From Salinibacterium sp. (GTDB taxonomy: Bacteria > Actinomycetota > Actinomycetes > Actinomycetales > Microbacteriaceae): 64,000 nt of DNA. Where the stretch lies: NCBI GenBank assembly GCA_004297555.1, contig SCSV01000286.1, forward strand, positions 44,178 to 108,177, given 5' to 3'. Both the position numbers and the translations under genes were made by a program. Below the pieces are notes generated by a model. It had not been told where the DNA came from. It ran no database searches and worked only from the letters and a program-made list of their open reading frames with translations. The stretch's first letter is position 1; each line of letters starts with the position of its first letter. Positions 1-64,000 of this stretch are shown piece by piece.

Positions 1-1
1 G

Positions 2-52
2 AATTACGTACCGCCGAAGGACCTCGGTCTCGAGACTGCCGCCAAGGAGTAG
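2..52 (+). CDS. C-terminal end of an unidentified protein (partial)
   Basis: Only the last 16 codons and a TAG stop are inside the window, ending in LGLETAAKE. The frame is open to the left edge. The stop lies 3 bases before the GTG of the next gene, so the two are probably co-transcribed. Nothing more can be said about function. Confidence 0.5.
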   Translation, partial: NYVPPKDLGLETAAKE

Positions 53-55
53 GCC

Positions 56-694
56 GTGGGCATTGGTGGCCGGAAGCCAAAACGCTCACTGACCACCGCA
101 CAGTGGGAAACCATCTACCGCCTCGTCAAATCCGGCCGCACGCAAGTCGAGCTGGCCGCGCGCTACGGCATCGAACAGGGAACCATCAGTCACTACATTC
201 GAAGACGCGAAGGTCGACTGTCGAAATCGGACCGAGAGAGAAACGTCACTAAACAAGTGGACTGTGTCGCGTGCGGCGACATGTTTTCTTCGAAGCACGG
301 AGGAATCGGGGCGGAACTGTGTTGGAAGTGCAATCAGAAACTATGTCGTGACTTCCCGCGTTCTCGCGAGGGTGACCTCCTTCGGGACGTGAGAAAGTGG
401 GCGGCCAAGCATAAGGCAGATGACGAGCAAGCACGCCGCGAGGTGCAACTCCTCTACGGCATGTTCGAATATCGAGAGTTGCCCATCAGACGTGTGACCG
501 AATTGCCGAAGGACAACCTCCCATTGCGAGTTCCAGGACGGAAGTCTCAGTGGCCCATCGACCAGTACTTCGCTGAAATCGAACGTCTCGTGCTGGGTGA
601 GCAGTCTCTGGAGTTTCTACAGCGCCGTAGGGACCAGGAAGCTCGGGTAGTAGTAAGCCGACCAGACCGACCACGGCGACGGACAAGATATTGA
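56..694 (+). CDS. Helix-turn-helix protein with a zinc-knuckle
   Basis: A 212-residue protein with a GTG start. Residues 11-50 resemble a resolvase/Mor-type helix-turn-helix (TTAQWETIYRLVKSGRTQVE, then GIEQGTISHYI), in which sigma-factor- or transposase-like helices would contact DNA. Residues 69-92 carry two CxxC pairs (CVAC and CWKC) that could hold a zinc ion. The C-terminus is Arg-rich (RPDRPRRRTRY). It is probably a DNA-binding regulator. The partner and target are unknown, and the fold assignment rests on sequence pattern only. Confidence 0.6.
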   Translation: MGIGGRKPKRSLTTAQWETIYRLVKSGRTQVELAARYGIEQGTISHYIRRREGRLSKSDRERNVTKQVDCVACGDMFSSKHGGIGAELCWKCNQKLCRDFPRSREGDLLRDVRKWAAKHKADDEQARREVQLLYGMFEYRELPIRRVTELPKDNLPLRVPGRKSQWPIDQYFAEIERLVLGEQSLEFLQRRRDQEARVVVSRPDRPRRRTRY

Positions 695-725
695 CGCGCC
701 ATTCAGTCTCGTACATCGTCAGTTG

Positions 726-1142
726 ATGCTGACCATCGCACTCGTGGCACTCGCACAGCTCGATGGCGGCAGTGCCATCGAGTCGGATGCTGGGCAGGCC
801 TCGACGCTCACTGAGCTGTACGGCAGCTGTCCCGAGGTCGAGTTCGCCGACGGCGGACATGCGGAGTACGCGTTCCCGGTGAAGCGAACCGGCTCCTTTA
901 TCGAGGAGCTGCCACCGGATGCGGGTGCGAGTGCGGATTACGTGCTCCCCTTCCCTCGAGCCCAGCGCACCAGCTGCAGGCTCGCCGCGTGTGAGGCGCG
1001 CGTGGTCGAGCTGGACTCGTGGGGAAACGGACTGCAGTTGCCTTGGTGGGCAGCGCTGTCCATCGCCGTCACTTCAGCTGCGCTTGGTGTCTTGGGCACG
1101 TACGAGCTGTGCGTCCACGTTCCAATTTGTGGTGGACGCTAG
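726..1142 (+). CDS. Secreted or membrane-anchored small protein
   Basis: A 138-residue protein starting at the ATG at 726 (a TTG just before it is possible). The N-terminus (MLTIALVALAQLDGG) looks like a short signal peptide. Residues about 105-125 form a hydrophobic span (LPWWAALSIAVTSAALGVLG). The middle is rich in DGG/DAG stretches, as in many myxobacterial exported proteins, with Cys pairs in the middle and near the C-terminus. It is convergent with, and almost abuts, the holin-like gene at 1146, so a lysis-accessory role is possible but unproven. Confidence 0.5.
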   Translation: MLTIALVALAQLDGGSAIESDAGQASTLTELYGSCPEVEFADGGHAEYAFPVKRTGSFIEELPPDAGASADYVLPFPRAQRTSCRLAACEARVVELDSWGNGLQLPWWAALSIAVTSAALGVLGTYELCVHVPICGGR

Positions 1143-1145
1143 CTG

Positions 1146-1739
1146 CTAGCTGTTCAACTGCTTGCCCGGGTCCACAGCAGCTGCCACACCAGCAGCGACC
1201 GCGTTCCCCGCGCTCGGCAGCTTCGCCTTGCCGTAGTGCTCCATCGCGTCCTTCACCGCGCCCCAGATGCCGGCGGCCGAGAGGCTCACCGACAGCACCG
1301 TGCGCACCAGCTCGAAGTCGATGGCCTTGCCCGCGAGCAGCGCAGTGCCGAAACCGCCGGCCATCGCGGTGCACGTGTTCAGCACCCAGCCACCGAGCTT
1401 CGTGTCGTAGAGGAAGATGAGCGGCTTGTCGGCGAACGAGTCGTCGGGCAGGAAGTCGTGCAGCTTCTTTCCGAACGCGCGAAACACGGCGACGAACAGA
1501 ACCAGTACCGCGGCTGCAAGCGCGCCCCAGTTCTTCTTCTCCACCGCGTCGAAGATGATGCGCAGGTACACGGTCGGGTCGTCGAGTGAGCTGACGACGG
1601 CGGCGGGCTCCGCAGCGAACGCGATGCCAGCGGCGAACAGGATGAGCGCGATGGCAAGCGTGGTGAGCAGTCGAAGACTGAGCATCAAGCTCGCATGGAG
1701 AAAAGGTGTCTTCTTGAAAGAGTGCAGGAGGTTTTTCAT
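1146..1739 (-). CDS. Holin-like multi-pass membrane protein
   Basis: A 197-residue protein with a hydrophobic N-terminal segment ending in AFAA (residues about 20-43), probably a signal or first membrane span. It has at least two more spans, around residues 68-88 and 120-162. The middle span is followed by FRAFGKKLHDFLP. This layout (leader, VLxxFxAFGK-type span, Gly/Ala-rich terminal spans) is common in phage membrane proteins annotated as holin-like. It lies next to an exported protein and an HExxH peptidase, which fits a lysis module. No ribosome-binding site is obvious at the ATG, so an internal ATG near 1685 is an alternative start. Confidence 0.5.
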   Translation of the reverse strand: MKNLLHSFKKTPFLHASLMLSLRLLTTLAIALILFAAGIAFAAEPAAVVSSLDDPTVYLRIIFDAVEKKNWGALAAAVLVLFVAVFRAFGKKLHDFLPDDSFADKPLIFLYDTKLGGWVLNTCTAMAGGFGTALLAGKAIDFELVRTVLSVSLSAAGIWGAVKDAMEHYGKAKLPSAGNAVAAGVAAAVDPGKQLNS

Positions 1740-1818
1740 GGTGGTAGAAGTGTCACTCGGAAAGTTCCAAACGCCGAAATTTCCCCTCTGTCACCCCGAC
1801 ACCTTAAGGCACCTGCAC

Positions 1819-2346
1819 ATGCCCACCATCGAACGCGAATCCGGCCTGAACCTCCCCAACGTAATGACGCCAGGAGCTTGGGTCATCGTGGCTGTTGTTC
1901 TCACCGCGATTGCCCTTGGGGTTGGTGCCATGGTGTGGCAGCTGTGGTCTTCGCGGGTGAAGTGGCAGCCGCTCGGTTTCATGGGCGTGCAGTACTTTGC
2001 CGTGAACGGGTGCGTGAGCGCCGAACGATTGACGGCCGCAGTGGACAAGGCCCGCGCGTTTCTCATCCTCACTGGAAAGTGGAGCACGGCGCAGACCGAC
2101 AAGGCCCTCGGTGGCTTCAACATCTACGTGTTCGACCACGAGACCGAGGCCGGGAAGCCGGGCATCAGTGGCTCTCAGCTGGGCAACGTCGTCAACGTGA
2201 ACCGGAGGCTCACCACTCTGTGCCACGAGATGGGGCACCTTCTGCAGGAGCGCATCGAAGGCATCGTGGACCACAATCACGTGCGCTGGGAGACCGATGG
2301 GTTCGTCAAGGCCGAGCGTGCGTACTCCGACTGGTTGAACGGGTGA
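1819..2346 (+). CDS. Membrane-anchored HExxH zinc peptidase-like protein
   Basis: A 175-residue protein with one N-terminal membrane span (residues 20-42, WVIVAVVLTAIALGVGAMVW) and a C-terminal domain carrying HEMGH (residues 136-140), the zinc-binding and catalytic signature of zincin peptidases. The third zinc ligand may be one of the His residues in DHNHVRW. The anchor would place the domain on one side of a membrane, consistent with wall or membrane remodelling during entry or exit. The ATG is preceded by CCTGCAC, a start context that recurs in this window. The substrate cannot be deduced. Confidence 0.6.
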   Translation: MPTIERESGLNLPNVMTPGAWVIVAVVLTAIALGVGAMVWQLWSSRVKWQPLGFMGVQYFAVNGCVSAERLTAAVDKARAFLILTGKWSTAQTDKALGGFNIYVFDHETEAGKPGISGSQLGNVVNVNRRLTTLCHEMGHLLQERIEGIVDHNHVRWETDGFVKAERAYSDWLNG

Positions 2347-2579
2347 AGTACCACCGCACCGACATTGTCGAGGCCGCCATCAAGCGCTTCGGCAAGCGAA
2401 AGAAACTGGCCCTGGAAGAGGTCGGAGGTCTCTTTCGCGTCCGTTCGGTTGGAGGGCCGATGCGCGAGGTCGTCATCGACAGTGTACGGCATCTGATTGA
2501 ACGCGACGTTGTCACCTATGCCGGGCCCTTCAATTCGCTTGCGGAATGCGCGCAGTTCTTCGGTGTGAAGAAGCGCTAG
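2343..2579 (+). CDS. Small basic protein of unknown function
   Basis: A 78-residue protein. Its GTG start overlaps the TGA of the zinc-peptidase gene, which implies translational coupling. It has a basic stretch (KRFGKRKKLALEE) and ends in FFGVKKR. No family recognised. Confidence 0.5.
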   Translation: MKYHRTDIVEAAIKRFGKRKKLALEEVGGLFRVRSVGGPMREVVIDSVRHLIERDVVTYAGPFNSLAECAQFFGVKKR

Positions 2580-2600
2580 CTGTCACATTTCGCGTGACAG
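2580..2600. repeat. Inverted repeat CTGTCAC-7-GTGACAG
   Basis: A perfect 7-bp inverted repeat around a 7-base centre, directly after the stop at 2579 and 36 bases before the next gene. It has no T-run, so an operator or RNA hairpin is as likely as a terminator. A degenerate copy (CTGTCACTTTCCGTGTTAC) lies at about 8582-8600, upstream of the gene at 8611. Confidence 0.55.
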
Positions 2601-2635
2601 GTGCGACGTGCTCGTGCTAGTTCTTCGAATCTCAC

Positions 2636-3502
2636 GTGCCTACCAGACCCCTACTCATCGGACGCGGTCCATGGGCCCAGAAGCTCTGTGCGGCTCTCCC
2701 TCCAGGTGTACAGCCAACCATCGACGGTCACATCACGTGCAAGGAGAGCATCCGCGAGGCTCGAGTCCGCGGAAACGACTGCATCATCATCGCTACGAGC
2801 GCGAACTCGCACTACGAGCTGTTGATGCTCGCACTGGAGCAGAAGCTGCCGGTGTTTTGTGAGAAGCCGATGGTGCTGAGGGTGCGTGATGCAGAACGGG
2901 TGGAGAAGGCCTGGGATGCGGCTGACCGACCTCCGTTCCTATGCGATTTCGTCCACCTCTGGTCGCATGGTTTCGAGTACGCGTGGCGGCGATTCACCGC
3001 ACAAGGTGGACTGATGAATGTGGGAGGTGAGTTGAGGCCCACGCCGAAGTTCACTGCCGAATTCAGCGGCCCGGTGAGAAGAAAGGACGCGCACCCGGTC
3101 TGGGACTATGGATGTCATGCCATCGCGATGGCACTGATGCTCGGCTACGACTGCCGTGGGCTGGCACTCTCCAGTGGTCCCGGTGACCGATGGCTTCTTG
3201 AGAACGAGCACGTCGAGGTCATCGTCAACACCAACTCCGATGCGGAGAAACGAGCCTGCGTGAAATTGGAGAAGGTGTTCCTCTACGATGGAGAGACCTG
3301 GGACTTCTACCGGGCCACCGGTCGAGACCAACCGTTCAAGAACTCCGACGCACCACCATTGCAGCGCGCTCTCACGTGGTTCTTGAGCCCCAACAGGGAC
3401 GTGTGGCGTGTCCACCCACGTTCACGTGTCGGCCTGTGGCTCCCGGTGCAGGTCACCCGCGTACTCGAGTCCATCTGCAGCCCAGAATCGCCATTCAAGT
3501 GA
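2636..3502 (+). CDS. Gfo/Idh/MocA-type oxidoreductase
   Basis: A 288-residue protein with the two-domain layout of NAD(P)-dependent sugar oxidoreductases. It has an N-terminal nucleotide-binding loop (GRGPWAQ, residues 9-15, with the usual second and third Gly changed), the diagnostic EKPM motif (76-79), and a DxxxH catalytic-type pair (D157/H161, WDYGCHA). It is shorter than the typical 330-380 residues, mainly in the C-terminal sheet. The likely role is oxidation or reduction of a sugar-nucleotide or inositol-like substrate. With the epimerase, C-methyltransferase and cupin at 5350-8490 it suggests synthesis of a modified sugar. The atypical loop leaves activity uncertain. Confidence 0.75.
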   Translation: MPTRPLLIGRGPWAQKLCAALPPGVQPTIDGHITCKESIREARVRGNDCIIIATSANSHYELLMLALEQKLPVFCEKPMVLRVRDAERVEKAWDAADRPPFLCDFVHLWSHGFEYAWRRFTAQGGLMNVGGELRPTPKFTAEFSGPVRRKDAHPVWDYGCHAIAMALMLGYDCRGLALSSGPGDRWLLENEHVEVIVNTNSDAEKRACVKLEKVFLYDGETWDFYRATGRDQPFKNSDAPPLQRALTWFLSPNRDVWRVHPRSRVGLWLPVQVTRVLESICSPESPFK

Positions 3503-3509
3503 GGAGGAG

Positions 3510-3596
3510 AACGTTCGGAACGAGTGCGGTCATCTGAGGCAGGTCCATGGGCACCTCCTTTCGTTGTGAGCCCGCTCAGCACTCGTTCCGAACGTT
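3510..3596. repeat. 18-bp perfect inverted repeat with 51-base spacer
   Basis: AACGTTCGGAACGAGTGC at 3510-3527 recurs in perfect reverse complement at 3579-3596. It starts 7 bases after the oxidoreductase stop and ends just before the ribosome-binding site of the next gene. The long arms and non-coding loop suit a strong RNA hairpin (attenuator or transcript-end protector), a paired operator, or the scar of a small mobile insertion. Confidence 0.7.
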
Positions 3597-3624
3597 GTCT
3601 TCGTCAGTGGTGAAGGAGGAAAGC

Positions 3625-3858
3625 GTGGGACGTCGTTCGCACGGACAGCGCATCACCCAGACGCAGCGTCGAGTGCTCGCGGAGAAGCTGCGCGAGTTGC
3701 TGATGCGAGAACCGAACCTCTCGCGCGACGAGCTGGTGAAGCGAACCGGTGCGCCGTTCGACATGTGCAACTTCATGAAGCGCCGGATGAAGGAAGAGCG
3801 CGAAGCGTTCGAGCGAGCGCGTGGTGAGAACCCATTGATGGAAGCTGGACACGCATGA
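3625..3858 (+). CDS. Small basic helical protein
   Basis: A 77-residue protein. The GTG at 3625 is chosen because AGGAGGA lies at 3614-3620; an upstream in-frame ATG at 3547 falls inside the inverted repeat. The residues are charged and helical (RRVLAEKLRELLMREPNLSR), possibly a small helix-turn-helix DNA-binding protein. No family recognised. Its stop overlaps the start of the DUF4326-like gene. Confidence 0.5.
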   Translation: MGRRSHGQRITQTQRRVLAEKLRELLMREPNLSRDELVKRTGAPFDMCNFMKRRMKEEREAFERARGENPLMEAGHA

Positions 3859-4205
3859 AGACCCGCGTCGTCAACATCCGTGCCAGCAAGTACGACGTTT
3901 ACGTCGGCCGCGCCGGCAAGGGGCAGAAAGGCACGCACGGGAACCCGTATCTGGTGAGCCCGTCGCAGCCCCGCGGGTCCACGGTGAACACGCTCTACCG
4001 GAACCACTTCAAGTTCAAGGTGGAGAACGACAAGGCCTATCGCGCTGAGGTCGAGAAGCTCGTGGAGCTGAAGCGGAAACAGAACGGAGAGCTGACCCTC
4101 GGATGCTTCTGCGCAGAAGGCACCGCGGTGCTCACCGCCGGCTCTCCACCGTACGTCTGCCACGGGCAGGTCATCGCGGAGTACATCGACGAGAGGTGCC
4201 CATGA
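3855..4205 (+). CDS. DUF4326-like protein
   Basis: A 116-residue protein with the pattern of the DUF4326 family: YVGRAGKGQKGTHGNPY at residues 16-32 and the C-terminal cysteine cluster LGCFCAEG (C84, C86) with CHG (C102/H103). Such proteins are common in phages and plasmids. Their biochemical role is not established, and the conserved Cys/His residues suggest metal binding. The start overlaps the preceding stop (ATGA) and the end overlaps the next start, marking a tight operon. Confidence 0.7.
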   Translation: MKTRVVNIRASKYDVYVGRAGKGQKGTHGNPYLVSPSQPRGSTVNTLYRNHFKFKVENDKAYRAEVEKLVELKRKQNGELTLGCFCAEGTAVLTAGSPPYVCHGQVIAEYIDERCP

Positions 4206-4567
4206 ACGAGAGTAGCGGAACGGTTGACGCATTCATGAGACTGATAGGCGCTCAGCTCGCCGAGCGCGCGTGGAAGGACATCTACGAGTTCGGCTCACCC
4301 GAGGCGAAGCAGAAGCTCGCCGATGCAGTGCTGGATGCCCTACCGGAAATGATGCGCTACACCAATGCGAGTGTAGCGACGCGCATCTACCAGATGCCAG
4401 AGGTGAAGTCGGCGATGGAGGCGTACGCGAAGCGCGTCTGCGGCTACATCGACGGGTTCGACCCGGCCTCGCTGGCGGATGAGACAAAGGAGCGAATCCT
4501 CGCCGAGGTGAAGCGCGAGGTCGAGACGAAGCTCCGCGACAACATGATGCTCTACGTGAAGAAGTGA
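4202..4567 (+). CDS. Unknown helical protein
   Basis: A 121-residue protein, acidic and helical throughout (for example DALPEMMRYTNASVATRIYQ), with no membrane span and no recognised motif. Its ATG overlaps the previous TGA, and its stop overlaps the start of the next gene. Confidence 0.5.
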   Translation: MNESSGTVDAFMRLIGAQLAERAWKDIYEFGSPEAKQKLADAVLDALPEMMRYTNASVATRIYQMPEVKSAMEAYAKRVCGYIDGFDPASLADETKERILAEVKREVETKLRDNMMLYVKK

Positions 4568-4965
4568 TGCTGGGCGACGAGCACATCATCGCACCGGCCG
4601 TGCACCGCGAGCGTCGACCCGCGTACGACATGAGCGAGTTCACTGCTTGCCGTGCGATGGACGATGCGAATGACGCAGCGCGCGCTCGGCTCGAGTCCAT
4701 CGCGTTGGATTCGAGCGCACCCATCAAGCTCCCGCGCTGGGCGTGGGACTACTGGCGCCGCATCTTGGGTGGCTACGACACCACACTGCCGACCGGCACT
4801 CGCATCGGGAAACGCTGGTGCCGCGAAGAGTGCACGCGTACTCCCGGTGGCACGTTCTCGCCGACCGGCCGCTACTTCATCGGCGAGTACGGCGTGAGCA
4901 GCAAGGGCGACGGCTTCGTGAGCATCACGTGGTACCCGGTGGAAGTGGACGAAAAGGACAAGTGA
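4564..4965 (+). CDS. Unknown soluble protein
   Basis: A 133-residue protein (GTG at 4564, or ATG at 4567) with many Trp and Tyr residues in its C-terminal half (LPRWAWDYWRRILGGYD, then YFIGEYGVSSKGDGF), suggesting a small beta domain. No family recognised. It is coupled to its neighbours by overlap or near-overlap. Confidence 0.5.
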   Translation: MMLGDEHIIAPAVHRERRPAYDMSEFTACRAMDDANDAARARLESIALDSSAPIKLPRWAWDYWRRILGGYDTTLPTGTRIGKRWCREECTRTPGGTFSPTGRYFIGEYGVSSKGDGFVSITWYPVEVDEKDK

Positions 4966-4966
4966 C

Positions 4967-5353
4967 ATGCCCAACGAACTGAAGCTCGGCGGCACGTACT
5001 GCCACTACAAGACGAAGGGTCTGTATCAGGCGCTGGCCGTGGTGCAGAACAGGCCGCTCAGACCCGGTGAGCAGGTCGTCGAGGTAGCGACGGTGAAGGA
5101 CACCAGCGACGGGCGCAACGACAAGCTCATGAAGCTGTGCCACTCGTTCACCACGGGTCACCTGTTCGTCTTGAACACCGGAGACAGCCCGACCACCCAC
5201 GATGGTTCACTCAACGACCTGATGGCTCTCTACTACTCGTTCTCCGCCAACAACCTCTTCGTGCGAGTGCTGACCGAGTTTGTGGGAGAGGTGGCTGTTG
5301 ACGGAATGACGAATCCTCGATTCGCTCCGCGCTTCGAGCTGCTGTCGCGCTAG
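4967..5353 (+). CDS. DUF1653-like protein
   Basis: A 128-residue protein. Its start (LGGTYCHYKTKGLYQALAVV) and end (VRVLTEFVGEVAVDG, then PRFEL) match the general pattern of the small DUF1653 beta domain: a H-Y-K-G-x-x-Y core, then a terminal 'F-x-E-x-V-x-x-x-G ... PRF'. The family is usually about 70 residues, so the middle holds an insertion. The function of the family is not known. It is convergent with the epimerase, whose stop overlaps its stop. Confidence 0.5.
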   Translation: MPNELKLGGTYCHYKTKGLYQALAVVQNRPLRPGEQVVEVATVKDTSDGRNDKLMKLCHSFTTGHLFVLNTGDSPTTHDGSLNDLMALYYSFSANNLFVRVLTEFVGEVAVDGMTNPRFAPRFELLSR

Positions 5354-6513
5354 TCGATTCCCACGTAGGTCTGCATCGCCCAGCCGAAGAATGAGCGCAA
5401 GCCCTCGTCCAGACCCATGCACGGCGACCAGCCCAGCTCGCGCAGCTTCGTGACGTCGGGGCACCGGCGCTTCGGTTCGGTCTGGTAGTGGTCGGGCGGG
5501 TCGATGAACGAGTACTCGACCTCGTGCCCCGCGGCCGCCACGCACTTCGCGATGAGCTGAGGTACGGAGATTTCGTCCACGTCGAGCCCGACGTTGTAGA
5601 TGCCGGTGCCCTCGGGCGCGTTCTGCACGCCCATCCGCCCGCCGTCGATGGCCACTTTCAAAAATCCCAGTAGCGTGTTCGCCACTGGCGTGTACGTGCG
5701 CTTCGGCAGCCACGGCAGCTCGTCGAGTGACTTGCCCTGCTCAGTCCACGTGCGCAGTCCTGGGGCGAACACCTTCATCTTCTTCTTGCCCTTCATCGCG
5801 CTCGCGATGCGCGGCAGGATGCGCCGGTCGACCTCGGCCATGCCGGGTCCGAACGAGTTGAAGATGCGCACCACGCTCACGTGCGTGTCGTGCTTCTGTC
5901 CCTCGACGTAGCAGAGCGTCTCCGCCATCAGCTTCGAGACGTCGTAGCAGCTGCGCTCGGAGCAACTCGGAATCGCTCCGACGTACGTCTCCGGTGTCGG
6001 CACGACGTCAGCCGTCTGGTACACCTCGGAGCTGCTCGTGAACATGAACCGGGCGCCGTGCTCGCGTGCATACCGAAGCAGCGTGCGCGTTCCGTCCACA
6101 CTCACCGCGATGGTCTCTTCCGGCAGCTTCTTGTACCAGTACGGGGACGCGATGCCCGCCAGATGCCAGATGTGGGTGAACTTCCGACCACCGAACAGCA
6201 ACCCTCCCGCGTGCGTGAGGTCGCACTTGTACGTGGTGAGGTGCGGCTCGTTGCGCCACTCCTCGACTCGCGGTTCCTCGTTGCCGACCGCGTAGCTGTC
6301 TGCCGCGACGATGGAGATGGGAGCCCGAAGACCGGCGTCCTCGCGGTTCAGCTGCAGTAGGGTCTCAACTACGTAACGGCCGAAGAAGCCACGAGCGCCT
6401 GTGACGAGCACACGCGCCCCGTCGAGCTTTGCGCCAGCCATTCCCAACGCCTTCAGTGCAGCTTCGACGAGCGGCTTTCGTGCTTCGCGGTCGAACGACG
6501 TTCCGGCTTCCAT
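5350..6513 (-). CDS. NAD-dependent sugar epimerase/dehydratase (extended SDR)
   Basis: A 387-residue protein of the extended short-chain dehydrogenase family acting on nucleotide sugars. It shows the GARGFFG nucleotide-binding loop (residues 39-45), a Ser/Thr segment (TSSSEVYQ, from 159), and the catalytic YxxxK (Y190/K194). It has a typical C-terminal sugar-binding region ending in CPDVTKLRELGWSP. The closest pattern is UDP-glucuronate decarboxylase/4-epimerase-like enzymes, but the exact reaction cannot be set from sequence alone. It is the third gene of a minus-strand set with the C-methyltransferase and cupin, supporting deoxy- or branched-sugar synthesis. Confidence 0.85.
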   Translation of the reverse strand: MEAGTSFDREARKPLVEAALKALGMAGAKLDGARVLVTGARGFFGRYVVETLLQLNREDAGLRAPISIVAADSYAVGNEEPRVEEWRNEPHLTTYKCDLTHAGGLLFGGRKFTHIWHLAGIASPYWYKKLPEETIAVSVDGTRTLLRYAREHGARFMFTSSSEVYQTADVVPTPETYVGAIPSCSERSCYDVSKLMAETLCYVEGQKHDTHVSVVRIFNSFGPGMAEVDRRILPRIASAMKGKKKMKVFAPGLRTWTEQGKSLDELPWLPKRTYTPVANTLLGFLKVAIDGGRMGVQNAPEGTGIYNVGLDVDEISVPQLIAKCVAAAGHEVEYSFIDPPDHYQTEPKRRCPDVTKLRELGWSPCMGLDEGLRSFFGWAMQTYVGID

Positions 6514-6562
6514 GAGGTGCAGCTCACGTTTCGTCCGTCCCTGGGGGTGTGGTTACAACGTA

Positions 6563-7816
6563 CTACTTCTCTGCCTGCTCGAACGGCACGACGATTTGGT
6601 TGTGCTCGAAGCCCATTTCGCGAAGGCGCATGACGATGCCCTCAGCGAAGTTCCATGCTCCGACGAGCACGGTGTCGACCGTGCCGCCTCCCTTCGCGTG
6701 ACGTTTGAGGTGGTCGACCCCCACCACCGGAAGTCCCGTACCCGGAGTGAACAGACCCTGCTTGAGCGGTGAGTCGTCCACCACGTAGGCGAAGTCGACG
6801 CCTTTGTTGAGCCCCAACCCGTACAGGAGCGTGGTGAGCTTCGCAGGTGCGCCGTAGATGACCACGCGCTTGCCCTCGAGCAACGAGCGCAGACGCTCGC
6901 GCTCCGCGTCCATTTTCTCTTTGAGCACGCCCCAGCTCATTGCCCAGTCGCGACGGGATTCGGTCTCGATGAAGTGGTAGACGCGAAAGTCTGGGTGAAG
7001 GTGAGGCCGCGTGGGAACTTCTCCAGACCGTTCGACCCACACGCGTAACGAGCCACCATGCGTCGGTACCAACTCAATGTCGACCACCGCCCATGGGGTG
7101 TGCTCGTGCAGGTGATTCACCAGCTCCGTGGCGCGCCAGTACGAAACGTGTTCATGGTAGGTCATGTCGAACATCCCGCCGTCGAGCAGCGAGCCCAGGT
7201 ACTGCACTTCGAACGCGCCAGCCTTCGCTCCGGTCAGCGCCAGCGCGTTCAACGTGCCCACGAAATCGTTGATGTGGGCGAGGACGTTGTTCGCGGTCCA
7301 GAAGTCCATGTTGAAGAGTCGACGCTCGTTGACGAGCTTCTCCGAGAAGAACCCGTGGCTGACGTTGAGCCCTTCCTTCAAGCATTGCTTGACGAGATTC
7401 TCGGCGGGCTCGACTCCGAAGACCTCCGCGCTCCTCGAGCACTTCGCCGCGTTGTACATCGCATGCAGCATCGTGCCGTCGTTCGAGCCGACTTCGAGGA
7501 AGCTGTTCGTATCCGGAAACCGCCGCACGATTTCCTCGGCGTACTCCTTGAAGTGTTGGCGGAACGATTGAGCCGTGCCGCTCGCGTACGCGTAGTTCTG
7601 AAACATCAGCTTGGGGTCAACAACAGTACCCAATTGATGGTGACCGCACCGCTCGCAGCAGTTGACGTCGAGCGGGAACTTCTCCAGCGCCACCGACTCC
7701 TCTCGCGTCTTCATGAACGAGTTCGCGAGAGGAGTCGGCGGTAGATGGAGTACGGCCGCCAGCTTGTCGTTGTTGCAGAGACGACACGTTGTGCGCTGGC
7801 GGTACTTCACGGTCAA
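6563..7816 (-). CDS. Sugar C-methyltransferase (SAM-dependent)
   Basis: A 417-residue protein with the three-part layout of nucleotide-sugar C-methyltransferases (TylC3/NovU type). An N-terminal zinc-binding domain has CRLC (C11/C14) and CCERC (C53-C57). A class I SAM-binding core has FLEVGSNDGTML (107-118). A C-terminal Rossmann-like domain has VVIYGAPAKLTTLLYGLG and the VVDDSPLKQG loop. Such enzymes add a methyl group to a keto-sugar carbon, giving branched deoxysugars. The start overlaps the cupin stop by four bases, so the two are translated together. Confidence 0.85.
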   Translation of the reverse strand: MTVKYRQRTTCRLCNNDKLAAVLHLPPTPLANSFMKTREESVALEKFPLDVNCCERCGHHQLGTVVDPKLMFQNYAYASGTAQSFRQHFKEYAEEIVRRFPDTNSFLEVGSNDGTMLHAMYNAAKCSRSAEVFGVEPAENLVKQCLKEGLNVSHGFFSEKLVNERRLFNMDFWTANNVLAHINDFVGTLNALALTGAKAGAFEVQYLGSLLDGGMFDMTYHEHVSYWRATELVNHLHEHTPWAVVDIELVPTHGGSLRVWVERSGEVPTRPHLHPDFRVYHFIETESRRDWAMSWGVLKEKMDAERERLRSLLEGKRVVIYGAPAKLTTLLYGLGLNKGVDFAYVVDDSPLKQGLFTPGTGLPVVGVDHLKRHAKGGGTVDTVLVGAWNFAEGIVMRLREMGFEHNQIVVPFEQAEK

Positions 7817-8490
7817 GCCTCCTGCGGAGCGCCGGCAGTCGGGGTCTCAGCCGGAGGCGGAGGAGGCGGAGCCTCGGTGTTCACCGGCACGGGCACCTCG
7901 ACCTTCGGCAGCATCAGCGGCACGCTCAGCCGCACGAGGTCCTGCTCGTACTCGGTCGGCGTACGCGAGAGCCGGCCGAGCGTCAGGAAGATGGTGTCCT
8001 CCGGGAAGTACATCGCGTGCTCCATCTTCGGACCGGTGTACATCCCGTAGCCCTCCTGCACGATGAACTTTTCCGGCGTCTCGATGCTCCCGACCGGCCG
8101 CTCGTAGTACTCGATGCGGCCCTTCACCACGAAGCAGAGGTGAGCGTCCTCCTTGTGGTAGTGGTTCGCGCGCACCGTGTTCGCCTTCGAGGTGATGACG
8201 GCCACCGCGCCGACGGGCTCGTGGAGGACGTTCTGGATGAGACCGCGCTCGTCGACGTGCTTCAGGAAGCTGTCGAGCATGGGTGTGCCGGACGATTCGC
8301 GGTAGGCCTCGAGCCTCGCGAATGTCTTCGCCACGCGGTCGAGCACGATGGCGGAAGGAATCTCACGCTCACGCGCCTCTTTCGTGTACTTCATCCCCAT
8401 TGCGGGGTCGACCTTCTTCCCGCTGGCGAATCTCACCGGCTTCGCAGCCTTCTTCGCCCTCAACGTCTTCGCCTTCTTCTTCTTCGCCAT
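7813..8490 (-). CDS. Cupin-domain sugar epimerase/isomerase-like protein with basic tail
   Basis: A 225-residue protein. The central cupin has the metal ligand pattern H110-x-H112-x4-H117 (NHYHKEDAHLCFVVKG) and H158 (GPKMEHAMYF), as in dTDP-4-keto-sugar 3,5-epimerase or 3,4-ketoisomerase relatives. A Lys-rich N-terminal tail (AKKKKAKTLRAKKAAKP) and a Pro-rich C-terminal tail are unusual for this family. They may bind nucleic acid or a particle. It is the first gene of the minus-strand sugar set. The start has AGGGCCTGCAC before ATG. Confidence 0.7.
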   Translation of the reverse strand: MAKKKKAKTLRAKKAAKPVRFASGKKVDPAMGMKYTKEAREREIPSAIVLDRVAKTFARLEAYRESSGTPMLDSFLKHVDERGLIQNVLHEPVGAVAVITSKANTVRANHYHKEDAHLCFVVKGRIEYYERPVGSIETPEKFIVQEGYGMYTGPKMEHAMYFPEDTIFLTLGRLSRTPTEYEQDLVRLSVPLMLPKVEVPVPVNTEAPPPPPPAETPTAGAPQEA

Positions 8491-8535
8491 GTGCAGGCCC
8501 TCCAGGGTGTGCGCGATAAGCGCGTGGAGACGCAG

Positions 8536-8563
8536 TTGTTAAATGTCGGTGCGGAAATGTCAA
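8536..8563 (-). promoter_or_regulatory. Candidate promoter for the cupin-methyltransferase-epimerase set
   Basis: On the minus strand TTGACA (8563-8558) is followed after 16 bases by TAACAA. It lies 46 bases upstream of the cupin start. The -35 is perfect and the -10 weak. The 16-base spacing matches the other promoters of this window. The gap 8491-8610 also feeds the plus-strand gene at 8611, for which no convincing promoter was seen. Confidence 0.45.
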
Positions 8564-8610
8564 TCCACACGGCTCTAGACGCTGTCACTTTCCGTGTTAC
8601 CGTCCCGCGC

Positions 8611-9318
8611 ATGAGTCTCCTGCACAGCCTCAAGGTACGCATGAAGTACAGCAACCGTGTGAGAAAGGCCGCGGAGGAGATGCTCACCTATGTACGGCGG
8701 GGGGTCTCCTTCGAGATTCCGAACGGCAACATCAGCGACGCCACCACGCGAGCTGTGCTTTGCCTGCGCGAGACATACCCCGAGCAGGTCGAGGTCATGT
8801 ATCAGGCTCGCGGCATCATCATCGGACCGCTGAAGAAGGCCATGCAGAAGGTGGGTGAGGAAGGCTGGAAGAATCTCGAGAAGGGTCAGTACCTCCCATC
8901 GGCTCAGCTCGCACCCAACCACGAACGCTTCATCGACGACCAACACGCGTGGGCCGCGATGCAGGGTCTGAACAGGGACCAGGAGGCAGCCGAAGGCCAG
9001 CGTCGGCAGGCCGAGCGCGACCGGCTGGTGATGAGCGGAGAGGGTGTCCTCGCGGCGGAGCGCAACGCGGTGCCGAAGCGCGCGCTCACGCCGGAGGAAC
9101 TTCTCGACCGGGCTGCTGAGGCCGCGCTCCAGAAGAAGGCCATCGAGGACGAAGCCGCACGAAGAGCAAAGGTCGCCGCCAGCGGCGGTCCACTGCCGCG
9201 TGGTGGGGCTCAGCCGCGAGCTGCATTCATCGACGAGGCGACCTCGACCAGCCCGGCGACACCGCTGGAGCAGAAGGGTGCACCGTTGCCGAGCAACCCC
9301 AACATCACCGTGGAGTAA
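8611..9318 (+). CDS. Unknown basic helical protein at the head of the long plus-strand block
   Basis: A 235-residue protein. The first half is folded and basic (MSLLHSLKVRMKYSNRVRKA). The second half is helical and low in complexity (RQAERDRL, RRAKVAASGG), ending in a Pro/Ser tail. No family recognised. It is separated by three bases from the 862-residue protein, so the two are probably co-expressed. Its position at the head of the late-type block suggests an assembly or structural role, by context only. Confidence 0.5.
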   Translation: MSLLHSLKVRMKYSNRVRKAAEEMLTYVRRGVSFEIPNGNISDATTRAVLCLRETYPEQVEVMYQARGIIIGPLKKAMQKVGEEGWKNLEKGQYLPSAQLAPNHERFIDDQHAWAAMQGLNRDQEAAEGQRRQAERDRLVMSGEGVLAAERNAVPKRALTPEELLDRAAEAALQKKAIEDEAARRAKVAASGGPLPRGGAQPRAAFIDEATSTSPATPLEQKGAPLPSNPNITVE

Positions 9319-9321
9319 CGC

Positions 9322-11910
9322 ATGTCGAACGGGAACGAGGCCATCTGGGCTCCGGTGATGGAGCGGATGAAGCGGAGGCTTCAAGCCGGCGGCAAGGTCA
9401 TCGCTCTTGGCGCATTCATGAGCGCAAAGAGAGAAGCGCTTCCCATCTTCTCGGAGCTGAACTTCCTTCCAGAGAAGGGCACCTTCTCCCAAGCTGAGGT
9501 TGAATCGGCGCACGCGCTCTGTACGAAGGAACGTTGTGGCTCCGCAATTCGCGCGGGGCTCGCGAAGAAGTTCATCACCGCACTCCTGAGCGAGGTTCCA
9601 CTTGCGCCGGTCACCGATGAAGAGGTCGCCGAGGGCATCAAGAAAGGCGAAGCCGACCACGAGTCGAAAGTCGCCGCTCGACGTGCTGCGCGCGCAGATG
9701 AGAAGCACGCTGACCCTTCTCGCAGCGCTGTTGCTGGCGGGAATCCTCCAGGGCCCGACGACGTGGACGAAGAGGGTGAAGAGGAAGATGGGGAAGAGGT
9801 CGGCGAAGAAGAAGACGAAGACGATGGCGAGCAGCTCGACGGCGATGAGGACACGGACCCCGGTATCCCTTCGCACGCGCACGCGCGCCGGTCTCCTCCG
9901 CGACTGAGTGCTTTCGAGAAGGTGAATCGTGGAGCCGAGCGTGCAGCCGCGCGCACACAGCGCCACCACAGTGAGGATGCGATGAGCAACGAGAACGACG
10001 ACCAGTACGAAGGCCAGCACGACGAGGACGAGGTTGACGAGCAGGAGGAACAGCCGCCTTCGAAGCGCCCGCGCGCCCGCCAGCCTCCTCCGCAGGTCAT
10101 CGTCGTGCCGCAGGCTCCTCGTCAGAAGGCGCCTCGTAACTTGAACGCCGCGCCCCGCAACCGCTTCATCAAGAACAGCGACATGGTGCGCATCAGTAAG
10201 CGCATCGCTGGCGGCAAGCGCAGCCACATCGGCGACTACACCTCCGAGGACATCGGTCCCGGCATCTCGCTGCAGCAGTTCATCAAGGAGTACATCGACG
10301 AAGAGAACCGCGAGCCGGGCCGCACCGTCTACGAGGTGGTGCCACTCAACGGCAACGGCGACGAAATCGGGAGGCCGCAGCAGTACATCATCGAGAATCA
10401 GAGCTTTGCCGAGACGAACCCGAACGACCCGGTGGGGCAGGCGCGTAGCGTGCTCGACCTCTTCGCCGACCTGAAAGAGCAGGAGAACGAGAAGCAGTCG
10501 CAGAACTCCGAGATGCTCAAGGAGGCCCAGAAGAAAGCCATCGCGGGCGGCGACATGCAGGGCCTCTTCATGTTCATGATGATGAACCAGATGATGGACA
10601 GGCCCCGCGGAGGAATCGACGAGGCCGCCATCATCGCGAAGGTGCTCGACCGCCTCGGGCCGCAGCAGCAGCCGATGATGATGCCACCGCCTTTGCCGCC
10701 GGTGCAGATGGTTCCTCCGGCGCCAGCTCCTCTGGCTGGGGCAATGGAGCAGCTGGTGCAGGCGAGCATCGCTTCGATGCTGAAGCCCGACGCCCCGCCG
10801 CCGAGCCCCATTCAGCAGCTGAAAGACATGATGGAGCTGCAGACGCTCATGCAGAAGATGAGCGGGAGCGGTACCGACATGGCCACGGTGGTGAAGTTGC
10901 TGCTCGAGAAGCAGACGCCCGTGAAGCCGCCCGAAGTGGCTGGTGTCGACAACATGATGCTCACCTTCGAGAAGCTCACCACGATGGTGAAGGCACTGGC
11001 GCCGCAAATCAACCAGGGCGGATGGGCGGGCCCCATCCAGGGAATCTTCTCGCAGCCCGAGGTGCAGAAGGCCATCGCCAACATTCTCGGAGGCGTGACT
11101 GGACAGCCGGGTGCGGTCGCTCCGCAACTTCCGCCCGGCGCTCCAGGCGCGCAAACGGTGAATGGTCAGGCCGCGAACGCGAATGGGCAGGTGCAGCCAC
11201 AGCCTCAGCAACCCCAGCCCCAGCCCACGCCGCAGATGCGTGACGCTGCTAACGCGTTCCGCATCGCTCAGACGAAAGAGGTTCGCGTCGAGCGTCTGAT
11301 GCAGCTCATCCAGGTGATGTACCTCGCTGGGTACCAGCCCGTCATCGAGCCGGTTCTCACCGCGGCGCGTGACGGCAACATCGTTCCGGCGCAGCGCTTC
11401 CTCGCCACGCTCATCGCCGACATCGACCCGTCGAAAGTCACCGTCGACCTCATCAACGCGGTGCTGCGCGTGAGCGCGGGGCTCGCGGGTGAAGAGGGCA
11501 AGAAGATGATGGCCGCACTCGATGCGTCGGAGAAGGGCGAGACTCTGAAAGTGGAGGAGAAGAAGCCTGGAACTGTTGAGACGCCGAACGCGCAAGTCGT
11601 TCCCATCGCCGCGGCTCCTGCGCACGCGAACCATGCTGCGTACATGGCCCAGGTCGCGGAGCTGGAGCGGCAGAAGGAAGGAAAGAAGGATGGGGGTATG
11701 GCGACTCAACCGAGCGTCCCGCCGGCCGCGAACCCGCACGCGCCTGAAGTCGAAGTGAAGGAGAAGAAGGTGGTGGAGGCGAAGGTGGAGGTGGCGACCG
11801 AAGCGCAGACACCGAAGGTGGAAGCGCAGACGCCGTCGCAGACACCGCCGGCCGAGGTCATCAACTTCAACGAGAAGCCCGAGAAGCCAGCGGAGCAGAC
11901 CGCGCGCTGA
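9322..11910 (+). CDS. Large low-complexity protein (862 residues)
   Basis: The longest protein in the window. It has an N-terminal helical domain (1-100), then an extremely acidic tract of Glu/Asp repeats at about 148-185. A basic spacer follows (SKRPRARQPPPQ), then a folded region around 270-360 with LQQFIKEYIDEENREPGRTV. Met/Gln/Pro-rich stretches follow (FMFMMMNQMMD; QQQPMMMPPPLPP). A helical C-terminal region ends in Val/Glu/Lys/Thr repeats. No Walker motif is present. Possible roles are scaffold, packaging accessory or internal virion protein; none can be demonstrated. Confidence 0.55.
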   Translation: MSNGNEAIWAPVMERMKRRLQAGGKVIALGAFMSAKREALPIFSELNFLPEKGTFSQAEVESAHALCTKERCGSAIRAGLAKKFITALLSEVPLAPVTDEEVAEGIKKGEADHESKVAARRAARADEKHADPSRSAVAGGNPPGPDDVDEEGEEEDGEEVGEEEDEDDGEQLDGDEDTDPGIPSHAHARRSPPRLSAFEKVNRGAERAAARTQRHHSEDAMSNENDDQYEGQHDEDEVDEQEEQPPSKRPRARQPPPQVIVVPQAPRQKAPRNLNAAPRNRFIKNSDMVRISKRIAGGKRSHIGDYTSEDIGPGISLQQFIKEYIDEENREPGRTVYEVVPLNGNGDEIGRPQQYIIENQSFAETNPNDPVGQARSVLDLFADLKEQENEKQSQNSEMLKEAQKKAIAGGDMQGLFMFMMMNQMMDRPRGGIDEAAIIAKVLDRLGPQQQPMMMPPPLPPVQMVPPAPAPLAGAMEQLVQASIASMLKPDAPPPSPIQQLKDMMELQTLMQKMSGSGTDMATVVKLLLEKQTPVKPPEVAGVDNMMLTFEKLTTMVKALAPQINQGGWAGPIQGIFSQPEVQKAIANILGGVTGQPGAVAPQLPPGAPGAQTVNGQAANANGQVQPQPQQPQPQPTPQMRDAANAFRIAQTKEVRVERLMQLIQVMYLAGYQPVIEPVLTAARDGNIVPAQRFLATLIADIDPSKVTVDLINAVLRVSAGLAGEEGKKMMAALDASEKGETLKVEEKKPGTVETPNAQVVPIAAAPAHANHAAYMAQVAELERQKEGKKDGGMATQPSVPPAANPHAPEVEVKEKKVVEAKVEVATEAQTPKVEAQTPSQTPPAEVINFNEKPEKPAEQTAR

Positions 11911-12004
11911 CCGTTGCCGTCGAAGCTATAAAACCTCTTCTTTGCCGCGCCCCAAAGCACACGGGCTCTACACTCGGGAGCGAACACACTCTTCTGAGGT
12001 GCCC

Positions 12005-12421
12005 ATGGCTCGTGGCAAGCGGTCGCGTCGTCGCAATTCGGGTGGTGGTGCCCGAGCTTTCTGCCCGGTCATTCGTGTGAAGTGTCCGAAGCGGAAGTAC
12101 TCGCAAGCCACCGGTCCGTCGTTCGTGGAGCGCGCTGGCAAGTACGCTGCGTACTCGGCGCAGGTGAAGGCGGCGAAGTCCAAGCTGAAGAAGGCGATGG
12201 GCTTCGGAAGCGTCCACCCACAGGCGGAGGCCACGTCTCTGCCGGCGGCTGCAGTGCAGACCGTGGCCAAGGCGAAGGCGAACCTCGTCGGCAGGTGTAC
12301 GGTGTCGATGGGCGGCCGCAGCTACAAGGTGAGCGGTGCCGCTGTCGGCAACAAGATTGCCGAGCTGATTCGCGCGCAGCGCAGCGGTGGATGCTGCAGC
12401 CCGAAGGTCCAGAGGGGCTGA
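12005..12421 (+). CDS. Lys/Arg-rich protein with cysteines
   Basis: A 138-residue, very basic protein (MARGKRSRRRNSGGGARAF) with six Cys, including CPVIRVKCPKRKY and a terminal GGCC. It is a candidate nucleic-acid-binding virion protein. Upstream, 11911-12004 holds TATAAA at about 11927 but no clear -35. A ribosome-binding GAGGTG precedes the ATG. Confidence 0.55.
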   Translation: MARGKRSRRRNSGGGARAFCPVIRVKCPKRKYSQATGPSFVERAGKYAAYSAQVKAAKSKLKKAMGFGSVHPQAEATSLPAAAVQTVAKAKANLVGRCTVSMGGRSYKVSGAAVGNKIAELIRAQRSGGCCSPKVQRG

Positions 12422-12425
12422 GCCG

Positions 12426-12794
12426 ATGAGCAAGGGACTCGCATCGCTCAAGCGCTGGAAGAAGTGCCAGCGGAGAGTCGCGACGAAGGCGCTCAAGGCG
12501 GTCAACTACCACGTGTCTCGCCCCAACGCGTCGGCGATGAAGGCAGCCGCGAACGCACTCGCTTCTGCAGCGTGCAGCAAGGGCACCAAGGGCACCAAGG
12601 GCAAGAAGAGGAGCAGCAAGCGCACGCAGTGGCCTTGGCGCAAGGGTGACTCGTCGAGCGCTTCGCGCTACGAGCGCAAGCAGCGCAATTCGAAGCGCGC
12701 GAAGGCGTACGACAAGCGCTTCGAGCCGCCGGACTTCGCTCGCCAGTTTGCACCTTCTCCGCCTTCCGCCTACGACGACAACTGGGGGTACTGA
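12426..12794 (+). CDS. Second Lys/Arg-rich protein
   Basis: A 122-residue protein of extreme positive charge, with repeats such as KGTKGTKGKKRSSKR and an aromatic acidic tail (YDDNWGY). Two Cys are present. Adjacent to, and probably functionally paired with, the basic protein at 12005. DNA condensation in a particle is plausible but unproven. Confidence 0.55.
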   Translation: MSKGLASLKRWKKCQRRVATKALKAVNYHVSRPNASAMKAAANALASAACSKGTKGTKGKKRSSKRTQWPWRKGDSSSASRYERKQRNSKRAKAYDKRFEPPDFARQFAPSPPSAYDDNWGY

Positions 12795-13165
12795 TGTTCG
12801 GGCGGGTGCTGAACTACAGCACGCCCGGCTACTCGCCCGGCAAGCTCGTCGACGAGTTCGGCCAGGGCTCGAGCAACGACAGCTACGGGCGCACGGTGGT
12901 GGTGACTGCGACCGAGCAGGTCGACCTGTACGCGTTGGACCCGACCATTCCCTATGGCGCCGTGCGAGCGAATCGGGTGCCGTGGTTTCGCAACCTCGAC
13001 ATGCTCGGGGGCATTACGGCAATTGGTCTCGCGATACTCGGTCACAGGAGCAGCGCGCTCATCGTCGGTGGGCTCGTGGTCGCCGACGTGGTGGGTCGCC
13101 GTGTCTCGCCCAACTTCGATGCGGCAATGTCGATGATTCCTTTCAACCGAGCTGCGGAGGCGTAG
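12794..13165 (+). CDS. Small membrane protein
   Basis: A 123-residue protein with an N-terminal soluble region and two short hydrophobic spans at about 74-84 and 88-98 (GGITAIGLAILG; ALIVGGLVVADVVG). The start overlaps the preceding stop. It is one of many small membrane proteins in this block. Confidence 0.5.
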   Translation: MFGRVLNYSTPGYSPGKLVDEFGQGSSNDSYGRTVVVTATEQVDLYALDPTIPYGAVRANRVPWFRNLDMLGGITAIGLAILGHRSSALIVGGLVVADVVGRRVSPNFDAAMSMIPFNRAAEA

Positions 13166-13522
13166 ATGGGACACAACGCATTCGGAACGTGTTGCGCGGA
13201 CTGCGCGCAGAAGGCGACGACGCTGGGCATGCTGGGATGGCTGCCGAGTGGGTTCGGTGGGCTCGGCACCACCTGCGACGCTGCTGGGAAGTGCTACCCG
13301 GCGGAGTTTCCACCGTCGCCTCTCGCGACTCCTTCTCAGTACCGCGCGGGTGCGCTCATCGGGCTCGGCATCGGTGGCGTTCTCTCCTATGGCGGCTACT
13401 CGCTTTGGCGCTCGAAGCACCAGATTTGGGGCGGCCTGCTTCTCGTGCTCGGACTGCCCGGCGTGGTGAGCGGGAGCTACCAGCTGGCTACGGGGCAGCC
13501 TCTCTTCAACTGGAGGGGCTGA
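13166..13522 (+). CDS. Small membrane protein with SGFGGLG motif
   Basis: A 118-residue protein. The N-terminal part is Cys-rich (FGTCCADC, then TCDAAGKCYP) and contains SGFGGLGT. The C-terminal half has two hydrophobic spans (ALIGLGIGGVLSYGGYSLW and WGGLLLVLGLPGVVSGSY). The FGGLG element recurs in several neighbours. Probably membrane-embedded; function unknown. Confidence 0.55.
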   Translation: MGHNAFGTCCADCAQKATTLGMLGWLPSGFGGLGTTCDAAGKCYPAEFPPSPLATPSQYRAGALIGLGIGGVLSYGGYSLWRSKHQIWGGLLLVLGLPGVVSGSYQLATGQPLFNWRG

Positions 13523-13524
13523 GC

Positions 13525-14574
13525 ATGGCTCACGGACGCAAGAAGTGCCCACGCGAGGGAACGCGGTTGAAGTACGAGCCGAGTCCCGTCTCGCACGCGA
13601 TGTACACGCGCCCTCCGATGCCGGGCGAGGTCGGCACGGTCGTTTCCCTTCCGCTCCCTGGGGCTGGTCGGAAGACGTGTACGGGCTCGCACTCGCAGGA
13701 CCTCGTGTACGTGAACTGGCCGAGCATCGGCACGATGGGCGTGGCGCGCGCGGACGTCGAGAAGGTGAAGGGGCGTGGGCCGAAGCAGATGCAGGTGAAC
13801 GGTGCGTTGGCGGACCGCATCTACGCCTACGCCATCGGGCAGCGCGTCATCGTGAGGGGGCTCGGGCCGGGCCACGTCACCATGAAGCGCGGCATCCACT
13901 TGGGCGTGAAGCTCGACAGTGGGGCGTTCACCTACGCGCATGTGTCGTCGGTGGAGCCGACGGGCGAGCGTCAGCGCTTCAGTGGGCCCAAAGATGTGCA
14001 GTACGAATCGGTTGGTGAACACATGACACTCGGCGGACTTGGGCTGCCAGCCGAACGCCACGTCGACAAGGCGCAATACTTCCAAGAGCACGCGTTGAAT
14101 GCGGCGCAAGAAGCAGAGAAGCATCTCGCGAACAACGATTGCCTCTCTGCGTTCCAACACCTCGTCGATGCAATTCAGGACGACCGCACAGCCGCAACTC
14201 ACGTTCGTGCTGCAAACGGCAATGCAATGGCGACCCCCGGCCTCCACACTACGCTCATCGAGTTCAGGAAGAAGTGCGTGAAGCGTGATGCGAGAACGCT
14301 TGGCGGCGTGGGGGTCTGGATGGAAGGCCAACAGAAAATTCGGCTCACCTACGGCACGCTTCCCGACTTCGAGACGTTCGAGCGTCATTTCGGGAAGGGC
14401 ACGTTCCCCATCCATCACGGCTCGTCGGGGCGCGGCAGGATTCGTCCAGCTGAGGGCAACTACACCGCGCGCGAACTCTACGCGGAGCTTCAGAATCTCG
14501 TCTCGTACGAGGACGATGAAGCGTCGAGCTGGGTCAGCTCGATTCTTTCTACTCTCGGATTCGAGTGGGTGTGA
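13525..14574 (+). CDS. Unknown protein with two SH3-like segments
   Basis: A 349-residue protein starting at the ATG at 13525, preceded by GGAGGGG. Two segments have small SH3/KOW-like patterns: GEVGTVVSLPLPGAG through VARADVEKVKG, and IGQRVIVRGLGPGHVTMKRG through YAHVSSVEP. A helical middle part follows LGGLGLPAERH. A C-terminal domain is rich in charged residues and Trp. No family recognised. The multi-domain look and late-block position suggest a structural or processing role. Confidence 0.5.
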   Translation: MAHGRKKCPREGTRLKYEPSPVSHAMYTRPPMPGEVGTVVSLPLPGAGRKTCTGSHSQDLVYVNWPSIGTMGVARADVEKVKGRGPKQMQVNGALADRIYAYAIGQRVIVRGLGPGHVTMKRGIHLGVKLDSGAFTYAHVSSVEPTGERQRFSGPKDVQYESVGEHMTLGGLGLPAERHVDKAQYFQEHALNAAQEAEKHLANNDCLSAFQHLVDAIQDDRTAATHVRAANGNAMATPGLHTTLIEFRKKCVKRDARTLGGVGVWMEGQQKIRLTYGTLPDFETFERHFGKGTFPIHHGSSGRGRIRPAEGNYTARELYAELQNLVSYEDDEASSWVSSILSTLGFEWV

Positions 14575-14575
14575 C

Positions 14576-15046
14576 GTGGACGAGCTGCCCAAGTGCCCAG
14601 GTGACGCTCCCCCGGTGGTGCGCCTCTCGCTGCGTCATGAGAAGTGCCCGCGCAAGGGCGTCGTTCGGCACTTGCGCACGCCAAACGACATCCACTCGTA
14701 CTTGAAGACCGAGTACGGATGCGAAGCGCAAGAGTGGGCGGTCGTCATTGGCCTGGGTTCCAACAACGCCATCCTCGGCATTCACGAAGTCGCCATTGGC
14801 GGGCTCGACTCGACGGTCGTAGACCCGCGAGTAGTGTTCGCCGGACTCCTTCTGATGGGCGCTGCAGCGTTTGTCTTCTGTCACAACCATCCAAGCGGCA
14901 GTACACAGCCGAGTACGTTGGACGTCACGATGACTCGCCAGCTCAAGGACGCCGGCAAGATTTTGGGAATCCGCATGGTCGACCACATCATCGTGAGCGG
15001 AACCGGCTACACCTCTTTCCTTGCAGAGGGAATGTTTCCATCGTGA
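14576..15046 (+). CDS. radC-like: RadC-like JAB/JAMM-domain protein
   Basis: A 156-residue protein with a clear RadC/JAMM metal site: HNHPSGS at 103-109 and the following Asp (D116), with LGIHEVAIGG (67-76) upstream supplying the Glu. This is the JAB domain alone; the N-terminal helix-hairpin-helix part of RadC is missing. Mobile elements and phages often carry such short forms. Cellular RadC's role is unsettled. The GTG start lies two bases after the preceding stop, and the end overlaps the transglutaminase-like gene. Confidence 0.85.
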   Translation: MDELPKCPGDAPPVVRLSLRHEKCPRKGVVRHLRTPNDIHSYLKTEYGCEAQEWAVVIGLGSNNAILGIHEVAIGGLDSTVVDPRVVFAGLLLMGAAAFVFCHNHPSGSTQPSTLDVTMTRQLKDAGKILGIRMVDHIIVSGTGYTSFLAEGMFPS

Positions 15047-16779
15047 CCCTCGACCAAGCCATCGCTTTGCTGCTCGGCGCCGGCTTCGGTGCGCGTGCAC
15101 TGGATGGGAGAAAAAACGCTCTCGCCCGCGTCGGTTACGCGCTGGTCGGCTACGACCTGCTCAAGACCGGAATCACCGGCCAGGGTTCCATCTTTGGTGC
15201 GCAGTCGAGCGGACTGGCGAAGGTGTCATCGTCCAGGGCGAAGTTGAAGTTCGAGGAGCGTCGGGTCCGAACCATCGCAGAGCGTGTTGCGTATGTGCAC
15301 GAGCAGATGGTGCTGGGCACCCGCGACCCTCAGGTCTACGCACTCGCTCGAGAAGTTGTCGCGCGAAAGTGCGGTGCAGAGTTCTGCATTCCGGAGAAGG
15401 ACCACAAGGGCGAGATGGCCGCGCTCTTCAACGAAGCTCGAGCCCGTTGCCGATACACGCTCGACCCTGTCGACTACGATGCGTTTCAGACGCCGGGCAA
15501 GACGCTGCAGCTCGCCAGCGGCGACTGCTTCGTGAAGGGCACGGTGGTACTCAAGAAAGGGCACGAGTTGGTACCGGTCGAGTCTCTCCGTCTCGGAGAC
15601 GAAATCTGGGGGCTCAATCGCTGGTCGAAGGTGATGAACACTTGGGAGAAGGGAGTGCTCCCGACGTGGAACATCCAGCTCAACAATGGCTCCGCGATGC
15701 GCTTGACTCCAGACCACAAGGTTTGGGTGTGGAAGTGCAAGGATGAGCACAAGGATGCGCGGTACGGAGGACAAGAGTGTTCGTGTCGCCTTGACAACCG
15801 AGAGTTGGTTCGCATCCGCGTGAGGGAACTTAAGTGTGGCATGGTGTTGCCGCAGCCGGAACGCATCCCGTTCGGTTCCGAAAAGATGGACCCAACTCGC
15901 GCGTACGTTGAGGGGCTCTACGTTTCTGACGGCTCATCGGCACACTCGAATACGTTCGAGATTGCCGGCCAAGACGGTTGTCCAAAAGAGGCGCAGAAGA
16001 AAGAAGTCGAGCGCATCTGCGCGGTGCTCGGAATTCCGACGAGGTGGTATCGGAAGTACATCACGGTGAAAGACAAAATCTGGACGCAGCGGATGAAGAC
16101 GATGGGTACGCGTGCGCCCAACAAGCGCGCCCTTTCCATCAACCTCGAAGAGGGCGGAGCACTCAATTTACTTCGCGGTATCATGGCCGATAGCGGGAAG
16201 AACAGCCAAGGTTTCGGCTCTACCTTCACCACTACTTCTCGCCAGCTTTGGCTTCAGACGCGCGTGCTACTCAAGATGGCTGGCAAAACAGCAAGCGAGC
16301 GCTACATCGTCGACCATGGCGGCCTCGGAGAGAATCCGATTTGGAGGTTGGGCATCCGAGGTGGCGGCCCGGCCGGCAATGCGTCCAAGCTCCTGCGCGT
16401 GAAGGACGTTGTTCGGGACAATGTCGAGAAGCCGTGCTTCGACATCGAGACGGATGACCACTACGTGTGGCTCCCAGAGGCCGACTGGACCACGAGCCAG
16501 TGCGACGATGAAGTGAGCTTGCTTGGCGCGATGCTGCGCAGTGTCGGCATTCCCGTGCGCAGTCGCATCTACCAGACGCAGGGCAACACGACTTGGAACC
16601 ACATCAACCTGATGGCCCAGGACCCAGGTACCGGCACGTGGCACTCTCTCGACCTCGCCGCGGTGGGTAAGCCGCCCGGCTGGGAGGTCCCGAAGCAGTA
16701 CATCATCAAGCAGCGTGACTTCGACGTTCTCGAGAAGGAAGTACCGCGTTTGTCTGCGGCGCTGAATGCGGTACCCTGA
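15043..16779 (+). CDS. Transglutaminase-like protein interrupted by an intein
   Basis: A 578-residue precursor. Residues 1-161 and 487-578 form the host protein. N-terminal hydrophobic helices are followed by a transglutaminase-like core whose catalytic motif is rebuilt only after splicing: ASGD joined to CDDEV. The His (TWNHINL) and Asp (HSLDLAA) partners lie downstream. The family makes or breaks amide bonds (cross-linking or cysteine-peptidase chemistry). In this structural block it could cross-link or process particle proteins. The intein occupies residues 162-486. The GTG start overlaps the RadC stop. Confidence 0.8.
   Translation: MTLDQAIALLLGAGFGARALDGRKNALARVGYALVGYDLLKTGITGQGSIFGAQSSGLAKVSSSRAKLKFEERRVRTIAERVAYVHEQMVLGTRDPQVYALAREVVARKCGAEFCIPEKDHKGEMAALFNEARARCRYTLDPVDYDAFQTPGKTLQLASGDCFVKGTVVLKKGHELVPVESLRLGDEIWGLNRWSKVMNTWEKGVLPTWNIQLNNGSAMRLTPDHKVWVWKCKDEHKDARYGGQECSCRLDNRELVRIRVRELKCGMVLPQPERIPFGSEKMDPTRAYVEGLYVSDGSSAHSNTFEIAGQDGCPKEAQKKEVERICAVLGIPTRWYRKYITVKDKIWTQRMKTMGTRAPNKRALSINLEEGGALNLLRGIMADSGKNSQGFGSTFTTTSRQLWLQTRVLLKMAGKTASERYIVDHGGLGENPIWRLGIRGGGPAGNASKLLRVKDVVRDNVEKPCFDIETDDHYVWLPEADWTTSQCDDEVSLLGAMLRSVGIPVRSRIYQTQGNTTWNHINLMAQDPGTGTWHSLDLAAVGKPPGWEVPKQYIIKQRDFDVLEKEVPRLSAALNAVP
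15526..16500 (+). mobile_element. Intein with LAGLIDADG-type endonuclease in the transglutaminase active site
   Basis: A 325-residue intein beginning CFVKGTVVLKKG, with the block B-like TPDHKVWVW and two dodecapeptide motifs (AYVEGLYVSDGS and LLRGIMADSGKN) of a LAGLIDADG homing endonuclease. The C-terminal splice end is DHYVWLPEADWTTSQ, followed by Cys. The last two residues are Ser-Gln instead of the usual His-Asn. Insertion directly before the catalytic Cys means no active enzyme exists until splicing. Splicing competence of the Ser-Gln end is not certain. Confidence 0.85.
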
Positions 16780-16791
16780 AAGGACCTGCAC

Positions 16792-17289
16792 ATGGCACTC
16801 CTCGACACGAACAATCCACCGGCCGAAGTGCTCGCCGCCAACAGCGAGTTGATGATGGGAGAGGTGCGCAAGTGGCTCAATGACCTTGCGTGCGGCGACT
16901 TGAAAAACACTCCGGCGCTGCTGAACCCGTTGCTGCTGGGGTTGATTGCTCTGCGCCTCGGTCAGCTCGTCAACAACAAGGCGCAGGGGTCCAACTACTA
17001 CCGCATCTCGCCCTTTCAGCTCACCAAGGAGGGTCAGAAAATCGTCGAGCGCCAGCAAGACGGGCTGGTGCGCACTGTTCTGCTGTGGGTCGACAAGGCC
17101 GGCGCCGGCCCCACACCGTACATTCGGGTCGGTGTGAACAAGATGAACATGGTGGCCGGGCAGCAGGGCAGCGGTGGCATCCAGGCGGACGCCGGCAAGC
17201 AGCACGAGCTGGGCAACGTTCGACCTGAGGTGGAGCTGTGGGCGGCTTCCAGCGTCGACATCTGGACGTACGTCATCGAGTACGCGTGA
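16792..17289 (+). CDS. Candidate minor structural protein
   Basis: A 165-residue protein: a helical first half with LLNPLLLGLIALRLGQLVNN, then a beta-rich second half (RTVLLWVDKAGAGPTPYIRV, VELWAASSVDIWTYVIEY). It resembles the beta-rich proteins at 25722 and 26486 in texture but shares no clear motif. The start carries AAAGGACCTGCAC before ATG. A capsid or vertex protein is possible by context. Confidence 0.45.
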   Translation: MALLDTNNPPAEVLAANSELMMGEVRKWLNDLACGDLKNTPALLNPLLLGLIALRLGQLVNNKAQGSNYYRISPFQLTKEGQKIVERQQDGLVRTVLLWVDKAGAGPTPYIRVGVNKMNMVAGQQGSGGIQADAGKQHELGNVRPEVELWAASSVDIWTYVIEYA

Positions 17290-17299
17290 GGAGCCACTG

Positions 17300-19675
17300 A
17301 TGGCCGCGGTCACGAACAACATCGAGTCGCACAATGCGCGGGGCATCGAGCGCTCGGACGTGGTGGTCGACAGTGGAAATCTCCACGGTCTCGGCGCGGC
17401 CGCGGTGAATCAGGCGTCGCTCGCGAAGAGCCACACCATGCTGACGAAGTTCGTCTGGTTCCGCTCGATGCTCGAACGCGAGCTGCAGCTGCAGAGCTAC
17501 AAGCTGGTGAAGGAGGACGGCCTGTACCGGTTCGTCCTCACGCCTGGGCTGCGGAAGGAAGCCGTGCCGTGGCAGCGCTTCGCCGCCGAGCGGTACACGA
17601 AGGCGCTGCTCTGGGGAACGGACAACGCGAAGATGCAGTGCCCCACGTTCGCGATTCCGGCCGGCGGCGTGATGGTCGGCGGCACGTGCCCCGGTGCGGA
17701 CGCCGGTCAGACGGTCACGCCGGTGAACGCCCGCGTGGCGCGTCTCGAAGGCGCTGCAGACGGCTGGCACCTCCGCACCGAAGCACCGGGCACCGGCGTG
17801 AAGCCGCTGGTGAAGGAAGGGCTTGCCGTCTGCCAGAGCTGCGTGACCGCCGATGCGCTCGTTCTCGTCCGCAATCGCGGACTCGTCCCCATTGGAGAGC
17901 TGGTCAACGCCGGCATGGTGGAAGTGTGGAGCGGAAAGTCGTGGCAGAAGACGCATGCCGTGTTCAACGGCGTTCTGCCGACGTTCCTGGTGACACTGTC
18001 CGATGGGCGCACGATTCGCGCAACTGGAGACCACAACTTCATTCTCGCTGACAACTCTCGCGTTCGGGCCGATGAGCTTCAAGAGGGAGAAGCACTCCCG
18101 TGGGAACTTCCGGAGCCCGATGCATCGAACTTCGACGTGACGGGACGGCTGCCGCTCGTTCACCTTGAAGAGCAGCACTTCAACGAGAAGCGAGGCCAGC
18201 TCCCGACACAGTGGTCTCGTGAGTTGGGCCTCTGGCTCGGCTACATCATCGGGGACGGATGGTTCAACGGAAGCGTCAAGCATCCGACCATCGGCATTTG
18301 CGCGGCGGAGCAAGACCGCGGTGACCTCGACCACATCAACGCATTTGTGTCGAGGTGGACAGGTTCGGAAGCCGAGGTGAACGTCAGTGAGGTCGAACGT
18401 TCGAATGACCTCGTCACGTGCGAGACGCCACAGTCGATGGCGAAGGTTTTCTGGCGTCAGAAGTCGGCTGTGGCACTCGCGTTGGGGCTTGGGCTCAAGA
18501 AAGCCAAGGCGGACACGAGAACGCCGGAGTCCATCTGGTCGGCGCCGATGGATGCGGTTTCGGGCTATCTCTCCGGCCTTTTCTCCACTGATGGGAGCGT
18601 CGGCTTTCGAGGGCACGGAGTTGAGATTTCGTTCGCTTCAGTTTCGCGCACGCTCGTCGATGAGGTTCGACAGCTGCTCATCATGTTCGGCATCAAGTCG
18701 AGCTTGACGAAGTACAAGAGCAATGAGGAGCGCGGCTACCTTCCGTTATGGAAGGTCTCGCTGACTTGCCACGAGAGCATCATGCGCTTTCGGAAGCACG
18801 TCGGATTCTTCAATGAGCGCAAGTCGAAAAAGCTGGAAGCGTTCATCATCAGTCCGAAGTTCTCTCACCGTGAGCGCAAGACGAATGCGCACGTCGAGAG
18901 TGTCGTTCCTACCGGTAAACTCGAGCCAGTATTCGACCTCGTCAACGTCGGGCCTGAGCACCAGTTCACAGCCAACGGCATCAGCATTTCAAATTGCTAC
19001 GCGACCGAGGGCTCGTTCAGCCGGTCGAGTGTTCAAACGGATGAACTCGTACGCTTCTGGTGGATTCGCTCGCAGCTGCAGAACAAGAACGAGGCGCTAC
19101 TGGAGCAGGTCTTCGTCGACTCCATTCTCTCGCTGCCGTTCAAGCACGACCGCCACGGCATCAAGCCCATCCGCCTGCACGACTCGGGTGACTTCTTCTC
19201 ACAGAAGTACGCCGAGATGTGGCTGCGCGTTGCTGACGAGCTGGCGGTGCGGATGCCCGAGGTCGTCATCTGGGCTCCGACGCGCACGTGGGCACAGGGC
19301 GGGTGGACGGAGTTCTGGAACCAGCGGCTGCCGCGCTTGAAGAGCGTTCAGTTGGGAAGACGCCCCAACCTGATGGTGCGCCCCAGCGCGTACAACTTCG
19401 GAGACGCCGCGCCGGAAGCGATGGCGCAGGGGAACTCGCGCGGCTCGACGTCCCTCTACGCGGTGCACGCGCGCGTGCCGGCGGAGCTGAAGAACAGGAC
19501 GGACGCCACGAAGGTCGGCCTCACGCGAGGGCTCGAGCCACGCGCCGACTTCAACTGTCAGGTGTACGGAGCGGAGACGGCGTCGTGCACCGCTTCGCTC
19601 GCGCCGGATGGAAAGCGCGGCTGCCGCGCGTGCTGGGTTCACCCTGAGTTGAGGATTAATTATTCTGCTCACTAG
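17300..19675 (+). CDS. GP88-family protein interrupted by an intein
   Basis: A 791-residue precursor. Joining residues 1-180 to 566-791 gives a protein with the pattern of the phage/plasmid 'gene product 88' family: CPGADAG, then CQS-CYATEGSF, then IRLHDSGDFFSQKYAEMW (from 625) and a Cys-rich C-terminus (ASCTASLAPDGKRGCRACW). The role of the family is not known; conserved Cys residues suggest metal or Fe-S binding. The intein sits before a conserved Cys of the CYA motif. ATG chosen at 17300 after GAGGAG. Confidence 0.8.
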   Translation: MAAVTNNIESHNARGIERSDVVVDSGNLHGLGAAAVNQASLAKSHTMLTKFVWFRSMLERELQLQSYKLVKEDGLYRFVLTPGLRKEAVPWQRFAAERYTKALLWGTDNAKMQCPTFAIPAGGVMVGGTCPGADAGQTVTPVNARVARLEGAADGWHLRTEAPGTGVKPLVKEGLAVCQSCVTADALVLVRNRGLVPIGELVNAGMVEVWSGKSWQKTHAVFNGVLPTFLVTLSDGRTIRATGDHNFILADNSRVRADELQEGEALPWELPEPDASNFDVTGRLPLVHLEEQHFNEKRGQLPTQWSRELGLWLGYIIGDGWFNGSVKHPTIGICAAEQDRGDLDHINAFVSRWTGSEAEVNVSEVERSNDLVTCETPQSMAKVFWRQKSAVALALGLGLKKAKADTRTPESIWSAPMDAVSGYLSGLFSTDGSVGFRGHGVEISFASVSRTLVDEVRQLLIMFGIKSSLTKYKSNEERGYLPLWKVSLTCHESIMRFRKHVGFFNERKSKKLEAFIISPKFSHRERKTNAHVESVVPTGKLEPVFDLVNVGPEHQFTANGISISNCYATEGSFSRSSVQTDELVRFWWIRSQLQNKNEALLEQVFVDSILSLPFKHDRHGIKPIRLHDSGDFFSQKYAEMWLRVADELAVRMPEVVIWAPTRTWAQGGWTEFWNQRLPRLKSVQLGRRPNLMVRPSAYNFGDAAPEAMAQGNSRGSTSLYAVHARVPAELKNRTDATKVGLTRGLEPRADFNCQVYGAETASCTASLAPDGKRGCRACWVHPELRINYSAH
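17840..18994 (+). mobile_element. LAGLIDADG intein in the GP88-family gene
   Basis: A 385-residue intein from CVTADALVLVRNRG to HQFTANGISISN, followed by Cys. It has canonical Cys at both junctions and a terminal Asn, with Ser in place of the penultimate His. Block B is DGRTIRATGDHNFIL. The endonuclease has LGLWLGYIIGDGWF and VSGYLSGLFSTDGS. It appears intact and capable of both splicing and homing. Confidence 0.9.
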
Positions 19676-19705
19676 CGACGCAGCACGGGTGCTACGCTGG
19701 CCGCT

Positions 19706-20200
19706 ATGCTCAAGAAGCACGAAGACGTGTCGTGGGTCGACGCTGCTCGATTCTGGGAGCGCGTCGAAAAAACTGATGGATGTTGGCTGTGGAAGGGCAA
19801 AGGACGTCGTGGGTCATCAACTGGTCCTCAGTACGGATGCTTTACTTTCCGTGGCGAACGGCGAGCCGAGACTTCCAACCGAGCCGCGTGGCGTGTCCAG
19901 AAAGGACCAATTCCGAAGGGGAAGTGCGTTCTTCACAAGTGTGACAACTCCATCTGCGTTCGTGGTTCTCACCTGTTTCTCGGAACGCGGACGGAAAACT
20001 CCGCCGACATGGTCAAGAAGGGACGACAGGCGAAGGGTACTGACAAGCCGAATGCGAAGCTCGACGAGCAACGGGTGCGCGACTTCCGGCGTCGACACAA
20101 GAACGGTGAATCGCCGACTGTCCTCGCGAAGGAAGCTGGGATGCACATCCGTTCGTTCTGGTCCGTTCTCCGTCGGGAGACGTGGGCATGGGTGATTTAA
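19706..20200 (+). CDS. HNH homing endonuclease
   Basis: A 164-residue protein with an HNH_3-type core: VLHKCDNSICVRGSHLFLGT followed by RTENSADMVKKGRQAKG. A C-terminal helix-turn-helix-like tail (LDEQRVRDFRRRHKNG) would add specificity. The typical free-standing homing gene lies between two structural-block genes; its end overlaps the start of the next gene by 13 bases. Base composition is less GC-rich than its neighbours, consistent with recent arrival. Confidence 0.85.
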   Translation: MLKKHEDVSWVDAARFWERVEKTDGCWLWKGKGRRGSSTGPQYGCFTFRGERRAETSNRAAWRVQKGPIPKGKCVLHKCDNSICVRGSHLFLGTRTENSADMVKKGRQAKGTDKPNAKLDEQRVRDFRRRHKNGESPTVLAKEAGMHIRSFWSVLRRETWAWVI

Positions 20201-21099
20201 AGCGAACGTTCGGCGACTACGAGATTCGCGCGTACCGTCGCGAGAGTGACAGCTACATCTCCGTCAGCGCGAACTGGTTGAAGACCCCGCTCGGACAGGA
20301 CGACCGCATCGGCTCTGCGGAATTCTGGGAGAGAGAAGACGACCTGTTCCCCGAGCAGGTTTGGGTGCTCGAAGCGCACCAGCGCAAGGGTATTGCCACG
20401 AAGATGTACGAGTTGGCGTCGGAGATTTCTGGTGGAAAGCCCGTTTCGAACAGTGACCGTCAAAGTTCTCAGGGTTGGGCGTTTCGCAATAGGCTGGGAG
20501 CCGTGTCCGCGACCATCATCGACCAGGGCTCGTTCTCTCACGCTCTACTCGCCAAGGCGGGCAGCGAAGCCGTGACTTCGTCCCTGAACATCGAGGGCAC
20601 CGCGTCCACGCAGCCAGTCGGCTTCGAGGCGTACGAAACTGCGCCGTGCAAGCTGTTCAAGACTCCCGGCCAGAAAGTCGCCCCAGAGCACAAACGCCCT
20701 CCGTGTCAGGTGCAGCTCACCGCGACCGAAGACGGCACGTCGATGGCGGTGCGTCTCTGCGACGACGGCAAGGGAACCGTGGCGCCGGTGAAGAGCGTTG
20801 ACGAGGCGAAGCAGGTCATCGACCGCTACTGCAAATGCGCGCGCAACAAGCCGGCGAGCACCCGCGTGAAGTGCGCACGCAAGACGGTGGGGTTGAGTGG
20901 TGACCGCGGCGAGCTGAGCACGTCCGTGATGGAGGTCTACCCGCCGGAGCGTCTCGCGCCCACGATGGTGAAGAAGTACGGGAACAAGGAAGCTGCCGCA
21001 GCGGCCGCCCAACAGTCTGCGATGAACTACCCATCTGGTGATGTGCACCGCATCTACTGGGAGAGCGTGCACCAGTTGATTCGTCGCGGGGTACACTGA
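20188..21099 (+). CDS. GNAT-like acetyltransferase fused to a Cys/Lys-rich region
   Basis: A 303-residue protein. Residues 55-115 match a GNAT acyl-CoA-binding pattern (VWVLEAHQRKGIATKMYELA, then SDRQSSQGWAFRNRLG), as in small phage acetyltransferase-like proteins. Residues about 165-235 hold a separate Cys-containing basic domain (YCKCARNKPASTRVKCARK). Acetylation of a virion or host protein is possible; the substrate is unknown. It begins inside the end of the HNH gene, which suggests the HNH gene inserted just upstream. Confidence 0.55.
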   Translation: MGDLKRTFGDYEIRAYRRESDSYISVSANWLKTPLGQDDRIGSAEFWEREDDLFPEQVWVLEAHQRKGIATKMYELASEISGGKPVSNSDRQSSQGWAFRNRLGAVSATIIDQGSFSHALLAKAGSEAVTSSLNIEGTASTQPVGFEAYETAPCKLFKTPGQKVAPEHKRPPCQVQLTATEDGTSMAVRLCDDGKGTVAPVKSVDEAKQVIDRYCKCARNKPASTRVKCARKTVGLSGDRGELSTSVMEVYPPERLAPTMVKKYGNKEAAAAAAQQSAMNYPSGDVHRIYWESVHQLIRRGVH

Positions 21100-21611
21100 T
21101 GAAAGGTGCCGGCATCATCATCGCGGGCGCGGGTGCAGCGCTTATCGGCTACGCGCTCTTCTCCCCGTTCCGTGTCGTGATGGGTTTCAGGAAGGGAGTT
21201 CCATTCCCGGTGACTGTGCGCAGAGTCGGGCGTCTGTGGAACGGTGACTGGGCATGGATGGAGCTGAAGGCAGCCGATGCCTTTGAAGGTCTGCGTCGTT
21301 CAGCGTACGCGGCTGGTCTCGACTTGCCACTCTCAGCGGCGTTTCGCAGCTGGCAGGAGCAAGCAGCGATGAAGGCAAAGCGATTGCTCTTCGGTGGTCC
21401 TCCGACCGCAGACCCGGGGTACTCGAACCACCAAGAAGGCACCACGGTCGACATCGACATCGGCGTGAGAGACGCGATGACGAACTACCGGTCGAGTCGC
21501 GTCTGGCACTGGCTTCGAGAGAACGCTCGCTCGTATGGATTCGTCGACGACGTCTACCAGCCTGGGAATCCGAAGTACGAACCGTGGCACTGGAGATATT
21601 ACGGAGAATGA
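21099..21611 (+). CDS. VanY-type D,D-carboxypeptidase/endopeptidase (M15) with membrane anchor
   Basis: A 170-residue protein with an N-terminal membrane span (GIIIAGAGAALIGYALFSPF) and an M15B peptidase core. Zinc ligands are H111 and D118 (SNHQEGTTVDID) and H164 (EPWHWRYYGE), with R83 and the WLRENARSYGF stretch also typical. It would cut D-Ala-containing peptide bonds of peptidoglycan. Membrane anchoring within a structural-type block suggests a particle-associated lysin for genome entry or release. Start ATGA-overlaps the GNAT-like gene. Confidence 0.85.
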   Translation: MKGAGIIIAGAGAALIGYALFSPFRVVMGFRKGVPFPVTVRRVGRLWNGDWAWMELKAADAFEGLRRSAYAAGLDLPLSAAFRSWQEQAAMKAKRLLFGGPPTADPGYSNHQEGTTVDIDIGVRDAMTNYRSSRVWHWLRENARSYGFVDDVYQPGNPKYEPWHWRYYGE

Positions 21612-21625
21612 CGTAGAAACTTGGA

Positions 21626-22132
21626 GTGGCAGGTTTAGGTCAGAGCGAACGTCTTCATCGGGCCATCAAGGTTCTGCGTCGTCGGTCGGACCTTGTAGAG
21701 CAGTGGGAGGCAAGATTATTTTTCGATGGGCGATGTTGGAGGTACCCAGCAAAAGGGTACCCAAACGTCAACGTGAACGGAGAGACGTTCAAGCTATCGA
21801 GAATTCTTTACGCGCTTCGGCACGGAGTCCCGAGAGATGGTTTGGACGTATGTCACAAATGCGACCGTGGGGATAAAGGATGCATGACCGACGACCACAT
21901 GTTTTTGGGCACGAGACAAGAAAACAATCGGGACCGTGACGTGAAGAACCGGCAAGTTCGTGGTGATGCACATGGGATGAGCCGGTTGTCCGCAGCTCAG
22001 GTCGTGGAGATTAGAAAGGTACGGGAACAAGACCCAAGCATCTCTGGGGCAGAGCTGGGAAGAAGATTTGGTATCTGTCCACAAGCCGCGAACGCAATTC
22101 TTCGTCGCGTGAGGTGGTCACACGTTGCCTGA
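21626..22132 (+). CDS. HNH homing endonuclease
   Basis: A 168-residue protein with a GTG start (a ribosome-binding GGAG lies immediately before it, so the true start is uncertain). The HNH_3 core is LDVCHKCDRGDKGCMTDDHM followed by FLGTRQENNRDR. A C-terminal helix-turn-helix follows (SISGAELGRRFGICPQAANA). It sits between the VanY gene and a membrane-protein gene whose 5' end it may overlap. Confidence 0.8.
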   Translation: MAGLGQSERLHRAIKVLRRRSDLVEQWEARLFFDGRCWRYPAKGYPNVNVNGETFKLSRILYALRHGVPRDGLDVCHKCDRGDKGCMTDDHMFLGTRQENNRDRDVKNRQVRGDAHGMSRLSAAQVVEIRKVREQDPSISGAELGRRFGICPQAANAILRRVRWSHVA

Positions 22133-22163
22133 AATTTGGAGGCTGCTCGACTCGCATGAAAGG

Positions 22164-22673
22164 ATGTTCGAACCCATGGCTCAGTACTACGACTCGAGCA
22201 CCTCACCGTTCTACCGGAACCGTTACCCGCGACCTCCGATGCTCGACAAGGGCAATCTCGGGCCCCCCATCTTCGGTCCGTACCAGCAGCGGTGGGACCC
22301 GAACACGCGTGCGTGGTACCGGCCGGATGGTTCGCGCGCTCCACTCGCGGGGTTCGGTGGGCTCGGTGAGACGCTGCTCCCTGAGCTGGACTTCACCGCG
22401 AGCACGACTCCCGAGGTAGTCGACCGGCAGACGTTCTTCACACTCGCTGTCGCCGTCGCACTCGGGCTGGGTGGAGGCTGGGCACTGGAGAAGCACCACA
22501 AGATGGCGGGTTTCGCCATGCTCGGGCTGGGTGGAGTCGCTGCCATCACCGCGGTGCTGATGCTCAAGCGCAACGTCGATGCACGCAACAGCTTCCTCGC
22601 GTGGCAACAGGCGCCCGCTCCTCCGCCGCCGGGCCTTCCGGGCTCCGGCATGATTGCCGGCTGGAGGGGCTGA
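22164..22673 (+). CDS. Small membrane protein with FGGLG motif
   Basis: A 169-residue protein from the ATG at 22164 (ATG at 22176 also possible). A Tyr/Arg/Pro-rich N-terminus leads to LAGFGGLGETLLPEL. Two hydrophobic spans follow (FFTLAVAVALGLGGGWAL and MAGFAMLGLGGVAAITAVLM), then a Pro-rich tail. It belongs to the set of single- or double-span proteins around the capsid candidates. Membrane location is well supported; function is not known. Confidence 0.55.
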   Translation: MFEPMAQYYDSSTSPFYRNRYPRPPMLDKGNLGPPIFGPYQQRWDPNTRAWYRPDGSRAPLAGFGGLGETLLPELDFTASTTPEVVDRQTFFTLAVAVALGLGGGWALEKHHKMAGFAMLGLGGVAAITAVLMLKRNVDARNSFLAWQQAPAPPPPGLPGSGMIAGWRG

Positions 22674-23005
22674 TGAAGACCGGCGGCAAGGTGGCGTTGG
22701 GGATTGCGGCTGCCGGCGTGGCCGGCTTCGCGCTCTACTCGATTTTCAAGCGGCGCTCCTCTGGACTCATCCCCTCTGACCCCGCCGAGTGGTCGCTTCC
22801 CACCTTCACCACCACGCAGGAGTTCTTCACTCCGGCTCCTCCGCCTCCTCCGCCCACGACAGGGACGTGGCGCTTCGGTGTGGAAGTCATTCCCATCGTT
22901 CCGTCTTCCCTGAACTCGTCATGCACCTCGTCGCGGCAGTGCGGTGAGGGCACTGTCTGCATCAACGGGACGTGCCGTCCCGAAGCGGAGTGGAACGAGA
23001 GCTAG
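22673..23005 (+). CDS. Single-pass membrane protein with Cys-knot tail
   Basis: A 110-residue protein: one N-terminal span (VALGIAAAGVAGFALYSIFKRR), a Pro-rich linker, a beta-type segment, then a compact CxxxxxCGxxxxCxxxxC module (CTSSRQCGEGTVCINGTC) like those in myxobacterial exported proteins. Disulfides imply that the tail faces an oxidising space. Start TGATG-overlaps the preceding gene. Confidence 0.55.
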   Translation: MKTGGKVALGIAAAGVAGFALYSIFKRRSSGLIPSDPAEWSLPTFTTTQEFFTPAPPPPPPTTGTWRFGVEVIPIVPSSLNSSCTSSRQCGEGTVCINGTCRPEAEWNES

Positions 23006-23013
23006 GAGCCGTC

Positions 23014-23298
23014 GTGCGCGTGGTGAACGTGGTGAGACCAACCGACGGAATGGAGTTGCAGCTGCGGCTCTGCACTGGCGGGCTCGATTGCGTGCTGCCG
23101 CCGTTCTCGACTCCGTCGCGCGCGTTCAGCGGAGTCGGTACATTCATCACCGAGTGGGAAGAGAGCGCTCAGCGGGCCATGCAAGCGGAGCCGCTGTACT
23201 TCCGCAACTGGGACCGCGTGAAGACGACACTGCTCGTGGTCGTCAGCGGCGTACTCGCGTGGCAGCTCGTGAAGAAGCGGAAGACACTCTTCGATTGA
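23014..23298 (+). CDS. C-terminally anchored membrane protein
   Basis: A 94-residue protein with GTG at 23014 after AGGAG. A beta-rich N-terminal domain includes a Cys pair (LCTGGLDC) and AFSGVGTF. A C-terminal span (LLVVVSGVLAWQLVKKRK) ends in a basic tail. This layout (outer domain, C-terminal span, Lys/Arg tail) recurs across the block. Its 3' end overlaps the end of the convergent HNH gene. Confidence 0.5.
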   Translation: MRVVNVVRPTDGMELQLRLCTGGLDCVLPPFSTPSRAFSGVGTFITEWEESAQRAMQAEPLYFRNWDRVKTTLLVVVSGVLAWQLVKKRKTLFD

Positions 23299-23854
23299 GA
23301 GCCTGCTCTTTTCGAGTTGCCCACTTCACATTGCCCGGTTCGTAGTTTCCGTCGTTGTTGATGCGCTCGATGGTGAGGTGAGGAGCTGGGCGCCGGCCAA
23401 CGTCGGAGAGGAAATCGTTGAACGAATTGAGCCAGCGGCGGCAAACCTTGATGCCGCGTCCACCGTAGTTCTCCCAGCTATCGGATTTCGGATTGGTACA
23501 GCGCTGCTTCATAGCTGTCCAGATGGCGTACTCCGGCATCTTTCGTACGCGCTTCCACTGATTGAGCCACGCTTGCCGTGCACAACCACAACTGGTCGTT
23601 CGTCCACCGAGCAGATTTGAGGGGTGGACCTTTCCCGTGCTGCCACAGTCGCAGACGCACATGATTTTGCCGTCGGGGCAAACGAATCTTGTCCACAACC
23701 GGCCAAACCGACGTCCCAAAATTGGGACCTTCTTCTCCAGTGGGGTAGAAATGTCCTTGCCAGACCACTGGCGGAGGTAGTGACCGTTGCACAGGCCTTT
23801 GGCTCTGACCGGCTTCGAACACTTCGGTGAGCAGGGGGCGGAACAGGTCACCAT
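23243..23854 (-). CDS. HNH endonuclease with zinc-ribbon DNA-binding domains
   Basis: A 203-residue protein from the ATG at 23854. The N-terminal zinc knuckle (CSAPCSPKCSKPVRAKGLC) is followed by a zinc ribbon (CVCDCGSTGKVHPSNLLGG, then TTSCGC). An HNH nuclease of the GRGIxVC/DRINNDGNYEP class comes next (NYGGRGIKVCRRW; IERINNDGNYEPGNVKWATR). It is transcribed against the surrounding structural genes and lies between two of them, as expected for a mobile homing gene. Confidence 0.85.
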   Translation of the reverse strand: MVTCSAPCSPKCSKPVRAKGLCNGHYLRQWSGKDISTPLEKKVPILGRRFGRLWTRFVCPDGKIMCVCDCGSTGKVHPSNLLGGRTTSCGCARQAWLNQWKRVRKMPEYAIWTAMKQRCTNPKSDSWENYGGRGIKVCRRWLNSFNDFLSDVGRRPAPHLTIERINNDGNYEPGNVKWATRKEQALNRRVSSASSRAATRVRR

Positions 23855-23885
23855 GTTTCTACCTATATCACCTTTCTGGTATACC

Positions 23886-23951
23886 GTGAAGAGCATCGCA
23901 CTCGTCGGGGTCACCGCCGCACTCGTCTACGTTCTCGTTCGCAGGAAGTGA
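23886..23951 (+). CDS. 21-residue membrane peptide
   Basis: A GTG-initiated reading frame encoding a single hydrophobic span followed by RRK (it begins MKSIALVGVTAALV). Its stop forms a GTGA overlap with the next gene, as between other true genes here. The same span-plus-basic-end plan occurs in larger neighbours. No strong ribosome-binding site was seen. It would be missed by usual length cut-offs. Confidence 0.4.
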   Translation: MKSIALVGVTAALVYVLVRRK

Positions 23952-24382
23952 GAAAGTTCATCGTGCGCGACGACATCAACATCGACCCCGGAAACGTCCC
24001 ACGCCCGGCGGAGTCCCCTCGAATTCCGTCTCCGGCCGAAGAGAAGACTGACCCGGCGATGCGCGTCATTCGGGAGAAGATGCACAGCGAGTTGAACTGG
24101 CAGGGCGCGAAGCTCACCGCCGCGATGTGTGTGGTGGCCATCGGCACGGCATTCGGCGCGTACGCGTTCGTGATGAACTCCGCCTCTGCGCAGACCGATG
24201 CCGGACTCAAACCGCTCGCCGAGATTCAAAAGGCGCAGGACGCGCGCCTCACCACGCTCGAGAAACGTTTCGACCGCTTCGAGGAGCGCACCGACAAGCA
24301 GATGAACCTGCTGTTGGACGCTGCCCGCGTACCCGAGACGAAGAGACCAGCTCCGCTTCAGAAGGACGGCGGTGGGGAGTAG
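23948..24382 (+). CDS. Single-pass membrane protein with coiled coil
   Basis: A 144-residue protein: a soluble N-terminus, a central span (AMCVVAIGTAFGAYAFVM, about 59-76), then a coiled coil (ITTLEKRFDRFEERTDKQMN type) and a charged tail. It could oligomerise at a membrane, as a spanin-like or vertex protein might; no family recognised. It is coupled to the 21-residue peptide by overlap. Confidence 0.5.
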   Translation: MRKFIVRDDINIDPGNVPRPAESPRIPSPAEEKTDPAMRVIREKMHSELNWQGAKLTAAMCVVAIGTAFGAYAFVMNSASAQTDAGLKPLAEIQKAQDARLTTLEKRFDRFEERTDKQMNLLLDAARVPETKRPAPLQKDGGGE

Positions 24383-24395
24383 CTGTTGGGCTCGC

Positions 24396-24935
24396 CTACT
24401 TCTCGTCTTTGGGTGGCCACAACCCGACCATCTGCAGCTGCGTGCTCACCGCGTTCTCGATGAGTGTGATGAGCGTCTTTCCGGTACCGCGCGATTGTTT
24501 CGTGAGAGCGGCGTGCATCTTCTCCGGCAGTCGAACGGTGAATGAAACGGTCTTCGGCTTCTTGGGTTTTGCCGGGAGCTGGTCCTTGTTCCACCGCTGT
24601 TGGTAGTGCCTTCGGCACATGCCGCGTGCGAGGGCGCGTTCTTCGCACGACTTCCCGTCTGCGTCCTTCATGAAGCAATACAGGAGGTCATTCGGTGCAG
24701 GTCCGAGCGGCATTTTTCCATTCTCCTTGTTTCGAGCTGTCCGCTGTGCGCGCCATTCGTGGCGAAGACAGCCGCAGCTCTTCGTGAATCCGCCGAGTAG
24801 AGAGCCGATGGCGATGTACTTCTTGGTACCGCAATCGCACCGACATAGCATCTTGTGTCCGCGGCGAGGTCCAATGCCTATCAGTCGGCCTATTCGCTTC
24901 CCGAGGAGCGTTGGCCACTGTGCAGGGTAGGGCAT
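24396..24935 (-). CDS. Zinc-ribbon protein fused to a ribbon-helix-helix domain
   Basis: A 179-residue protein. The N-terminal zinc ribbon (CRCDCGTKKYIAIGSLLGG, then TKSCGC) and second knuckle (CEERALARGMCRRHYQQRW) match those of the HNH gene at 23243, but no HNH nuclease motif is present. The C-terminus is a ribbon-helix-helix (TVSFTVRLPEKMHAALTKQS). This looks like homing-endonuclease DNA-binding parts reused in a repressor. It is transcribed against the structural genes; a GTG at 24941 is an alternative start. Confidence 0.6.
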   Translation of the reverse strand: MPYPAQWPTLLGKRIGRLIGIGPRRGHKMLCRCDCGTKKYIAIGSLLGGFTKSCGCLRHEWRAQRTARNKENGKMPLGPAPNDLLYCFMKDADGKSCEERALARGMCRRHYQQRWNKDQLPAKPKKPKTVSFTVRLPEKMHAALTKQSRGTGKTLITLIENAVSTQLQMVGLWPPKDEK

Positions 24936-25057
24936 CAGCACGAACGGATAACACGAACGTCGAAGCTTAGGAACCTGCCCCTTGCCGAGTTCCTAGACAC
25001 ACCCCCCATATCGTTTCTCCTGTGGGCAGTCACCACGCCCTTTCACATGGAGAAACG

Positions 25058-25636
25058 ATGAGCACCAACCTTCAGCACTTCGGACTCGGCAACGTGGCGG
25101 CGATGGTCGGCCTCCAGCCTTCCAACCTCAAGCGATACGCCGCGCTCGCAGCCGGTGGAGTCGGTGGCGTGATGGGCAGCGACTTCGTGCAGTCGCAGCT
25201 GCTCCCTCGCGTCGGCGTGCGTGTCCCGGTGAAGTGGGCTCCGCTCTTCACGGCACTCTTCGGCGTCATGGGCGGCACGTTCGCGACGCGGAAGCTCCAC
25301 ATGCCGAACATCGGCACCGGCATGTTGGTCGGCGGGCTCGCGGTCGGAGCTTCGGCGGCCATCTCGATGCTGCTCGCCCCCGCAGTCGTGGCGACCACCG
25401 ACTCGGGTCAGCCGGTCGCCGGTCTCGGCTTCGGTCGCGTCTTCTCGCGCGGCGTGCGCGGCCTCGGGCTCGGACGCGTCCCGGGCAACCCCATGCTGTT
25501 CGGTGCCGGCACCCCGAACATGGCCGGCGCGCGCATGTTCAACGGCGCGACCGTCGCCATCGAGCAACCCGGACTGCTCCAGGGCGCGACCGTCGCCATC
25601 GAGCCCTCCAACCGCTTCGCCGCCGCGCTGACGTAA
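25058..25636 (+). CDS. Multi-span membrane protein preceding the capsid candidates
   Basis: A 192-residue protein; ATG at 25058 is chosen because GGAGAAACG precedes it. It starts with FGLGNVAAMVG and contains spans around 27-40, 64-80 and 92-115 (GTGMLVGGLAVGASAAISML). Its second half is Gly-rich with several GLG elements, and the C-terminal third holds a near-exact internal repeat, GATVAIEQPG / GATVAIEPSN. Possibly a membrane-lining or capsid-adjacent protein. Confidence 0.5.
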   Translation: MSTNLQHFGLGNVAAMVGLQPSNLKRYAALAAGGVGGVMGSDFVQSQLLPRVGVRVPVKWAPLFTALFGVMGGTFATRKLHMPNIGTGMLVGGLAVGASAAISMLLAPAVVATTDSGQPVAGLGFGRVFSRGVRGLGLGRVPGNPMLFGAGTPNMAGARMFNGATVAIEQPGLLQGATVAIEPSNRFAAALT

Positions 25637-25721
25637 GCGCCGCCGCACCACCGCACGTAGTCGAGCGCCCGAAAGGGCATCACGCAGTTCAACGTCGTAC
25701 CCAGCAGGAGCAGCACAGACC

Positions 25722-26351
25722 ATGAACCAGATTGCGATTCCCACGAACAAGCCGGGTGAGGTCTACATCCCCGCGCTGGGCAAGACGTTCCAGCAAATCG
25801 AGCTGCGAGAGGACGATGTCTACGACACCATCCTCATCACGGCCGCGTCGCAGGCGAACCTCACCTACACGTTCTGGCGCGACGTGCAGAACAAGGACCT
25901 GCAGGACTGCAACCTCCCCAACCCGAGCCGCATCCAGTCGGGCGACGAGGTCGCCATCTTCCGCATCGGCGTGCACCCGCGCGAGGCCGTCGGCAACACG
26001 CTGCCGGTGTTCAACGACTACCGCAAGGTCGTCGCGGCGGCGCACCTCGAGGTCATCTTCAACCGCCGGCCCATCACCAGCGGGCCCATCATCAAGTACC
26101 CCTCGGGTCTCGGCATCGGTGGGTTCTCGGACGAGACCGGCGCCACCGCGGTCAGCATCGGTGTGCCCTCGGTCGCGGCGGCCCCGACCCTGTTCGTCCC
26201 GCAGCAGCTGAAGGACGACGACGACGTGAAGAGCAAGCTCCGCTTCCTCGCGGCGGACTGGATTTCGGGGTACGTGGCGCCGGTGACGGCGAACACGGTG
26301 CGCATGACCCTGTTCCTCCACGGCGTGATGAAGAACCCGCTCGGCAAGTAG
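25722..26351 (+). CDS. Candidate major capsid protein 1
   Basis: A 209-residue, beta-rich soluble protein with no membrane span. It has alternating hydrophobic strands (VYDTILITAASQANLTYTFW; VAIFRIGVHPREAVG; VRMTLFLHGVM). It lies beside a second small beta-rich protein (26486), inside a run of membrane proteins, and between hairpin-bearing leaders. The pairing of two small coat proteins recalls the single-jelly-roll coats of internal-membrane viruses such as P23-77. That is an inference from context and texture. A structure prediction is needed to assign the fold. Confidence 0.5.
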   Translation: MNQIAIPTNKPGEVYIPALGKTFQQIELREDDVYDTILITAASQANLTYTFWRDVQNKDLQDCNLPNPSRIQSGDEVAIFRIGVHPREAVGNTLPVFNDYRKVVAAAHLEVIFNRRPITSGPIIKYPSGLGIGGFSDETGATAVSIGVPSVAAAPTLFVPQQLKDDDDVKSKLRFLAADWISGYVAPVTANTVRMTLFLHGVMKNPLGK

Positions 26352-26358
26352 TCCAGTC

Positions 26359-26400
26359 GGGAGTGCGCCGTCGGAGCAGAACACCGACGGCGCACCTCCC
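26359..26400 (+). promoter_or_regulatory. Very stable RNA hairpin between the capsid candidates
   Basis: GTGCGCCGTCGG (26363-26374) pairs perfectly with CCGACGGCGCAC (26384-26395). After one bulged base, four more pairs extend it to 26359-26400. The loop is 9 bases. It starts 7 bases after the stop of the first capsid candidate and lacks a T-run. It could protect the 3' end of a heavily used transcript or act as a partial terminator that tunes the ratio of the two genes. Confidence 0.65.
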
Positions 26401-26485
26401 AAGCAGCACGCAGCACAGCGCGTAAGCGCAAACACTTTTCCGGGGTCGTCCCCACGGGGCCTGCCCCACAGCACCGGGAGCCTCG

Positions 26486-27067
26486 ATGCCGCCGAACCAA
26501 AACCCCTACTGCCCCGCGCCGGGGGAGCCGGCTCCTCCGGCAGGCCGTATCGCCTCCTTCCTCCAGGAGGCGCTCGACCTGTCGCCGGCCATCGTTCGCG
26601 GTGTCGGCGTCACGATGAGCGCGGCGCTCACCACGGCCACCACGACAGGCAGCTCGAAGTACAAGGTGCCGGCCGACCAGGAGCTGGTGGTGTTCGCACT
26701 GAGCGGCTTTCTCAAGTTCGCCGCGCTCAGCTCTGAGCCCACGGCCATCCTCGGGTGGCTGAACCTCGACCCGTCGGAGCGCTGGTTCGTGAAAAGCCAG
26801 AACTGCAACGTCGGGCTCAAGAACACCGACCGCTCACTCGATGTCTTCGATGGCGATGGCGTGGTTCCCATGTCTGCCATCACCCCTCCGGTGGGTACGC
26901 CCATGTACTGGCACCCTGAGGCACCGAACATCTTCAACGCGGGTCACACACTCCAGGCGACGTTCACCCTCGGAGACACGACGGCCGCTGTCGTGGGCAC
27001 GGCCGGCAACAGCACGACGTACGGGCTGCTGCTGACAGGCAACCTGATTCCGAACCGGAACCGCTGA
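26486..27067 (+). CDS. Candidate major capsid protein 2
   Basis: A 193-residue soluble, beta-rich protein (YKVPADQELVVFALSGFLKF; LQATFTLGDTTAAVVGTAGN) with no membrane span. A Pro-rich N-terminal arm begins MPPNQNPYCPAPGEPAPP. It is adjacent to the other beta-rich protein at 25722 and followed by membrane proteins. A coat or spike protein is likely by context; the fold is unverified. Confidence 0.5.
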   Translation: MPPNQNPYCPAPGEPAPPAGRIASFLQEALDLSPAIVRGVGVTMSAALTTATTTGSSKYKVPADQELVVFALSGFLKFAALSSEPTAILGWLNLDPSERWFVKSQNCNVGLKNTDRSLDVFDGDGVVPMSAITPPVGTPMYWHPEAPNIFNAGHTLQATFTLGDTTAAVVGTAGNSTTYGLLLTGNLIPNRNR

Positions 27068-27078
27068 GAGGAGCACGT

Positions 27079-27762
27079 GTGGCCAACGGGCTCTCCATCA
27101 ACGGTGTCGTCCAGCCCGTAGGCTTCGGGCTGGGCAGTGTCGTGACGTGGTCGAGCGGCGGCGTGCCCAACACGTACATGAGCGTGTTTGCCACGCGAAC
27201 CGGATGGAAGTTCGATTCTGGCAACGCGGCGCTCAAGTCGCTATGCCAGGGAGAGCTGATTCCGCGCGTGGGGAGCCCGAGCGCGTTTGCCCCGGCGAAC
27301 ACCTGCGGCATCGATGGCTCGATGGCGTGCAACTACGGCTCACCGGAGAGCGCGCTCAGTGGGCTGGGTGGGTTGGGAGCTGCGTTCTGCACCCCGCTCA
27401 ACGATGCTCTTCGAGAGTTGCAGAACATCAAGGTGACGTCGTACGACCGCTTGAGCAGTGCTTCGCAGGCATCGCTCGATGCGGTACTCGAAGACCTCGG
27501 TGGCTTTGCGGTGTACGTGCCGTTCCTCGGCAATGAATGTGAGCGTCACACCGCCGAGGTTCGAGCGATGGTGCAGAGTCTACGTGGTGAGCTGGGTGCC
27601 GCTGCACCACCCCCGCTGCGCCCGGGCGTCGACGCGGGCGGTGAGCCGAGCGGTATGCAGACCTGGATGAAGGTCGCCATCGGCATCGGTATCGGTGCCG
27701 TTGCACTTGGTGCGCTCGGTTATTCGGCAGGGAACCTCGCGCGGCTTTTCAGGGGGCGCTGA
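27079..27762 (+). CDS. C-terminally anchored membrane protein with GLGGLG motif
   Basis: A 227-residue protein with a GTG start. The large N-terminal domain contains VGFGLGSV and ALSGLGGLGAAF and several Cys. A Pro-rich linker follows. One C-terminal span (VAIGIGIGAVALGALGYSAG) ends in LARLFRGR. The orientation rule (basic tail inside) would put the N-terminal domain outside the membrane. Start 11 bases after the capsid candidate. Confidence 0.55.
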   Translation: MANGLSINGVVQPVGFGLGSVVTWSSGGVPNTYMSVFATRTGWKFDSGNAALKSLCQGELIPRVGSPSAFAPANTCGIDGSMACNYGSPESALSGLGGLGAAFCTPLNDALRELQNIKVTSYDRLSSASQASLDAVLEDLGGFAVYVPFLGNECERHTAEVRAMVQSLRGELGAAAPPPLRPGVDAGGEPSGMQTWMKVAIGIGIGAVALGALGYSAGNLARLFRGR

Positions 27763-28733
27763 TGCGAAACCTCACCACCCTCGAGCGGCAGCTTCGCGAA
27801 GACGCCACTCTCGACGTCACCGCGCGACAGGCTGCACTCGTCGCCGTCGACGACATGATGCGCGCCGCGACGCGAGCCGGTGCTCTGCTCTCTCAGGCGC
27901 GCGTGGCGAACGTTGCAGCGGCCACCCATCCGAATTCTCCGGCTGCGCAGAACCGGGCAGCTCTAGCGCGTGCGGCGTACGAGGAGCGCACCAACGCGGA
28001 AGTCGCGAAGTACCGCGCCGTGTACGCGCTGCTCGCGGAGATGCACGGGCAGGAAGGCGTGGGTGCGTCGCAGATGGCGCAGCAGGCGATGGATGCCCAA
28101 GCGCAGCGTCCGTTCGTCGCGGCGGCGAAACACCACGGCAAGGTGCGCGACCTGATGCTGCAGGCGAGTGCTGCCGCTGGAAAAGCGCTCAAGATGGTGC
28201 CGCCCCTCCCGTACGACGTTGCGCCGATGGCTCGCATTGGGCCCGAGGCAAACGTCGCGCAGGGTCACTCTACTGAGCTGCTCGCGCAGCCTACCTTCGG
28301 CTGGCGACCGAAGAAGTACAGCGAGCTGATGGGCGACTTTTTCCCCATGAACTACCGGCTGGCCGCTGGTGCTCTGAGTGGGGTCCATGGCGTCTCTGTC
28401 GGCTCGCAGTTCGGAACCGCCGATGCGACGGCGAACATGCCGACCGGCGAGAGCTGGTGGAACTCGCTGCAGAAGGCCATCGGCTACGGCGCCAAGGCGG
28501 CTGGCGAGGCAGCGACCGCAGAGGGGCAGAAGAAGGCGGAGCAGGACCCCACCGGTGCCGGCGTGCTGCAGACTGGCGGCAACATCCTCAACGTCTTGTC
28601 CGCCATGCTGGGAGCTGGCGTCGACCAGGGGATGCAGCAGCCCACTCCGGCACAGACGGATTGGGGCAGCGTGGCACTGGTGGTGGGCGGGCTCGCGTTG
28701 GGCGGGTTCGCTTTGTGGAAGCTGACGCAGTGA
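27762..28733 (+). CDS. Long helical protein with C-terminal membrane anchor
   Basis: A 323-residue protein: an Ala-rich helical N-terminal half (1-155), a middle segment with GDFFPMNYRLAAGALSGVHG, and a C-terminal span (VALVVGGLALGGFALWKLTQ). It may form a spike or internal rod anchored in the particle membrane. No family recognised. Start overlaps the preceding stop. Confidence 0.5.
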   Translation: MRNLTTLERQLREDATLDVTARQAALVAVDDMMRAATRAGALLSQARVANVAAATHPNSPAAQNRAALARAAYEERTNAEVAKYRAVYALLAEMHGQEGVGASQMAQQAMDAQAQRPFVAAAKHHGKVRDLMLQASAAAGKALKMVPPLPYDVAPMARIGPEANVAQGHSTELLAQPTFGWRPKKYSELMGDFFPMNYRLAAGALSGVHGVSVGSQFGTADATANMPTGESWWNSLQKAIGYGAKAAGEAATAEGQKKAEQDPTGAGVLQTGGNILNVLSAMLGAGVDQGMQQPTPAQTDWGSVALVVGGLALGGFALWKLTQ

Positions 28734-28751
28734 CGTGAAGGAGATGACCCG

Positions 28752-29258
28752 ATGCCCGGAATGACCGATTCCAACAACGTGCCGTGGTGGGCCCCGGGGC
28801 GCCCGCTCATCATCTCGGACCCGAACAAGCTGACGTACTTCGCGCGCGCGAATGCCGTCCGTGCAGGACTCACCGCGTCGGCCGCGCTGCACGGTGTGGC
28901 GGTCGGAGACGGAGAGTGGGCGAACCCGTTTCTCTCCGAGGACACGGCACCGGGAGACGACCGCGCGTTCACCAGCGCGATGTCGTTCTACAACCCGAGT
29001 GTCGACACCGGCGCGCGACAGGTGCCGATGGGAATCGCTGCCGGCTCGTTCCAGCAGAGCGCCGGCACTGTCGAGACGCCGTCGGGCGGGCGCACGCTCG
29101 ATACGTTCTTCAACTCGTTCAACAACTTCCTGCGGAGCCCGGCGCCGGGTCAGTACGGCCCCCAGCCGGTCGCTCAGCCGTCGCCCTGGCCCTGGGTGGT
29201 GGGTGCAGGCATCGCGGGAGTCGCGCTGCTGATATTGGCGAGGCGGCGGAGGAGCTGA
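28752..29258 (+). CDS. C-terminally anchored membrane protein
   Basis: A 168-residue protein. The soluble domain contains LHGVAVGDGEWANPF. A Pro/Gln linker is followed by a span (WVVGAGIAGVALLILARRRR) that ends the protein in four Arg. A ribosome-binding GGAGATG precedes the ATG. Same topology plan as its neighbours. Confidence 0.55.
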   Translation: MPGMTDSNNVPWWAPGRPLIISDPNKLTYFARANAVRAGLTASAALHGVAVGDGEWANPFLSEDTAPGDDRAFTSAMSFYNPSVDTGARQVPMGIAAGSFQQSAGTVETPSGGRTLDTFFNSFNNFLRSPAPGQYGPQPVAQPSPWPWVVGAGIAGVALLILARRRRS

Positions 29259-29261
29259 GAG

Positions 29262-29471
29262 GTGCCGGCACCCAGACAGATTCCGTGGTGGCTCTGGGCC
29301 GCGTTCGGTGGCGCTGGCGTCCTCATGGCAAGTAAGGAACGAAGCATGAACGCGTGGAAAGTGGTCGGCATCGGTGCCGGAATTTACAGCGCGTACATGG
29401 TCAAGGAAACGCTCTCCGGTGCGGTTCGCGGCCTTAATGGCTGCACCACCTGCACTCCCCCGAACTGGTGA
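29262..29471 (+). CDS. Small double-span membrane protein
   Basis: A 69-residue protein with GTG start, two hydrophobic segments (IPWWLWAAFGGAGVLM and VVGIGAGIYSAYMV) and a CTTC pair near its end. Function unknown. Confidence 0.5.
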   Translation: MPAPRQIPWWLWAAFGGAGVLMASKERSMNAWKVVGIGAGIYSAYMVKETLSGAVRGLNGCTTCTPPNW

Positions 29472-29478
29472 CCCTCCA

Positions 29479-29682
29479 ATGATGCACAGAGCCAACCAGA
29501 ACGCGATGACCGAGGCCCAGGCGTCTCAGCTCTGCACCACGTACGGTGCCGAGTTTCGCGCCACGAAGGGCAACGTCGACTGGTGGAGGCTGCCCGACGG
29601 AACCTTCCTCGGTGTGAAGAAGTTGGGCAACGGGCTGGCGGAAGTCAGGCGCGTGAGCGCAGAGGCCTGCGGCTGCAGCTGA
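29479..29682 (+). CDS. Small soluble protein of unknown function
   Basis: A 67-residue protein with ATG at 29479. It has a Trp-rich beta texture (VDWWRLPDGTFLGVKKLGNG) and ends ACGCS. No family recognised. Confidence 0.45.
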   Translation: MMHRANQNAMTEAQASQLCTTYGAEFRATKGNVDWWRLPDGTFLGVKKLGNGLAEVRRVSAEACGCS

Positions 29683-29693
29683 AGGGAACGACG

Positions 29694-29852
29694 ATGATGA
29701 AGAGCGACACGCTGATGCACAAGAAAGGTAAGCGCAAGAAGGGCAAGCGCTACTGCCGGCGAAAGAAGTGCGCTCTGCGCATTCCCCTCATCGGCGTCTG
29801 CCTGTGGACGACCACAGTGAGAAAAAAGTGCCCGCGGAAGCGGAGGCGGTGA
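29694..29852 (+). CDS. Protamine-like protein of the LMHKK family
   Basis: A 52-residue protein with about half its residues Lys or Arg and four Cys (RYCRRKKC ... GVCLW ... KKCPRKRRR). It shares the N-terminal motif TLMHKKGKRK with the small basic proteins at 33720 and 33868. Probably nucleic-acid-binding within the particle; Cys may cross-link or bind zinc. Confidence 0.6.
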   Translation: MMKSDTLMHKKGKRKKGKRYCRRKKCALRIPLIGVCLWTTTVRKKCPRKRRR

Positions 29853-29856
29853 CGTC

Positions 29857-30600
29857 ATGATGTTCCCCAACTTCAACCCGTACACGTTCGCGCGGCTCTC
29901 TCCGCGCCAGCGGATGATGCAGCAGCTCGCGGGTCGGGGCTACGGCTCCTTCGGACTCGCCGAAGTGGCACAGGTCGGCCTCGGCTCAGTCTCGGTGCTT
30001 CGAGGCACGAGTCACCTGGGCTTCAACCCGGACGCGGTCATGAGCCAGATGCCGAGCGGCTCCAGTGTCGAGCCGTTGGCTGTCGACCAGATGGCTTACC
30101 TGTCTCCTCCTCCGGCGCCGGAGCCCAGCGGGACGATGCTGGTGGACAACGCATGCACAGGAGTGACGTGCCCGGCTGACCAGCAGTGCGACCCCGGTAC
30201 CGGACAGTGCGTGCCGAGTCGGGCTGTCGTCGAGGTGAGCGCGTTCAACCCGACTCCCGCGCGTTCTCCTTTTCCCACGTCGGTCGCAACCGAAGAGACC
30301 GCGCCCGAAGTGTCCACGCCGGACGTCTCAGCGGGGCCGAGCTACTCTCCCGGCACTTCGGTCAGCCCGGATGACGTCAGCCTCTACGAGCGCGGCGGCA
30401 ATGAGCCGTTTGTGTACACCGGCGGCAGCGGCGGAAGTGGAGAAGGTTCTGCGCCGCCTGCCGTGAAGCCGGCGACCGTGGCCCAACAGGCAGCTGCAGT
30501 TCTCAGCGAACGTCCCTCCACCGGTATTCCGTGGTGGGGCTACGCACTCGGTGCTGCAGCGGCCGGCTTCGCGCTCTACAAGCTCGGGGGACGCAAGTGA
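29857..30600 (+). CDS. Membrane protein with Cys-knot and C-terminal anchor
   Basis: A 247-residue protein: an N-terminal helical part with SFGLAEVAQVGLGSV, then a Cys module (CTGVTCPADQQCDPGTGQC) like that at 22673. A long Ser/Thr/Pro stalk is followed by a span (IPWWGYALGAAAAGFALYKL) ending GGRK. The stalk-plus-anchor plan suits a surface spike. The same PWWGYALG-type entry into the span is seen in other members of the set. Confidence 0.55.
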   Translation: MMFPNFNPYTFARLSPRQRMMQQLAGRGYGSFGLAEVAQVGLGSVSVLRGTSHLGFNPDAVMSQMPSGSSVEPLAVDQMAYLSPPPAPEPSGTMLVDNACTGVTCPADQQCDPGTGQCVPSRAVVEVSAFNPTPARSPFPTSVATEETAPEVSTPDVSAGPSYSPGTSVSPDDVSLYERGGNEPFVYTGGSGGSGEGSAPPAVKPATVAQQAAAVLSERPSTGIPWWGYALGAAAAGFALYKLGGRK

Positions 30601-30893
30601 GGTATGTCGTGTCCGGCGACGGATTCGGGTTCACCCCATCCAACGTGATGGAGTTCATCCCGAAGCAGAGCACCGGCGCTGCGCTCGTCTCGGACACCTC
30701 GAGTCTCCCGGTGCTGCAGACCATCGAGGCCTTTCGCGCCAAGAACCCCATTCGGACCACGGTGCGGCAGGAACAGCAGCAGGAGCAAATGGGCGAGCCC
30801 AGCGACAACAAGCTCATCACGTTCGCATTGTGGGGGGCGGCAATCCTCGGTGGCGGTGGGCTTCTGCTGTACGCTTTGCTGAAGAGAAAGTGA
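30597..30893 (+). CDS. C-terminally anchored membrane protein
   Basis: A 98-residue protein. Its GTG overlaps the TGA of the previous gene. A soluble N-terminal domain and a Gln-rich linker (VRQEQQQEQMGE) precede one span (FALWGAAILGGGGLLLYALL) with a KRK end. Function unknown. Confidence 0.5.
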   Translation: MRYVVSGDGFGFTPSNVMEFIPKQSTGAALVSDTSSLPVLQTIEAFRAKNPIRTTVRQEQQQEQMGEPSDNKLITFALWGAAILGGGGLLLYALLKRK

Positions 30894-30900
30894 ACGCCGC

Positions 30901-31887
30901 ATGAACCTCTACGACCGGTTGAAGATGTCCCCGATGTCGGCCCGCTCGATGGCCGCCTCGGTTCTCGGCGTCAGCGCCCCGGGTGCAATCCCGCCGGCTG
31001 TGCCGGACGTCCAGTCGCTCTTTTCTCGCGGTTCGCTCGCGCGCAGCGTCGTCAACGCCTCGACGGACATGGACTACGTCCTCGGGCAATCCGGCGTTGG
31101 GCTGAATGGAGCGTCCGGCGCGTTCGGTACACGCTTCGGTGGGCTCGGGTTCCTTTCCGGTGGTCAGATTCCGGTGTTCGCCAGCTACACGATGAGCGAC
31201 TGCGCGCTGTCGAACTTCTACGACACGGCGAACTACAGCTGGCTCAAGGCCCACGGCACTGACGGCGGCTCTTCGTTCTTCGTGAACATCGACTACACCC
31301 CGCCGGACGGCTCGCTCAAGGAGAGGGCCACCAAGGGGTGGACCTACCTGAAGAACGAAGCCGACAGCGGCAACACTCACGCCCGTGCGGTGTTCGACCA
31401 GCTCGACAGCTCGATGAAGGTGTACATGGCCCAGGTCAGTGCGCTCGCGGATGCGCACGACGACCGACTGGGTTGCGGTCACGCGATGGCGCGCGGCTGG
31501 TCCGCTCAGCAGCAGCTCTGGGAAGGCTTCTCCGCCATCGTGAGCCTGATGAAGCAGTTCGCGAACGCTCCCGCTGGGGTGCCGCCTCTGATGGTGGAAG
31601 ATGGCCCCGCGACGGGGGGCTCCAACATGGACGCAGCCGACTCGCGCAGCAACGTCGACCCGCTGACGCAGTCGTACCTCACGCGCGCCAATCGCCTGCA
31701 GCAGGAAGAGGATGCTGCCGCGCAGCAGCTCATCCTGGACAAGCAACAGGAGCAGATGCAGCAGTTGCTCAAGCAACAGCAGTCCGCGGCGACAGCCGGA
31801 GGGGGTCTCCCGTCGTGGGCGCTTCCCGTTGGGGTCCTCGCCGCGGCTGGTGTGGCGGCGTTCGTGATTCTCCGCAAGAAGAGGTAA
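30901..31887 (+). CDS. Large C-terminally anchored membrane protein
   Basis: A 328-residue protein. The globular domain (about 60-230) contains RFGGLGFLSGGQIPVFASYT and several conserved-looking aromatic residues. A Gln-rich coiled coil (RLQQEEDAAAQQLILDKQQE) follows. A C-terminal span (LPVGVLAAAGVAAFVIL) ends RKKR. One of the largest proteins of the membrane set, possibly a vertex or spike protein. Confidence 0.5.
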   Translation: MNLYDRLKMSPMSARSMAASVLGVSAPGAIPPAVPDVQSLFSRGSLARSVVNASTDMDYVLGQSGVGLNGASGAFGTRFGGLGFLSGGQIPVFASYTMSDCALSNFYDTANYSWLKAHGTDGGSSFFVNIDYTPPDGSLKERATKGWTYLKNEADSGNTHARAVFDQLDSSMKVYMAQVSALADAHDDRLGCGHAMARGWSAQQQLWEGFSAIVSLMKQFANAPAGVPPLMVEDGPATGGSNMDAADSRSNVDPLTQSYLTRANRLQQEEDAAAQQLILDKQQEQMQQLLKQQQSAATAGGGLPSWALPVGVLAAAGVAAFVILRKKR

Positions 31888-31897
31888 CGAGTTTTCG

Positions 31898-32545
31898 ATG
31901 TTCGGCCTTTCGCACCTGCAGCTCTCTCACACCGCGACCGCGATGGGCGGAGCCGTGCCGTTCCAGGGTGGCGGCGTGGGAGAGTTGCGCGAAGGCACGA
32001 TGGGGAGCGCGGTGAAGGAGCTGCAGAGCAAGCTCAACGTGCTGCAGTACGGACCGGTGGCCGTGGACGGGACTTTCGGCGCGAGCACCAAGCAGGCGCT
32101 GATGAACTTCCAGGCGACCGAGGGCATCGGCGGCACCCCGCCGTCTGGTGTTCTCGATGCCGAGACCGAGGCGCGGCTCAACCAGCGCATCTTGAACGTG
32201 AGCACCGGTGCAGGTGCAGGGGTGAATCCGCAGACCGGGTTGCCTGTGCAACCGACTCCCGCGCGACCCTGGTGGCAGACCGCACTGATGGTGGCCGGTG
32301 GTGTGGCCATCGCAGGTGGCGTCATCTATCTGTTGACGAGTGACGATTCCAAAGGCGGTTACAAGCGTGCCCTCAGCTCGCGCACTGTCGAGCACGACCC
32401 GAACGTGGCGACGAGGTTCAAGCGCGAGGTGAAGGCACACGGGAGCACGTTGCGCGGAGCGCACCGCGCGAAGTGTGACCGGGCGCCTTCCGAAAGCGCA
32501 TTCGATGAGGGCGAAGCGCTCTCTGCACCCGAGGTGACGTCATGA
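31898..32545 (+). CDS. Peptidoglycan-binding membrane protein
   Basis: A 215-residue protein with GTG or ATG near 31898. Residues 28-85 match the PG_binding_1 repeat (GSAVKELQSKLNVLQYGPVA, then DGTFGASTKQALMNFQ). A span at about 127-147 (TALMVAGGVAIAGGVIYLL) and a charged C-terminal domain follow. It could hold the particle to the cell wall or position the VanY-type lysin. The N-terminus has a GGGVGELREG stretch. Confidence 0.75.
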   Translation: MFGLSHLQLSHTATAMGGAVPFQGGGVGELREGTMGSAVKELQSKLNVLQYGPVAVDGTFGASTKQALMNFQATEGIGGTPPSGVLDAETEARLNQRILNVSTGAGAGVNPQTGLPVQPTPARPWWQTALMVAGGVAIAGGVIYLLTSDDSKGGYKRALSSRTVEHDPNVATRFKREVKAHGSTLRGAHRAKCDRAPSESAFDEGEALSAPEVTS

Positions 32546-32874
32546 TGGGCTACGTGCCACAGATTCTTCCCCAGTCGTACATCGAGACGCGCAGCTTCAG
32601 TGGGCTCGGTGACACGTACTCTCCGCCACCGCTGGTGCAGGCCAATGCTTCGACCGGAGGCTCCGGCGGCGGTGGGTTCCTGAACTTCGCCAGCAACCTC
32701 ATCGGGGGTGCGTTCGCGGCCGGAGCGCAGGGCTCGATGGAGTTCAACACGGCGGCCGCGCAGCTGGACGCTCAGCGCCTCGCCAACGAGCGCTCTCGCC
32801 GGTGGGCGGCGTTCGGGGCGGTAGCTGTTGGAATCGCCGGGCTGGCCGGAGTGGTGTACCTTCTGAGGAAGTGA
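32542..32874 (+). CDS. Small membrane protein with SGLG motif
   Basis: A 110-residue protein: an N-terminal arm with SFSGLGDTYSPPP, a Gly-rich stretch, a short span (FLNFASNLIGGAFAAGA), an amphipathic helix, and a C-terminal span (AAFGAVAVGIAGLAGVVYLL) ending RK. Start overlaps the preceding stop (ATGA). Confidence 0.5.
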   Translation: MMGYVPQILPQSYIETRSFSGLGDTYSPPPLVQANASTGGSGGGGFLNFASNLIGGAFAAGAQGSMEFNTAAAQLDAQRLANERSRRWAAFGAVAVGIAGLAGVVYLLRK

Positions 32875-32885
32875 GCGCAGCTTTT

Positions 32886-33275
32886 ATGAACGGAAGATAC
32901 AACAGCATCGTCCTCTTCACTCCCCCGCGGCTCGCGGAGGAGCGGAAGACGTACTGGCCGGGCATGAGCCAGTACTCTCAGCCCGCTGTTGCCACGGGGC
33001 TCGGGGAGGTCACCGCCGTCGGGCCCAGCGGCAATACCGGGAACGACATCCTCGCGCAGCTGCACAACAACTTCGTCGACCTCATCGGTACCTTCACTGG
33101 GCAGAAGAGCCAGGAGAAGGCGCGTCAAGACGCGCTCTACCTCGCCCAACTCCAGCAGCAGCAGTACGCGTTCGAGGCGCAACAGCGCACCGAGGGGTGG
33201 AGTCGGGCGGCCCCTTGGCTCACCGTGGGCGGTGCGGTGGTGGCTGTGGCGGTGGTGATGGCGGCGCGAAAGTAG
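32886..33275 (+). CDS. C-terminally anchored membrane protein
   Basis: A 129-residue protein with ATG at 32886. The N-terminal arm contains TGLGEVTAVG. A Gln-rich helix (YLAQLQQQQYAFEAQQR) precedes a C-terminal span (WLTVGGAVVAVAVVMAARK). Function unknown; same plan as its neighbours. Confidence 0.5.
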   Translation: MNGRYNSIVLFTPPRLAEERKTYWPGMSQYSQPAVATGLGEVTAVGPSGNTGNDILAQLHNNFVDLIGTFTGQKSQEKARQDALYLAQLQQQQYAFEAQQRTEGWSRAAPWLTVGGAVVAVAVVMAARK

Positions 33276-33294
33276 CGCGCAAGTAAAGGACTCC

Positions 33295-33666
33295 ATGGCG
33301 AACACCAAAGACAACGGACCTCAGGCTCAGGCGGCGGCGCTCTTCGGCAACGGCATTTCTTGGGTGCCGGGGCTCGGCTACGTCAGCGGTGCACAGGCGA
33401 ACGGCGGGGGGCGCCTCGGTGACGATGCCGCGGTGATGATGATTTCGGGCACCGGGCAGATGGGCAGCGAGGGCCGACAGGTCGCGGTGAACCCTCAGAC
33501 GGGAGTGGTGGAGTCGGTGAAGGGTGCCGGCTTCACGCTGCGCGCCGCGCTCACTCAGCCGGTTCGCATCGGTACCCTCGAGCTTCCGCTCTGGGCGTGG
33601 CTGCTCATCGGGGCCGGCGTGCTCAGCCTCGGCGCGTACTACATGCTGTTCCACAAGAAGAAGTGA
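33295..33666 (+). CDS. C-terminally anchored membrane protein
   Basis: A 123-residue protein. The soluble part contains WVPGLGYVSGAQANG and a beta-type domain. A C-terminal span (LWAWLLIGAGVLSLGAYYML) ends FHKKK. Last of the anchored-protein run before the small basic proteins. Confidence 0.5.
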   Translation: MANTKDNGPQAQAAALFGNGISWVPGLGYVSGAQANGGGRLGDDAAVMMISGTGQMGSEGRQVAVNPQTGVVESVKGAGFTLRAALTQPVRIGTLELPLWAWLLIGAGVLSLGAYYMLFHKKK

Positions 33667-33719
33667 GGGACGGGATGGGCCCGCTCTCGTAACGCAGTAC
33701 CGGAAAGAAGGTGAACGAG

Positions 33720-33821
33720 ATGAAGACCGAAGAGCTGATGCACAAGAAGAAGAAGCGCCGCTGCAAGAAGGGCGTCGTGAAGAGCGGGCCGCGCAAGGGC
33801 AAGTGCAAGACCCGTCGGTAG
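33720..33821 (+). CDS. Protamine-like protein of the LMHKK family (33 residues)
   Basis: A 33-residue peptide beginning MKTEELMHKKKKRRCKKG, with three Cys and 17 Lys/Arg. It shares the leader E-L-M-H-K-K with the genes at 29694 and 33868. The reading frame is short, but the conserved leader and a GAAAGAAGGTGA ribosome-binding stretch support it. Confidence 0.6.
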   Translation: MKTEELMHKKKKRRCKKGVVKSGPRKGKCKTRR

Positions 33822-33867
33822 GTCTCCGGGCCCATCCACCTCGCCTCACCAAAGAAAGGAGACCGTC

Positions 33868-34032
33868 ATGGAAGAGCTGATGCACAGCAAGAAGAGAAGG
33901 AAGAAGAGCAGTGCAGGTCTGCGCAAGGCCCGCTGTGTTCGTTCCTGCCGTTCGGGCAAGCTGCGCGCTCGCCAGCCGAAGTCGAAGACGCTGGCCAAGT
34001 GCCGGCGACGCTGCCATGTGAAGGCGAAGTAG
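33868..34032 (+). CDS. Protamine-like protein of the LMHKK family (54 residues)
   Basis: A 54-residue protein beginning MEELMHSKKRRKKSSAG, strongly basic, with Cys pairs (RCVRSCRSGK; KCRRRCHVKAK). AAAGGAG lies 10 bases before the ATG. It closes the long plus-strand block just before the terminator. Likely DNA-condensing by composition. Confidence 0.6.
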   Translation: MEELMHSKKRRKKSSAGLRKARCVRSCRSGKLRARQPKSKTLAKCRRRCHVKAK

Positions 34033-34042
34033 CGAAGTAGCG

Positions 34043-34082
34043 AAAAACAGGCCCCGGCGCTAGTTCAGGTCGGGGCTTTTTC
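34043..34082. terminator. Bidirectional intrinsic terminator
   Basis: GCCCCG (34051-34056) pairs with CGGGGC (34071-34076). It is followed on the plus strand by TTTTT and preceded by AAAAA, so it can work for both strands. It separates the convergent plus-strand structural block and minus-strand early block. The minus-strand gene's last codons run into it. Confidence 0.8.
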
Positions 34083-34553
34083 GTTTGCGGGCGCAGCCTT
34101 CAGCTCCGCGTTGTACTTCTCGAGCCACTCGGCAGCCTGCATCACCGCCTGGAACCGCTCGCGGGAGCCGTCAGCTCGGTCCGGGTGAAACAGCTTGGCC
34201 CTCTCGCGCTTCTTCTCGCGAATCAGCTCCGAGTCGACCGGCTTGCCGTACTTGCCGTCGATGCCGAGACAGCTGCAGGCAACCATGAACTGAACGGAGC
34301 TGATGCTCTCGCCGGTGCGTTTGGCGCGCTTGGTGACCTTCTCCTTCACCTTCTTCGCCGCGGTCGTCACTGCATCGGCACCGTCGCGCATCGCGTTTCG
34401 AACGTTGTGTCGCAGCTGCCGGCGCATGGTGGCCTTGCCCCGCGCGCTCATACCGGCCGCATCTCCGAGCCTCTCCGACAGCTCGGTCGCCGCGGTGCTC
34501 GACAGCGTGTCGATGAGGCCGGAGAGGAAGGAGGGCTTCTTCGGTGGTGGCAT
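34065..34553 (-). CDS. J-domain-containing protein
   Basis: A 162-residue protein. The C-terminal third has a J-domain signature (RERAKLFHPDRADGSRERFQ, HPD at 123-125) that would stimulate an Hsp70 partner. The N-terminal part is helical and basic, unlike DnaJ. Phage J-proteins are known to recruit host DnaK for replication or assembly; which one applies here is unknown. It is the last gene of the minus-strand block. Confidence 0.7.
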   Translation of the reverse strand: MPPPKKPSFLSGLIDTLSSTAATELSERLGDAAGMSARGKATMRRQLRHNVRNAMRDGADAVTTAAKKVKEKVTKRAKRTGESISSVQFMVACSCLGIDGKYGKPVDSELIREKKRERAKLFHPDRADGSRERFQAVMQAAEWLEKYNAELKAAPANEKAPT

Positions 34554-34613
34554 GACTATCGGCGAAAGCTCTTCTTGTCTGTTGGAGTCAACGTAGGCAT
34601 GTTGTGGCTACGG

Positions 34614-34832
34614 CTACGGCTGCAGCTTGGAACGGTCGACGGCGTTCATCGCTTCGGCGCGCAAGAACGACGACACGCCGATGACCCTTCTCAGTGGGTC
34701 CTTGTCCTTGAGCCTCTCCACGTGCTTCTTGAGTCGTGCGTACTCCTCGCCGGAGAGGTACACGGTGATGAACGTCCGGCCGTCAGAGCTGCGTGAGGGC
34801 TTGGTGTTCTTGCTGCCGTTCTTCTTCTTCAT
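34614..34832 (-). CDS. Ribbon-helix-helix regulator (candidate repressor)
   Basis: A 72-residue protein from the ATG at 34832, chosen because GGAGG lies 9 bases upstream (an ATG at 34847 is the longer option). After a Lys/Ser tail comes a ribbon-helix-helix pattern (RTFITVYLSGEEYARLKKHV). Its promoter contains the dyad TGACGTGTCA between -35 and -10, so it may repress itself and the other promoters sharing that dyad. This is inferred from position. Confidence 0.6.
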   Translation of the reverse strand: MKKKNGSKNTKPSRSSDGRTFITVYLSGEEYARLKKHVERLKDKDPLRRVIGVSSFLRAEAMNAVDRSKLQP

Positions 34833-34854
34833 CGGTGTAGCCTCCATGCTGACT

Positions 34855-34882
34855 ATTATGTGACGTGTCACGAGAAGGTCAA
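34855..34882 (-). promoter_or_regulatory. Promoter with internal TGACGTGTCA operator
   Basis: On the minus strand TTGACC (34882-34877), a 16-base spacer, then CATAAT (34860-34855). The dyad TGACGTGTCA (34861-34870) fills the space next to the -10 box, so a bound repressor would block RNA polymerase. Serves the RHH gene. Confidence 0.7.
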
Positions 34883-35301
34883 GTGTTGGTGCTTCGGAGC
34901 GGCTTGCGGAGGTCGAGCAGGTCGTACAGACGCCGCAGCCGACGCGCGATGGTTTCGTCTGGACCGGCGAACTCTCGCAGCACATGTGCGCGCGTCAACC
35001 GCACCCGCCGCTTCAGCTCGCGGTTCTCGGCGCGCGCATCGGCGAGCACCGGGCAGGTGTCGCAGTCGTGGCGAGCACGCGCGAGCTTGAGCACGGCATG
35101 GAGGTCGGCAAGCGCCATTGGTGGCAAGCCAACGGCAACAACGCGCTTGTCGTGATGCAAGTCCGCCAGCCACCGCTCCACCCGCTTGAGTACGCTCATC
35201 GCAGCCGCTCCGGCTTCGTCTTCGTGCGCTTCCCCGGCCGCGGGCTCGCTTCGGAACACCAGTCGATGAATGTCGTCGAGTGCCTTCCGTTTGGTCATCA
35301 C
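34879..35301 (-). CDS. Unknown Arg-rich helical protein
   Basis: A 140-residue protein (GTG at 35301 or ATG at 35298) with a CDTC pair and long charged helices (ARAENRELKRRVRLTRAHVL). No family recognised. Its 3' end carries the -35 region of the RHH promoter. Confidence 0.45.
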   Translation of the reverse strand: MMTKRKALDDIHRLVFRSEPAAGEAHEDEAGAAAMSVLKRVERWLADLHHDKRVVAVGLPPMALADLHAVLKLARARHDCDTCPVLADARAENRELKRRVRLTRAHVLREFAGPDETIARRLRRLYDLLDLRKPLRSTNT

Positions 35302-36105
35302 CTAGCCAGCCCTCCTTGTCCGTTCGGCACGCCGCTGATTGTCGATGGGAACGTGCGAAAGCATACCGGCTTCGGCAATCAGGCTGTAGATGTCAGGGGC
35401 GAAGTCTCGACTCGCCGTCGGTGTGAACATGTCGTACGGCACGTTCGCGAGCCAGTGTATCTGGTTGCGCGTGAGGTAGCCCGACCGTCGCTTCGCGGCA
35501 CCAAACAGGATGTCGATGACGATGCGCGTCTCCTTGTTCGGCACCCGCCACCGCACGTACTCGCCCCACCGAGTCCCATCGCGATAGCCGATATTACAGT
35601 CGGGGGCCGGCTCCATGCGTGCTGCGCGTAGCTTGTTGCCGCCCTCGTCGTACGGCCAGACGCAGAGCTTGCACGGGCGGAAGAACCCGCTCGGTTCATG
35701 CTCGTCGTCGAGGTGACCACAGTGCTTGCATACCGGGTCGAGCGGGTCGTTCGACTCGAAGTCGTCGCAGGTGACGGTGTCGCTCTGCTTACCCTCCCAA
35801 ATGTATGGCTGTACGCCCTCGAACACGTAGCGCGTCGGGTCGACGACAGTTCCGTCCTTCTGCAGAATCCACCCGTGGTTGATGATGGGCTTGCCGTAGA
35901 ACATCTTGCAGGTGCGCGCGACCGGGCCGAGCCAGTGCCCGTAGACCGCAGTGCCCTTGATGACCTTGTCCTTCACCAGCTTCGAAGCGACGCCGAAGCA
36001 GTTGCCCGGCCACGTCGAGAGCGGCCACTGGATGCGCTTGGCTGCCTCCTGGGCAGTGACGGAGAAGACGTTCGGCTTCGGGCGGTAGTTGGTGAGGGCG
36101 CTCAT
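35302..36105 (-). CDS. Unknown Cys-containing protein
   Basis: A 267-residue protein starting at the ATG at 36105. It has a WPLSTWPGNCFGVASKLV stretch and HGWILQKDGTVVDPTRYVF, which resemble a small cysteine-protease-like Cys/His arrangement. A zinc-type cluster follows (VCKHCGHLDDEHE ... RPCKLC). The Cys-His-Asp spacing could fit a papain-like fold, but this is only a suggestion. Confidence 0.5.
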   Translation of the reverse strand: MSALTNYRPKPNVFSVTAQEAAKRIQWPLSTWPGNCFGVASKLVKDKVIKGTAVYGHWLGPVARTCKMFYGKPIINHGWILQKDGTVVDPTRYVFEGVQPYIWEGKQSDTVTCDDFESNDPLDPVCKHCGHLDDEHEPSGFFRPCKLCVWPYDEGGNKLRAARMEPAPDCNIGYRDGTRWGEYVRWRVPNKETRIVIDILFGAAKRRSGYLTRNQIHWLANVPYDMFTPTASRDFAPDIYSLIAEAGMLSHVPIDNQRRAERTRRAG

Positions 36106-36107
36106 GG

Positions 36108-36410
36108 TCAGTCCTCGCAGAGGGAGCAGCGTGCTCCGGGGGGAAGGGGCGGGCCGTGGGAGCACGTGTGCCACTTGACCTCAAGGCGCTTCGGCTTCGG
36201 CAGTTCTGGAATGCACTGCCCGGCGAGCACGAGACGCGCGTAGTTGACGGCGGCACGGCTCAGGTTGCGCCAGCGAAGACGTCCGGCGCGGTCATCGGGG
36301 TCTCGCTCCTCTTCGCGCTTCTGGTCCTCGGTCAGCGTGGGCTGCCAGAACTCCTTCGCCGCGGTGCGGAGCGCGATAGCTTCCTTCGAGGTGTCGGTCG
36401 GGCTGCTCAC
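36108..36410 (-). CDS. Unknown small protein with Cys/His end
   Basis: A 100-residue protein with GTG at 36410 after GGAGG. A helical, acidic N-terminal part is followed by a C-terminal CSHGPPLPPGARCSLC zinc-type knuckle. Overlaps the preceding gene's stop by four bases. Confidence 0.5.
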   Translation of the reverse strand: MSSPTDTSKEAIALRTAAKEFWQPTLTEDQKREEERDPDDRAGRLRWRNLSRAAVNYARLVLAGQCIPELPKPKRLEVKWHTCSHGPPLPPGARCSLCED

Positions 36411-36922
36411 CGTCGACCTCCGATGGGACGGTCCAGGTTGCAGTCGCACGGGGTGAGCGGGCAGTCGGCCGCGTGTGTCAGTCCCAGCTTCCGCGCATCC
36501 TCTACGTCAGTGTCGTGCGCGTCGCGCCGGCTGACGATGCCCTCGGGGTTGTCGCTGAGCATCCCGAAGCGCGTCTGCGCACGTCGACTCGCGACCTCGT
36601 GAAAGGCTGAATGCAGCGCCTCGAACAGCTCGCTGAGCTTCATCGCGACGATGTACGTAGCAGCGTCTTCGTTCACGTCGTTCGTCTCCGGGCGGAAGAC
36701 GCGCTTGGTCGCGATGATTTTCATCAGCTTCTCGCGCAGGTCGGCGGGGAACTCACGGTCGCCGGTGGCGAGGGAGACGGTCTTCACCACCCGCTCCTCG
36801 ATGGTGCGGTAGTCGACCCAGAACCTCGAGCCGATGGTCAGCTCACGATTGTCGTCGCGGCCGATTTGCTTCTCGCACAGCTCTCTCAGCTCGCGGTTCA
36901 GCTCGTCGAAGTAGCTGCTCAT
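36407..36922 (-). CDS. Unknown helical protein with terminal Cys cluster
   Basis: A 171-residue protein from the ATG at 36922; mostly helical and charged. It ends with HAADCPLTPCDCNLDRP, a likely metal-binding knuckle similar in place to that of the neighbour at 36108. No family recognised. Confidence 0.5.
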   Translation of the reverse strand: MSSYFDELNRELRELCEKQIGRDDNRELTIGSRFWVDYRTIEERVVKTVSLATGDREFPADLREKLMKIIATKRVFRPETNDVNEDAATYIVAMKLSELFEALHSAFHEVASRRAQTRFGMLSDNPEGIVSRRDAHDTDVEDARKLGLTHAADCPLTPCDCNLDRPIGGRR

Positions 36923-37104
36923 GGTCGGGGGTCCTTTCCGGTGAGGTGCTCGGCCATCTCCCAGCCCAGTTCGGTTGTGACCTTGTCGAGGAGATGTGCC
37001 GAGCGCACGAGTCCAGCAGTGAAGAGACGCTGCTTCATCACCACCAGCTCGTGTGCCATACCGGCCGTCATCCGACGGAACCGAGTCTCCTCTTTCAAGT
37101 TCAC
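36919..37104 (-). CDS. Small helical protein
   Basis: A 61-residue protein with GTG at 37104, overlapping the TGA of the upstream gene. Helical (MAHELVVMKQRLFTAGLVRS). The same frame is open further upstream because of an apparent frameshift there, so the start is uncertain. Confidence 0.4.
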   Translation of the reverse strand: MNLKEETRFRRMTAGMAHELVVMKQRLFTAGLVRSAHLLDKVTTELGWEMAEHLTGKDPRP

Positions 37105-37581
37105 AGCACGACCCCGCCACCGGCCTCCAGGCCGATGGTGTAGAGCCGCGTCCCGAGCTGCTTGAGCAGGTGCAGCTCCTTGGTGGTGAGCTTCTCGAAG
37201 AAGGCGCGCTTGAACGGCAGCATGAAGCTGACCTCCGAGAGCATCTCGACCTGCTTCTTCGCCACGGTCGGGGCGAGTGGGGTACGGTGGTAGCTGGAAC
37301 AGCCGCGGGCGGAGGTCGACGGTGCCGCGAAAGTGCACGGTCATGCGCGAGAGCAGGCGCTCCAGCTCACCACAGGCCTTCCGCACCAGTTTCAGCTCGC
37401 GCTCGTCCACAAAGTAGACGAAGCGAGCGCGCTGGAGGCGTGAGTGGCTGAACTCGACCTCGGAGCGGCAGAAGTCCTTGGCGGCTTCGGCGTCACTCAC
37501 CTCCAACTCATCGATGCCGGGCACGGCGACCAGTACGCCACCGCGCTCGACGCCGACCCACCTGTGCACTCGCTTTTTCAC
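37101..37581 (-). pseudogene. Gene split by an apparent single-base frameshift
   Basis: From GTG at 37581 the frame reads a convincing protein (MKKRVHRWVGVERGGVLVAV ... RGTVDLRPRLFQLPP) down to about 37285, then turns into Ala/Arg-rich noise. The next frame picks up at about 37265 with VAKKQVEMLSEVSFMLPFKR and ends TIGLEAGGGVVL at 37101. The break lies in C-rich sequence (CGCCCCGACCG on the minus strand). Either a sequencing or assembly error or a real mutation. Function unknown. Confidence 0.5.
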
Positions 37582-37880
37582 CGCCGGGCTCCGCGCGCCA
37601 TGCAGCGCGCCACAATCATGAGGGCCTCGTGCTGGTCGATGCCCAAACGCTCGTTGTGCAGCCGGCAGGCCTCCCGCGCGTCCTCGATGGTGGGGCCGAA
37701 GAACCAGGGCATCTTCTGCCCAACCTTGCCCTCGTACGGCCAGTCGCCGTTCTGTCGAAAGCCGACCTCTCCATCGACGACGAACACCGGACGGAAGCCT
37801 CGGTCTTCGACGAACATCGTCTCGTCGACGAAGAGCACGATGCGGCGGTTGGGGGCGGGTTCGGTGACGCGCTTCTTCAT
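37578..37880 (-). CDS. Unknown small protein
   Basis: A 100-residue protein with MKKRVTEPAPNRRIVLFVDE at its start, then FVVDGEVGFRQNGDWPYEGK. Beta-rich; no family recognised. It shares the first five residues (MKKRV) with the following gene at 37581, perhaps a chance repeat of the start region. Overlaps both neighbours by four bases. Confidence 0.5.
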   Translation of the reverse strand: MKKRVTEPAPNRRIVLFVDETMFVEDRGFRPVFVVDGEVGFRQNGDWPYEGKVGQKMPWFFGPTIEDAREACRLHNERLGIDQHEALMIVARCMARGARR

Positions 37881-38131
37881 GGCTTTTTGACCTCCGGGTA
37901 CACACCAACGAAATCGACGGTGCCGACCGGTGTGCGCGGTGTCAGTTCGTCCACGCGCATCCGAGCGCGCTTCACCTCGTAGTGGATGCGCAGCTGCAGA
38001 CGCTCCGTCTCGACGATGAGGTGCGAGTGAGCCCCGGCTGCCTGTAGCAGCTCCTTCGTCTGCCTCGCACGCTCCTCCGCTGAAGCGTAGGCCTCCAACT
38101 GCTTGGCGGCTTTCTCGCGCTCAGTGCTCAC
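37877..38131 (-). CDS. Small coiled-coil protein
   Basis: An 84-residue protein with GTG start; a long charged helix (REKAAKQLEAYASAEERARQ) and a short beta tail. No family recognised. Four-base overlaps on both sides. Confidence 0.5.
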   Translation of the reverse strand: MSTEREKAAKQLEAYASAEERARQTKELLQAAGAHSHLIVETERLQLRIHYEVKRARMRVDELTPRTPVGTVDFVGVYPEVKKP

Positions 38132-38649
38132 CGCTTCACCAGAAGGGCAGAACCGGTCGTGTGGAGCAGCCGGTACAGCTCGGCCGCCTTCGAGACGTCG
38201 ATGCTGGAACAGCTCGGGTTGATGTTCACGTCGAGACGAGCCTCGTTGTCGTTGACCACAACGTCGAAGTGGACCTCGATGAAGTCACCGATGACGAGCT
38301 TGCCATCGTAGTTGAGAATGGACTGCAGCTCGTTCGGCATGGTCGCGATGAACGCTGCGCGCGTAGCAGCGATGCGGTCTGCCCTCTGTTTCTCGGCCCT
38401 CGTGCGCTCTTCGGCCTGGGCGTTGTACTTCTCGACGGCTTCGCGAAGCTCCGGCTTCGCCATGCGCTCTGCTTCCCAGGTCTCGAACTCTTTGGCCGCC
38501 ATGACGGTCGTGTTGAAGTGCAGCTCCAGGCCACCGTACCCGTGGCGACTCTCCACGTTGCGGGTTCGAACCTCGACCCTGCCGCCCGGCAGCTTGCGCT
38601 GGATGCGCGGGCGGAGGTCTTCGATGGTGATTTTCTCGAGCGCGCTCAC
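38128..38649 (-). CDS. Unknown protein with coiled coil
   Basis: A 173-residue protein: a beta-type N-terminus, a central charged helix (VEKYNAQAEERTRAEKQRAD), and a C-terminal beta segment (DFIEVHFDVVVNDNEARLDV). No recognised family. In the middle of the tightly overlapped minus-strand operon. Confidence 0.5.
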   Translation of the reverse strand: MSALEKITIEDLRPRIQRKLPGGRVEVRTRNVESRHGYGGLELHFNTTVMAAKEFETWEAERMAKPELREAVEKYNAQAEERTRAEKQRADRIAATRAAFIATMPNELQSILNYDGKLVIGDFIEVHFDVVVNDNEARLDVNINPSCSSIDVSKAAELYRLLHTTGSALLVKR

Positions 38650-38936
38650 GATTTCCTCCGGCGAAAAAACACCGGCCGCGTTGCAGACCGCTGTCGGTCG
38701 CGAGGCGGCTCTCGCGGCCCGTACACCTGGGAGGTTTCGTACTCGAAGATGCCGTCGAGGACCTCCCGCGGTAGCATCTTCGCGGCCATGTTGAGCGTCC
38801 CCGTCAGCAGGATGCTAAGAGCCGAGCTGCTGGCGGTATCGGAGAAGAGGACCTTGAGACCGTCAGCCAGCTCCTTAGCGACGTCGAGCGCCACTCCGGC
38901 GTTCGCGACCGCAGGGAAGTCGATGCCCTTCTTCAC
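38646..38936 (-). CDS. Small protein with helical core and basic tail
   Basis: A 96-residue protein with a hydrophobic helix (SSSALSILLTGTLNMAAKML) and a basic terminal tail (RQRSATRPVFFRRRKS). Might associate with membrane or nucleic acid. No family recognised. Confidence 0.45.
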   Translation of the reverse strand: MKKGIDFPAVANAGVALDVAKELADGLKVLFSDTASSSALSILLTGTLNMAAKMLPREVLDGIFEYETSQVYGPREPPRDRQRSATRPVFFRRRKS

Positions 38937-39202
38937 GGCAGCTCTCCCTTGGTGAGCTTGCGACTCTTGATGATGCAGGCGTTGATGATGTCGATGGCGT
39001 CGCTGATTTCCGCCCGGTAGAAGGCCGCGCAGTTGGGCAGTGCTTTCGAGGTCGGTTGGTCCTTGACCATCTTGTCGTGGAGGGCACGCAGCAGCTTCCG
39101 CACCTCGGTGAGGTCGCTCGCGTTCGTGTCGTGCGTGATGAACGCCACGTCAACAAGCTTCGCCTGTTCTTCAGTCAGCTGCTGAGTCACTTTGAAGGTC
39201 AT
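38933..39202 (-). CDS. Small helical protein, first of the minus-strand operon
   Basis: An 89-residue protein (MTFKVTQQLTEEQAKLVDVA ...). GGAGAGAGGACAGACGAC precedes its ATG. It is the first clear gene downstream of the tRNA-like element and of the promoter at 39573. No family recognised. Confidence 0.5.
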   Translation of the reverse strand: MTFKVTQQLTEEQAKLVDVAFITHDTNASDLTEVRKLLRALHDKMVKDQPTSKALPNCAAFYRAEISDAIDIINACIIKSRKLTKGELP

Positions 39203-39354
39203 GTCGTCTGTCCTCTCTCCACGGTGCCGGCCGACGCAGAGCCCGATGCGCCACCAGCACCACTGCCGTTACTTGCGCGGGCTACATCGACCTGCGCGGG
39301 GTCAGCGCGCGTGCCCGGCCGGGAAGTCTCTGTTGACCGTACTGCGTGTGCTCC

Positions 39355-39446
39355 TGTGGAGCGAGGTGGATTCGAACCACCCCTGGCTTCTTACCCAGAC
39401 AGCCATCGTGCCCATGAGCCTGTCGACCGGCTCGCACGTTCACCCC
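39355..39446 (-). ncRNA. tRNA-like cloverleaf lacking a standard anticodon loop
   Basis: The minus-strand transcript folds as a closed cloverleaf. GGGGTGA (39446-39440) pairs with TCGCTCC (39364-39358), with two G-U pairs. Arm 1 is GTGC-GAGCC ... GGCTC-ATGG-GCAC, closing on GGTCGACA. Arm 2 is TGGCT ... AGCCA with a 12-base loop. Arm 3 is GGTGG-TTCGAAT-CCACC, a canonical T-arm. It ends ACA, not CCA. The anticodon arm does not have a 7-base loop, so it is unlikely to decode. It lies in a 400-base gene-free gap in the leader of the minus-strand operon. The rest of the gap, 39203-39354 and 39447-39572, shows only a possible 15-residue reading frame (MTTQVQVQMKGGSAK). Confidence 0.5.
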
Positions 39447-39572
39447 AGAACCGAGGTACTGATGGCCTGCACACCACCAGCCCCTCGGTGTTTCGCGAAC
39501 AACTACTTCGCGGAACCTCCTTTCATCTGAACCTGAACCTGGGTTGTCATCTCGTGTCCGTCCTCCATCTGC

Positions 39573-39600
39573 ATCATACACACTCACGTTGACGTGTCAA
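39573..39600 (-). promoter_or_regulatory. Promoter with TTGAC-NN-GTCAA operator
   Basis: TTGACA (39600-39595), 16 bases, TATGAT (39578-39573) on the minus strand: the best match to consensus in the window. The -35 lies in a near-perfect 26-base dyad whose arms are ACTCAC and GTGAGT around TTGAC-NN-GTCAA. It reads into the tRNA-like leader and the 39202-34065 operon. Confidence 0.8.
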
Positions 39601-39607
39601 GGTGAGT

Positions 39608-40045
39608 CTAAGAAGCGTCCAGCACCTTCCTGTACTGCTCCAGCGTCGGAACGTCAACCCCACGCGCTGCGTACTTCTCCTGTGCCCGCTTCTGGAGCCG
39701 GTGTCCGGTCCCGAAGTGATTCCACGCCGAGCACAGCTCCTCGCACGCGTCGCAATACGTCTTCGCCCAGGTGTTACCGTCGGCGGCGTCCGGGTTGCTC
39801 ATGTCTCCCGTGTACCGCCGCACCGTCACGTTGCGGACGTAGCAGCACAGCTTGCACGCACGCCGCTCCTTCCACGAGCGCAGCTGAGTCTGGTGCGTCT
39901 GTCCACACGTCGGGCATCCGTACCGCGCGATACCGGTCTGCTTGTCCAGGCTGAACTTCGCACCGCGAACCTTCTTGCGGTAGTCGACGCAGTCGTAGTT
40001 GCCACAGGCTCGAACGTCCTTCTCGACAATCCAGGCGCGTGTCAT
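39608..40045 (-). CDS. Multi-zinc-knuckle protein
   Basis: A 145-residue protein with at least four Cys pairs: ACGNYDC, CPTCGQTH, CKLCC and CDACEELC. A basic stretch lies between them. Likely zinc-binding, possibly DNA-binding. ATG at 40045 overlaps the previous stop. Confidence 0.55.
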   Translation of the reverse strand: MTRAWIVEKDVRACGNYDCVDYRKKVRGAKFSLDKQTGIARYGCPTCGQTHQTQLRSWKERRACKLCCYVRNVTVRRYTGDMSNPDAADGNTWAKTYCDACEELCSAWNHFGTGHRLQKRAQEKYAARGVDVPTLEQYRKVLDAS

Positions 40046-40242
40046 CCCGGCGGGGCTCCCGGAGGCGTCACCACCTCCAGCTCGTCTTCGTTGAACGAAA
40101 GCGTCACGCCGTTCTGCAGCGTGGCGACGACCTTCAGCAGCTTCTGCTTCTGGTCGTTCACTTCCTCGAAGGTGCGGTACACGACTCCGTACGCGCCGCT
40201 CATCAGCCCAGACTTCACCCGGATGTTGTCGCCGCTCTTCAT
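40042..40242 (-). CDS. KOW/SH3-like small protein
   Basis: A 66-residue protein whose start (MKSGDNIRVKSGLMSGAYGV) has the Gly-Asp ... Gly pattern of KOW-type small barrels that bind RNA or ribosomal/RNA-polymerase surfaces, followed by beta strands. A role in transcription or translation control is possible. Short and tightly overlapped. Confidence 0.5.
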   Translation of the reverse strand: MKSGDNIRVKSGLMSGAYGVVYRTFEEVNDQKQKLLKVVATLQNGVTLSFNEDELEVVTPPGAPPG

Positions 40243-40481
40243 GGCCTCTCCACACTGCGTTCCGTCGGGTCAACGCGACCCGCGTAGCTCCACACTTTGA
40301 TGGGGCCAATCGAATAGTCATACAGCTCGTTGTTCCGTACCAGCTCGCGGTCGACGAACACGCGCCCGCCGTGACTCATCGACGCCGGCTCGCTGCGCAA
40401 CACGCACGGGCCCGGCTGGCTCATCAAGGCGCGCGTCGACGAGACGGGGTGGCTGAAGTGAACGGATGCATCTACAAGCAT
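40239..40481 (-). CDS. Unknown small protein
   Basis: An 80-residue protein. The start at 40481 is chosen so that it overlaps the stop of the gene at 40472 by 10 bases. Beta-rich C-terminal half (GRVFVDRELVRNNELYDYSI). No family recognised. Confidence 0.4.
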   Translation of the reverse strand: MLVDASVHFSHPVSSTRALMSQPGPCVLRSEPASMSHGGRVFVDRELVRNNELYDYSIGPIKVWSYAGRVDPTERSVERP

Positions 40482-40735
40482 ACGCTCGGGGTGTTCTTCA
40501 TCGCCGCGTTCGCGAAGAAGGACTTCGCGTGGCAGCTGCGCGACGTGCCAACACCTCTCATCCTCCACCGCAGGGCGTAGACGACCTGCGCGACCGCGCA
40601 TGATGAGCGCTCGTACGTCTCGAAGGCGATGGCGCGGGCCCAGAGTCTCCTGGCCGCCTGCTTCCAGCCGCGGTTCCCGTGCACGCGCACGAACTGCTGC
40701 AGCGCCTGCTTCTGCTCCATCGTCAGCGGTGTCAT
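40472..40735 (-). CDS. Unknown basic helical protein
   Basis: An 87-residue protein, Arg-rich and helical (GWKQAARRLWARAIAFETYE), with several Cys. Start context GGAGACCTGCAC-ATG and the promoter at 40784 support it. Confidence 0.5.
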   Translation of the reverse strand: MTPLTMEQKQALQQFVRVHGNRGWKQAARRLWARAIAFETYERSSCAVAQVVYALRWRMRGVGTSRSCHAKSFFANAAMKNTPSVCL

Positions 40736-40783
40736 GTGCAGGTCTCCTTTGGTGCTTCGTCCGTCCGACCGTCCGACCTCTAC

Positions 40784-40811
40784 ATCTTAATCACCCACCT
40801 TGACGTGTCAA
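40784..40811 (-). promoter_or_regulatory. Promoter with TTGAC-NN-GTCAA operator
   Basis: TTGACA (40811-40806), 16 bases, TAAGAT (40789-40784) on the minus strand. The -35 is followed by CGTCAAGGTGGGTGAT, so the dyad and GTGGGT flank are both present. Drives the genes from 40735 downwards. It overlaps the last codons of the gene at 40808. Confidence 0.75.
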
Positions 40812-41194
40812 GTCTTCATGCCGCAGAACGCCTTCAGGGCAGCCTTGTACGCCTTCGCGCGCGGCGTGCGGTAGCTCTTCGCGTTGTTCAGGAAGTACCG
40901 CACCACGCTCTGGCCGCTGTCGTGGTCGACGTTGTCGTTGATGTTCTGCAGGTCCAGCATCGCGTTGAGGTAGGGCTTCGCCGCGTAGTGGACGTTCTTC
41001 CAGTCGCGCACAATGAGACGCGCGACGGCGGCCGGCGTCGACATGTCCGGCTCCTCGACCTGGGAGAACTCCGCGCCGCAGTTGCGGCAGCGGTAGTGGA
41101 GGCGCAGCCCGAGCTGCTTGAGCAGGATGCCGGGCCCCACGCACTGGGGACAGTGCACCGTCTCGACGTCGTCGTCTTCCTCGTGCGCGACCAT
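40808..41194 (-). CDS. Zinc-ribbon protein
   Basis: A 128-residue protein with HCPQCVGPG and YRCRNCGAEF, a four-Cys ribbon, then a helical C-terminal region (YFLNNAKSYRTPRAKAYKAA). Might act as a DNA-binding or transcription factor. TGATG overlap with the upstream gene. Confidence 0.55.
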   Translation of the reverse strand: MVAHEEDDDVETVHCPQCVGPGILLKQLGLRLHYRCRNCGAEFSQVEEPDMSTPAAVARLIVRDWKNVHYAAKPYLNAMLDLQNINDNVDHDSGQSVVRYFLNNAKSYRTPRAKAYKAALKAFCGMKT

Positions 41195-41754
41195 CACAGG
41201 CCCCCAGGCAGCTTGCCGTCGGTGGCCGGGCGCACCGGGTCGCCGGCCTCGTCGCACCACCACCAGCCGGTGTGGCTGAGCGGGGAGCGAACGCGCACCA
41301 TGACAAGGCCGCACTCGTCGCAGCAGCCGCCGGTGCCGGTAGCCTCCAGCTCCGCGGGCTTGAAGAGCTTGTGGTAGCCCTTCGGCTCCTTGATAGCGCG
41401 GAAGGTGATGCGGTCGTGCCGACAGGTCTGGTGCTGCCAGTTGATGCACTCGGGGCTGATGCGCAGCGCGCCGCCGCAGCTGGGCGCGTACCAGAGCTGC
41501 ACCTGCTGCGCGAGCATCCAGTCGCCGCCTGAGGCCTTGCCGGCGGCCGCCCGACGGAAGAGCGCGAAGGCCTTCTCGCGGAGGCCCTGTGTGTCCCTGA
41601 ACGTGTACGGATTGGTGCAGGCGGTGTCAGTCGCCAGAACGTCGCCGATGTTGGGGCGGAAGGTGGTGGTCTCGTCGGTGCCGTCGCGGAAGAACTCCTT
41701 ACGCTCGATGCTCCCGTTGACCTCGCGCTGCTCGAACTTGAAGGGGGTCGCCAT
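41194..41754 (-). CDS. Unknown protein with Cys/Trp-rich end
   Basis: A 186-residue protein; soluble, with CCDECGLVMV and TGWWWCDEAG near its C-terminus, a probable zinc-type site. Start context GGAGACCTGCAC-ATG. No family recognised. Confidence 0.5.
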   Translation of the reverse strand: MATPFKFEQREVNGSIERKEFFRDGTDETTTFRPNIGDVLATDTACTNPYTFRDTQGLREKAFALFRRAAAGKASGGDWMLAQQVQLWYAPSCGGALRISPECINWQHQTCRHDRITFRAIKEPKGYHKLFKPAELEATGTGGCCDECGLVMVRVRSPLSHTGWWWCDEAGDPVRPATDGKLPGGL

Positions 41755-41780
41755 GTGCAGGTCTCCTAGTGTTGATGGTA

Positions 41781-41799
41781 CTGACGTGTCAAGGTGGGT
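41781..41799. promoter_or_regulatory. Operator copy CTGACGTGTCAAGGTGGGT
   Basis: The shared dyad with GTGGGT flank, in the 47-base gap upstream of the gene at 41754. On the minus strand TTGACA is at 41792-41787, but the matching -10 (ACTAGG) is weak. A control role is more certain than a promoter role. Confidence 0.6.
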
Positions 41800-41801
41800 T
41801 G

Positions 41802-42014
41802 TTATTCAATCGCCCGGTACTCTGCCGAGGTGGTGTCGTCGCCGGCCAGCTCGCGCACCGCGTCGTAGGCCTTCAGCGCGAGCTTGAGGTTCCTCTTGGC
41901 GACTGGGGAGGTCGAGGCGCGAGCGCGCCAAAGCTCGATGTGCTCGACCAGCTTGAGCACGACGCGGTTGTATTCGAGCTGCTCCGCTCGATGCAGGTTC
42001 CCGTCGGCGTCCAT
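41802..42014 (-). CDS. Small helical protein
   Basis: A 70-residue protein (MDADGNLHRAEQLEYNRVVL ...), helical and charged. TGATG overlap with the preceding gene. No family recognised. Confidence 0.5.
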   Translation of the reverse strand: MDADGNLHRAEQLEYNRVVLKLVEHIELWRARASTSPVAKRNLKLALKAYDAVRELAGDDTTSAEYRAIE

Positions 42015-42286
42015 CACCGGTCTCCCATCTCGCGCACCACCTCGCCGACGTTGTCGCAGAACGCGTCCCGGGTCTCGTCGACCAGAATCGAGTAGTCCGT
42101 GCGGCTCATCTCGACGTAGCGCACCGTGAACTCGTCCGCGGGCGTCAGGGTGACGATGACCTTGGCGAGCTTGCGCGAGCTGCCCACGCGGAACATGAGC
42201 TGCCGGCCGTCGCGCACGAAATCTCGAGCCCCAACGGCCATCAGGTTGCCCTTGCCGATTTGCTTGAGCAGAGTCTGGGCGTCCAT
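42014..42286 (-). CDS. Small beta-rich protein
   Basis: A 90-residue protein with ATG at 42286; a beta-rich centre (LMFRVGSSRKLAKVIVTLTP) and a helical end. No family recognised. Confidence 0.5.
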   Translation of the reverse strand: MDAQTLLKQIGKGNLMAVGARDFVRDGRQLMFRVGSSRKLAKVIVTLTPADEFTVRYVEMSRTDYSILVDETRDAFCDNVGEVVREMGDR

Positions 42287-42293
42287 GGTAGCC

Positions 42294-42584
42294 TCACTCA
42301 GCGAACGGCGTGATGTGGATGACGCAGTCGTAGTCCTTGACCTTCGAGGTCTCGAAGGGGGAGCCGGGCTCCAGCATGCGGAAGAGGTCTTCCAGCTCTT
42401 GGACGTTCTCGTCGCTGAGTGCCGTCTGCTCGCCGGTGATGTTCTGCACCGGCAGCGCGATGGCGTGGAAGTCGGCACCGCCGATGGAGACGTGGCAGTA
42501 GAAGCCCTCGGCGGGCTTGCCGCTGACGCGCTCCACCCAAGGGAGGAGGTCGAAGGAAGAGAGGAGAGAGACGAAGGCGGGCAT
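42294..42584 (-). CDS. Small acidic protein
   Basis: A 96-residue, acidic protein with ATG at 42584 (YCHVSIGGADFHAIALPVQN). It could be an inhibitor or DNA-mimic by charge, but this is speculation. A downstream-box-like CACAGGAGCC precedes the start, close to the operator at 42614. Confidence 0.45.
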   Translation of the reverse strand: MPAFVSLLSSFDLLPWVERVSGKPAEGFYCHVSIGGADFHAIALPVQNITGEQTALSDENVQELEDLFRMLEPGSPFETSKVKDYDCVIHITPFAE

Positions 42585-42613
42585 GGTGTGGCTCCTGTGC
42601 AGTGTGTGGGTGG

Positions 42614-42632
42614 TTGACGTGTCAGCGTGGGT
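42614..42632. promoter_or_regulatory. Operator copy TTGACGTGTCAGCGTGGGT
   Basis: The shared dyad with GTGGGT flank in the gap between the genes at 42584 and 42638. No convincing minus-strand -10 box was found at 16 or 17 bases. Confidence 0.6.
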
Positions 42633-42637
42633 GTTAT

Positions 42638-42982
42638 TCAGAAGACGATTTCGCCGCGAGCCCCAAGTTGGTTCGCCAGGGCTCGGGCCCCTTCGATGTG
42701 CTCCTCGGGCCAGTTGACTCGACCCGTGACCTTGACCTCCACGGCGGGCGCGATGGCGCCGCAGATGCCGACCAGAGCCACGTGGGTCGCCGCGTGGCGC
42801 GAGCAGAACTGCATGCGCTTGCCGGCGAGTTGCTGAGTTTCCTCCCAGATGAGCGCCTCTATTGCGTCCACGACGGGCGGACGCTGCCACTCGCGCAGCC
42901 ACGCCTTTACCCGGTAGTTGGCGCCGTTGTACGTGACGAGCGCTCCGACGTCGGACGCAACGAGCTTGCGTGCGAGGCTCAT
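42638..42982 (-). CDS. Unknown small protein, first gene of its operon
   Basis: A 114-residue protein (MSLARKLVASDVGALVTYNG ...) with a Cys/His pair (FCSRHAATH). Start context CACCTGCACAGGAGCCGACC-ATG. Expressed from the promoter at 43016-43043. No family recognised. Confidence 0.5.
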   Translation of the reverse strand: MSLARKLVASDVGALVTYNGANYRVKAWLREWQRPPVVDAIEALIWEETQQLAGKRMQFCSRHAATHVALVGICGAIAPAVEVKVTGRVNWPEEHIEGARALANQLGARGEIVF

Positions 42983-43015
42983 GGTCGGCTCCTGTGCAGG
43001 TGGTGCGGCAGGGAG

Positions 43016-43043
43016 ATGGTAAGCACGGGCCGTGACGTGTCAA
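43016..43043 (-). promoter_or_regulatory. Promoter with operator for the gene at 42638
   Basis: TTGACA (43043-43038), 16 bases, TACCAT (43021-43016) on the minus strand, with the dyad over the -35. It reads into the gene starting at 42982. Confidence 0.65.
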
Positions 43044-43362
43044 GGCGGGTAGATGACGTGTCCAGGTGGGTACCCACCTACACACACGGTGAGGTGTCAT
43101 ATGTAGGTACATGTGGGTGTGTGAAGTGTCCATGAAATGTAAACACTGAACGTGGCACTGAACACCGTGGGGTTCCCAGTAATACCATAGTAAAATCAAG
43201 GACTTACGAGGATAGGACTGTAAACAAGCCGAAAACACCTACATGGGCTGTATCGAGCGGAAACGGCCCGCCATTGAACGCGACCCCCAATCTGACCCCG
43301 ACCCCACCCCCCTGCCGAGAAAATCAAACCTGGGCGATTCCCACATTCCGTGCCAAGTGCTG

Positions 43363-43382
43363 ATGACGTGTCAGCGTGGGTA
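43363..43382. promoter_or_regulatory. Operator copy ATGACGTGTCAGCGTGGGTA
   Basis: The shared dyad with GTGGGT flank, about 200 bases upstream of the helicase gene. Its own -10 on the plus strand is poor. Confidence 0.55.
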
Positions 43383-43487
43383 TCCTACACGTCACTGGCA
43401 CACCACGTGCTACGCGTGCGCGCGCCCGTGCGCGCGTTGGAAAAGCGGTGTGCGGCTGCTGCGACCGACGCTGCGTCTGACGTGCAC

Positions 43488-43515
43488 TTGACACGTCAAA
43501 ATGAATGCTGATATT
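43488..43515 (+). promoter_or_regulatory. Promoter with operator for the helicase gene
   Basis: TTGACA (43488-43493), 16 bases, GATATT (43510-43515). The dyad TTGACACGTCAA is complete, but the GTGGGT flank is replaced by AATGAAT. It lies 45 bases before the helicase start. Confidence 0.6.
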
Positions 43516-43559
43516 GGTCGTGCGTCAGTAGGAGCGCGGCACGAAACGGAGACCTGCAC

Positions 43560-45452
43560 ATGACCAACCGAATCTGGAGCACCTACCAGCTGGCCATTTT
43601 CGCCTGGGGCGTCGCGGTCGACTCCGTGCGCAACCTCATCATTCAGGCCTTCGCCGGCACGGGCAAGACCACGACCATGGTCGAGCTGGTCAACCGCATG
43701 CCCGAGGCCAAGGTCCTCTGCTGCGCCTTCGCCAAGAAGAACCAGCTGGACCTGCAGGGCAAGCTGACGAGGGACGGCGCCGAGGCGCGCACCTTCAACA
43801 GCCTGGGCCTCGCGGCGTGCGTCCGCTACATGGGCCTCTCCTACCAGAACCGGGGCCAGACGATGAACAGCGGCCGGGCGATGGCCATCGCCGAGGCGGT
43901 CTGCGGCATCGAGGCGCCCCGCGACATGGTCAAGCTGGTGGCGAAGTTGAGCGCGAAGGGAAAGCACGTGCTGCCCGGCGTCGAGACGCGCGAGCGCCTG
44001 GAGGTCGAGGGCAAGGCGGCGAAGGCCGCTGGCAACATGGCCCGCGCCGACGAGCTGCGCGCCCAGTGGCACGCGGCGCCTCAGGTTGAGATGGAAGCCC
44101 TGGCGCAGGAGCACGAGCTGGAGCCCGACGAGGAGTGGGAGGCCGACGGGTGGAACACCGCGCGCGTGGCCAAGCTCGCGCTTGCCGCCATGGAGCTGGC
44201 GCGCACCGCCCACACACTGAAGCACGGCAAGCTCTACGATGCGCTGAGCCCTCTGGATAGGTGCTCGGTTGACGGCGACGACCAGTGCTACCTGCCGGTC
44301 GTGAACAAGTGGGTCTCGCCCCGCTACAACGCAGTGGTGGTCGACGAGTGCCAGGATACGAGCCCGGTGCAGCTGCGGCTCGCGCGCGGGTTGCTCATCC
44401 CCGGCGGCCGGTTCATCGCCGTTGGTGACCGCTTCCAGGCCATCTACCGCTTTCGCGGCGCGGACGCCTCCTCGATGGACAAGCTCCTCGCGAACGCGAA
44501 CCAGAACGGCGGCTGCATCGAGCTGACGCTGCCCGAGACCTACCGGTGCGGCAAGGCCATCGTGGCGGAGGCCGCGCGCCTCGTGCCCGGCTACATCGCG
44601 CACGAGAGCAACGCGGCCGGCGAAGTGCGGTCGATTCCCTACGGCAAGCTCTCCGAGCAGGCCGAGCCCGGCGACTTCGTGCTGAGCCGGTCGAACGCGC
44701 CCCTCGCGGCGGCGTGCCTCAAGCTCTGGAAGGCCGGCAAGCGGGCGAAGGTCGAAGGCAAGGCGATGGGTGAGGGCCTCCTCGCGCTCGTCGCCAAGCT
44801 CAAGGCGAAGAGCATCCCCGACTTTCTGGAGAAGCTCACCGCGTGGGAGGAGCGCGAGTGTGCCCGCGCCGAGAAGGCGGCGAAGACGGAGGAGCAGGCC
44901 CAGGCGAAGTGCGAGGCCATCGCGGACAAGGCGGAGTGCCTCCGGTTTTTGGTGGACGGGCTGTCAGGGCTGCCCGAGTTGACCGCGCGCATCAACAACC
45001 TGTTCGCCGACACCATGAAGCGCGCTGACGGCTCCGAGCAGGACGAGCCTGTCGACCCGCCGGTGGTGCTCATGACGGTGCACAAGGCGAAGGGCCTGGA
45101 GACCGACCGCGTGTTCATGCTCGACGACACCTTCGGCAAGGCGTCGAAGAAGAAGGGCGCCACGGCCCAGACGATTCAGGACGAGCTGTTCATTCGTTAC
45201 GTGGCCGTCACCCGCGCCAAGAAGACCCTGGTGCACGTCATTGGCCTCGAAGACGGCCCGGCACCGCGCCCCACGGTGCATGAGACGAAGGTGGCCGAGG
45301 CCGCCCAGGTCACTGGCGAGACGCTGCAGCAGGTCGCGGCGGCCATCGCGGCGACGCGGCAGCTGATGGAGAAGGATTCGTCGCCTGCCCTCGCCGACGC
45401 GCTGAAGCAGCTCGAAGAGAAGCACGCGCGGCTGACGCAGGCGAAGGCGTAG
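43560..45452 (+). CDS. UvrD/Rep-family SF1 helicase
   Basis: A 630-residue ATP-dependent DNA helicase. It has Walker A AGTGKTT (32-38), Walker B VVDECQDTSPVQL (about 260), GDRFQAIYRFRGAD (motif III region), LPETYRCGKAI (motif IV region), VLMTVHKAKGLETD (motif V, about 502) and YVAVTRAKKTL (motif VI, about 546). It is shorter than cellular UvrD and lacks parts of the 2B domain. It probably unwinds DNA in replication or recombination. Start context GGAGACCTGCAC-ATG; first gene of the plus-strand early block. Confidence 0.9.
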   Translation: MTNRIWSTYQLAIFAWGVAVDSVRNLIIQAFAGTGKTTTMVELVNRMPEAKVLCCAFAKKNQLDLQGKLTRDGAEARTFNSLGLAACVRYMGLSYQNRGQTMNSGRAMAIAEAVCGIEAPRDMVKLVAKLSAKGKHVLPGVETRERLEVEGKAAKAAGNMARADELRAQWHAAPQVEMEALAQEHELEPDEEWEADGWNTARVAKLALAAMELARTAHTLKHGKLYDALSPLDRCSVDGDDQCYLPVVNKWVSPRYNAVVVDECQDTSPVQLRLARGLLIPGGRFIAVGDRFQAIYRFRGADASSMDKLLANANQNGGCIELTLPETYRCGKAIVAEAARLVPGYIAHESNAAGEVRSIPYGKLSEQAEPGDFVLSRSNAPLAAACLKLWKAGKRAKVEGKAMGEGLLALVAKLKAKSIPDFLEKLTAWEERECARAEKAAKTEEQAQAKCEAIADKAECLRFLVDGLSGLPELTARINNLFADTMKRADGSEQDEPVDPPVVLMTVHKAKGLETDRVFMLDDTFGKASKKKGATAQTIQDELFIRYVAVTRAKKTLVHVIGLEDGPAPRPTVHETKVAEAAQVTGETLQQVAAAIAATRQLMEKDSSPALADALKQLEEKHARLTQAKA

Positions 45453-45461
45453 GAGGTAGCC

Positions 45462-45695
45462 ATGACCATCACCGAGCTGCGGAAGATTCTGAAGACCGGC
45501 AAGGCGCCAACGGGTGAGACGGTCATCACCATCTACCTCTGGGTGACCCTCACCAAAGACGACGGCGCGCACCTGCCGACCACGCGCACCGAGGCGCTGC
45601 GGCTGCTGCAGGGGCAGGACGGGACGGCGGAGGCGAATGCGGTGCTCGACCAGTCGCGCTCAGTCGCTCGGGGCGTAGACGTTCTCATTGGCTGA
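45462..45695 (+). CDS. Unknown small protein
   Basis: A 77-residue protein, 9 bases after the helicase; GGAGGTAGCC precedes the ATG. Mixed helix/strand (TGETVITIYLWVTLTKDDGA). No family recognised. Confidence 0.5.
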   Translation: MTITELRKILKTGKAPTGETVITIYLWVTLTKDDGAHLPTTRTEALRLLQGQDGTAEANAVLDQSRSVARGVDVLIG

Positions 45696-45704
45696 ATCCC
45701 ACGG

Positions 45705-45732
45705 TTGACGTGTCAACGTGGGTGGTTACGCT
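45705..45732 (+). promoter_or_regulatory. Promoter with TTGAC-NN-GTCAA operator
   Basis: TTGACG (45705-45710), 16 bases, TACGCT (45727-45732). The dyad and the CGTGGGTGG flank are complete. It lies about 35 bases before the start of the gene at 45768. Confidence 0.65.
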
Positions 45733-45767
45733 GTACCTACCTCGTAGTGAAACGGATGGACATGCAC

Positions 45768-46646
45768 ATGACGACGACGAAGCTGAAGCCGAACCCGAAG
45801 TACGAAGAGCTGGTGAACAAGGCGGTCGCGGCGCTGAAGTGCGACCTGCTCGTGAACGCCATCCGCGGCAGCGACCCGAAGTACCACAGCTCGCGCGACC
45901 TGGGGAACTGCGGCTACCGCTTCGGACTCAGCCACGCGGCCTACGTGAAGCGCCTGCGCGAGGACCCGCGGCGCGTGGTCACCGTCGAGCAGGCGAAGCA
46001 GACGAAGCCCGACCGGGAGTACCTCGAAGTGCTGCTCACCGAGGCGGCGAAGAAGAACGACACCGGCGACCAGCCCGGCTACTCGCTCGATGCGCTCTCC
46101 GCCGCGTGCCTCACGGCAGTGCTCGCGGACCCGGACGCGTTCACCGTTCTGTACCACGACAACCGAACCGGCAAGACGGTACCGTTCAAGGTCGGCGAGC
46201 GCTACAACGGCGAGCGCCACGGCATCGGTGGCTACGACCGCTGCACCGTCGCGCGGAAGGCGGAGGCCGAGGTGTACTTCAAGAGCATCGAGGAGGCTGC
46301 TGTCGCTCGCGAGTTCAAGCGCATCGCCGACGGGAGTACCAAGACACTCACCGAGGAGCTGGGATACCCGGACGTGTTCCTCGCGACCGGTGACGGCTTC
46401 CTCAAGCAGCACGAGTCGGTCATCGAGATGACGCCCGACACGCTGCCCGACCCAGCGAAGACCATCGAGGCGGTGTGGAAGCTCGCCGACGAGGCCGACG
46501 CCAAGGTCGTCGAGCTGCAGAAGCGGTCGCGCGACCTGCGCAGCATCGCCAGCGCCATCAAGAGCGACCCGGCGAAGCTCGCCGAGTACCACGCGGCGGT
46601 GCTGGAGGCGGCGCGGGAGAACGTGAAGAGGAACGCGGCGCGGTAG
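45768..46646 (+). CDS. Unknown soluble protein
   Basis: A 292-residue protein; ATG at 45768 is preferred from three close ATGs (45756, 45762) because the context GGACATGCAC-ATG resembles the common CCTGCAC-ATG start. It contains CDLLVNAIRGSDPKYHSSRD and a C-terminal helical part (KVVELQKRSRDLRSIASAIK). No family recognised; in the early block after the helicase. Confidence 0.5.
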   Translation: MTTTKLKPNPKYEELVNKAVAALKCDLLVNAIRGSDPKYHSSRDLGNCGYRFGLSHAAYVKRLREDPRRVVTVEQAKQTKPDREYLEVLLTEAAKKNDTGDQPGYSLDALSAACLTAVLADPDAFTVLYHDNRTGKTVPFKVGERYNGERHGIGGYDRCTVARKAEAEVYFKSIEEAAVAREFKRIADGSTKTLTEELGYPDVFLATGDGFLKQHESVIEMTPDTLPDPAKTIEAVWKLADEADAKVVELQKRSRDLRSIASAIKSDPAKLAEYHAAVLEAARENVKRNAAR

Positions 46647-46685
46647 ACGCGGTAGAATCACCCCACGGAGTCACGGAGGAACGTC

Positions 46686-47555
46686 ATGAGCGCCATCACG
46701 CGAAAGGTCGAGTGGGTCAAGCTGCGCGAGCTTCGCGCGGATGAGCAGGACCTCGTGCGCAAGCGCTACAACCTTCACGGAAAGCGGATGAACACCCAGA
46801 AGATTCAGGTGGTGTACACCGACCAGCGCATCGACTCCCACCACGCGCCCGACTGCGAGTTCCCGAACGAGGAGGCCGATTGCGAGATTGACCTCGTGAA
46901 CAACGAGGCTGTCGTCTACGTGCCAGCCCCGTGCACCTGTGGCGTCATCGAGCAGGAGCCGGAGTGGAGCGCCGACTTGCCCGGCCCCAGAATGCTCATC
47001 GAGGAGCCCGACACCGACCGCGGTACGGTCTACCGCTACGTCCGTCCCCACCTGGGACTCTGCGCCACGCGCAGTACGGTGAAGCGTGGGAGCCGTGGGC
47101 AGGTCCCCACCCTCGTCCGCTTCGTGTCCCGGCCGCTCACCCTGGCCCAGGCGCTCGAGTTTGAGGAGGTACCGGACGTCGGAGCGCTGCGCGTCTTCGC
47201 CGACACGCTGCTCCACCGGGGCAACCGCTTCGGGGAGGTGCTGGCGACCACGTTGCACAGAGCGAAGGCCTTCACCGCGTTGTCCATTCTGCTACTCCTC
47301 GCCGGCTGCTACAACGTCGGCGAGTACAAGCTGCCAGACGGCGGACCCCTACCCGAGGTCGACAGCGGCTGCAGCTGCAACGACGTGCAGACCCAGGTCG
47401 TGGACCTGGACACCGGAGAGGTTCTCGTGGAGTGTCTGCCGAACGACGAGTTCCGCTGTGTGCGCTCGTTGCCCGATGGCGGTGCGTGCCCGGTGGTGGC
47501 GTGCTTCGGTGCACGATGCTGCACGTGGCAGGCACCGCCAACGACGATTCAGTAA
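46686..47555 (+). CDS. Cys-rich protein with an internal lipoprotein-like segment
   Basis: A 289-residue open frame. The first ~185 residues are soluble and Cys-containing. Near residue 190 a signal-peptide-like stretch with a lipobox follows (AKAFTALSILLLLAGCYNVG), then DGG-rich Cys-repeats (CSCNDVQTQV; CPVVACFGARCC). A TTG at 47254 in the same frame could start a separate lipoprotein. Either two in-frame products or a fused anchored protein. Confidence 0.5.
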   Translation: MSAITRKVEWVKLRELRADEQDLVRKRYNLHGKRMNTQKIQVVYTDQRIDSHHAPDCEFPNEEADCEIDLVNNEAVVYVPAPCTCGVIEQEPEWSADLPGPRMLIEEPDTDRGTVYRYVRPHLGLCATRSTVKRGSRGQVPTLVRFVSRPLTLAQALEFEEVPDVGALRVFADTLLHRGNRFGEVLATTLHRAKAFTALSILLLLAGCYNVGEYKLPDGGPLPEVDSGCSCNDVQTQVVDLDTGEVLVECLPNDEFRCVRSLPDGGACPVVACFGARCCTWQAPPTTIQ

Positions 47556-47563
47556 CACCCTAC

Positions 47564-47591
47564 TTGACACGTCAACGTGGGTGGTTAAGAT
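47564..47591 (+). promoter_or_regulatory. Promoter with TTGAC-NN-GTCAA operator
   Basis: TTGACA (47564-47569), 16 bases, TAAGAT (47586-47591). The dyad and the CGTGGGTGG flank are complete. Drives the ATPase-peptidase fusion gene starting at 47657. Confidence 0.75.
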
Positions 47592-47656
47592 GTCTTTGCA
47601 GCAGAAGGACGGACGCAGTGAACAGCGAAGTACGCACCTGAGAGGAACCTGCGCAC

Positions 47657-49189
47657 ATGGCCACCACCGACCTCATCTTCGTCGCTTCCCCTGAAGGGTT
47701 TCGCTCCCAGAACATCGACCGCCCACCCGCGCATCTGGTCCGCGAGCTGGTGCAGAACGCCCTCGACGAAGCCGGCGTCACGCAGCTCGACGTCACCGTC
47801 ACCTTCCACGGGCCGCGCCAGGGCACCACGGTGCGCGTGGTCGACAACGCGCCGCAGGGCGTGAAGGACGAACGGCTACTCTTCACGTTGTGGCTGTCGG
47901 ACAAGGAGGACTCTCCGCTCAAGCGCGGCCGCATGGGACGTGGGCTGAAGGAAATCGTCTCGGTTGCCAACAAGACGACCATCCGCTCCATGGGTATCGA
48001 CGCGCTGCAGTTCGAGCGGAAGCAGGGTGGCGAGTGGAGCCGAAGGACGCTGCCCAAGCTCGGACGCACTGAGGTCGGCACTGAAGTGACCTCGTTCTGC
48101 CGCGCCTGGGGCGAGAGTGCCGCGAAGAGCATTGTGACCTTCATCAAGCGGGTCCGCGCGCCGTCCACTGTCGAGCTGCGAGTCGCCTTCGTCGACGAGC
48201 GTGCAGCGGAGCCGACGCCGGTGTTCGAGCGGGTGGTGCCGTTTGTGGCGACCGAGAGGTACCAGCTGTATCTGCCCACGGTCATTTACGAGCTGGACGA
48301 GGGTGACCGCAAGGCGCGGGACCGGCACCGTCACGCCGACGTCGAGTGCTTCACGCCTCCGCCCGGAGAGCAGGCGTACATCTACGAGCTGGGCATCCCG
48401 GTCGAGAAGTGCGAGTCGAGCCCGGTGTCCATCGATGTGCAACAGCGGGTCATCCTGCGCGAGCGCCGAGACACTGTCACGGACAGCTACCGCCGCCAGC
48501 TGCTCGCCGAGGTGCTCAACAAGCGGGTGAAGGCCGGACTCGTCACCGGTGACGAGCTGCGCTCCAACGCGGCGCTGGTGGCCGCGCAGAGCATGTACTC
48601 GCTGGACCCGGATGTGCGGCGGCAGCTCGCCGACGCCTGGACGGGCGGCCTGCCGTACTCCACCGGCAAGGATGACTTTCAGCGCGCGACCGCTCATCAC
48701 GTTCAGGTGGTGGCGCTGCGCACGCTGCCCGAAGCCATCCGCGAGGTGGTGAAGTACGCCGGCACTTCCGTGACTTCGATTCTGGAAACGCGCAAGGAGG
48801 AATTCTGCCCGGTCATCCCGACCGAGAAGCTCGACCTCCGATGCCGCAAGCTCATCACGTTCTGGGGGTGGTTGAGCGCGGGCCTCAAGCGCCCGTGTAC
48901 GGTGCGCATCTGCGCCGGGAAGCCGTCGGCGGGGGCCGATTTCAACCGGACGACTCAGACGCTGACGCTCTACGCGGAGATGCTCGGCGACCAGTTCTTC
49001 GACGACCCGGCGGGCGCGATGCAGCTCGGAGTGTTCCTCCACGAGCTTGCCCACTGGGCTCCTCGCGAAAACGAGCACGGTATCGAGTTCCACTCCGACG
49101 CCGAGAACATCGGGGGCAAGCTCGCGGCGTTCATGCTGAACAACGCAGAGCAGGCCCGGCTGCAGTTGAAGGGTGAGGTGGGGCCGTGA
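47657..49189 (+). CDS. GHKL ATPase fused to an HELAH zinc-peptidase-like domain
   Basis: A 510-residue protein. The N-terminus has the GHKL (Bergerat) ATP-binding boxes: ELVQNALDEAG (N box, E30/N34), VVDNAPQGV (G1, D63) and GRMGRGLKE (G2, 91-99), as in T4 rIIA-like and type II topoisomerase-related ATPases. The C-terminus has LHELAHWAPRENEHGIEFHS, with H462-E-L-A-H466 a zinc-protease signature and the later His/Asp possible further ligands. The middle (230-400) is unassigned. The fusion suggests an ATP-controlled peptidase or a switch protein. Context GGAACCTGCGCAC-ATG. Confidence 0.75.
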   Translation: MATTDLIFVASPEGFRSQNIDRPPAHLVRELVQNALDEAGVTQLDVTVTFHGPRQGTTVRVVDNAPQGVKDERLLFTLWLSDKEDSPLKRGRMGRGLKEIVSVANKTTIRSMGIDALQFERKQGGEWSRRTLPKLGRTEVGTEVTSFCRAWGESAAKSIVTFIKRVRAPSTVELRVAFVDERAAEPTPVFERVVPFVATERYQLYLPTVIYELDEGDRKARDRHRHADVECFTPPPGEQAYIYELGIPVEKCESSPVSIDVQQRVILRERRDTVTDSYRRQLLAEVLNKRVKAGLVTGDELRSNAALVAAQSMYSLDPDVRRQLADAWTGGLPYSTGKDDFQRATAHHVQVVALRTLPEAIREVVKYAGTSVTSILETRKEEFCPVIPTEKLDLRCRKLITFWGWLSAGLKRPCTVRICAGKPSAGADFNRTTQTLTLYAEMLGDQFFDDPAGAMQLGVFLHELAHWAPRENEHGIEFHSDAENIGGKLAAFMLNNAEQARLQLKGEVGP

Positions 49190-49430
49190 GCGGGTCGAGC
49201 ATGCAGAAGGGCGGGCCAATGGGGCCGCCGCGGGTCGCCGCCGTTCCCGCGACCATCCACTTCAGCCCCACCGGCGAGAAGAGTCTGTGCGGCAAGTTCG
49301 TCAAGGCGGCCGGTCGAACACTCACGTACACCACCGACCACTGCGCGCCGACAGTCCATTCGCGAAGCAGATGCTCGGCGACGTCGACGCTCTTGACGTG
49401 AACGCACCGAAGCTGTCACAAGAAAGGTGA
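49186..49430 (+). CDS. Small protein, apparently frameshifted
   Basis: GTG at 49186 overlaps the ATPase stop and reads MSGSSMQKGGPMGPPRVAAV ... KSLCGKFVKAAGRTLTYTTD until a stop at 49401. A second frame, open to 49430, looks more natural at the end (SPFAKQMLGDVDALDVNAPK). A single-base frameshift around 49350 would join them. Sequence error or mutation cannot be told apart. Confidence 0.4.
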
Positions 49431-49434
49431 CGCC

Positions 49435-49869
49435 ATGAACGTCTCTGCCGAAACACTCCACGCTCTGGCCGTCGCAGCTGGAGCCCCCCTCGACTTGAAC
49501 GGCGAAGGTGTCGTTCGCTGGGTAACCGGGAAGCTTCGAGAGCTGGCGCAGCGGAACGGCGCGGCCATCGCTTGCGGAGCTGGCCGCATGTCTTCGCTGA
49601 GTTATGAAATCACACAGCTCAAGGACGAAGCCGTGAAGCGCGAAGAGAAACTCGAGACTGCTCTGCGCGAACTGGTCGGATTCGCCGACCGCAACAGCAA
49701 GCGCGCCGAGGCCGCGTGGCGCTCGGTGACCTACGTCGACGGCAAGCAACTGCCGGTCGAGAAGTGGCCGCCGGAGGAGAAGCAGATGGCGTCGCGTTGG
49801 CACGAGGCGAACCGGCTGCTCTCCGTCGTCAGAGACCGCGCACGCGAGGTGGGGGTGAAGTGGCCATGA
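49435..49869 (+). CDS. Unknown helical protein
   Basis: A 144-residue protein; AGAAAGGTGA precedes the ATG. Long charged helices (ITQLKDEAVKREEKLETALR), with Trp-rich VEKWPPEEKQMASRW. No family recognised. Confidence 0.5.
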   Translation: MNVSAETLHALAVAAGAPLDLNGEGVVRWVTGKLRELAQRNGAAIACGAGRMSSLSYEITQLKDEAVKREEKLETALRELVGFADRNSKRAEAAWRSVTYVDGKQLPVEKWPPEEKQMASRWHEANRLLSVVRDRAREVGVKWP

Positions 49870-50108
49870 AGAGCAAGACGAGCAAAGTGACCAAGCCGCA
49901 GCGGCTCTGTCTAGGTTCGGGTTCCGCCAGCGGCACCGTTCTCACCGCCAGGACCGGCGGGAATGGAAAGTGGGGCGACTACATCTCCATCACCGTGGGG
50001 TGTCGCGAAGGCTGCTGTGGAGAGCACACCGTCGAGCTGTCCCAGCAAGACTTCAGGAAGCTCAAGAAGCTGAAGCCGTCACGGTTCAAGGGAGGGTACT
50101 CGTTTTGA
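49866..50108 (+). CDS. Small Cys/Lys-rich protein
   Basis: An 80-residue protein overlapping its neighbour. A beta-type core with CREGCCGEHTVELSQQDF and a basic end. Possibly metal-binding. No family recognised. Confidence 0.5.
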   Translation: MKSKTSKVTKPQRLCLGSGSASGTVLTARTGGNGKWGDYISITVGCREGCCGEHTVELSQQDFRKLKKLKPSRFKGGYSF

Positions 50109-50980
50109 GCAAGGTCGAGACCTCAGGGACGGTGCACTTCAGCGTGCAGGGCGAGTTCATCACCGACACGGCCCGCCGGCTGTGGGCCGAGGAAGGCGAA
50201 CAAGAGCGCGCGCTGCGCATCCTGCGCTGCATGCAGGGCATCACCGAGCAGCAGATTCTCGACGTGCTCGAAGGCCGTTCGCAGCTCGTGGGCTGGAGCG
50301 ACAGCCCCGAGGGCATCCAGCTGAAGTCCGACAAGCACAAGGGCGTGACGCTCGAAGAGCAGTTCAAGAAGCTGAAGGGCGAGCGCTACGAGTTCGACGA
50401 CCAGCCGAAGGACATCAAGTCGAAGCGCTCAACGCGAACCGGGAACCCGCCCAAGAAGCAGCGCATCTACCGCAAGATGAAAGACAGCGGCGGCATCTCG
50501 CGCCCGAAGCTGAAGCGCTTCGAGTCGAGCATGGAGGGCATCGCGCGGATGGCGGACCCCGGTGACACCAACAAGGGCTTCCTGCCAGCTGAGACAGAAC
50601 GCGAGCGCGAGGAGCGCGAGGAGAAGGAGCGCGAGGAGAAGGAAGAGGAGGCACGACAGTACGCGAAAGCGAACCTCGTCGTCTCCGACACCATCACCGG
50701 CGACACCGGCTGGCTCTCTCCAGAAGGCAAGTTCTACCCGTGCGGCTATTCGGAGCACGCCCGTGTCATCTGGGCACTCGGGCTCTGCGGACACCCACAG
50801 ATGCACGGTGCGCATCCCGCCGGCTGGGTTCGCCTTGGTATGAACGGGAGCGAACCGTACGTCCACGACGCCCACGACAGCCCCGACCCACCAACGAAGG
50901 CGCAGAAAGACCTCATCAGTGCGTTCTGCAAAAAGCGAAAAATCAAGTTGCCGTGGTGGCTGGAGGAGAACGAGCGATGA
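50105..50980 (+). CDS. Unknown protein with Glu/Arg-rich helix
   Basis: A 291-residue protein from a TTG overlapping the previous TGA. Helical parts with GITEQQILDVLEGRSQLVGW, a basic spacer, a Glu/Arg/Lys coiled coil (TEREREEREEKEREEKEEEA), and a C-terminal domain with SEHARVIWALGLCGHPQMHG. No family recognised. Confidence 0.45.
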   Translation: MSKVETSGTVHFSVQGEFITDTARRLWAEEGEQERALRILRCMQGITEQQILDVLEGRSQLVGWSDSPEGIQLKSDKHKGVTLEEQFKKLKGERYEFDDQPKDIKSKRSTRTGNPPKKQRIYRKMKDSGGISRPKLKRFESSMEGIARMADPGDTNKGFLPAETEREREEREEKEREEKEEEARQYAKANLVVSDTITGDTGWLSPEGKFYPCGYSEHARVIWALGLCGHPQMHGAHPAGWVRLGMNGSEPYVHDAHDSPDPPTKAQKDLISAFCKKRKIKLPWWLEENER

Positions 50981-51663
50981 TGATGACTGCGATTGCAGTG
51001 ACGGCGTTGGCATTCTCAGCCTTATCTGGCGACCTCAGTGACCTCCACATGTCCGGCGACCTCGACGCCTTGAGCTGCCCAAAAGACGGGGGCCGCATCT
51101 ACTTTGGCTCAGGCAGCTACGTGCTGCCCGAGCCCCCACAGCCCCACCGAACCATCGACGAAATTCACCAGCTGCGCGCGGAGAGCACCAGAGAAAACGC
51201 CAAGCTGCGCGACGAGTTGTCCGCACTTCGCGGGCACCTTGCGACAGTTCTCTCAATTGGATTCTCGATACTCATCGGCATCGTCGGGTTGTTGTGGTCT
51301 TACCTCAGTGAGAGGCAGGAGTCGTTGGAGCGCAAACTGAACGACTATCTCGACTGCCTCGCCACCCGCATGAAAGCCGAGAACGAACGGGCCGAGAATC
51401 TGTACCGTGAGGCTGAGGCCTCCCGTGAAGCTGAGGCCTCCTCTCTCGCTGCGTGGGTCATTGACGTCGAACGCAAAGCGTACAATCCCAAGTACGAGTG
51501 CCTCTCGCACGGCAGCTGCGCGCTCCCGCCCGGTCACGCGATGCCCGGTGCTGCAGTCGTCAAGCACGTGAACCACGTCGGCGACACCTTCGTCACGCGC
51601 AATGGGCAGCACGACCACCTGGGCCGCAAGCGCGACCAGCAGCTCCACATGGAGGTCGACTGA
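50977..51663 (+). CDS. Membrane protein with coiled coil
   Basis: A 228-residue protein with an N-terminal hydrophobic stretch (MTAIAVTALAFSALSGDL) resembling a signal peptide. A coiled coil follows. A span at about 90-108 (VLSIGFSILIGIVGLLWSYL) and a second long coiled coil follow (NERAENLYREAEASREAEAS), with a Cys/His-containing C-terminal part. ATG overlaps the previous stop. Topology uncertain. Confidence 0.5.
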   Translation: MMMTAIAVTALAFSALSGDLSDLHMSGDLDALSCPKDGGRIYFGSGSYVLPEPPQPHRTIDEIHQLRAESTRENAKLRDELSALRGHLATVLSIGFSILIGIVGLLWSYLSERQESLERKLNDYLDCLATRMKAENERAENLYREAEASREAEASSLAAWVIDVERKAYNPKYECLSHGSCALPPGHAMPGAAVVKHVNHVGDTFVTRNGQHDHLGRKRDQQLHMEVD

Positions 51664-51956
51664 TGCGCTCGGCCGTCGGCTACATCGGCATCGCGATGAC
51701 CAGTGTCACCTTCCAGTACTTCAACGCTCGTTCGCTGCGCGCGAAGCTGGAAGCTGAACGCGAAAAGGCCACCGCGTGTCACAACGGGTTCCAGCAGCTG
51801 CTCGACGTACGCCGCAGCTTCGCCGCCAACGAGCCCATCAACGTTCGTTGGGACCAGACCTGGGGCTACTGCGTCTGCACCCCACGTCCGCGCTGCAGCG
51901 TCTACGCGACCGACGCCGGTCTCGTTATGCCAAACGGAGCGGAGTGCTCGCCATGA
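51663..51956 (+). CDS. Small protein with membrane-type N-terminus
   Basis: A 97-residue protein. ATG overlaps the preceding TGA. The N-terminus (SAVGYIGIAMTSVTFQYF) is hydrophobic, followed by a helix and a CVCTPRPRC pair. No family recognised. Confidence 0.45.
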   Translation: MRSAVGYIGIAMTSVTFQYFNARSLRAKLEAEREKATACHNGFQQLLDVRRSFAANEPINVRWDQTWGYCVCTPRPRCSVYATDAGLVMPNGAECSP

Positions 51957-52162
51957 AGGTCCGCGAGCTGGTCAGCTTTCTGGAGCGCAGCGGCTTCACC
52001 CACGTGCGCACGCACGGCTCGCACGCGACGTACAAGCTGGGACGCTCGACGCGCATTGGCCTCGTGGTGAATCACCCGAATGACGAGGTCGACCCGGTGG
52101 TGCTTTCGAACGCACGCCGCACTCTCCGCTCCGTCGGAATCGAACTGGGAGACCGAACATGA
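51953..52162 (+). CDS. hicA-like: HicA-like mRNA interferase
   Basis: A 69-residue protein matching the HicA fold pattern: MKVRELVSFLERSGFTHVRT then HGSHATYKLG with the catalytic His in GSH, and a terminal helix. HicA cuts mRNA and is normally neutralised by HicB; no HicB is adjacent. The two convergent RHH genes after it may substitute. A solitary HicA may serve as a host-attack factor. Confidence 0.75.
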   Translation: MKVRELVSFLERSGFTHVRTHGSHATYKLGRSTRIGLVVNHPNDEVDPVVLSNARRTLRSVGIELGDRT

Positions 52163-52173
52163 CCGTCGACTGC

Positions 52174-52389
52174 TTAGTCGTCGCGCCACTGTGGGTTGAG
52201 CGTCACGCGTTGTTCCAGCGCACGGCTCACGAGCAGGCGAAGAGCCTCAGCGATATTCCCCCCGGCGTGCGCCTTAGCAAAGCGTTGCAGTACCGCATCG
52301 ACTTCGGGTGGGAACGAGACGGTGCGGTATGGACCGCTCTCACGCAACTTCAATTTGGGTGCACGAGGCGCTCTCACGATTGGCGCCAC
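52174..52389 (-). CDS. Ribbon-helix-helix-like protein
   Basis: A 71-residue protein with RTVSFPPEVDAVLQRFAKAH then GGNIAEALRLLVSRAL, the beta strand and helices of RHH regulators. It shares GN(I/V)(A/S)EALRL with the next gene and may be a paralogue. Convergent with the HicA-like gene and overlapping its neighbour. Confidence 0.6.
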   Translation of the reverse strand: MAPIVRAPRAPKLKLRESGPYRTVSFPPEVDAVLQRFAKAHAGGNIAEALRLLVSRALEQRVTLNPQWRDD

Positions 52390-52658
52390 AATCTGTTGAG
52401 TGCTTCGGCGATGGTGGCATTGGCCTCTGCCTTCGCCTGCCGTAGACCCTCGTTGTATCCGCTGACCTCGAGGGTTCGCCCCAGCCCGGCGAGTCCCCGC
52501 GCGCTCAGCTTCTCACGCAGGATGAGGCGCAGAGCTTCGCTGACGTTGCCATCGGTGTGTTCGCCAGCGAAATTTCGCAGCTGCTGCATGAGGTCTTGGT
52601 CCACGGTTGCGTTCAGAACCGCAAACGTCCCGCCCTGCAGTTTTCGCCGGTGTGCCAT
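52374..52658 (-). CDS. Ribbon-helix-helix-like protein
   Basis: A 94-residue protein with TFAVLNATVDQDLMQQLRNF, then GNVSEALRLILREKL, and a C-terminal helical tail. Probably a DNA-binding partner of, or paralogue to, 52174. May be an antitoxin for the HicA-like protein or a regulator of the early promoters. Confidence 0.6.
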   Translation of the reverse strand: MAHRRKLQGGTFAVLNATVDQDLMQQLRNFAGEHTDGNVSEALRLILREKLSARGLAGLGRTLEVSGYNEGLRQAKAEANATIAEALNRLWRQS

Positions 52659-52667
52659 GGGTGAATC

Positions 52668-52907
52668 GTGGTGGAGTCACACGAAATTCGCAATGTCTTC
52701 CGCAGCGCGACGAAGTGCACCACGACGCGTGACGGTCTTTGTCATTGGCTCTCGTGGGCGTTGGGCTTCCGCTTGTTCACCGTCCTCACCTTTGACCGCC
52801 GATGTGTCACGTTCCAGCTCACTTGGCGCGGCCCTCAAGGGAAGTGGACGCTGCGGCCTCCCACGCCCGGGCGGAAGCGCCACGGGGGTCAGCTGGTGAC
52901 CAAGTAG
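52668..52907 (+). CDS. Doubtful small protein
   Basis: A 79-residue plus-strand frame ending KRHGGQLVTK, with a Trp-rich stretch (FDRRCVTFQLTWRGPQGKW) that could be real. No strong start. It fills most of the 334-base gap between the RHH and 52993 genes. The opposite strand also has an open frame here; either may be chance. Confidence 0.3.
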   Translation: MVESHEIRNVFRSATKCTTTRDGLCHWLSWALGFRLFTVLTFDRRCVTFQLTWRGPQGKWTLRPPTPGRKRHGGQLVTK

Positions 52908-52916
52908 GACGGCTTT

Positions 52917-52944
52917 TTTACAATAACATTAATGTTTTTAGAAT
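52917..52944 (+). promoter_or_regulatory. AT-rich promoter for the 52993 gene and recombinase
   Basis: TTTACA (52917-52922), 16 bases, TAGAAT (52939-52944), in an AT-rich tract. The 16-base spacing agrees with the other promoters, but the TGACGTGTCA dyad is absent, so it would be regulated differently. ACATTAATGT inside the spacer is a perfect palindrome. Confidence 0.6.
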
Positions 52945-52992
52945 TAGAATAGTAGATTCTACTCAAATCGTGTGGTAGGCCTGGAGGCCCAA

Positions 52993-53376
52993 ATGGCACG
53001 CAAGACCGTTCGAATCGACTACCCGAAGGTCGCCGCAGCTCATAAGCGCAAGCTCGCGGCGCTCGGGTTCGGCGAACAGCCCAAGCAGCCGCACTACGAA
53101 CAGAAGTCGGGGTTGCCGATGGCGGGCCCTGCCACTCGAACACCGACCGCGAAGCGCAGCATCGCGAAGCTCTTCGTGCTCAACCGCAAGCACGACCACA
53201 CCGGCACCAGCGGCACCGGCATCGTCGCGGAGGGGGTTCGGTTCAGCAACGGCAAGGTCGCACTGCACTGGCTCTCACACCTGGGTGCGGTCAACGTCTA
53301 CGACTCGATGGACGTCTGCGAGGTGCTTCACGGGCACGACGGCAACACGGTGGTGGAGTGGAAGGACGAGAAGTGA
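52993..53376 (+). CDS. Unknown small basic protein
   Basis: A 127-residue protein from ATG at 52993 after CTGGAGGCCC. A basic N-terminus (KTVRIDYPKVAAAHKRKLAA) is followed by a beta-rich domain. It precedes the recombinase with a GTGA overlap and could be a recombination directionality or accessory factor, on position only. Confidence 0.4.
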   Translation: MARKTVRIDYPKVAAAHKRKLAALGFGEQPKQPHYEQKSGLPMAGPATRTPTAKRSIAKLFVLNRKHDHTGTSGTGIVAEGVRFSNGKVALHWLSHLGAVNVYDSMDVCEVLHGHDGNTVVEWKDEK

Positions 53377-54218
53377 ACCCACTCGACGTCGACCGCCTAC
53401 TCGACCCGGTGCTATCCGAACTGAAGGCGACGTCGTCGTGCGAAGCGTACGTCGCCAGTTGGGAGCGCTGGTACCGAGCCGGCGGCCCGGTGACCGTACG
53501 AGGACTCACAGCGCTCGACGTCGCGAAGCTGCGGTCGGTGAGGGACACGCTACTCCGGTCCGAATACGCCCCCGCTACCGTGAAGCGCTGCTTCATCGTC
53601 GCGCACCGGGTGTGGATGAGCCTGACCGAAACGGAAAACAAGGCCGACCCGTTCACGCGCGTGAAGGTCGTTGTCGGCGACAACACGCCACACTGGAACG
53701 TGCTGCAGCCTGGGGAGCTGAAGGTTCTCGCCGACGGTCTGAAGAAAGAGCCCCTCGCGCGCGCGGTGGTTCTCGCGCTCGGGCTCCAGGGCTGGCGGCA
53801 GCACGTGTTGCGCGGGCTGCGCTGGTCAAACGTACGGGAGGATGGCGACGGCTACGTAGTCGAGTACGTCACCAAGCGCGGCAAGCGAGCAGTGAAGCGG
53901 CTGCACCCCGAAGTGATGAAAGCGGTCGAGCAGCTCGGTGGCCCGGTCAGCCCCAACGAGCCGTTCATTGCCGGCAACAAGCGGAAGCCGCTCACCTCGA
54001 ACGACGTCTACCGGCTGGTGACTCGAGCCTGCAAGAATGTACTCGGCCGGCACATCACGCCCCACGGGCTGCGAGCGACGTTCATCACCACGTACATCTC
54101 CCAGAAGAAGAACATCGCGATGGCGGCGCAGCTCGCGGACCAATCGAGCACGAAGACGACTGAGCGGTACCTGCGGTGGACGCTGACGGGAACGAAAGAC
54201 GACGAGGTGAGCCTGTGA
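53373..54218 (+). CDS. Tyrosine recombinase (integrase)
   Basis: A 281-residue protein with GTG at 53373. An N-terminal core-binding helical domain precedes the catalytic domain, which has a first Arg in LQGWRQHVLRGLRWSNV (R142, in an unusual context), HGLRATFITTY (H231/R234) and the nucleophile Tyr in ERYLRWT (Y266). It would integrate or resolve the element at a specific site. No attachment site was recognised in the window. Confidence 0.85.
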   Translation: MNPLDVDRLLDPVLSELKATSSCEAYVASWERWYRAGGPVTVRGLTALDVAKLRSVRDTLLRSEYAPATVKRCFIVAHRVWMSLTETENKADPFTRVKVVVGDNTPHWNVLQPGELKVLADGLKKEPLARAVVLALGLQGWRQHVLRGLRWSNVREDGDGYVVEYVTKRGKRAVKRLHPEVMKAVEQLGGPVSPNEPFIAGNKRKPLTSNDVYRLVTRACKNVLGRHITPHGLRATFITTYISQKKNIAMAAQLADQSSTKTTERYLRWTLTGTKDDEVSL

Positions 54219-55117
54219 GTGGTGTGAACGCAGAGACGAAGCGGTTCCGGGCAGCGCTTCACGCGCGGGGCTTCACCAAGGGCCGCGCCAACAGGTACAG
54301 CGTCCGCCGCGTCGGTCACTCCTTCGAGATTCTCTCCAAGGGCGCGGGTGGAGCAGTCGTGATGGTTGCCAAGCAGGCCGTTGTGGAGCGGGCGCTCGAC
54401 GAACTCGCGCGGACCGTTGCCTCCATTCACTTCAACCCGCCGGCCAAAACCTGCAACAAAGACGGAAAGACCTGCAGCTTCCCCACGTGCATGCCGTGTG
54501 ACGAGGTACGCGACGGGCTGGTGCTCGTCGGCGAACAGCCCGAGCAGCCGCTGACGCAGAAGAAGCGGGAGCAGCTACTGAAGCCGCTGCGGTACGCGGC
54601 AAACCCGAGAGCTGTGTTCGAGGCAGCAATCGACGCCGAGCGCGAAGCACTGGTCCACGTTGAGAACAAGACTCTCGACGCCGCCGTCACGCGCCTGAAG
54701 AAGGTCGTCGACCGCAACTCTGGACTCACCAACCTGATGGGTGTGCGTGTGCTCGACCTGCACCACCTGCTGCGTGCGTACGAGACGAAAAGTGGCCGTG
54801 TCTTCCGCGGGACCATTGCGCGGCTGCTCGGGTTCCACGAGAGCGATGTCACCGACGTGCAGCTGCTGAAGGCCATCGCCGCACGTGAAAAGGAGCGCGA
54901 GGCGATGCGCGAGTTCTACGTGGAAGGTCCGCCCGCGTTCCTCCTCAAACGAACCGGCAAGCCACCCATCGCACAACATCTGAAGGACGCCGGTGGCGTG
55001 CTCGACCGAATTGCTACTGCTCGGAAAGCTGCAGGTGACCGGTACGAAAACCATTACGCGCTGAACCAGATTGCACATTGGCTCTGGCGGTTGAGCGGAG
55101 CGGAGAAAGACCCATGA
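54215..55117 (+). CDS. Unknown protein
   Basis: A 300-residue protein, GTG at 54215 overlapping the recombinase stop. An N-terminal small domain (RVGHSFEILSKGAGGAVVMV) is followed by a Cys-rich knuckle (TCNKDGKTCSFPTCMPC) and a helical C-terminal part. No family recognised; ends with an ATGA overlap. Confidence 0.45.
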   Translation: MSGVNAETKRFRAALHARGFTKGRANRYSVRRVGHSFEILSKGAGGAVVMVAKQAVVERALDELARTVASIHFNPPAKTCNKDGKTCSFPTCMPCDEVRDGLVLVGEQPEQPLTQKKREQLLKPLRYAANPRAVFEAAIDAEREALVHVENKTLDAAVTRLKKVVDRNSGLTNLMGVRVLDLHHLLRAYETKSGRVFRGTIARLLGFHESDVTDVQLLKAIAAREKEREAMREFYVEGPPAFLLKRTGKPPIAQHLKDAGGVLDRIATARKAAGDRYENHYALNQIAHWLWRLSGAEKDP

Positions 55118-55308
55118 CAGACGAACAAAAGAAGCTGTTGCGAATGGCGCGTATACACCTCAACTGGGTCTTCTTCGGAGGTGAGTTCGCGACCGAGATG
55201 GAGGAAGGGGTAATCATGTCACTCGCCAGCCACAAGGAGTACGCCGAGGCCAAAGAGTTCTTCAACTCGAAAGAGTGGCATGCGTTCATGAAGAAGGTCT
55301 CCAAGTAA
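55114..55308 (+). CDS. Small helical protein
   Basis: A 64-residue protein (MTDEQKKLLRMARIHLNWVF ...), ATG at 55114 overlapping the preceding stop. Amphipathic helices; no family recognised. Confidence 0.5.
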   Translation: MTDEQKKLLRMARIHLNWVFFGGEFATEMEEGVIMSLASHKEYAEAKEFFNSKEWHAFMKKVSK

Positions 55309-55310
55309 GC

Positions 55311-55979
55311 ATGGAGAACTGGGACCGAGCCCTCCGCTTCACCGAGTGCATCTGTGCCGGCTGCATCTTCGTCGGCTGTGCGATTCTCGACGACGAAAGC
55401 CTGAGCTTGCCGCTCGTCTTCAGCGGAGCTATCACGCTGACCCTCTCACGTGTAACATCGAAGGGTGCCATGAACGAGAACGAGACCACGAACGCAGTAC
55501 CTCCTGGGCAGGCCGGGCATACGGGCACCGTCGAGGCGAGTGCCGGTGGTGGACCGGCCGAAGGTACAACTGCCCAGGAGGCCCTCGGAGCCGCCGGTGT
55601 CACCATCATCACCAGCGAAGAGCAGCTGCGCTCTGCTCTCACCAAGGCGCCGGGGAAAGTGCTGCTCGACTTCGTCGCCCAGGACTGCGAGGCATGCGAG
55701 GGCGAGAAGCCGGCGCTGCAGCAGCTCGCCTCCAGCTGCCCCGGCACGATGGTGCTCTCCGTCGACGTGGACGAGCTGCCTCACATCGCCGATGCGCTCA
55801 AGGCCGACGGGACTCCCACGCTCTACATGGGCGAGGGTGCCGACTTCCTAAAGGACCTGGAGCGCGGCAGCAAGGCGCTCGAAGAAGACAAGCGCGTGCC
55901 TCGGCCGGCACACGTGAAAGAGGTCAACCCAGAGGACCCCAAGCTTTTGAGGCGCCTTCGTTGTGCTCGAAAGAAATGA
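55311..55979 (+). CDS. Thioredoxin-fold protein with membrane N-terminus
   Basis: A 222-residue protein. Hydrophobic Cys-rich segments at 11-25 (TECICAGCIFVGCAI) and 32-48 are followed by a disordered linker. A thioredoxin-like domain follows with DFVAQDCEACEGEKPA (C126-x-x-C129) and a cis-Pro-like GTPTLYMGEG. It could be a thiol oxidoreductase. An internal ATG at 55470 would drop the membrane part. Its end overlaps the HNH gene. Confidence 0.6.
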   Translation: MENWDRALRFTECICAGCIFVGCAILDDESLSLPLVFSGAITLTLSRVTSKGAMNENETTNAVPPGQAGHTGTVEASAGGGPAEGTTAQEALGAAGVTIITSEEQLRSALTKAPGKVLLDFVAQDCEACEGEKPALQQLASSCPGTMVLSVDVDELPHIADALKADGTPTLYMGEGADFLKDLERGSKALEEDKRVPRPAHVKEVNPEDPKLLRRLRCARKK

Positions 55980-56587
55980 ACCAAGCCGCCCGCAGATACC
56001 GTCGATTGACGGAAGCTGGCATCTGTCCGAGTTGTGCTAAGGCCAAAGCACAACCAGGGAAGACGTGCTGCGAATCTTGCATCAATCGTATCAACAAGCG
56101 ACAAAACACCGCACGGGCAAAAAGGGTCCACGCGGGTCGTTGCGTATCGTGCTTTCGCCCCGCAATTCCCGGCTACATGATGTGCCGAAAACATCGCCCG
56201 TTGGCTAAGTCCTACTCACGAAACTATTACCATCGCAGTACTCCGCGTATCGTTCTTCAGTCCCTGCTTCGAGCTGCACGTGGGCGCGCCAAGAAAAAAG
56301 GTCTGAAGTTTGAAATATCCATCGCCGATTTCCCCACCTTCCCGGTGGTGTGTTCCGTGCTGGGAATAGAAATCAGATATGCCCGTCCGGGAGTTCAGGG
56401 TCCTCACAACAATAGCCCCTCCATCGACCGTATCGACAACTCTAAAGGGTACATCGGAGGGAACGTCCGAGTAATTTCGTACCGAGCCAATCGCCTCCGA
56501 AGTGATGCCACACTCGAGGAACTTCGAGCAATCACCCAGGATGCAGAAAAACTCACACGGAGGACCAACGAGTGCGCTCGGAAGTGA
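55976..56587 (+). CDS. HNH-like homing protein with zinc knuckles
   Basis: A 203-residue protein with AGICPSCAKAKA, TCCESCINR and RCVSCFRPAI knuckles. A His-Me-finger-like nuclease pattern follows (NNSPSIDRIDNSKGYIGGNV, then VISYRANRLRSDATLEEL). It has a markedly more AT-rich base composition than its neighbours and sits between overlapping genes, both typical of a recent homing insertion. Confidence 0.7.
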   Translation: MNQAARRYRRLTEAGICPSCAKAKAQPGKTCCESCINRINKRQNTARAKRVHAGRCVSCFRPAIPGYMMCRKHRPLAKSYSRNYYHRSTPRIVLQSLLRAARGRAKKKGLKFEISIADFPTFPVVCSVLGIEIRYARPGVQGPHNNSPSIDRIDNSKGYIGGNVRVISYRANRLRSDATLEELRAITQDAEKLTRRTNECARK

Positions 56588-56787
56588 GGCGGAGAAAGCC
56601 GAAGATGCCACACGCGCAGCTGGCGCGCGTTCGACGCGAGAAGCGCATCGCGCGCCTCCGCGCCAAGCTCGACAAGGTTGCCAGGGCAACCGCTCACGCC
56701 GAGCACACACCGGCCGCGGAGCAGCTCACCCGACAGGACGTGAAGTACCTCCACGACTACTTCGACGCCGGGGGGTTCGTCTGGTGA
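56572..56787 (+). CDS. Small basic helical protein
   Basis: A 71-residue protein; GTG at 56572 with GGAGG 8 bases upstream, overlapping the end of the HNH gene. Very basic (QLARVRREKRIARLRAKLDK) and helical. Possibly DNA-binding. Confidence 0.45.
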   Translation: MRSEVRRRKPKMPHAQLARVRREKRIARLRAKLDKVARATAHAEHTPAAEQLTRQDVKYLHDYFDAGGFVW

Positions 56788-57080
56788 GTGCACCCAAGCG
56801 CAAGCGCGCCAAGCGCAAACCGCGCGCCCCAAAGATGCTGGCGAGCGCACGCGCTGCTGCCGAAGCCGGTACGGTGTTCACCAATCCGTTCACTGAAGCT
56901 GTGTTCGGCGAAGAGCCACAATTCGACGGCTCAAAGCATCCTCAGCACCAGCCCCAGTCCCGATGCGAACAAGCCGAACGAGAAGCGCGAATCGCGGCCA
57001 TCCCATTCATACCGAGAGACATCGACTACCGCGACGCCGCACGACGCGACCCGGTCGCCAACTTCTTCTACGGGAAGTGA
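56784..57080 (+). CDS. Small protein with basic N-terminus
   Basis: A 98-residue protein, GTG at 56784 overlapping the previous TGA. A basic start (SAPKRKRAKRKPRAPKM) is followed by a more acidic, mixed region. No family recognised. Confidence 0.45.
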   Translation: MSAPKRKRAKRKPRAPKMLASARAAAEAGTVFTNPFTEAVFGEEPQFDGSKHPQHQPQSRCEQAEREARIAAIPFIPRDIDYRDAARRDPVANFFYGK

Positions 57081-57098
57081 TGGTAGTAGACTGGTCCA

Positions 57099-57341
57099 AT
57101 GCGACCTGCACTCGCGCTGCTCCTGATGCTCGGCTGTGCCACGGTGCGCTCGACATACGAAGAGTCGAGTGAGTGCCCGGTCGTGATGACCGAGGAGCAG
57201 CACGCGAGTGGCGTCGTGCGCTGCCGAGCACTCTGCTCTTCATATGCACGGGACTTCTCGTCGTACGACACCGACTGCAAATGCCGCTGCCGGCCGGCGG
57301 GGCGAAGAGCGCAGGCTACCGCGCCGTCGAACCAGCTCTAG
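57099..57341 (+). CDS. Small Cys-rich lipoprotein
   Basis: An 80-residue protein with a lipobox (LALLLMLGC at about 5-13) and six further Cys (ECPVVM; VRCRALCSSY; TDCKCRCRP). Lipid-anchored and disulfide-rich. Ends the plus-strand early run; 57342-57504 shows no gene and only a weak TGTAAAAT box. Confidence 0.6.
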   Translation: MRPALALLLMLGCATVRSTYEESSECPVVMTEEQHASGVVRCRALCSSYARDFSSYDTDCKCRCRPAGRRAQATAPSNQL

Positions 57342-57504
57342 TTGAGTTCCGATTCGACCATCGAGTGCATCACGAAGGCGAAGAGGTCTGCTCGAATCGT
57401 CTCGGCGCCGACCACCTGGATTGCCAAGCTCAGCCTCCTTTAGATGAAGACGTTACCAGAGGGTAGCATCAAAGTGTACACTGTAAAATTGGGCAGCGCG
57501 GCCT

Positions 57505-57825
57505 CTAAGGCCACGTCCACATGCAGTCCTTCGCGAGCCCGTTCATGCACTGTGTGCAGTCTTTGGTGACGGCGGTGAGCGGAGTGCACTGCGTGGCTTG
57601 ACCAAGGTCACGCACTCCTGCGTCACGTGCCAACTTCACGTTGCCGTAAACCAAAAACTTCGGGGCCTCAGCGCTCTGGAAGTCGCGCCGTAGGTCTACC
57701 GCGTGGGTGAAGGGCTTCGCGGGCGCCGCGTCGGCACGACCCAACAAAGCGCCAACAGCTTCGCGCCCACCGACTCCAACCGACGCGCCTGCAAGAAGAA
57801 GTGCTGCTACCTGGGCCTTGCTCAT
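57505..57825 (-). CDS. Small exported Cys-containing protein
   Basis: A 106-residue protein with a short hydrophobic leader (VAALLLAGASVGVGG) and a Cys-rich end (QCTPLTAVTKDCTQCMNGLA). Divergent from the methyltransferase-like gene with only 17 bases between starts. Confidence 0.5.
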   Translation of the reverse strand: MSKAQVAALLLAGASVGVGGREAVGALLGRADAAPAKPFTHAVDLRRDFQSAEAPKFLVYGNVKLARDAGVRDLGQATQCTPLTAVTKDCTQCMNGLAKDCMWTWP

Positions 57826-57842
57826 GGTAAAACCTCGCTTTC

Positions 57843-58595
57843 ATGCGGACTATACAAGGGCTGGGGATTCTTGCCATTGTTGCCTTTGCTTACTGGGCAG
57901 GCAGCATTGATGGGAGACGCGCTGCCTTTACCCCAACCATCGTGGTGGACCCAACTACCGGGACGAAGTCACTCAAGGTTGGCCCGGTTGGGGTGCAGAC
58001 GGTGAGCAAACGAGACGGTGGTTCCACCGGGCTCTACTACGACTGGGCTGGGCTGGTGCACGTGTTCAACCCTGGAGCCACATCCGTGCTGATGTTGGGG
58101 CTCGGAGGTGGCGAGATGCTTCGCGTGTTGCGTGCGCGCAACCCGACCATCGCGCTCACCGCGGTGGAAATCGACGACCGCGTGGTGAGCGCGGCACTTC
58201 GGAACTTCCAGGAGAACGTGAGAGACGTCACCATCGTCACCGCCGACGCTGCACGGTACATGAGCCAACAGTGTCCCGGTGCGCGCTTCGACGCCATCAT
58301 CGTGGACATCTTCGAGGGCAGCGAGCTGCCAGAGCACTTTCAATCAAGCGCGTTCTTCAAGGACGTCGAGCGGTGTTTGCTGCCGCGCGGCATGGTCATC
58401 ATGAACGCGCGGGACAGGGGGCTGGCGCGTGAGATTGCGCCTGCGATGCACGACGCAGGGTTCGAAGACGTGATGGCGTTCCCGGTGGTCGGAACGCCGT
58501 CCGTGATGCTCTGGGCAGTGCGGAAGGATGACTGGGGCGAAGTGGACGTGCCGAAGGAGCTGGAGCCCGGGTTCTACGCGACGTGGAGCTTGTGA
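57843..58595 (+). CDS. Spermidine-synthase-like protein with membrane anchor
   Basis: A 250-residue protein. The N-terminal span (GLGILAIVAFAYWAGSI) is followed by an aminopropyltransferase/methyltransferase-type fold: VLMLGLGGGEMLRVL, TAVEIDDRVV, and DAIIVDIFEGSELP. It resembles spermidine synthases in layout but is shorter and membrane-anchored. The substrate is unknown. The stop region overlaps the promoter for the lipoprotein. Confidence 0.65.
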   Translation: MRTIQGLGILAIVAFAYWAGSIDGRRAAFTPTIVVDPTTGTKSLKVGPVGVQTVSKRDGGSTGLYYDWAGLVHVFNPGATSVLMLGLGGGEMLRVLRARNPTIALTAVEIDDRVVSAALRNFQENVRDVTIVTADAARYMSQQCPGARFDAIIVDIFEGSELPEHFQSSAFFKDVERCLLPRGMVIMNARDRGLAREIAPAMHDAGFEDVMAFPVVGTPSVMLWAVRKDDWGEVDVPKELEPGFYATWSL

Positions 58596-58617
58596 ATTTA
58601 CCGGTAGCCCTTATAGT
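58590..58617 (+). promoter_or_regulatory. Promoter for the lipoprotein at 58640
   Basis: TTGTGA (58590-58595), 16 bases, TATAGT (58612-58617). A GCCCTT/AAGGGC hairpin at 58607-58626 overlaps it. The spacer length agrees with the early promoters, but the dyad is absent. Confidence 0.55.
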
Positions 58618-58639
58618 CTAAAGGGCCGGAGGACGGACT

Positions 58640-58894
58640 ATGACGAAACTGCTGCTGCTGTGTACCTGTGTTGTGCTTTCTGCGTGTGGGGGTAGTAATG
58701 AGGGAAGCTGCGTTTGTGCCTGCACGCGCCTCTCCGAACCAACCTCCGGTTGCGTGTTGTGGTACTGCGACGGAGTTCCTCCCACCTGCGAAGAGCTGGT
58801 GAGGGTCAACCCACGATGTGGACAGGAGAGGTGCTCATCGGGCATGGACAACGAAAGACCCGTAGAGCCTCTTACGGCGTCGTCACGTCAATGA
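58640..58894 (+). CDS. Cys-rich lipoprotein
   Basis: An 84-residue protein with a clear lipobox (LLLLCTCVVLSACGG, Cys at about 17) and ten further Cys. GGAGGA lies 9 bases before the ATG. Convergent with, and overlapping the end of, the spike-like gene. Surface-exposed; function unknown. Confidence 0.6.
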   Translation: MTKLLLLCTCVVLSACGGSNEGSCVCACTRLSEPTSGCVLWYCDGVPPTCEELVRVNPRCGQERCSSGMDNERPVEPLTASSRQ

Positions 58895-60098
58895 AGTAGT
58901 CGTTGGTGTTGGCAGGGTCAGCTGAAGAACCACCACAGAAACTGACCTTCACCACATCGGTAGACTCACAAAACGCCATGAGCTGCCCAGTGTCCCAGGC
59001 CGCATCATCCTGCTGAGGCGTAATCTCGACATGCTGACCGACTGAGCATGTCACAGTTGCAGTAGCCACCGCACATCCAAACGTTGCTCCGGCTGCGCCA
59101 ATCGTGAGGTTTTGCACATCGGTTCGAGCGCCGAGTCCAGAGCCCCACGCTGTAGCTGCGGAGGCACCACCACTGCGCAGTACTTGACCTGCAGTACCAG
59201 CCGCTCCATTTATCACTACTCCAGGGTTTGCATTGATAGCAAACATCGCCGTTCCAACCGAGTTGTTTACTTCAACCAAAAGGTCAGACCCCGCTTCGGC
59301 GGCAATAATCGGTTGCAGAGTAATAGGCGCAACCGTGGAGGACACAGTTGCCGCGTTCGTGCTGCTGTAGATGGTAAAGGTCGCCGTGGTAAAACTCCCA
59401 ACAATACTGGTTCCATCCAGTACAACGTTGCCCTGCTCATCAATTGTAAACAGGCTCGCCCCAGCTGAGTTATTCACCTCCAGCACCAAGTCACCAGCCG
59501 TGAGGTCAACGGTCGGCGCGATGGTGATGGCCGCGACGGTGGTACTCGTCGTGGCATCGTTGGTCGCGCTGGTGATGTTGAAGGTCTGAGTGGCGAGGGT
59601 GGACGCGAGGTCTCCTCCTCCCAGCGAGATATCTCCAGACGACCCAGTTGCCGTCAACGCTCCCGTTGCTGTGAGCGGCCCAGCGAACGTCACCGTTGTC
59701 CCATCGCTGCTCGCGTAGTCCGAAGCACCCGCGCCGAAGTCGATGCGCGCGCCGTTGGTGATGACAGCGAACGCGTTCGAACCGCTCGCGATGATGCTGG
59801 AGTACGTGGCGTCGGTGTAGAACCCCAATGTGGACCTGAGTTGAGCACCGGTAAAATAGATGAAGTTGTTGTCCTGGGCCGAAGTGATGGCGCCAGTTAT
59901 TGAGGTCGTTGAGCTATCGAACACGATGCGCTCCACTGTGAGGTCGCCATCGTTTGCAAGAGTGAGGTTCGCACCGCTTGCAGTGAAGTACCGACGGAAC
60001 AGGTCGCTGCGCGAAATCTCCGGGTCCGAGGAGTAGGCCACCCCGGCCGCGAAAATCGCCGACATCAGCCACGGCGCCCAGGTACGAAGCGCTCGCAT
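58872..60098 (-). CDS. Secreted repetitive spike/fibre-like protein
   Basis: A 408-residue protein from the ATG at 60098. The leader (WAPWLMSAIFAAGVAYSSDP) looks like a signal peptide. The body is Ser/Thr/Ala/Gly-rich with beta-repeats: TFNITSATNDATTSTTVAAI and TFTIYSSTNAATVSSTVAPI are near-copies about 80 residues apart, each followed by LxxEVNNSxGxxxFxI. This is typical of fibres and adhesins. A phage receptor-binding protein with a signal peptide would be unusual. ATGA overlap with the next gene. Confidence 0.6.
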   Translation of the reverse strand: MRALRTWAPWLMSAIFAAGVAYSSDPEISRSDLFRRYFTASGANLTLANDGDLTVERIVFDSSTTSITGAITSAQDNNFIYFTGAQLRSTLGFYTDATYSSIIASGSNAFAVITNGARIDFGAGASDYASSDGTTVTFAGPLTATGALTATGSSGDISLGGGDLASTLATQTFNITSATNDATTSTTVAAITIAPTVDLTAGDLVLEVNNSAGASLFTIDEQGNVVLDGTSIVGSFTTATFTIYSSTNAATVSSTVAPITLQPIIAAEAGSDLLVEVNNSVGTAMFAINANPGVVINGAAGTAGQVLRSGGASAATAWGSGLGARTDVQNLTIGAAGATFGCAVATATVTCSVGQHVEITPQQDDAAWDTGQLMAFCESTDVVKVSFCGGSSADPANTNDYFIDVTTP

Positions 60099-60610
60099 CA
60101 CGGGCACTCCATGATGCGAAGGTCGACGGTGGTGCCGTCGGAGATACACGAGGCGTTGACGGTCCCAGCGAGGTTCACCTTGATGCAGTCCAGCTCCTCC
60201 AGCTCCATGCCGGTTGCCAGCACCGCAGCTGCGCCGTCGAACTCGCAGCTGATGGTCTCGCTGGCCGTGGACGCGCAGATGGTGATGGAGACTCGGTCAG
60301 CCCGCGCAGTTGACGGAACGTTTGCCGCGGTGCCTGTGATGCTCTGCTGAGTATGAGTGCACGCACCGTGCGTTCCACTCGCCGCACCCGAAGGGGTGCT
60401 CGCGCTCGAAGTGGTGATGAGGTGGCCGTTCGCGTCGGTCTTGATGGTGCGCGTCTCGGGAACGGCATCCTCCGTCTGACCGGTAATCATCACCTCTTGC
60501 TGACCGAGCAAAGTCTTGGTGACCAGTGAGAGTTCTCGCTGGGCCAGAACGCTTCCGCTCACGAGAAGCGTGGCGCAGGCCACTCCGAAAACTTTCCAGT
60601 TCGTCTTCAT
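60098..60610 (-). CDS. Secreted protein, spike or adhesin partner
   Basis: A 170-residue protein with signal peptide (VFGVACATLLVSGSVLAQRE) and a Ser/Thr-rich beta-type domain with six Cys. Start context GGAGTCCTGCAC-ATG. Together with the fibre-like gene it forms a secreted pair. No family recognised. Confidence 0.55.
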   Translation of the reverse strand: MKTNWKVFGVACATLLVSGSVLAQRELSLVTKTLLGQQEVMITGQTEDAVPETRTIKTDANGHLITTSSASTPSGAASGTHGACTHTQQSITGTAANVPSTARADRVSITICASTASETISCEFDGAAAVLATGMELEELDCIKVNLAGTVNASCISDGTTVDLRIMECP

Positions 60611-60623
60611 GTGCAGGACTCCT

Positions 60624-60986
60624 TCACTTGCTGCTACTGCCGAGCCAGACTCCGGCGTTGTGCGCCACGTGCGACGCCACCGCACCGAGCAATCCGTGCT
60701 GGTCGAAAGCCTTGGAGTAGACGAATCCGCCGACGGCAGCGTCCACCTCGAGTCCGGGATGGGCGAGGCCGAAGAGCGCTGCTTGCGCGAGTCGTGCAGC
60801 GGCCGGGTTCACCCCGAGCATGCGCTGTCCGAGGCCGCGTTCCATCACCACCCGGTACTCCAGCTCCTCGGCGAGTTCCGGGAGCCCGAAGCCGCCGAGG
60901 AAGTGAGAGCCGGGCGCTCGATGCGCACCGAGCACGGACGCTTTCGCAAAGCCCCAGGCCATGCACGCCAAGACGTACCAGAGCAT
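60624..60986 (-). CDS. CPBP-family intramembrane protease
   Basis: A 120-residue protein with all three CPBP/Rce1-type motifs: EELEYR (E40-E41-x3-R45), FGLAH (F72-x3-H76) and HVAHN (H106-x3-N110), in hydrophobic helices. The family cleaves within membranes; bacterial members act in bacteriocin self-immunity and prenyl-type processing. It is short compared with the usual 200 or more residues. It sits directly upstream of the secreted spike genes, so it might process them. Start uncertain (a TTG at 61031 is an option). Confidence 0.65.
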   Translation of the reverse strand: MLWYVLACMAWGFAKASVLGAHRAPGSHFLGGFGLPELAEELEYRVVMERGLGQRMLGVNPAAARLAQAALFGLAHPGLEVDAAVGGFVYSKAFDQHGLLGAVASHVAHNAGVWLGSSSK

Positions 60987-61013
60987 GTGGAAAGGGTACC
61001 CCCATCTACATAG

Positions 61014-61721
61014 ATGGCGAAGAAATCCCAACCTGATATACGCATGTGCATGGTCGGGAGACGCTTCGGAAAGTTAGTAGTCGTGGAGCTGTTCGACACT
61101 GTCCGCTACGGGAAGCGGAAAAAACCATTCAAGCGCTGGCGGTGTCGATGTGATTGTGGGGCCGAACGCAACGTCCTCCAACCTCATTTGACTCGAGGTC
61201 GTCAAGTTTCATGTGGCTGTTCCAAGTTGGCGGACCGTTCTGCCCCGCCCCCAACGGCAGTCCTCGGCGCTCGCTGGATTCCGTTGGGGAACGGTAAGTT
61301 CACCCTCGTTGACGAAGCTGACTTCGAAAAGCTTTCACGTCATCCATGGTCGCTCGACTCCGTCGGCTACGCAGGACGTCGTGTCGACAACCGACTGGTC
61401 AGGCTTCACCGATTTCTTCTTCCTGGGGTGCCTCTCGTCGACCACAGGAACAGGAATCGACTAGACAACCGCCGCGATAACCTACGGGCTGTCACACTTC
61501 AACAAAGCGTGATGAACACCGGACTGCAGAAGGACAATCGCAGTGGGTACCGAGGCGTTAGTTTCTACCCACCAACGAAGAAGTGGCGTGCGCGACTTGC
61601 ACGAAAGTTCCTCGGCTACTTCACGACACCAGAAGATGCCGCACATGCATGGGACGAAGCAGCTCTACGTGCGTTTGGCGCGTTTGTTCGTCTCAACTTT
61701 CCCAAAAGGAGGGAGCGGTAG
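61014..61721 (+). CDS. HNH-AP2 homing endonuclease
   Basis: A 235-residue protein: zinc ribbon (WRCRCDCGAERNVLQPHLTR, then QVSCGC), HNH nuclease (VPLVDHRNRNRLDNRRDNLR), and an AP2 DNA-binding domain (SGYRGVSFYPPTKKWRARLA, then FLGYFTTPEDAAHAWDEAAL). It stands between two minus-strand genes and is transcribed against them; more AT-rich than its surroundings. Confidence 0.9.
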   Translation: MAKKSQPDIRMCMVGRRFGKLVVVELFDTVRYGKRKKPFKRWRCRCDCGAERNVLQPHLTRGRQVSCGCSKLADRSAPPPTAVLGARWIPLGNGKFTLVDEADFEKLSRHPWSLDSVGYAGRRVDNRLVRLHRFLLPGVPLVDHRNRNRLDNRRDNLRAVTLQQSVMNTGLQKDNRSGYRGVSFYPPTKKWRARLARKFLGYFTTPEDAAHAWDEAALRAFGAFVRLNFPKRRER

Positions 61722-62093
61722 CTCAGTTGGGGCTGTGAGCTTCGTGTGGATGGCGAGCAACAACATTGACGCACCGGGGGTCGATAGAACGTGGAGAAGA
61801 ACCCACGCCCAGTGGGCGTCACTCATCCAACTAAGTCCGAACGCCAACATCAGAGAAACCCAAACCGACATGCAAGCTTGGCAGCTGAGCGGCTTGCGCT
61901 CCAATGTTCGCTTCGACCACGGCAGCGCACGGATGATGAGCACCAGGGCGAGCACCGCGAACGGCAGAATCACCATCAGGTAGGGCTGCAGCTGCAGCTG
62001 CTGCGGTTGCGGTTGCGGGGCCTGTTGCACCTCGGCATTCTGTGCTTGGGGCAACGGCGTGCTCACGTTCACTTCTGCGCCTGCGTCGTTCAT
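61665..62093 (-). CDS. DUF1360-like membrane protein
   Basis: A 142-residue protein from ATG at 62093 after AGGTAGGA. A Gln/Pro-rich N-terminus is followed by spans (YLMVILPFAVLALVLII and VWVSLMLAFGLSWM) with LSCQACMSVW between, matching the CxxC-x-x-W pattern of DUF1360 proteins. Ends with a basic tail that overlaps the HNH-AP2 gene. Function unknown. Confidence 0.5.
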   Translation of the reverse strand: MNDAGAEVNVSTPLPQAQNAEVQQAPQPQPQQLQLQPYLMVILPFAVLALVLIIRALPWSKRTLERKPLSCQACMSVWVSLMLAFGLSWMSDAHWAWVLLHVLSTPGASMLLLAIHTKLTAPTELPLPPFGKVETNKRAKRT

Positions 62094-62584
62094 ACGATTC
62101 CTACCTTGTCGGGCTTGAGTCCACCACGCAACACGCGCGTCCAGTCGAGAATGACGAGGCCTGGGACGTTGTTCACGTTCGGCATGCGCGCATCCCATCT
62201 CGTGAAGTCGAGGTCCGGCCAGATGACCGCACCGTCCTTCAAGAGCTGCATGGCGATGGTGAACTTGGCAAGCGCGCGCTCTTGAGGTGAGTGGGGCACG
62301 AGCCTGAAGTCGGTCATGGCGACGTTCGCCGCAGCATGGAGCTTCTCGTCTCCGGCCACGCCAACCGCGGTGACCTTCATGCCTGCTGCACGAAACAACA
62401 ACGCCTGGAGAGAGAAGTAGACGGGACTCGTTCGCACCGTCTCGTAGTCGAGCAGCAGGGACCCGTTCAGTCCGCGCTCTGCGAGCTTGCTCTCCAGCTC
62501 CGTGATGCGAGTGGCGAGTTCCCCGTTTCGAATCCGCTCAGCATGCAGGTCGTCGACCAATTTCGCGATGTACTCGTTGCTCAC
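62090..62584 (-). CDS. Unknown soluble protein
   Basis: A 164-residue protein, GTG at 62584. An N-terminal coiled coil (YIAKLVDDLHAERIRNGELA) precedes a folded domain (VTAVGVAGDEKLHAAANVAM; AVIWPDLDFTRWDARM). Overlaps the methyltransferase stop. Confidence 0.45.
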   Translation of the reverse strand: MSNEYIAKLVDDLHAERIRNGELATRITELESKLAERGLNGSLLLDYETVRTSPVYFSLQALLFRAAGMKVTAVGVAGDEKLHAAANVAMTDFRLVPHSPQERALAKFTIAMQLLKDGAVIWPDLDFTRWDARMPNVNNVPGLVILDWTRVLRGGLKPDKVGIV

Positions 62585-63879
62585 GTCAATCGCCTCACCT
62601 GAGCATGGACCCAGGCGTTTGCCTCCTGGAGGTCCTCGTTCTCGACACGCTCGCACTTCATCAGCTCGAAGCTGCAGCCGACGATGTCGCGCACGGCCTC
62701 ACCGAGAAACGTCGCCATGCGTGCCGGCGTGAAGGCCAGGATGTGGTCCTTCTTGAGCATCAGGTCGCGACACTCCTCCGACCACCCACTCCAGTTGCCG
62801 CAGGGCGTGGTGATGAAGAGCGTGCCACCAACGCGAAGACGCAACAGACAATCCTGCACGATGGCTTGTCCGCTCTCGGGGTCGTTGTGCTCCAAGACCT
62901 CGAAGAGAGCCACGGCATCGAACGGACCTCGCTCGTAGAACTCGCGCATGGGGTGCAGGTTGAAGTTCTCCTTGCCCACCTCCAGCGCCAACCTTCTCCC
63001 CTCCGCGATGCACTTCTCACTCACCTCGAACCCGTGCCACTCGATGTCGGGGGCCCGGTTGAGAAGAGGAAAGAGCGACGTGCCGTTGATGGAACCGTAC
63101 TCGGCGACGCGCGCATAGCCGTTCTTACGGCACTCGTCGATGAGCCACTTGAGGCGCGTGGTGAGCAGCACCACGTTCGCGTAGTCCTCGTTCACGCCCT
63201 CAGCGAATGGAGAGTCTTCGGCGTAGTGCTTGCGAATGGCACCGGCGTTGATGCGTGAAGCGTCACCGCGCAGGTGACCGATTTGTGCCCTCATCAGCTC
63301 GTGGAATTCGACCATGCCTTCATGCTCCTCGAGGTCGAACGGCAAGTACTCCATCAACCGCTCCAGCCGCCACAGCTCTTCACTGAAGCTCATGTGACGG
63401 AAGAGCACCTTGAATGCCTCGAAAGCTTCGCGCGTTTCCAGCGCCGCGCGTGCCTTCAAAAAAACGTTGCGGTGCAGTGCGGTGTCGCCCATCGAGGCGA
63501 GAGCCATCGCCCGCTCGTAGTTCCCCTTCTCGAACTCGATGCAGGCTTGAGGTCTGCTGAGGACCCAGTACTGAGAAGCCGAGGCAACCATCTGCAGATT
63601 GGACGTTCCCTCCTTCACGATGCGCGGCTCGAAGCGCACCGCATCCAGCTGGTGTCCTTTTGCGTCGGAGACGTAGAACACCGGAACCGCGACCGTGGTG
63701 ATGTTGGGAGGGAGTTCATCCCAGTTCAGTGTCGTGTTCTTGAAGCCCCGCGCGATGAACTCGTGAATCGGGTGCTCCGCATCACGCGGACGCCAGTCGC
63801 TCCGCGCGTCGGTGAGGAACTTCCATCCAGGTGGGAGTGGGGGAAGAGACGGCAGATGGGCAAGAGTGTCAGGCGTCAC
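62581..63879 (-). CDS. SAM-dependent methyltransferase with long N-terminal region
   Basis: A 432-residue protein, GTG at 63879. The C-terminal half has class I methyltransferase features: RVAEYGSINGTSLFPLL, EVLEHNDPESGQA, and VGGTLFITTPCGNWSGW with the following DHILAFTPARM. The N-terminal half (1-220) is unassigned and may select the substrate. The sugar-epimerase fragment next to it suggests a glycan or lipid modification role. Confidence 0.75.
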   Translation of the reverse strand: MTPDTLAHLPSLPPLPPGWKFLTDARSDWRPRDAEHPIHEFIARGFKNTTLNWDELPPNITTVAVPVFYVSDAKGHQLDAVRFEPRIVKEGTSNLQMVASASQYWVLSRPQACIEFEKGNYERAMALASMGDTALHRNVFLKARAALETREAFEAFKVLFRHMSFSEELWRLERLMEYLPFDLEEHEGMVEFHELMRAQIGHLRGDASRINAGAIRKHYAEDSPFAEGVNEDYANVVLLTTRLKWLIDECRKNGYARVAEYGSINGTSLFPLLNRAPDIEWHGFEVSEKCIAEGRRLALEVGKENFNLHPMREFYERGPFDAVALFEVLEHNDPESGQAIVQDCLLRLRVGGTLFITTPCGNWSGWSEECRDLMLKKDHILAFTPARMATFLGEAVRDIVGCSFELMKCERVENEDLQEANAWVHAQVRRLT

Positions 63880-64000
63880 GGCAGGCCTCCTCGTAGATGC
63901 GGTTCACGTCGTACAACGGCGCCCAGTCGTACTCACGCACGAAGCGCGTGCTGTCCAGTACGAGGCGACGAATGTCACCGGCACGTGCCGGGTGGTACCC
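63869..64000 (-). CDS. C-terminal end of an NAD-dependent sugar epimerase (partial)
   Basis: The last 43 codons read RAGDIRRLVLDSTRFVREYD then WAPLYDVNRIYEEACRDA, the usual end of extended-SDR nucleotide-sugar enzymes (GDxRRxxxD ... W.P ... ). The gene continues beyond the window's right edge. Its stop overlaps the methyltransferase start by 11 bases. Confidence 0.65.
   Translation of the reverse strand, partial: GYHPARAGDIRRLVLDSTRFVREYDWAPLYDVNRIYEEACRDA

Follow-up and report, generated by a model that had tools for sequence, protein, structure and literature searches.

How should a 92-nt segment be understood that resembles a tRNA, has no anticodon loop and lies in the leader of a putative phage operon? 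The segment is found in the window studied here, a stretch of 64,000 nucleotides which spans positions 44178-108177 of a contig of 108,177 bp in a genome bin of 2.25 Mb (93% complete). The first 100 bases of the contig recur as its last 100 bases, and the contig is therefore probably a circular genome; it is phage-like because of its gene set, which includes a HerA/FtsK-type ATPase pair (matching the PHROGs annotation 'terminase large subunit'), a family A DNA polymerase, a UvrD-type helicase and a tyrosine integrase. None of the known phages is close to it: no near relative is found in the phage collection, and no close relatives were found in searches with the neighbouring proteins, HerA and UvrD, or in DNA and profile searches. 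A model of a capsid candidate was uninformative. The window also has a GP88-family gene with an inserted LAGLIDADG intein (17174-19675), and a second protein (15043-16779) appears by eye to bear an intein. The explanation that is tentatively preferred for the segment is that it is a tRNA-family-derived, non-decoding part of the leader RNA, in which the 12-bp acceptor/T-arm helix may function as an RNase P-type handle.

The initial annotation described a closed four-arm fold on the minus strand with a 7-pair acceptor, an extended first arm, a second arm whose 12-nt interior can pair internally and a canonical T-arm followed by ACA, and the sequence and predicted structure of the isolated 92-mer agree with each of these points (Table 1). 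The minimum free energy of the isolated fold is -41.4 kcal/mol (z -2.58), and 4 of 200 shuffled sequences are equally stable. Two of the seven acceptor pairs are G-U pairs, the first arm is built of 5+5 bp, and in the second arm the UCU/AGA stem is enclosed by the UGGCU/AGCCA stem. The T-arm invariants and the 7-bp acceptor of a canonical tRNA are present; where a canonical tRNA has a 5-bp stem with a 7-nt anticodon loop, the element has a 5-nt loop, or a 12-nt interior when the inner stem is unfolded. The 3' terminus is ACA rather than CCA, which counts against a processing handle.

Table 1. Features of the leader and of the tRNA-like element (window coordinates).
Feature	Position	Strand	Remarks
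sigma70-like promoter TTGACA-16-TATGAT	39573..39600	-	11/12 consensus; overlaps palindromic operator TTGACACGTCAA
Candidate 15-aa leader peptide MTTQVQVQMKGGSAK	39503..39550	-	preceded by GGAGG; translation is a possibility only
40-nt hairpin ACCGAGG...CCUCGGU	39450..39489	-	present in MFE and centroid structures
tRNA-like element, 92 nt	39355..39446	-	sequence and isolated fold
Acceptor 5' strand GGGGUGA	39440..39446	-	G3 wobble with U70
Extended first arm, 10 bp	39407..39438	-	4-nt bulge AUGG, 8-nt loop GGUCGACA
Second arm UGGCU-G-UCU-GGGUA-AGA-AGCCA	39384..39405	-	5-nt loop, without a 7-nt anticodon loop
T-arm GGUGG-UUCGAAU-CCACC	39365..39381	-	T54, T55, C56, R57, A58 and G53-C61 all present
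Acceptor 3' strand UCGCUCC, discriminator A73, then CA	39355..39364	-	
Competing hairpin GCUCC-ACA-GGAGC	39350..39362	-	in silico fold; sequesters the acceptor 3' strand
First gene 3' of the leader, 89 aa	38933..39202	-	no PHROGs match

The acceptor end, TCGCTCCA, is nearest to that of tRNA-Ala: 12 of the 22 distinct Ala ends match it at 6 or more of the 8 positions and the other isotypes reach at most 19%, these figures being from a set that excludes loci chosen for GCTCCA, as an earlier set was biased. The alanine identity elements, the G3-U70 pair and A73, are also present. The covariance models and gene finders do not recognize the element. ARAGORN finds zero tRNAs on the contig and calls the element neither a tRNA nor a tmRNA, and at the Rfam gathering score there is no tRNA or tmRNA in the window. 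With relaxed thresholds the best match within the tRNA clan is tRNA-Sec (RF01852), at 23 bits against a cutoff of 47 and with the anticodon arm deleted. The term tRNA-like, without an anticodon loop, therefore holds as a description. The element probably descends from a tRNA or a tmRNA, or mimics one. It is very unlikely that it is a working, aberrant tRNA, either type II-like with a long variable arm or D-armless with the first arm used as the anticodon arm (loop GGUCGACA, with CGA as a possible anticodon). A type II tRNA is indeed the best covariance match, and the hairpin before the T-arm resembles a variable arm and fits the 2-nt spacing before the T-stem; however, the score is far below the gathering score, there is no 7-nt loop, and A73 is unusual for Ser, G being found in 40 of 49 distinct Ser ends (in the biased first set).

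The 2.25-Mb bin has 12 copies of the T-loop core GGTTCGAATCC, one of them on the contig, and the descriptor that combines the T-arm with the 7-bp acceptor closure has a single match in the 108-kb contig, where the expectation by chance is 0.017 per such genome (Markov-1 null); the window is not a random pick, and these rarity figures, like those from the closure nulls below, carry a look-elsewhere penalty. When the T-arm is fixed and the upstream sequence is dinucleotide-shuffled, 12% of the shuffles close 7/7 and 1.9% do so as stably as observed, and with random 100-mers of the same genome these values are 2.5 and 0.5%. From these two nulls it follows that the T-arm is strong evidence and that the closure, being moderately unlikely by chance, is moderate evidence. 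The GGGGUGA strand is the sole upstream 7/7 partner at a tRNA-like distance; the other 7/7 partners within ~600 nt (39869 upstream and 38897 downstream) were rejected as acceptor pieces of a permuted tmRNA, as they are inside called genes. The tRNA similarity of the 5' 64 nt is not beyond chance (11 of 60 shuffles are as good), which also counts against a processing handle.

It is nearly as likely as the preferred explanation that the element is a decayed relic, being what is left, without function, of the 3' part of a phage gene that once encoded tRNA-Ala or a tmRNA, with a coincidental 5' closure. The tRNA-like sequence is confined to the 3' third, no tRNA is called by ARAGORN on the contig, 7/7 closure alone is seen in 12% of the shuffles, and 29 of 121 occurrences of the T-arm are outside ARAGORN genes, most of them without closure (in viral contigs selected for this same T-arm). 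The pervasive presence of tRNA fragments in mobile elements (PMC9897764) is also counted for such a relic. On the other hand, the T-arm and both acceptor strands would have stayed intact while the rest has become unrecognizable, and an equally stable closure is a 0.5-2% coincidence. If the element is a relic, it shows that T-arm fragments persist and can pass for closed cloverleaves. A rather unlikely alternative is that there is no connection with tRNA at all, and that two leader hairpins happen to be followed by a GC-rich hairpin resembling the T-arm consensus. This is in agreement with the loss of the fold in a longer context, with the finding that neither sequence nor model backs a tRNA, and with the selection of the feature by a reader scanning for rarities, but it is at odds with the low descriptor expectation and with the exact T-loop consensus combined with the alanine-type end.

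The predicted loss of the fold is caused by the competing 3' hairpin (Table 1). When 15 nt of 3' flank are added, the acceptor pair probability drops to ~0 and this hairpin wins, which is a further point against the handle, such that the RNase P-type coaxial acceptor/T-arm helix is formed in the isolated element and is outcompeted in longer transcripts. The T-arm is formed in every transcript length that was folded. The loss of the acceptor in this context weakens the tRNA-like case without refuting it, and it is not decisive because 13-23% of the ARAGORN-called tRNAs with short flanks behave in the same way.

The element was placed by the initial annotation in a gap downstream of a strong operator promoter, and this location is confirmed: the gap of 405 nt (39203-39607) has no called gene, and no gene across the element is called by the home-made gene finder. 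A 101-aa frame over the element was rejected as coding, as it begins upstream of the expected transcript start. The TTGACNNGTCAA palindromic operators number five (window positions 39589, 40800, 43488, 45705 and 47564), span 8 kb and are in four of the five cases accompanied by a promoter-like -10. Transcription from the promoter of Table 1 is expected to start near 39566, and the leader would extend for ~360 nt up to the first gene. The distance from promoter to element is ~120 nt, and the 40-nt hairpin ends 3 nt 5' of the element. The folding z of the whole leader region is only -1.67, which is also counted against the handle.

The preferred explanation, that of a processing handle, is based on the consensus T-arm, the rare and stable closure, the Ala-like end, the similarity of this end to the 3' end of a viral tmRNA (in contig L001, see below), the strong promoter and the gap without called genes. 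The intact T-arm, the alanine-type acceptor strand and A73 would form the tRNA-derived 3' third, and the fold would be closed by the remainder, a pair of unrelated hairpins. The 12-bp acceptor/T-arm helix may then be used as a handle by the tRNA enzymes of the host, in the first place RNase P. This mechanism is preferred because hairpins consisting of acceptor, T-stem and T-loop suffice as substrates of RNase P (PMC11143913). We infer that cleavage would occur at 39447/39446, which would part the upstream leader, with its promoter-proximal hairpin and possible peptide, from the downstream message, and the competing 3' hairpin could make this cut folding-dependent. RNase P also processes the phage-derived C4 antisense RNA of P1/P7 (PMC11143913), which is a precedent for its action on a phage-derived non-tRNA RNA; at the level of features, the element differs from C4 by its tRNA-like T-arm and by having no evidence of an antisense target. 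A more elaborate proposal, which is improbable, is that the element is an alanine-accepting, anticodon-less tRNA mimic that switches with the 3' hairpin and couples RNase P cleavage, or capture of AlaRS or SmpB, to early expression.

The suggestion that the element is an attachment remnant is unsupported. For an attP core derived from the 3' end of a host tRNA, a T-arm with acceptor end would be typical, and a tyrosine integrase gene exists in the window (53358-54218). However, this gene is 14 kb away from the element, the 22-mer of the 3' end has no match in ~85,000 genomes, within 2 mismatches the host-phylum sample has only unrelated tRNA-Ala and tRNA-Tyr ends, and the element shares no 15-mer with those tRNA loci that were recovered from the bin. 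In Mycobacterium phage LeMond (L232:501-536), a similar T-arm fragment without an Rfam match precedes the tyrosine integrase gene by ~75 bp, as expected of an attP core. The attP interpretation is largely refuted already, and has the lowest probability of the alternatives.

The closest precedents are the TLD-only tmRNAs, which the element resembles in the features that define their role (no anticodon, alanine-type acceptor). Mycobacteriophage DS6A carries such an RNA, and its expression in E. coli leads to inhibition of tmRNA (PMC4131195, PMC11915505). As with this RNA and the plastid tmRNAs without a CDS, the element is tRNA-like, phage-borne and without an anticodon arm, and its acceptor is of the alanine type where tmRNA is charged with alanine. 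It is possible, albeit unlikely, that the element is a tmRNA-type decoy of the TLD-only kind, an alanine-accepting RNA whose titration of SmpB or AlaRS would inhibit trans-translation of the host; a contact with SmpB is hypothetical. The GGGG start, together with G3-U70, A73 and the missing anticodon arm, would suit such a decoy, the GUCGACAGG loop recalls the UUCGAC motif of tmRNA, and two more TLD-only forms are found in the viral contigs L184 and L208. Nevertheless, even at relaxed thresholds the element has no match to RF00023 (tmRNA) or RF04321 (permuted tmRNA), and the RF00023 matches listed for its own genome do not include it. It also has a strong 10-bp D-side arm, and tmRNA has no D-stem (PMC1168896). 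The element is not classified as a TLD-only tmRNA because it is not matched by the covariance model and carries the D-side arm, the comparison being with these models. An acceptor piece of a permuted tmRNA was also sought downstream of the element and gave no covariance match.

Non-decoding tRNA mimicry, as proposed for the element, is also seen in the tRNA-like module of the bacterial Y RNA YrlA. A Y RNA was rejected, as the bin (93% complete) has no TROVE/Ro60 gene and there is no Rfam Y RNA match. If processing or aminoacylation of the element occurs, a phage message would have a tRNA-like element as a part of its leader, and this would suggest that the anticodon-less tRNA-like RNAs of phages are more varied than the recognized TLD-only tmRNAs.

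When viral contigs were searched by pattern for GGGG and an alanine-type 3' end separated by a distance not typical of tRNA, 37 of them matched. Several of these have tRNA-like RNAs whose anticodon arms are odd but which are nevertheless called tRNA by Rfam. In L047, L204, L209 and L068:3315, the tRNA-like elements have anticodon-arm loops of 5, 28 or 14 nt, or apparently no anticodon arm. The reverse strand of L001, near 11526, has an apparent one-piece tmRNA that is missed by ARAGORN, with a 3' end that is one base off that of the window element. The uncultivated viral contig L184 (5315-5398, minus strand) has an 84-nt tmRNA-like RNA of the TLD-only type, which lacks an mRNA-like domain (RF00023, E 6e-21), and that of L208 (11202-11270) is a weaker, 69-nt form (E 1e-10). 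Permuted tmRNA matches (RF04321, 70-119 bits) are found in L230, L231, L234, L235 and L236, being Bohxovirus, Bordetella PHB04, Xanthomonas X1, PaMx31 and Tunturi_4, respectively. No RNA feature is annotated there in these five deposited genomes, and the RNAs may already be in tmRNA databases. The match in Tunturi_4 adjoins a gene for an RF-1 domain release factor.
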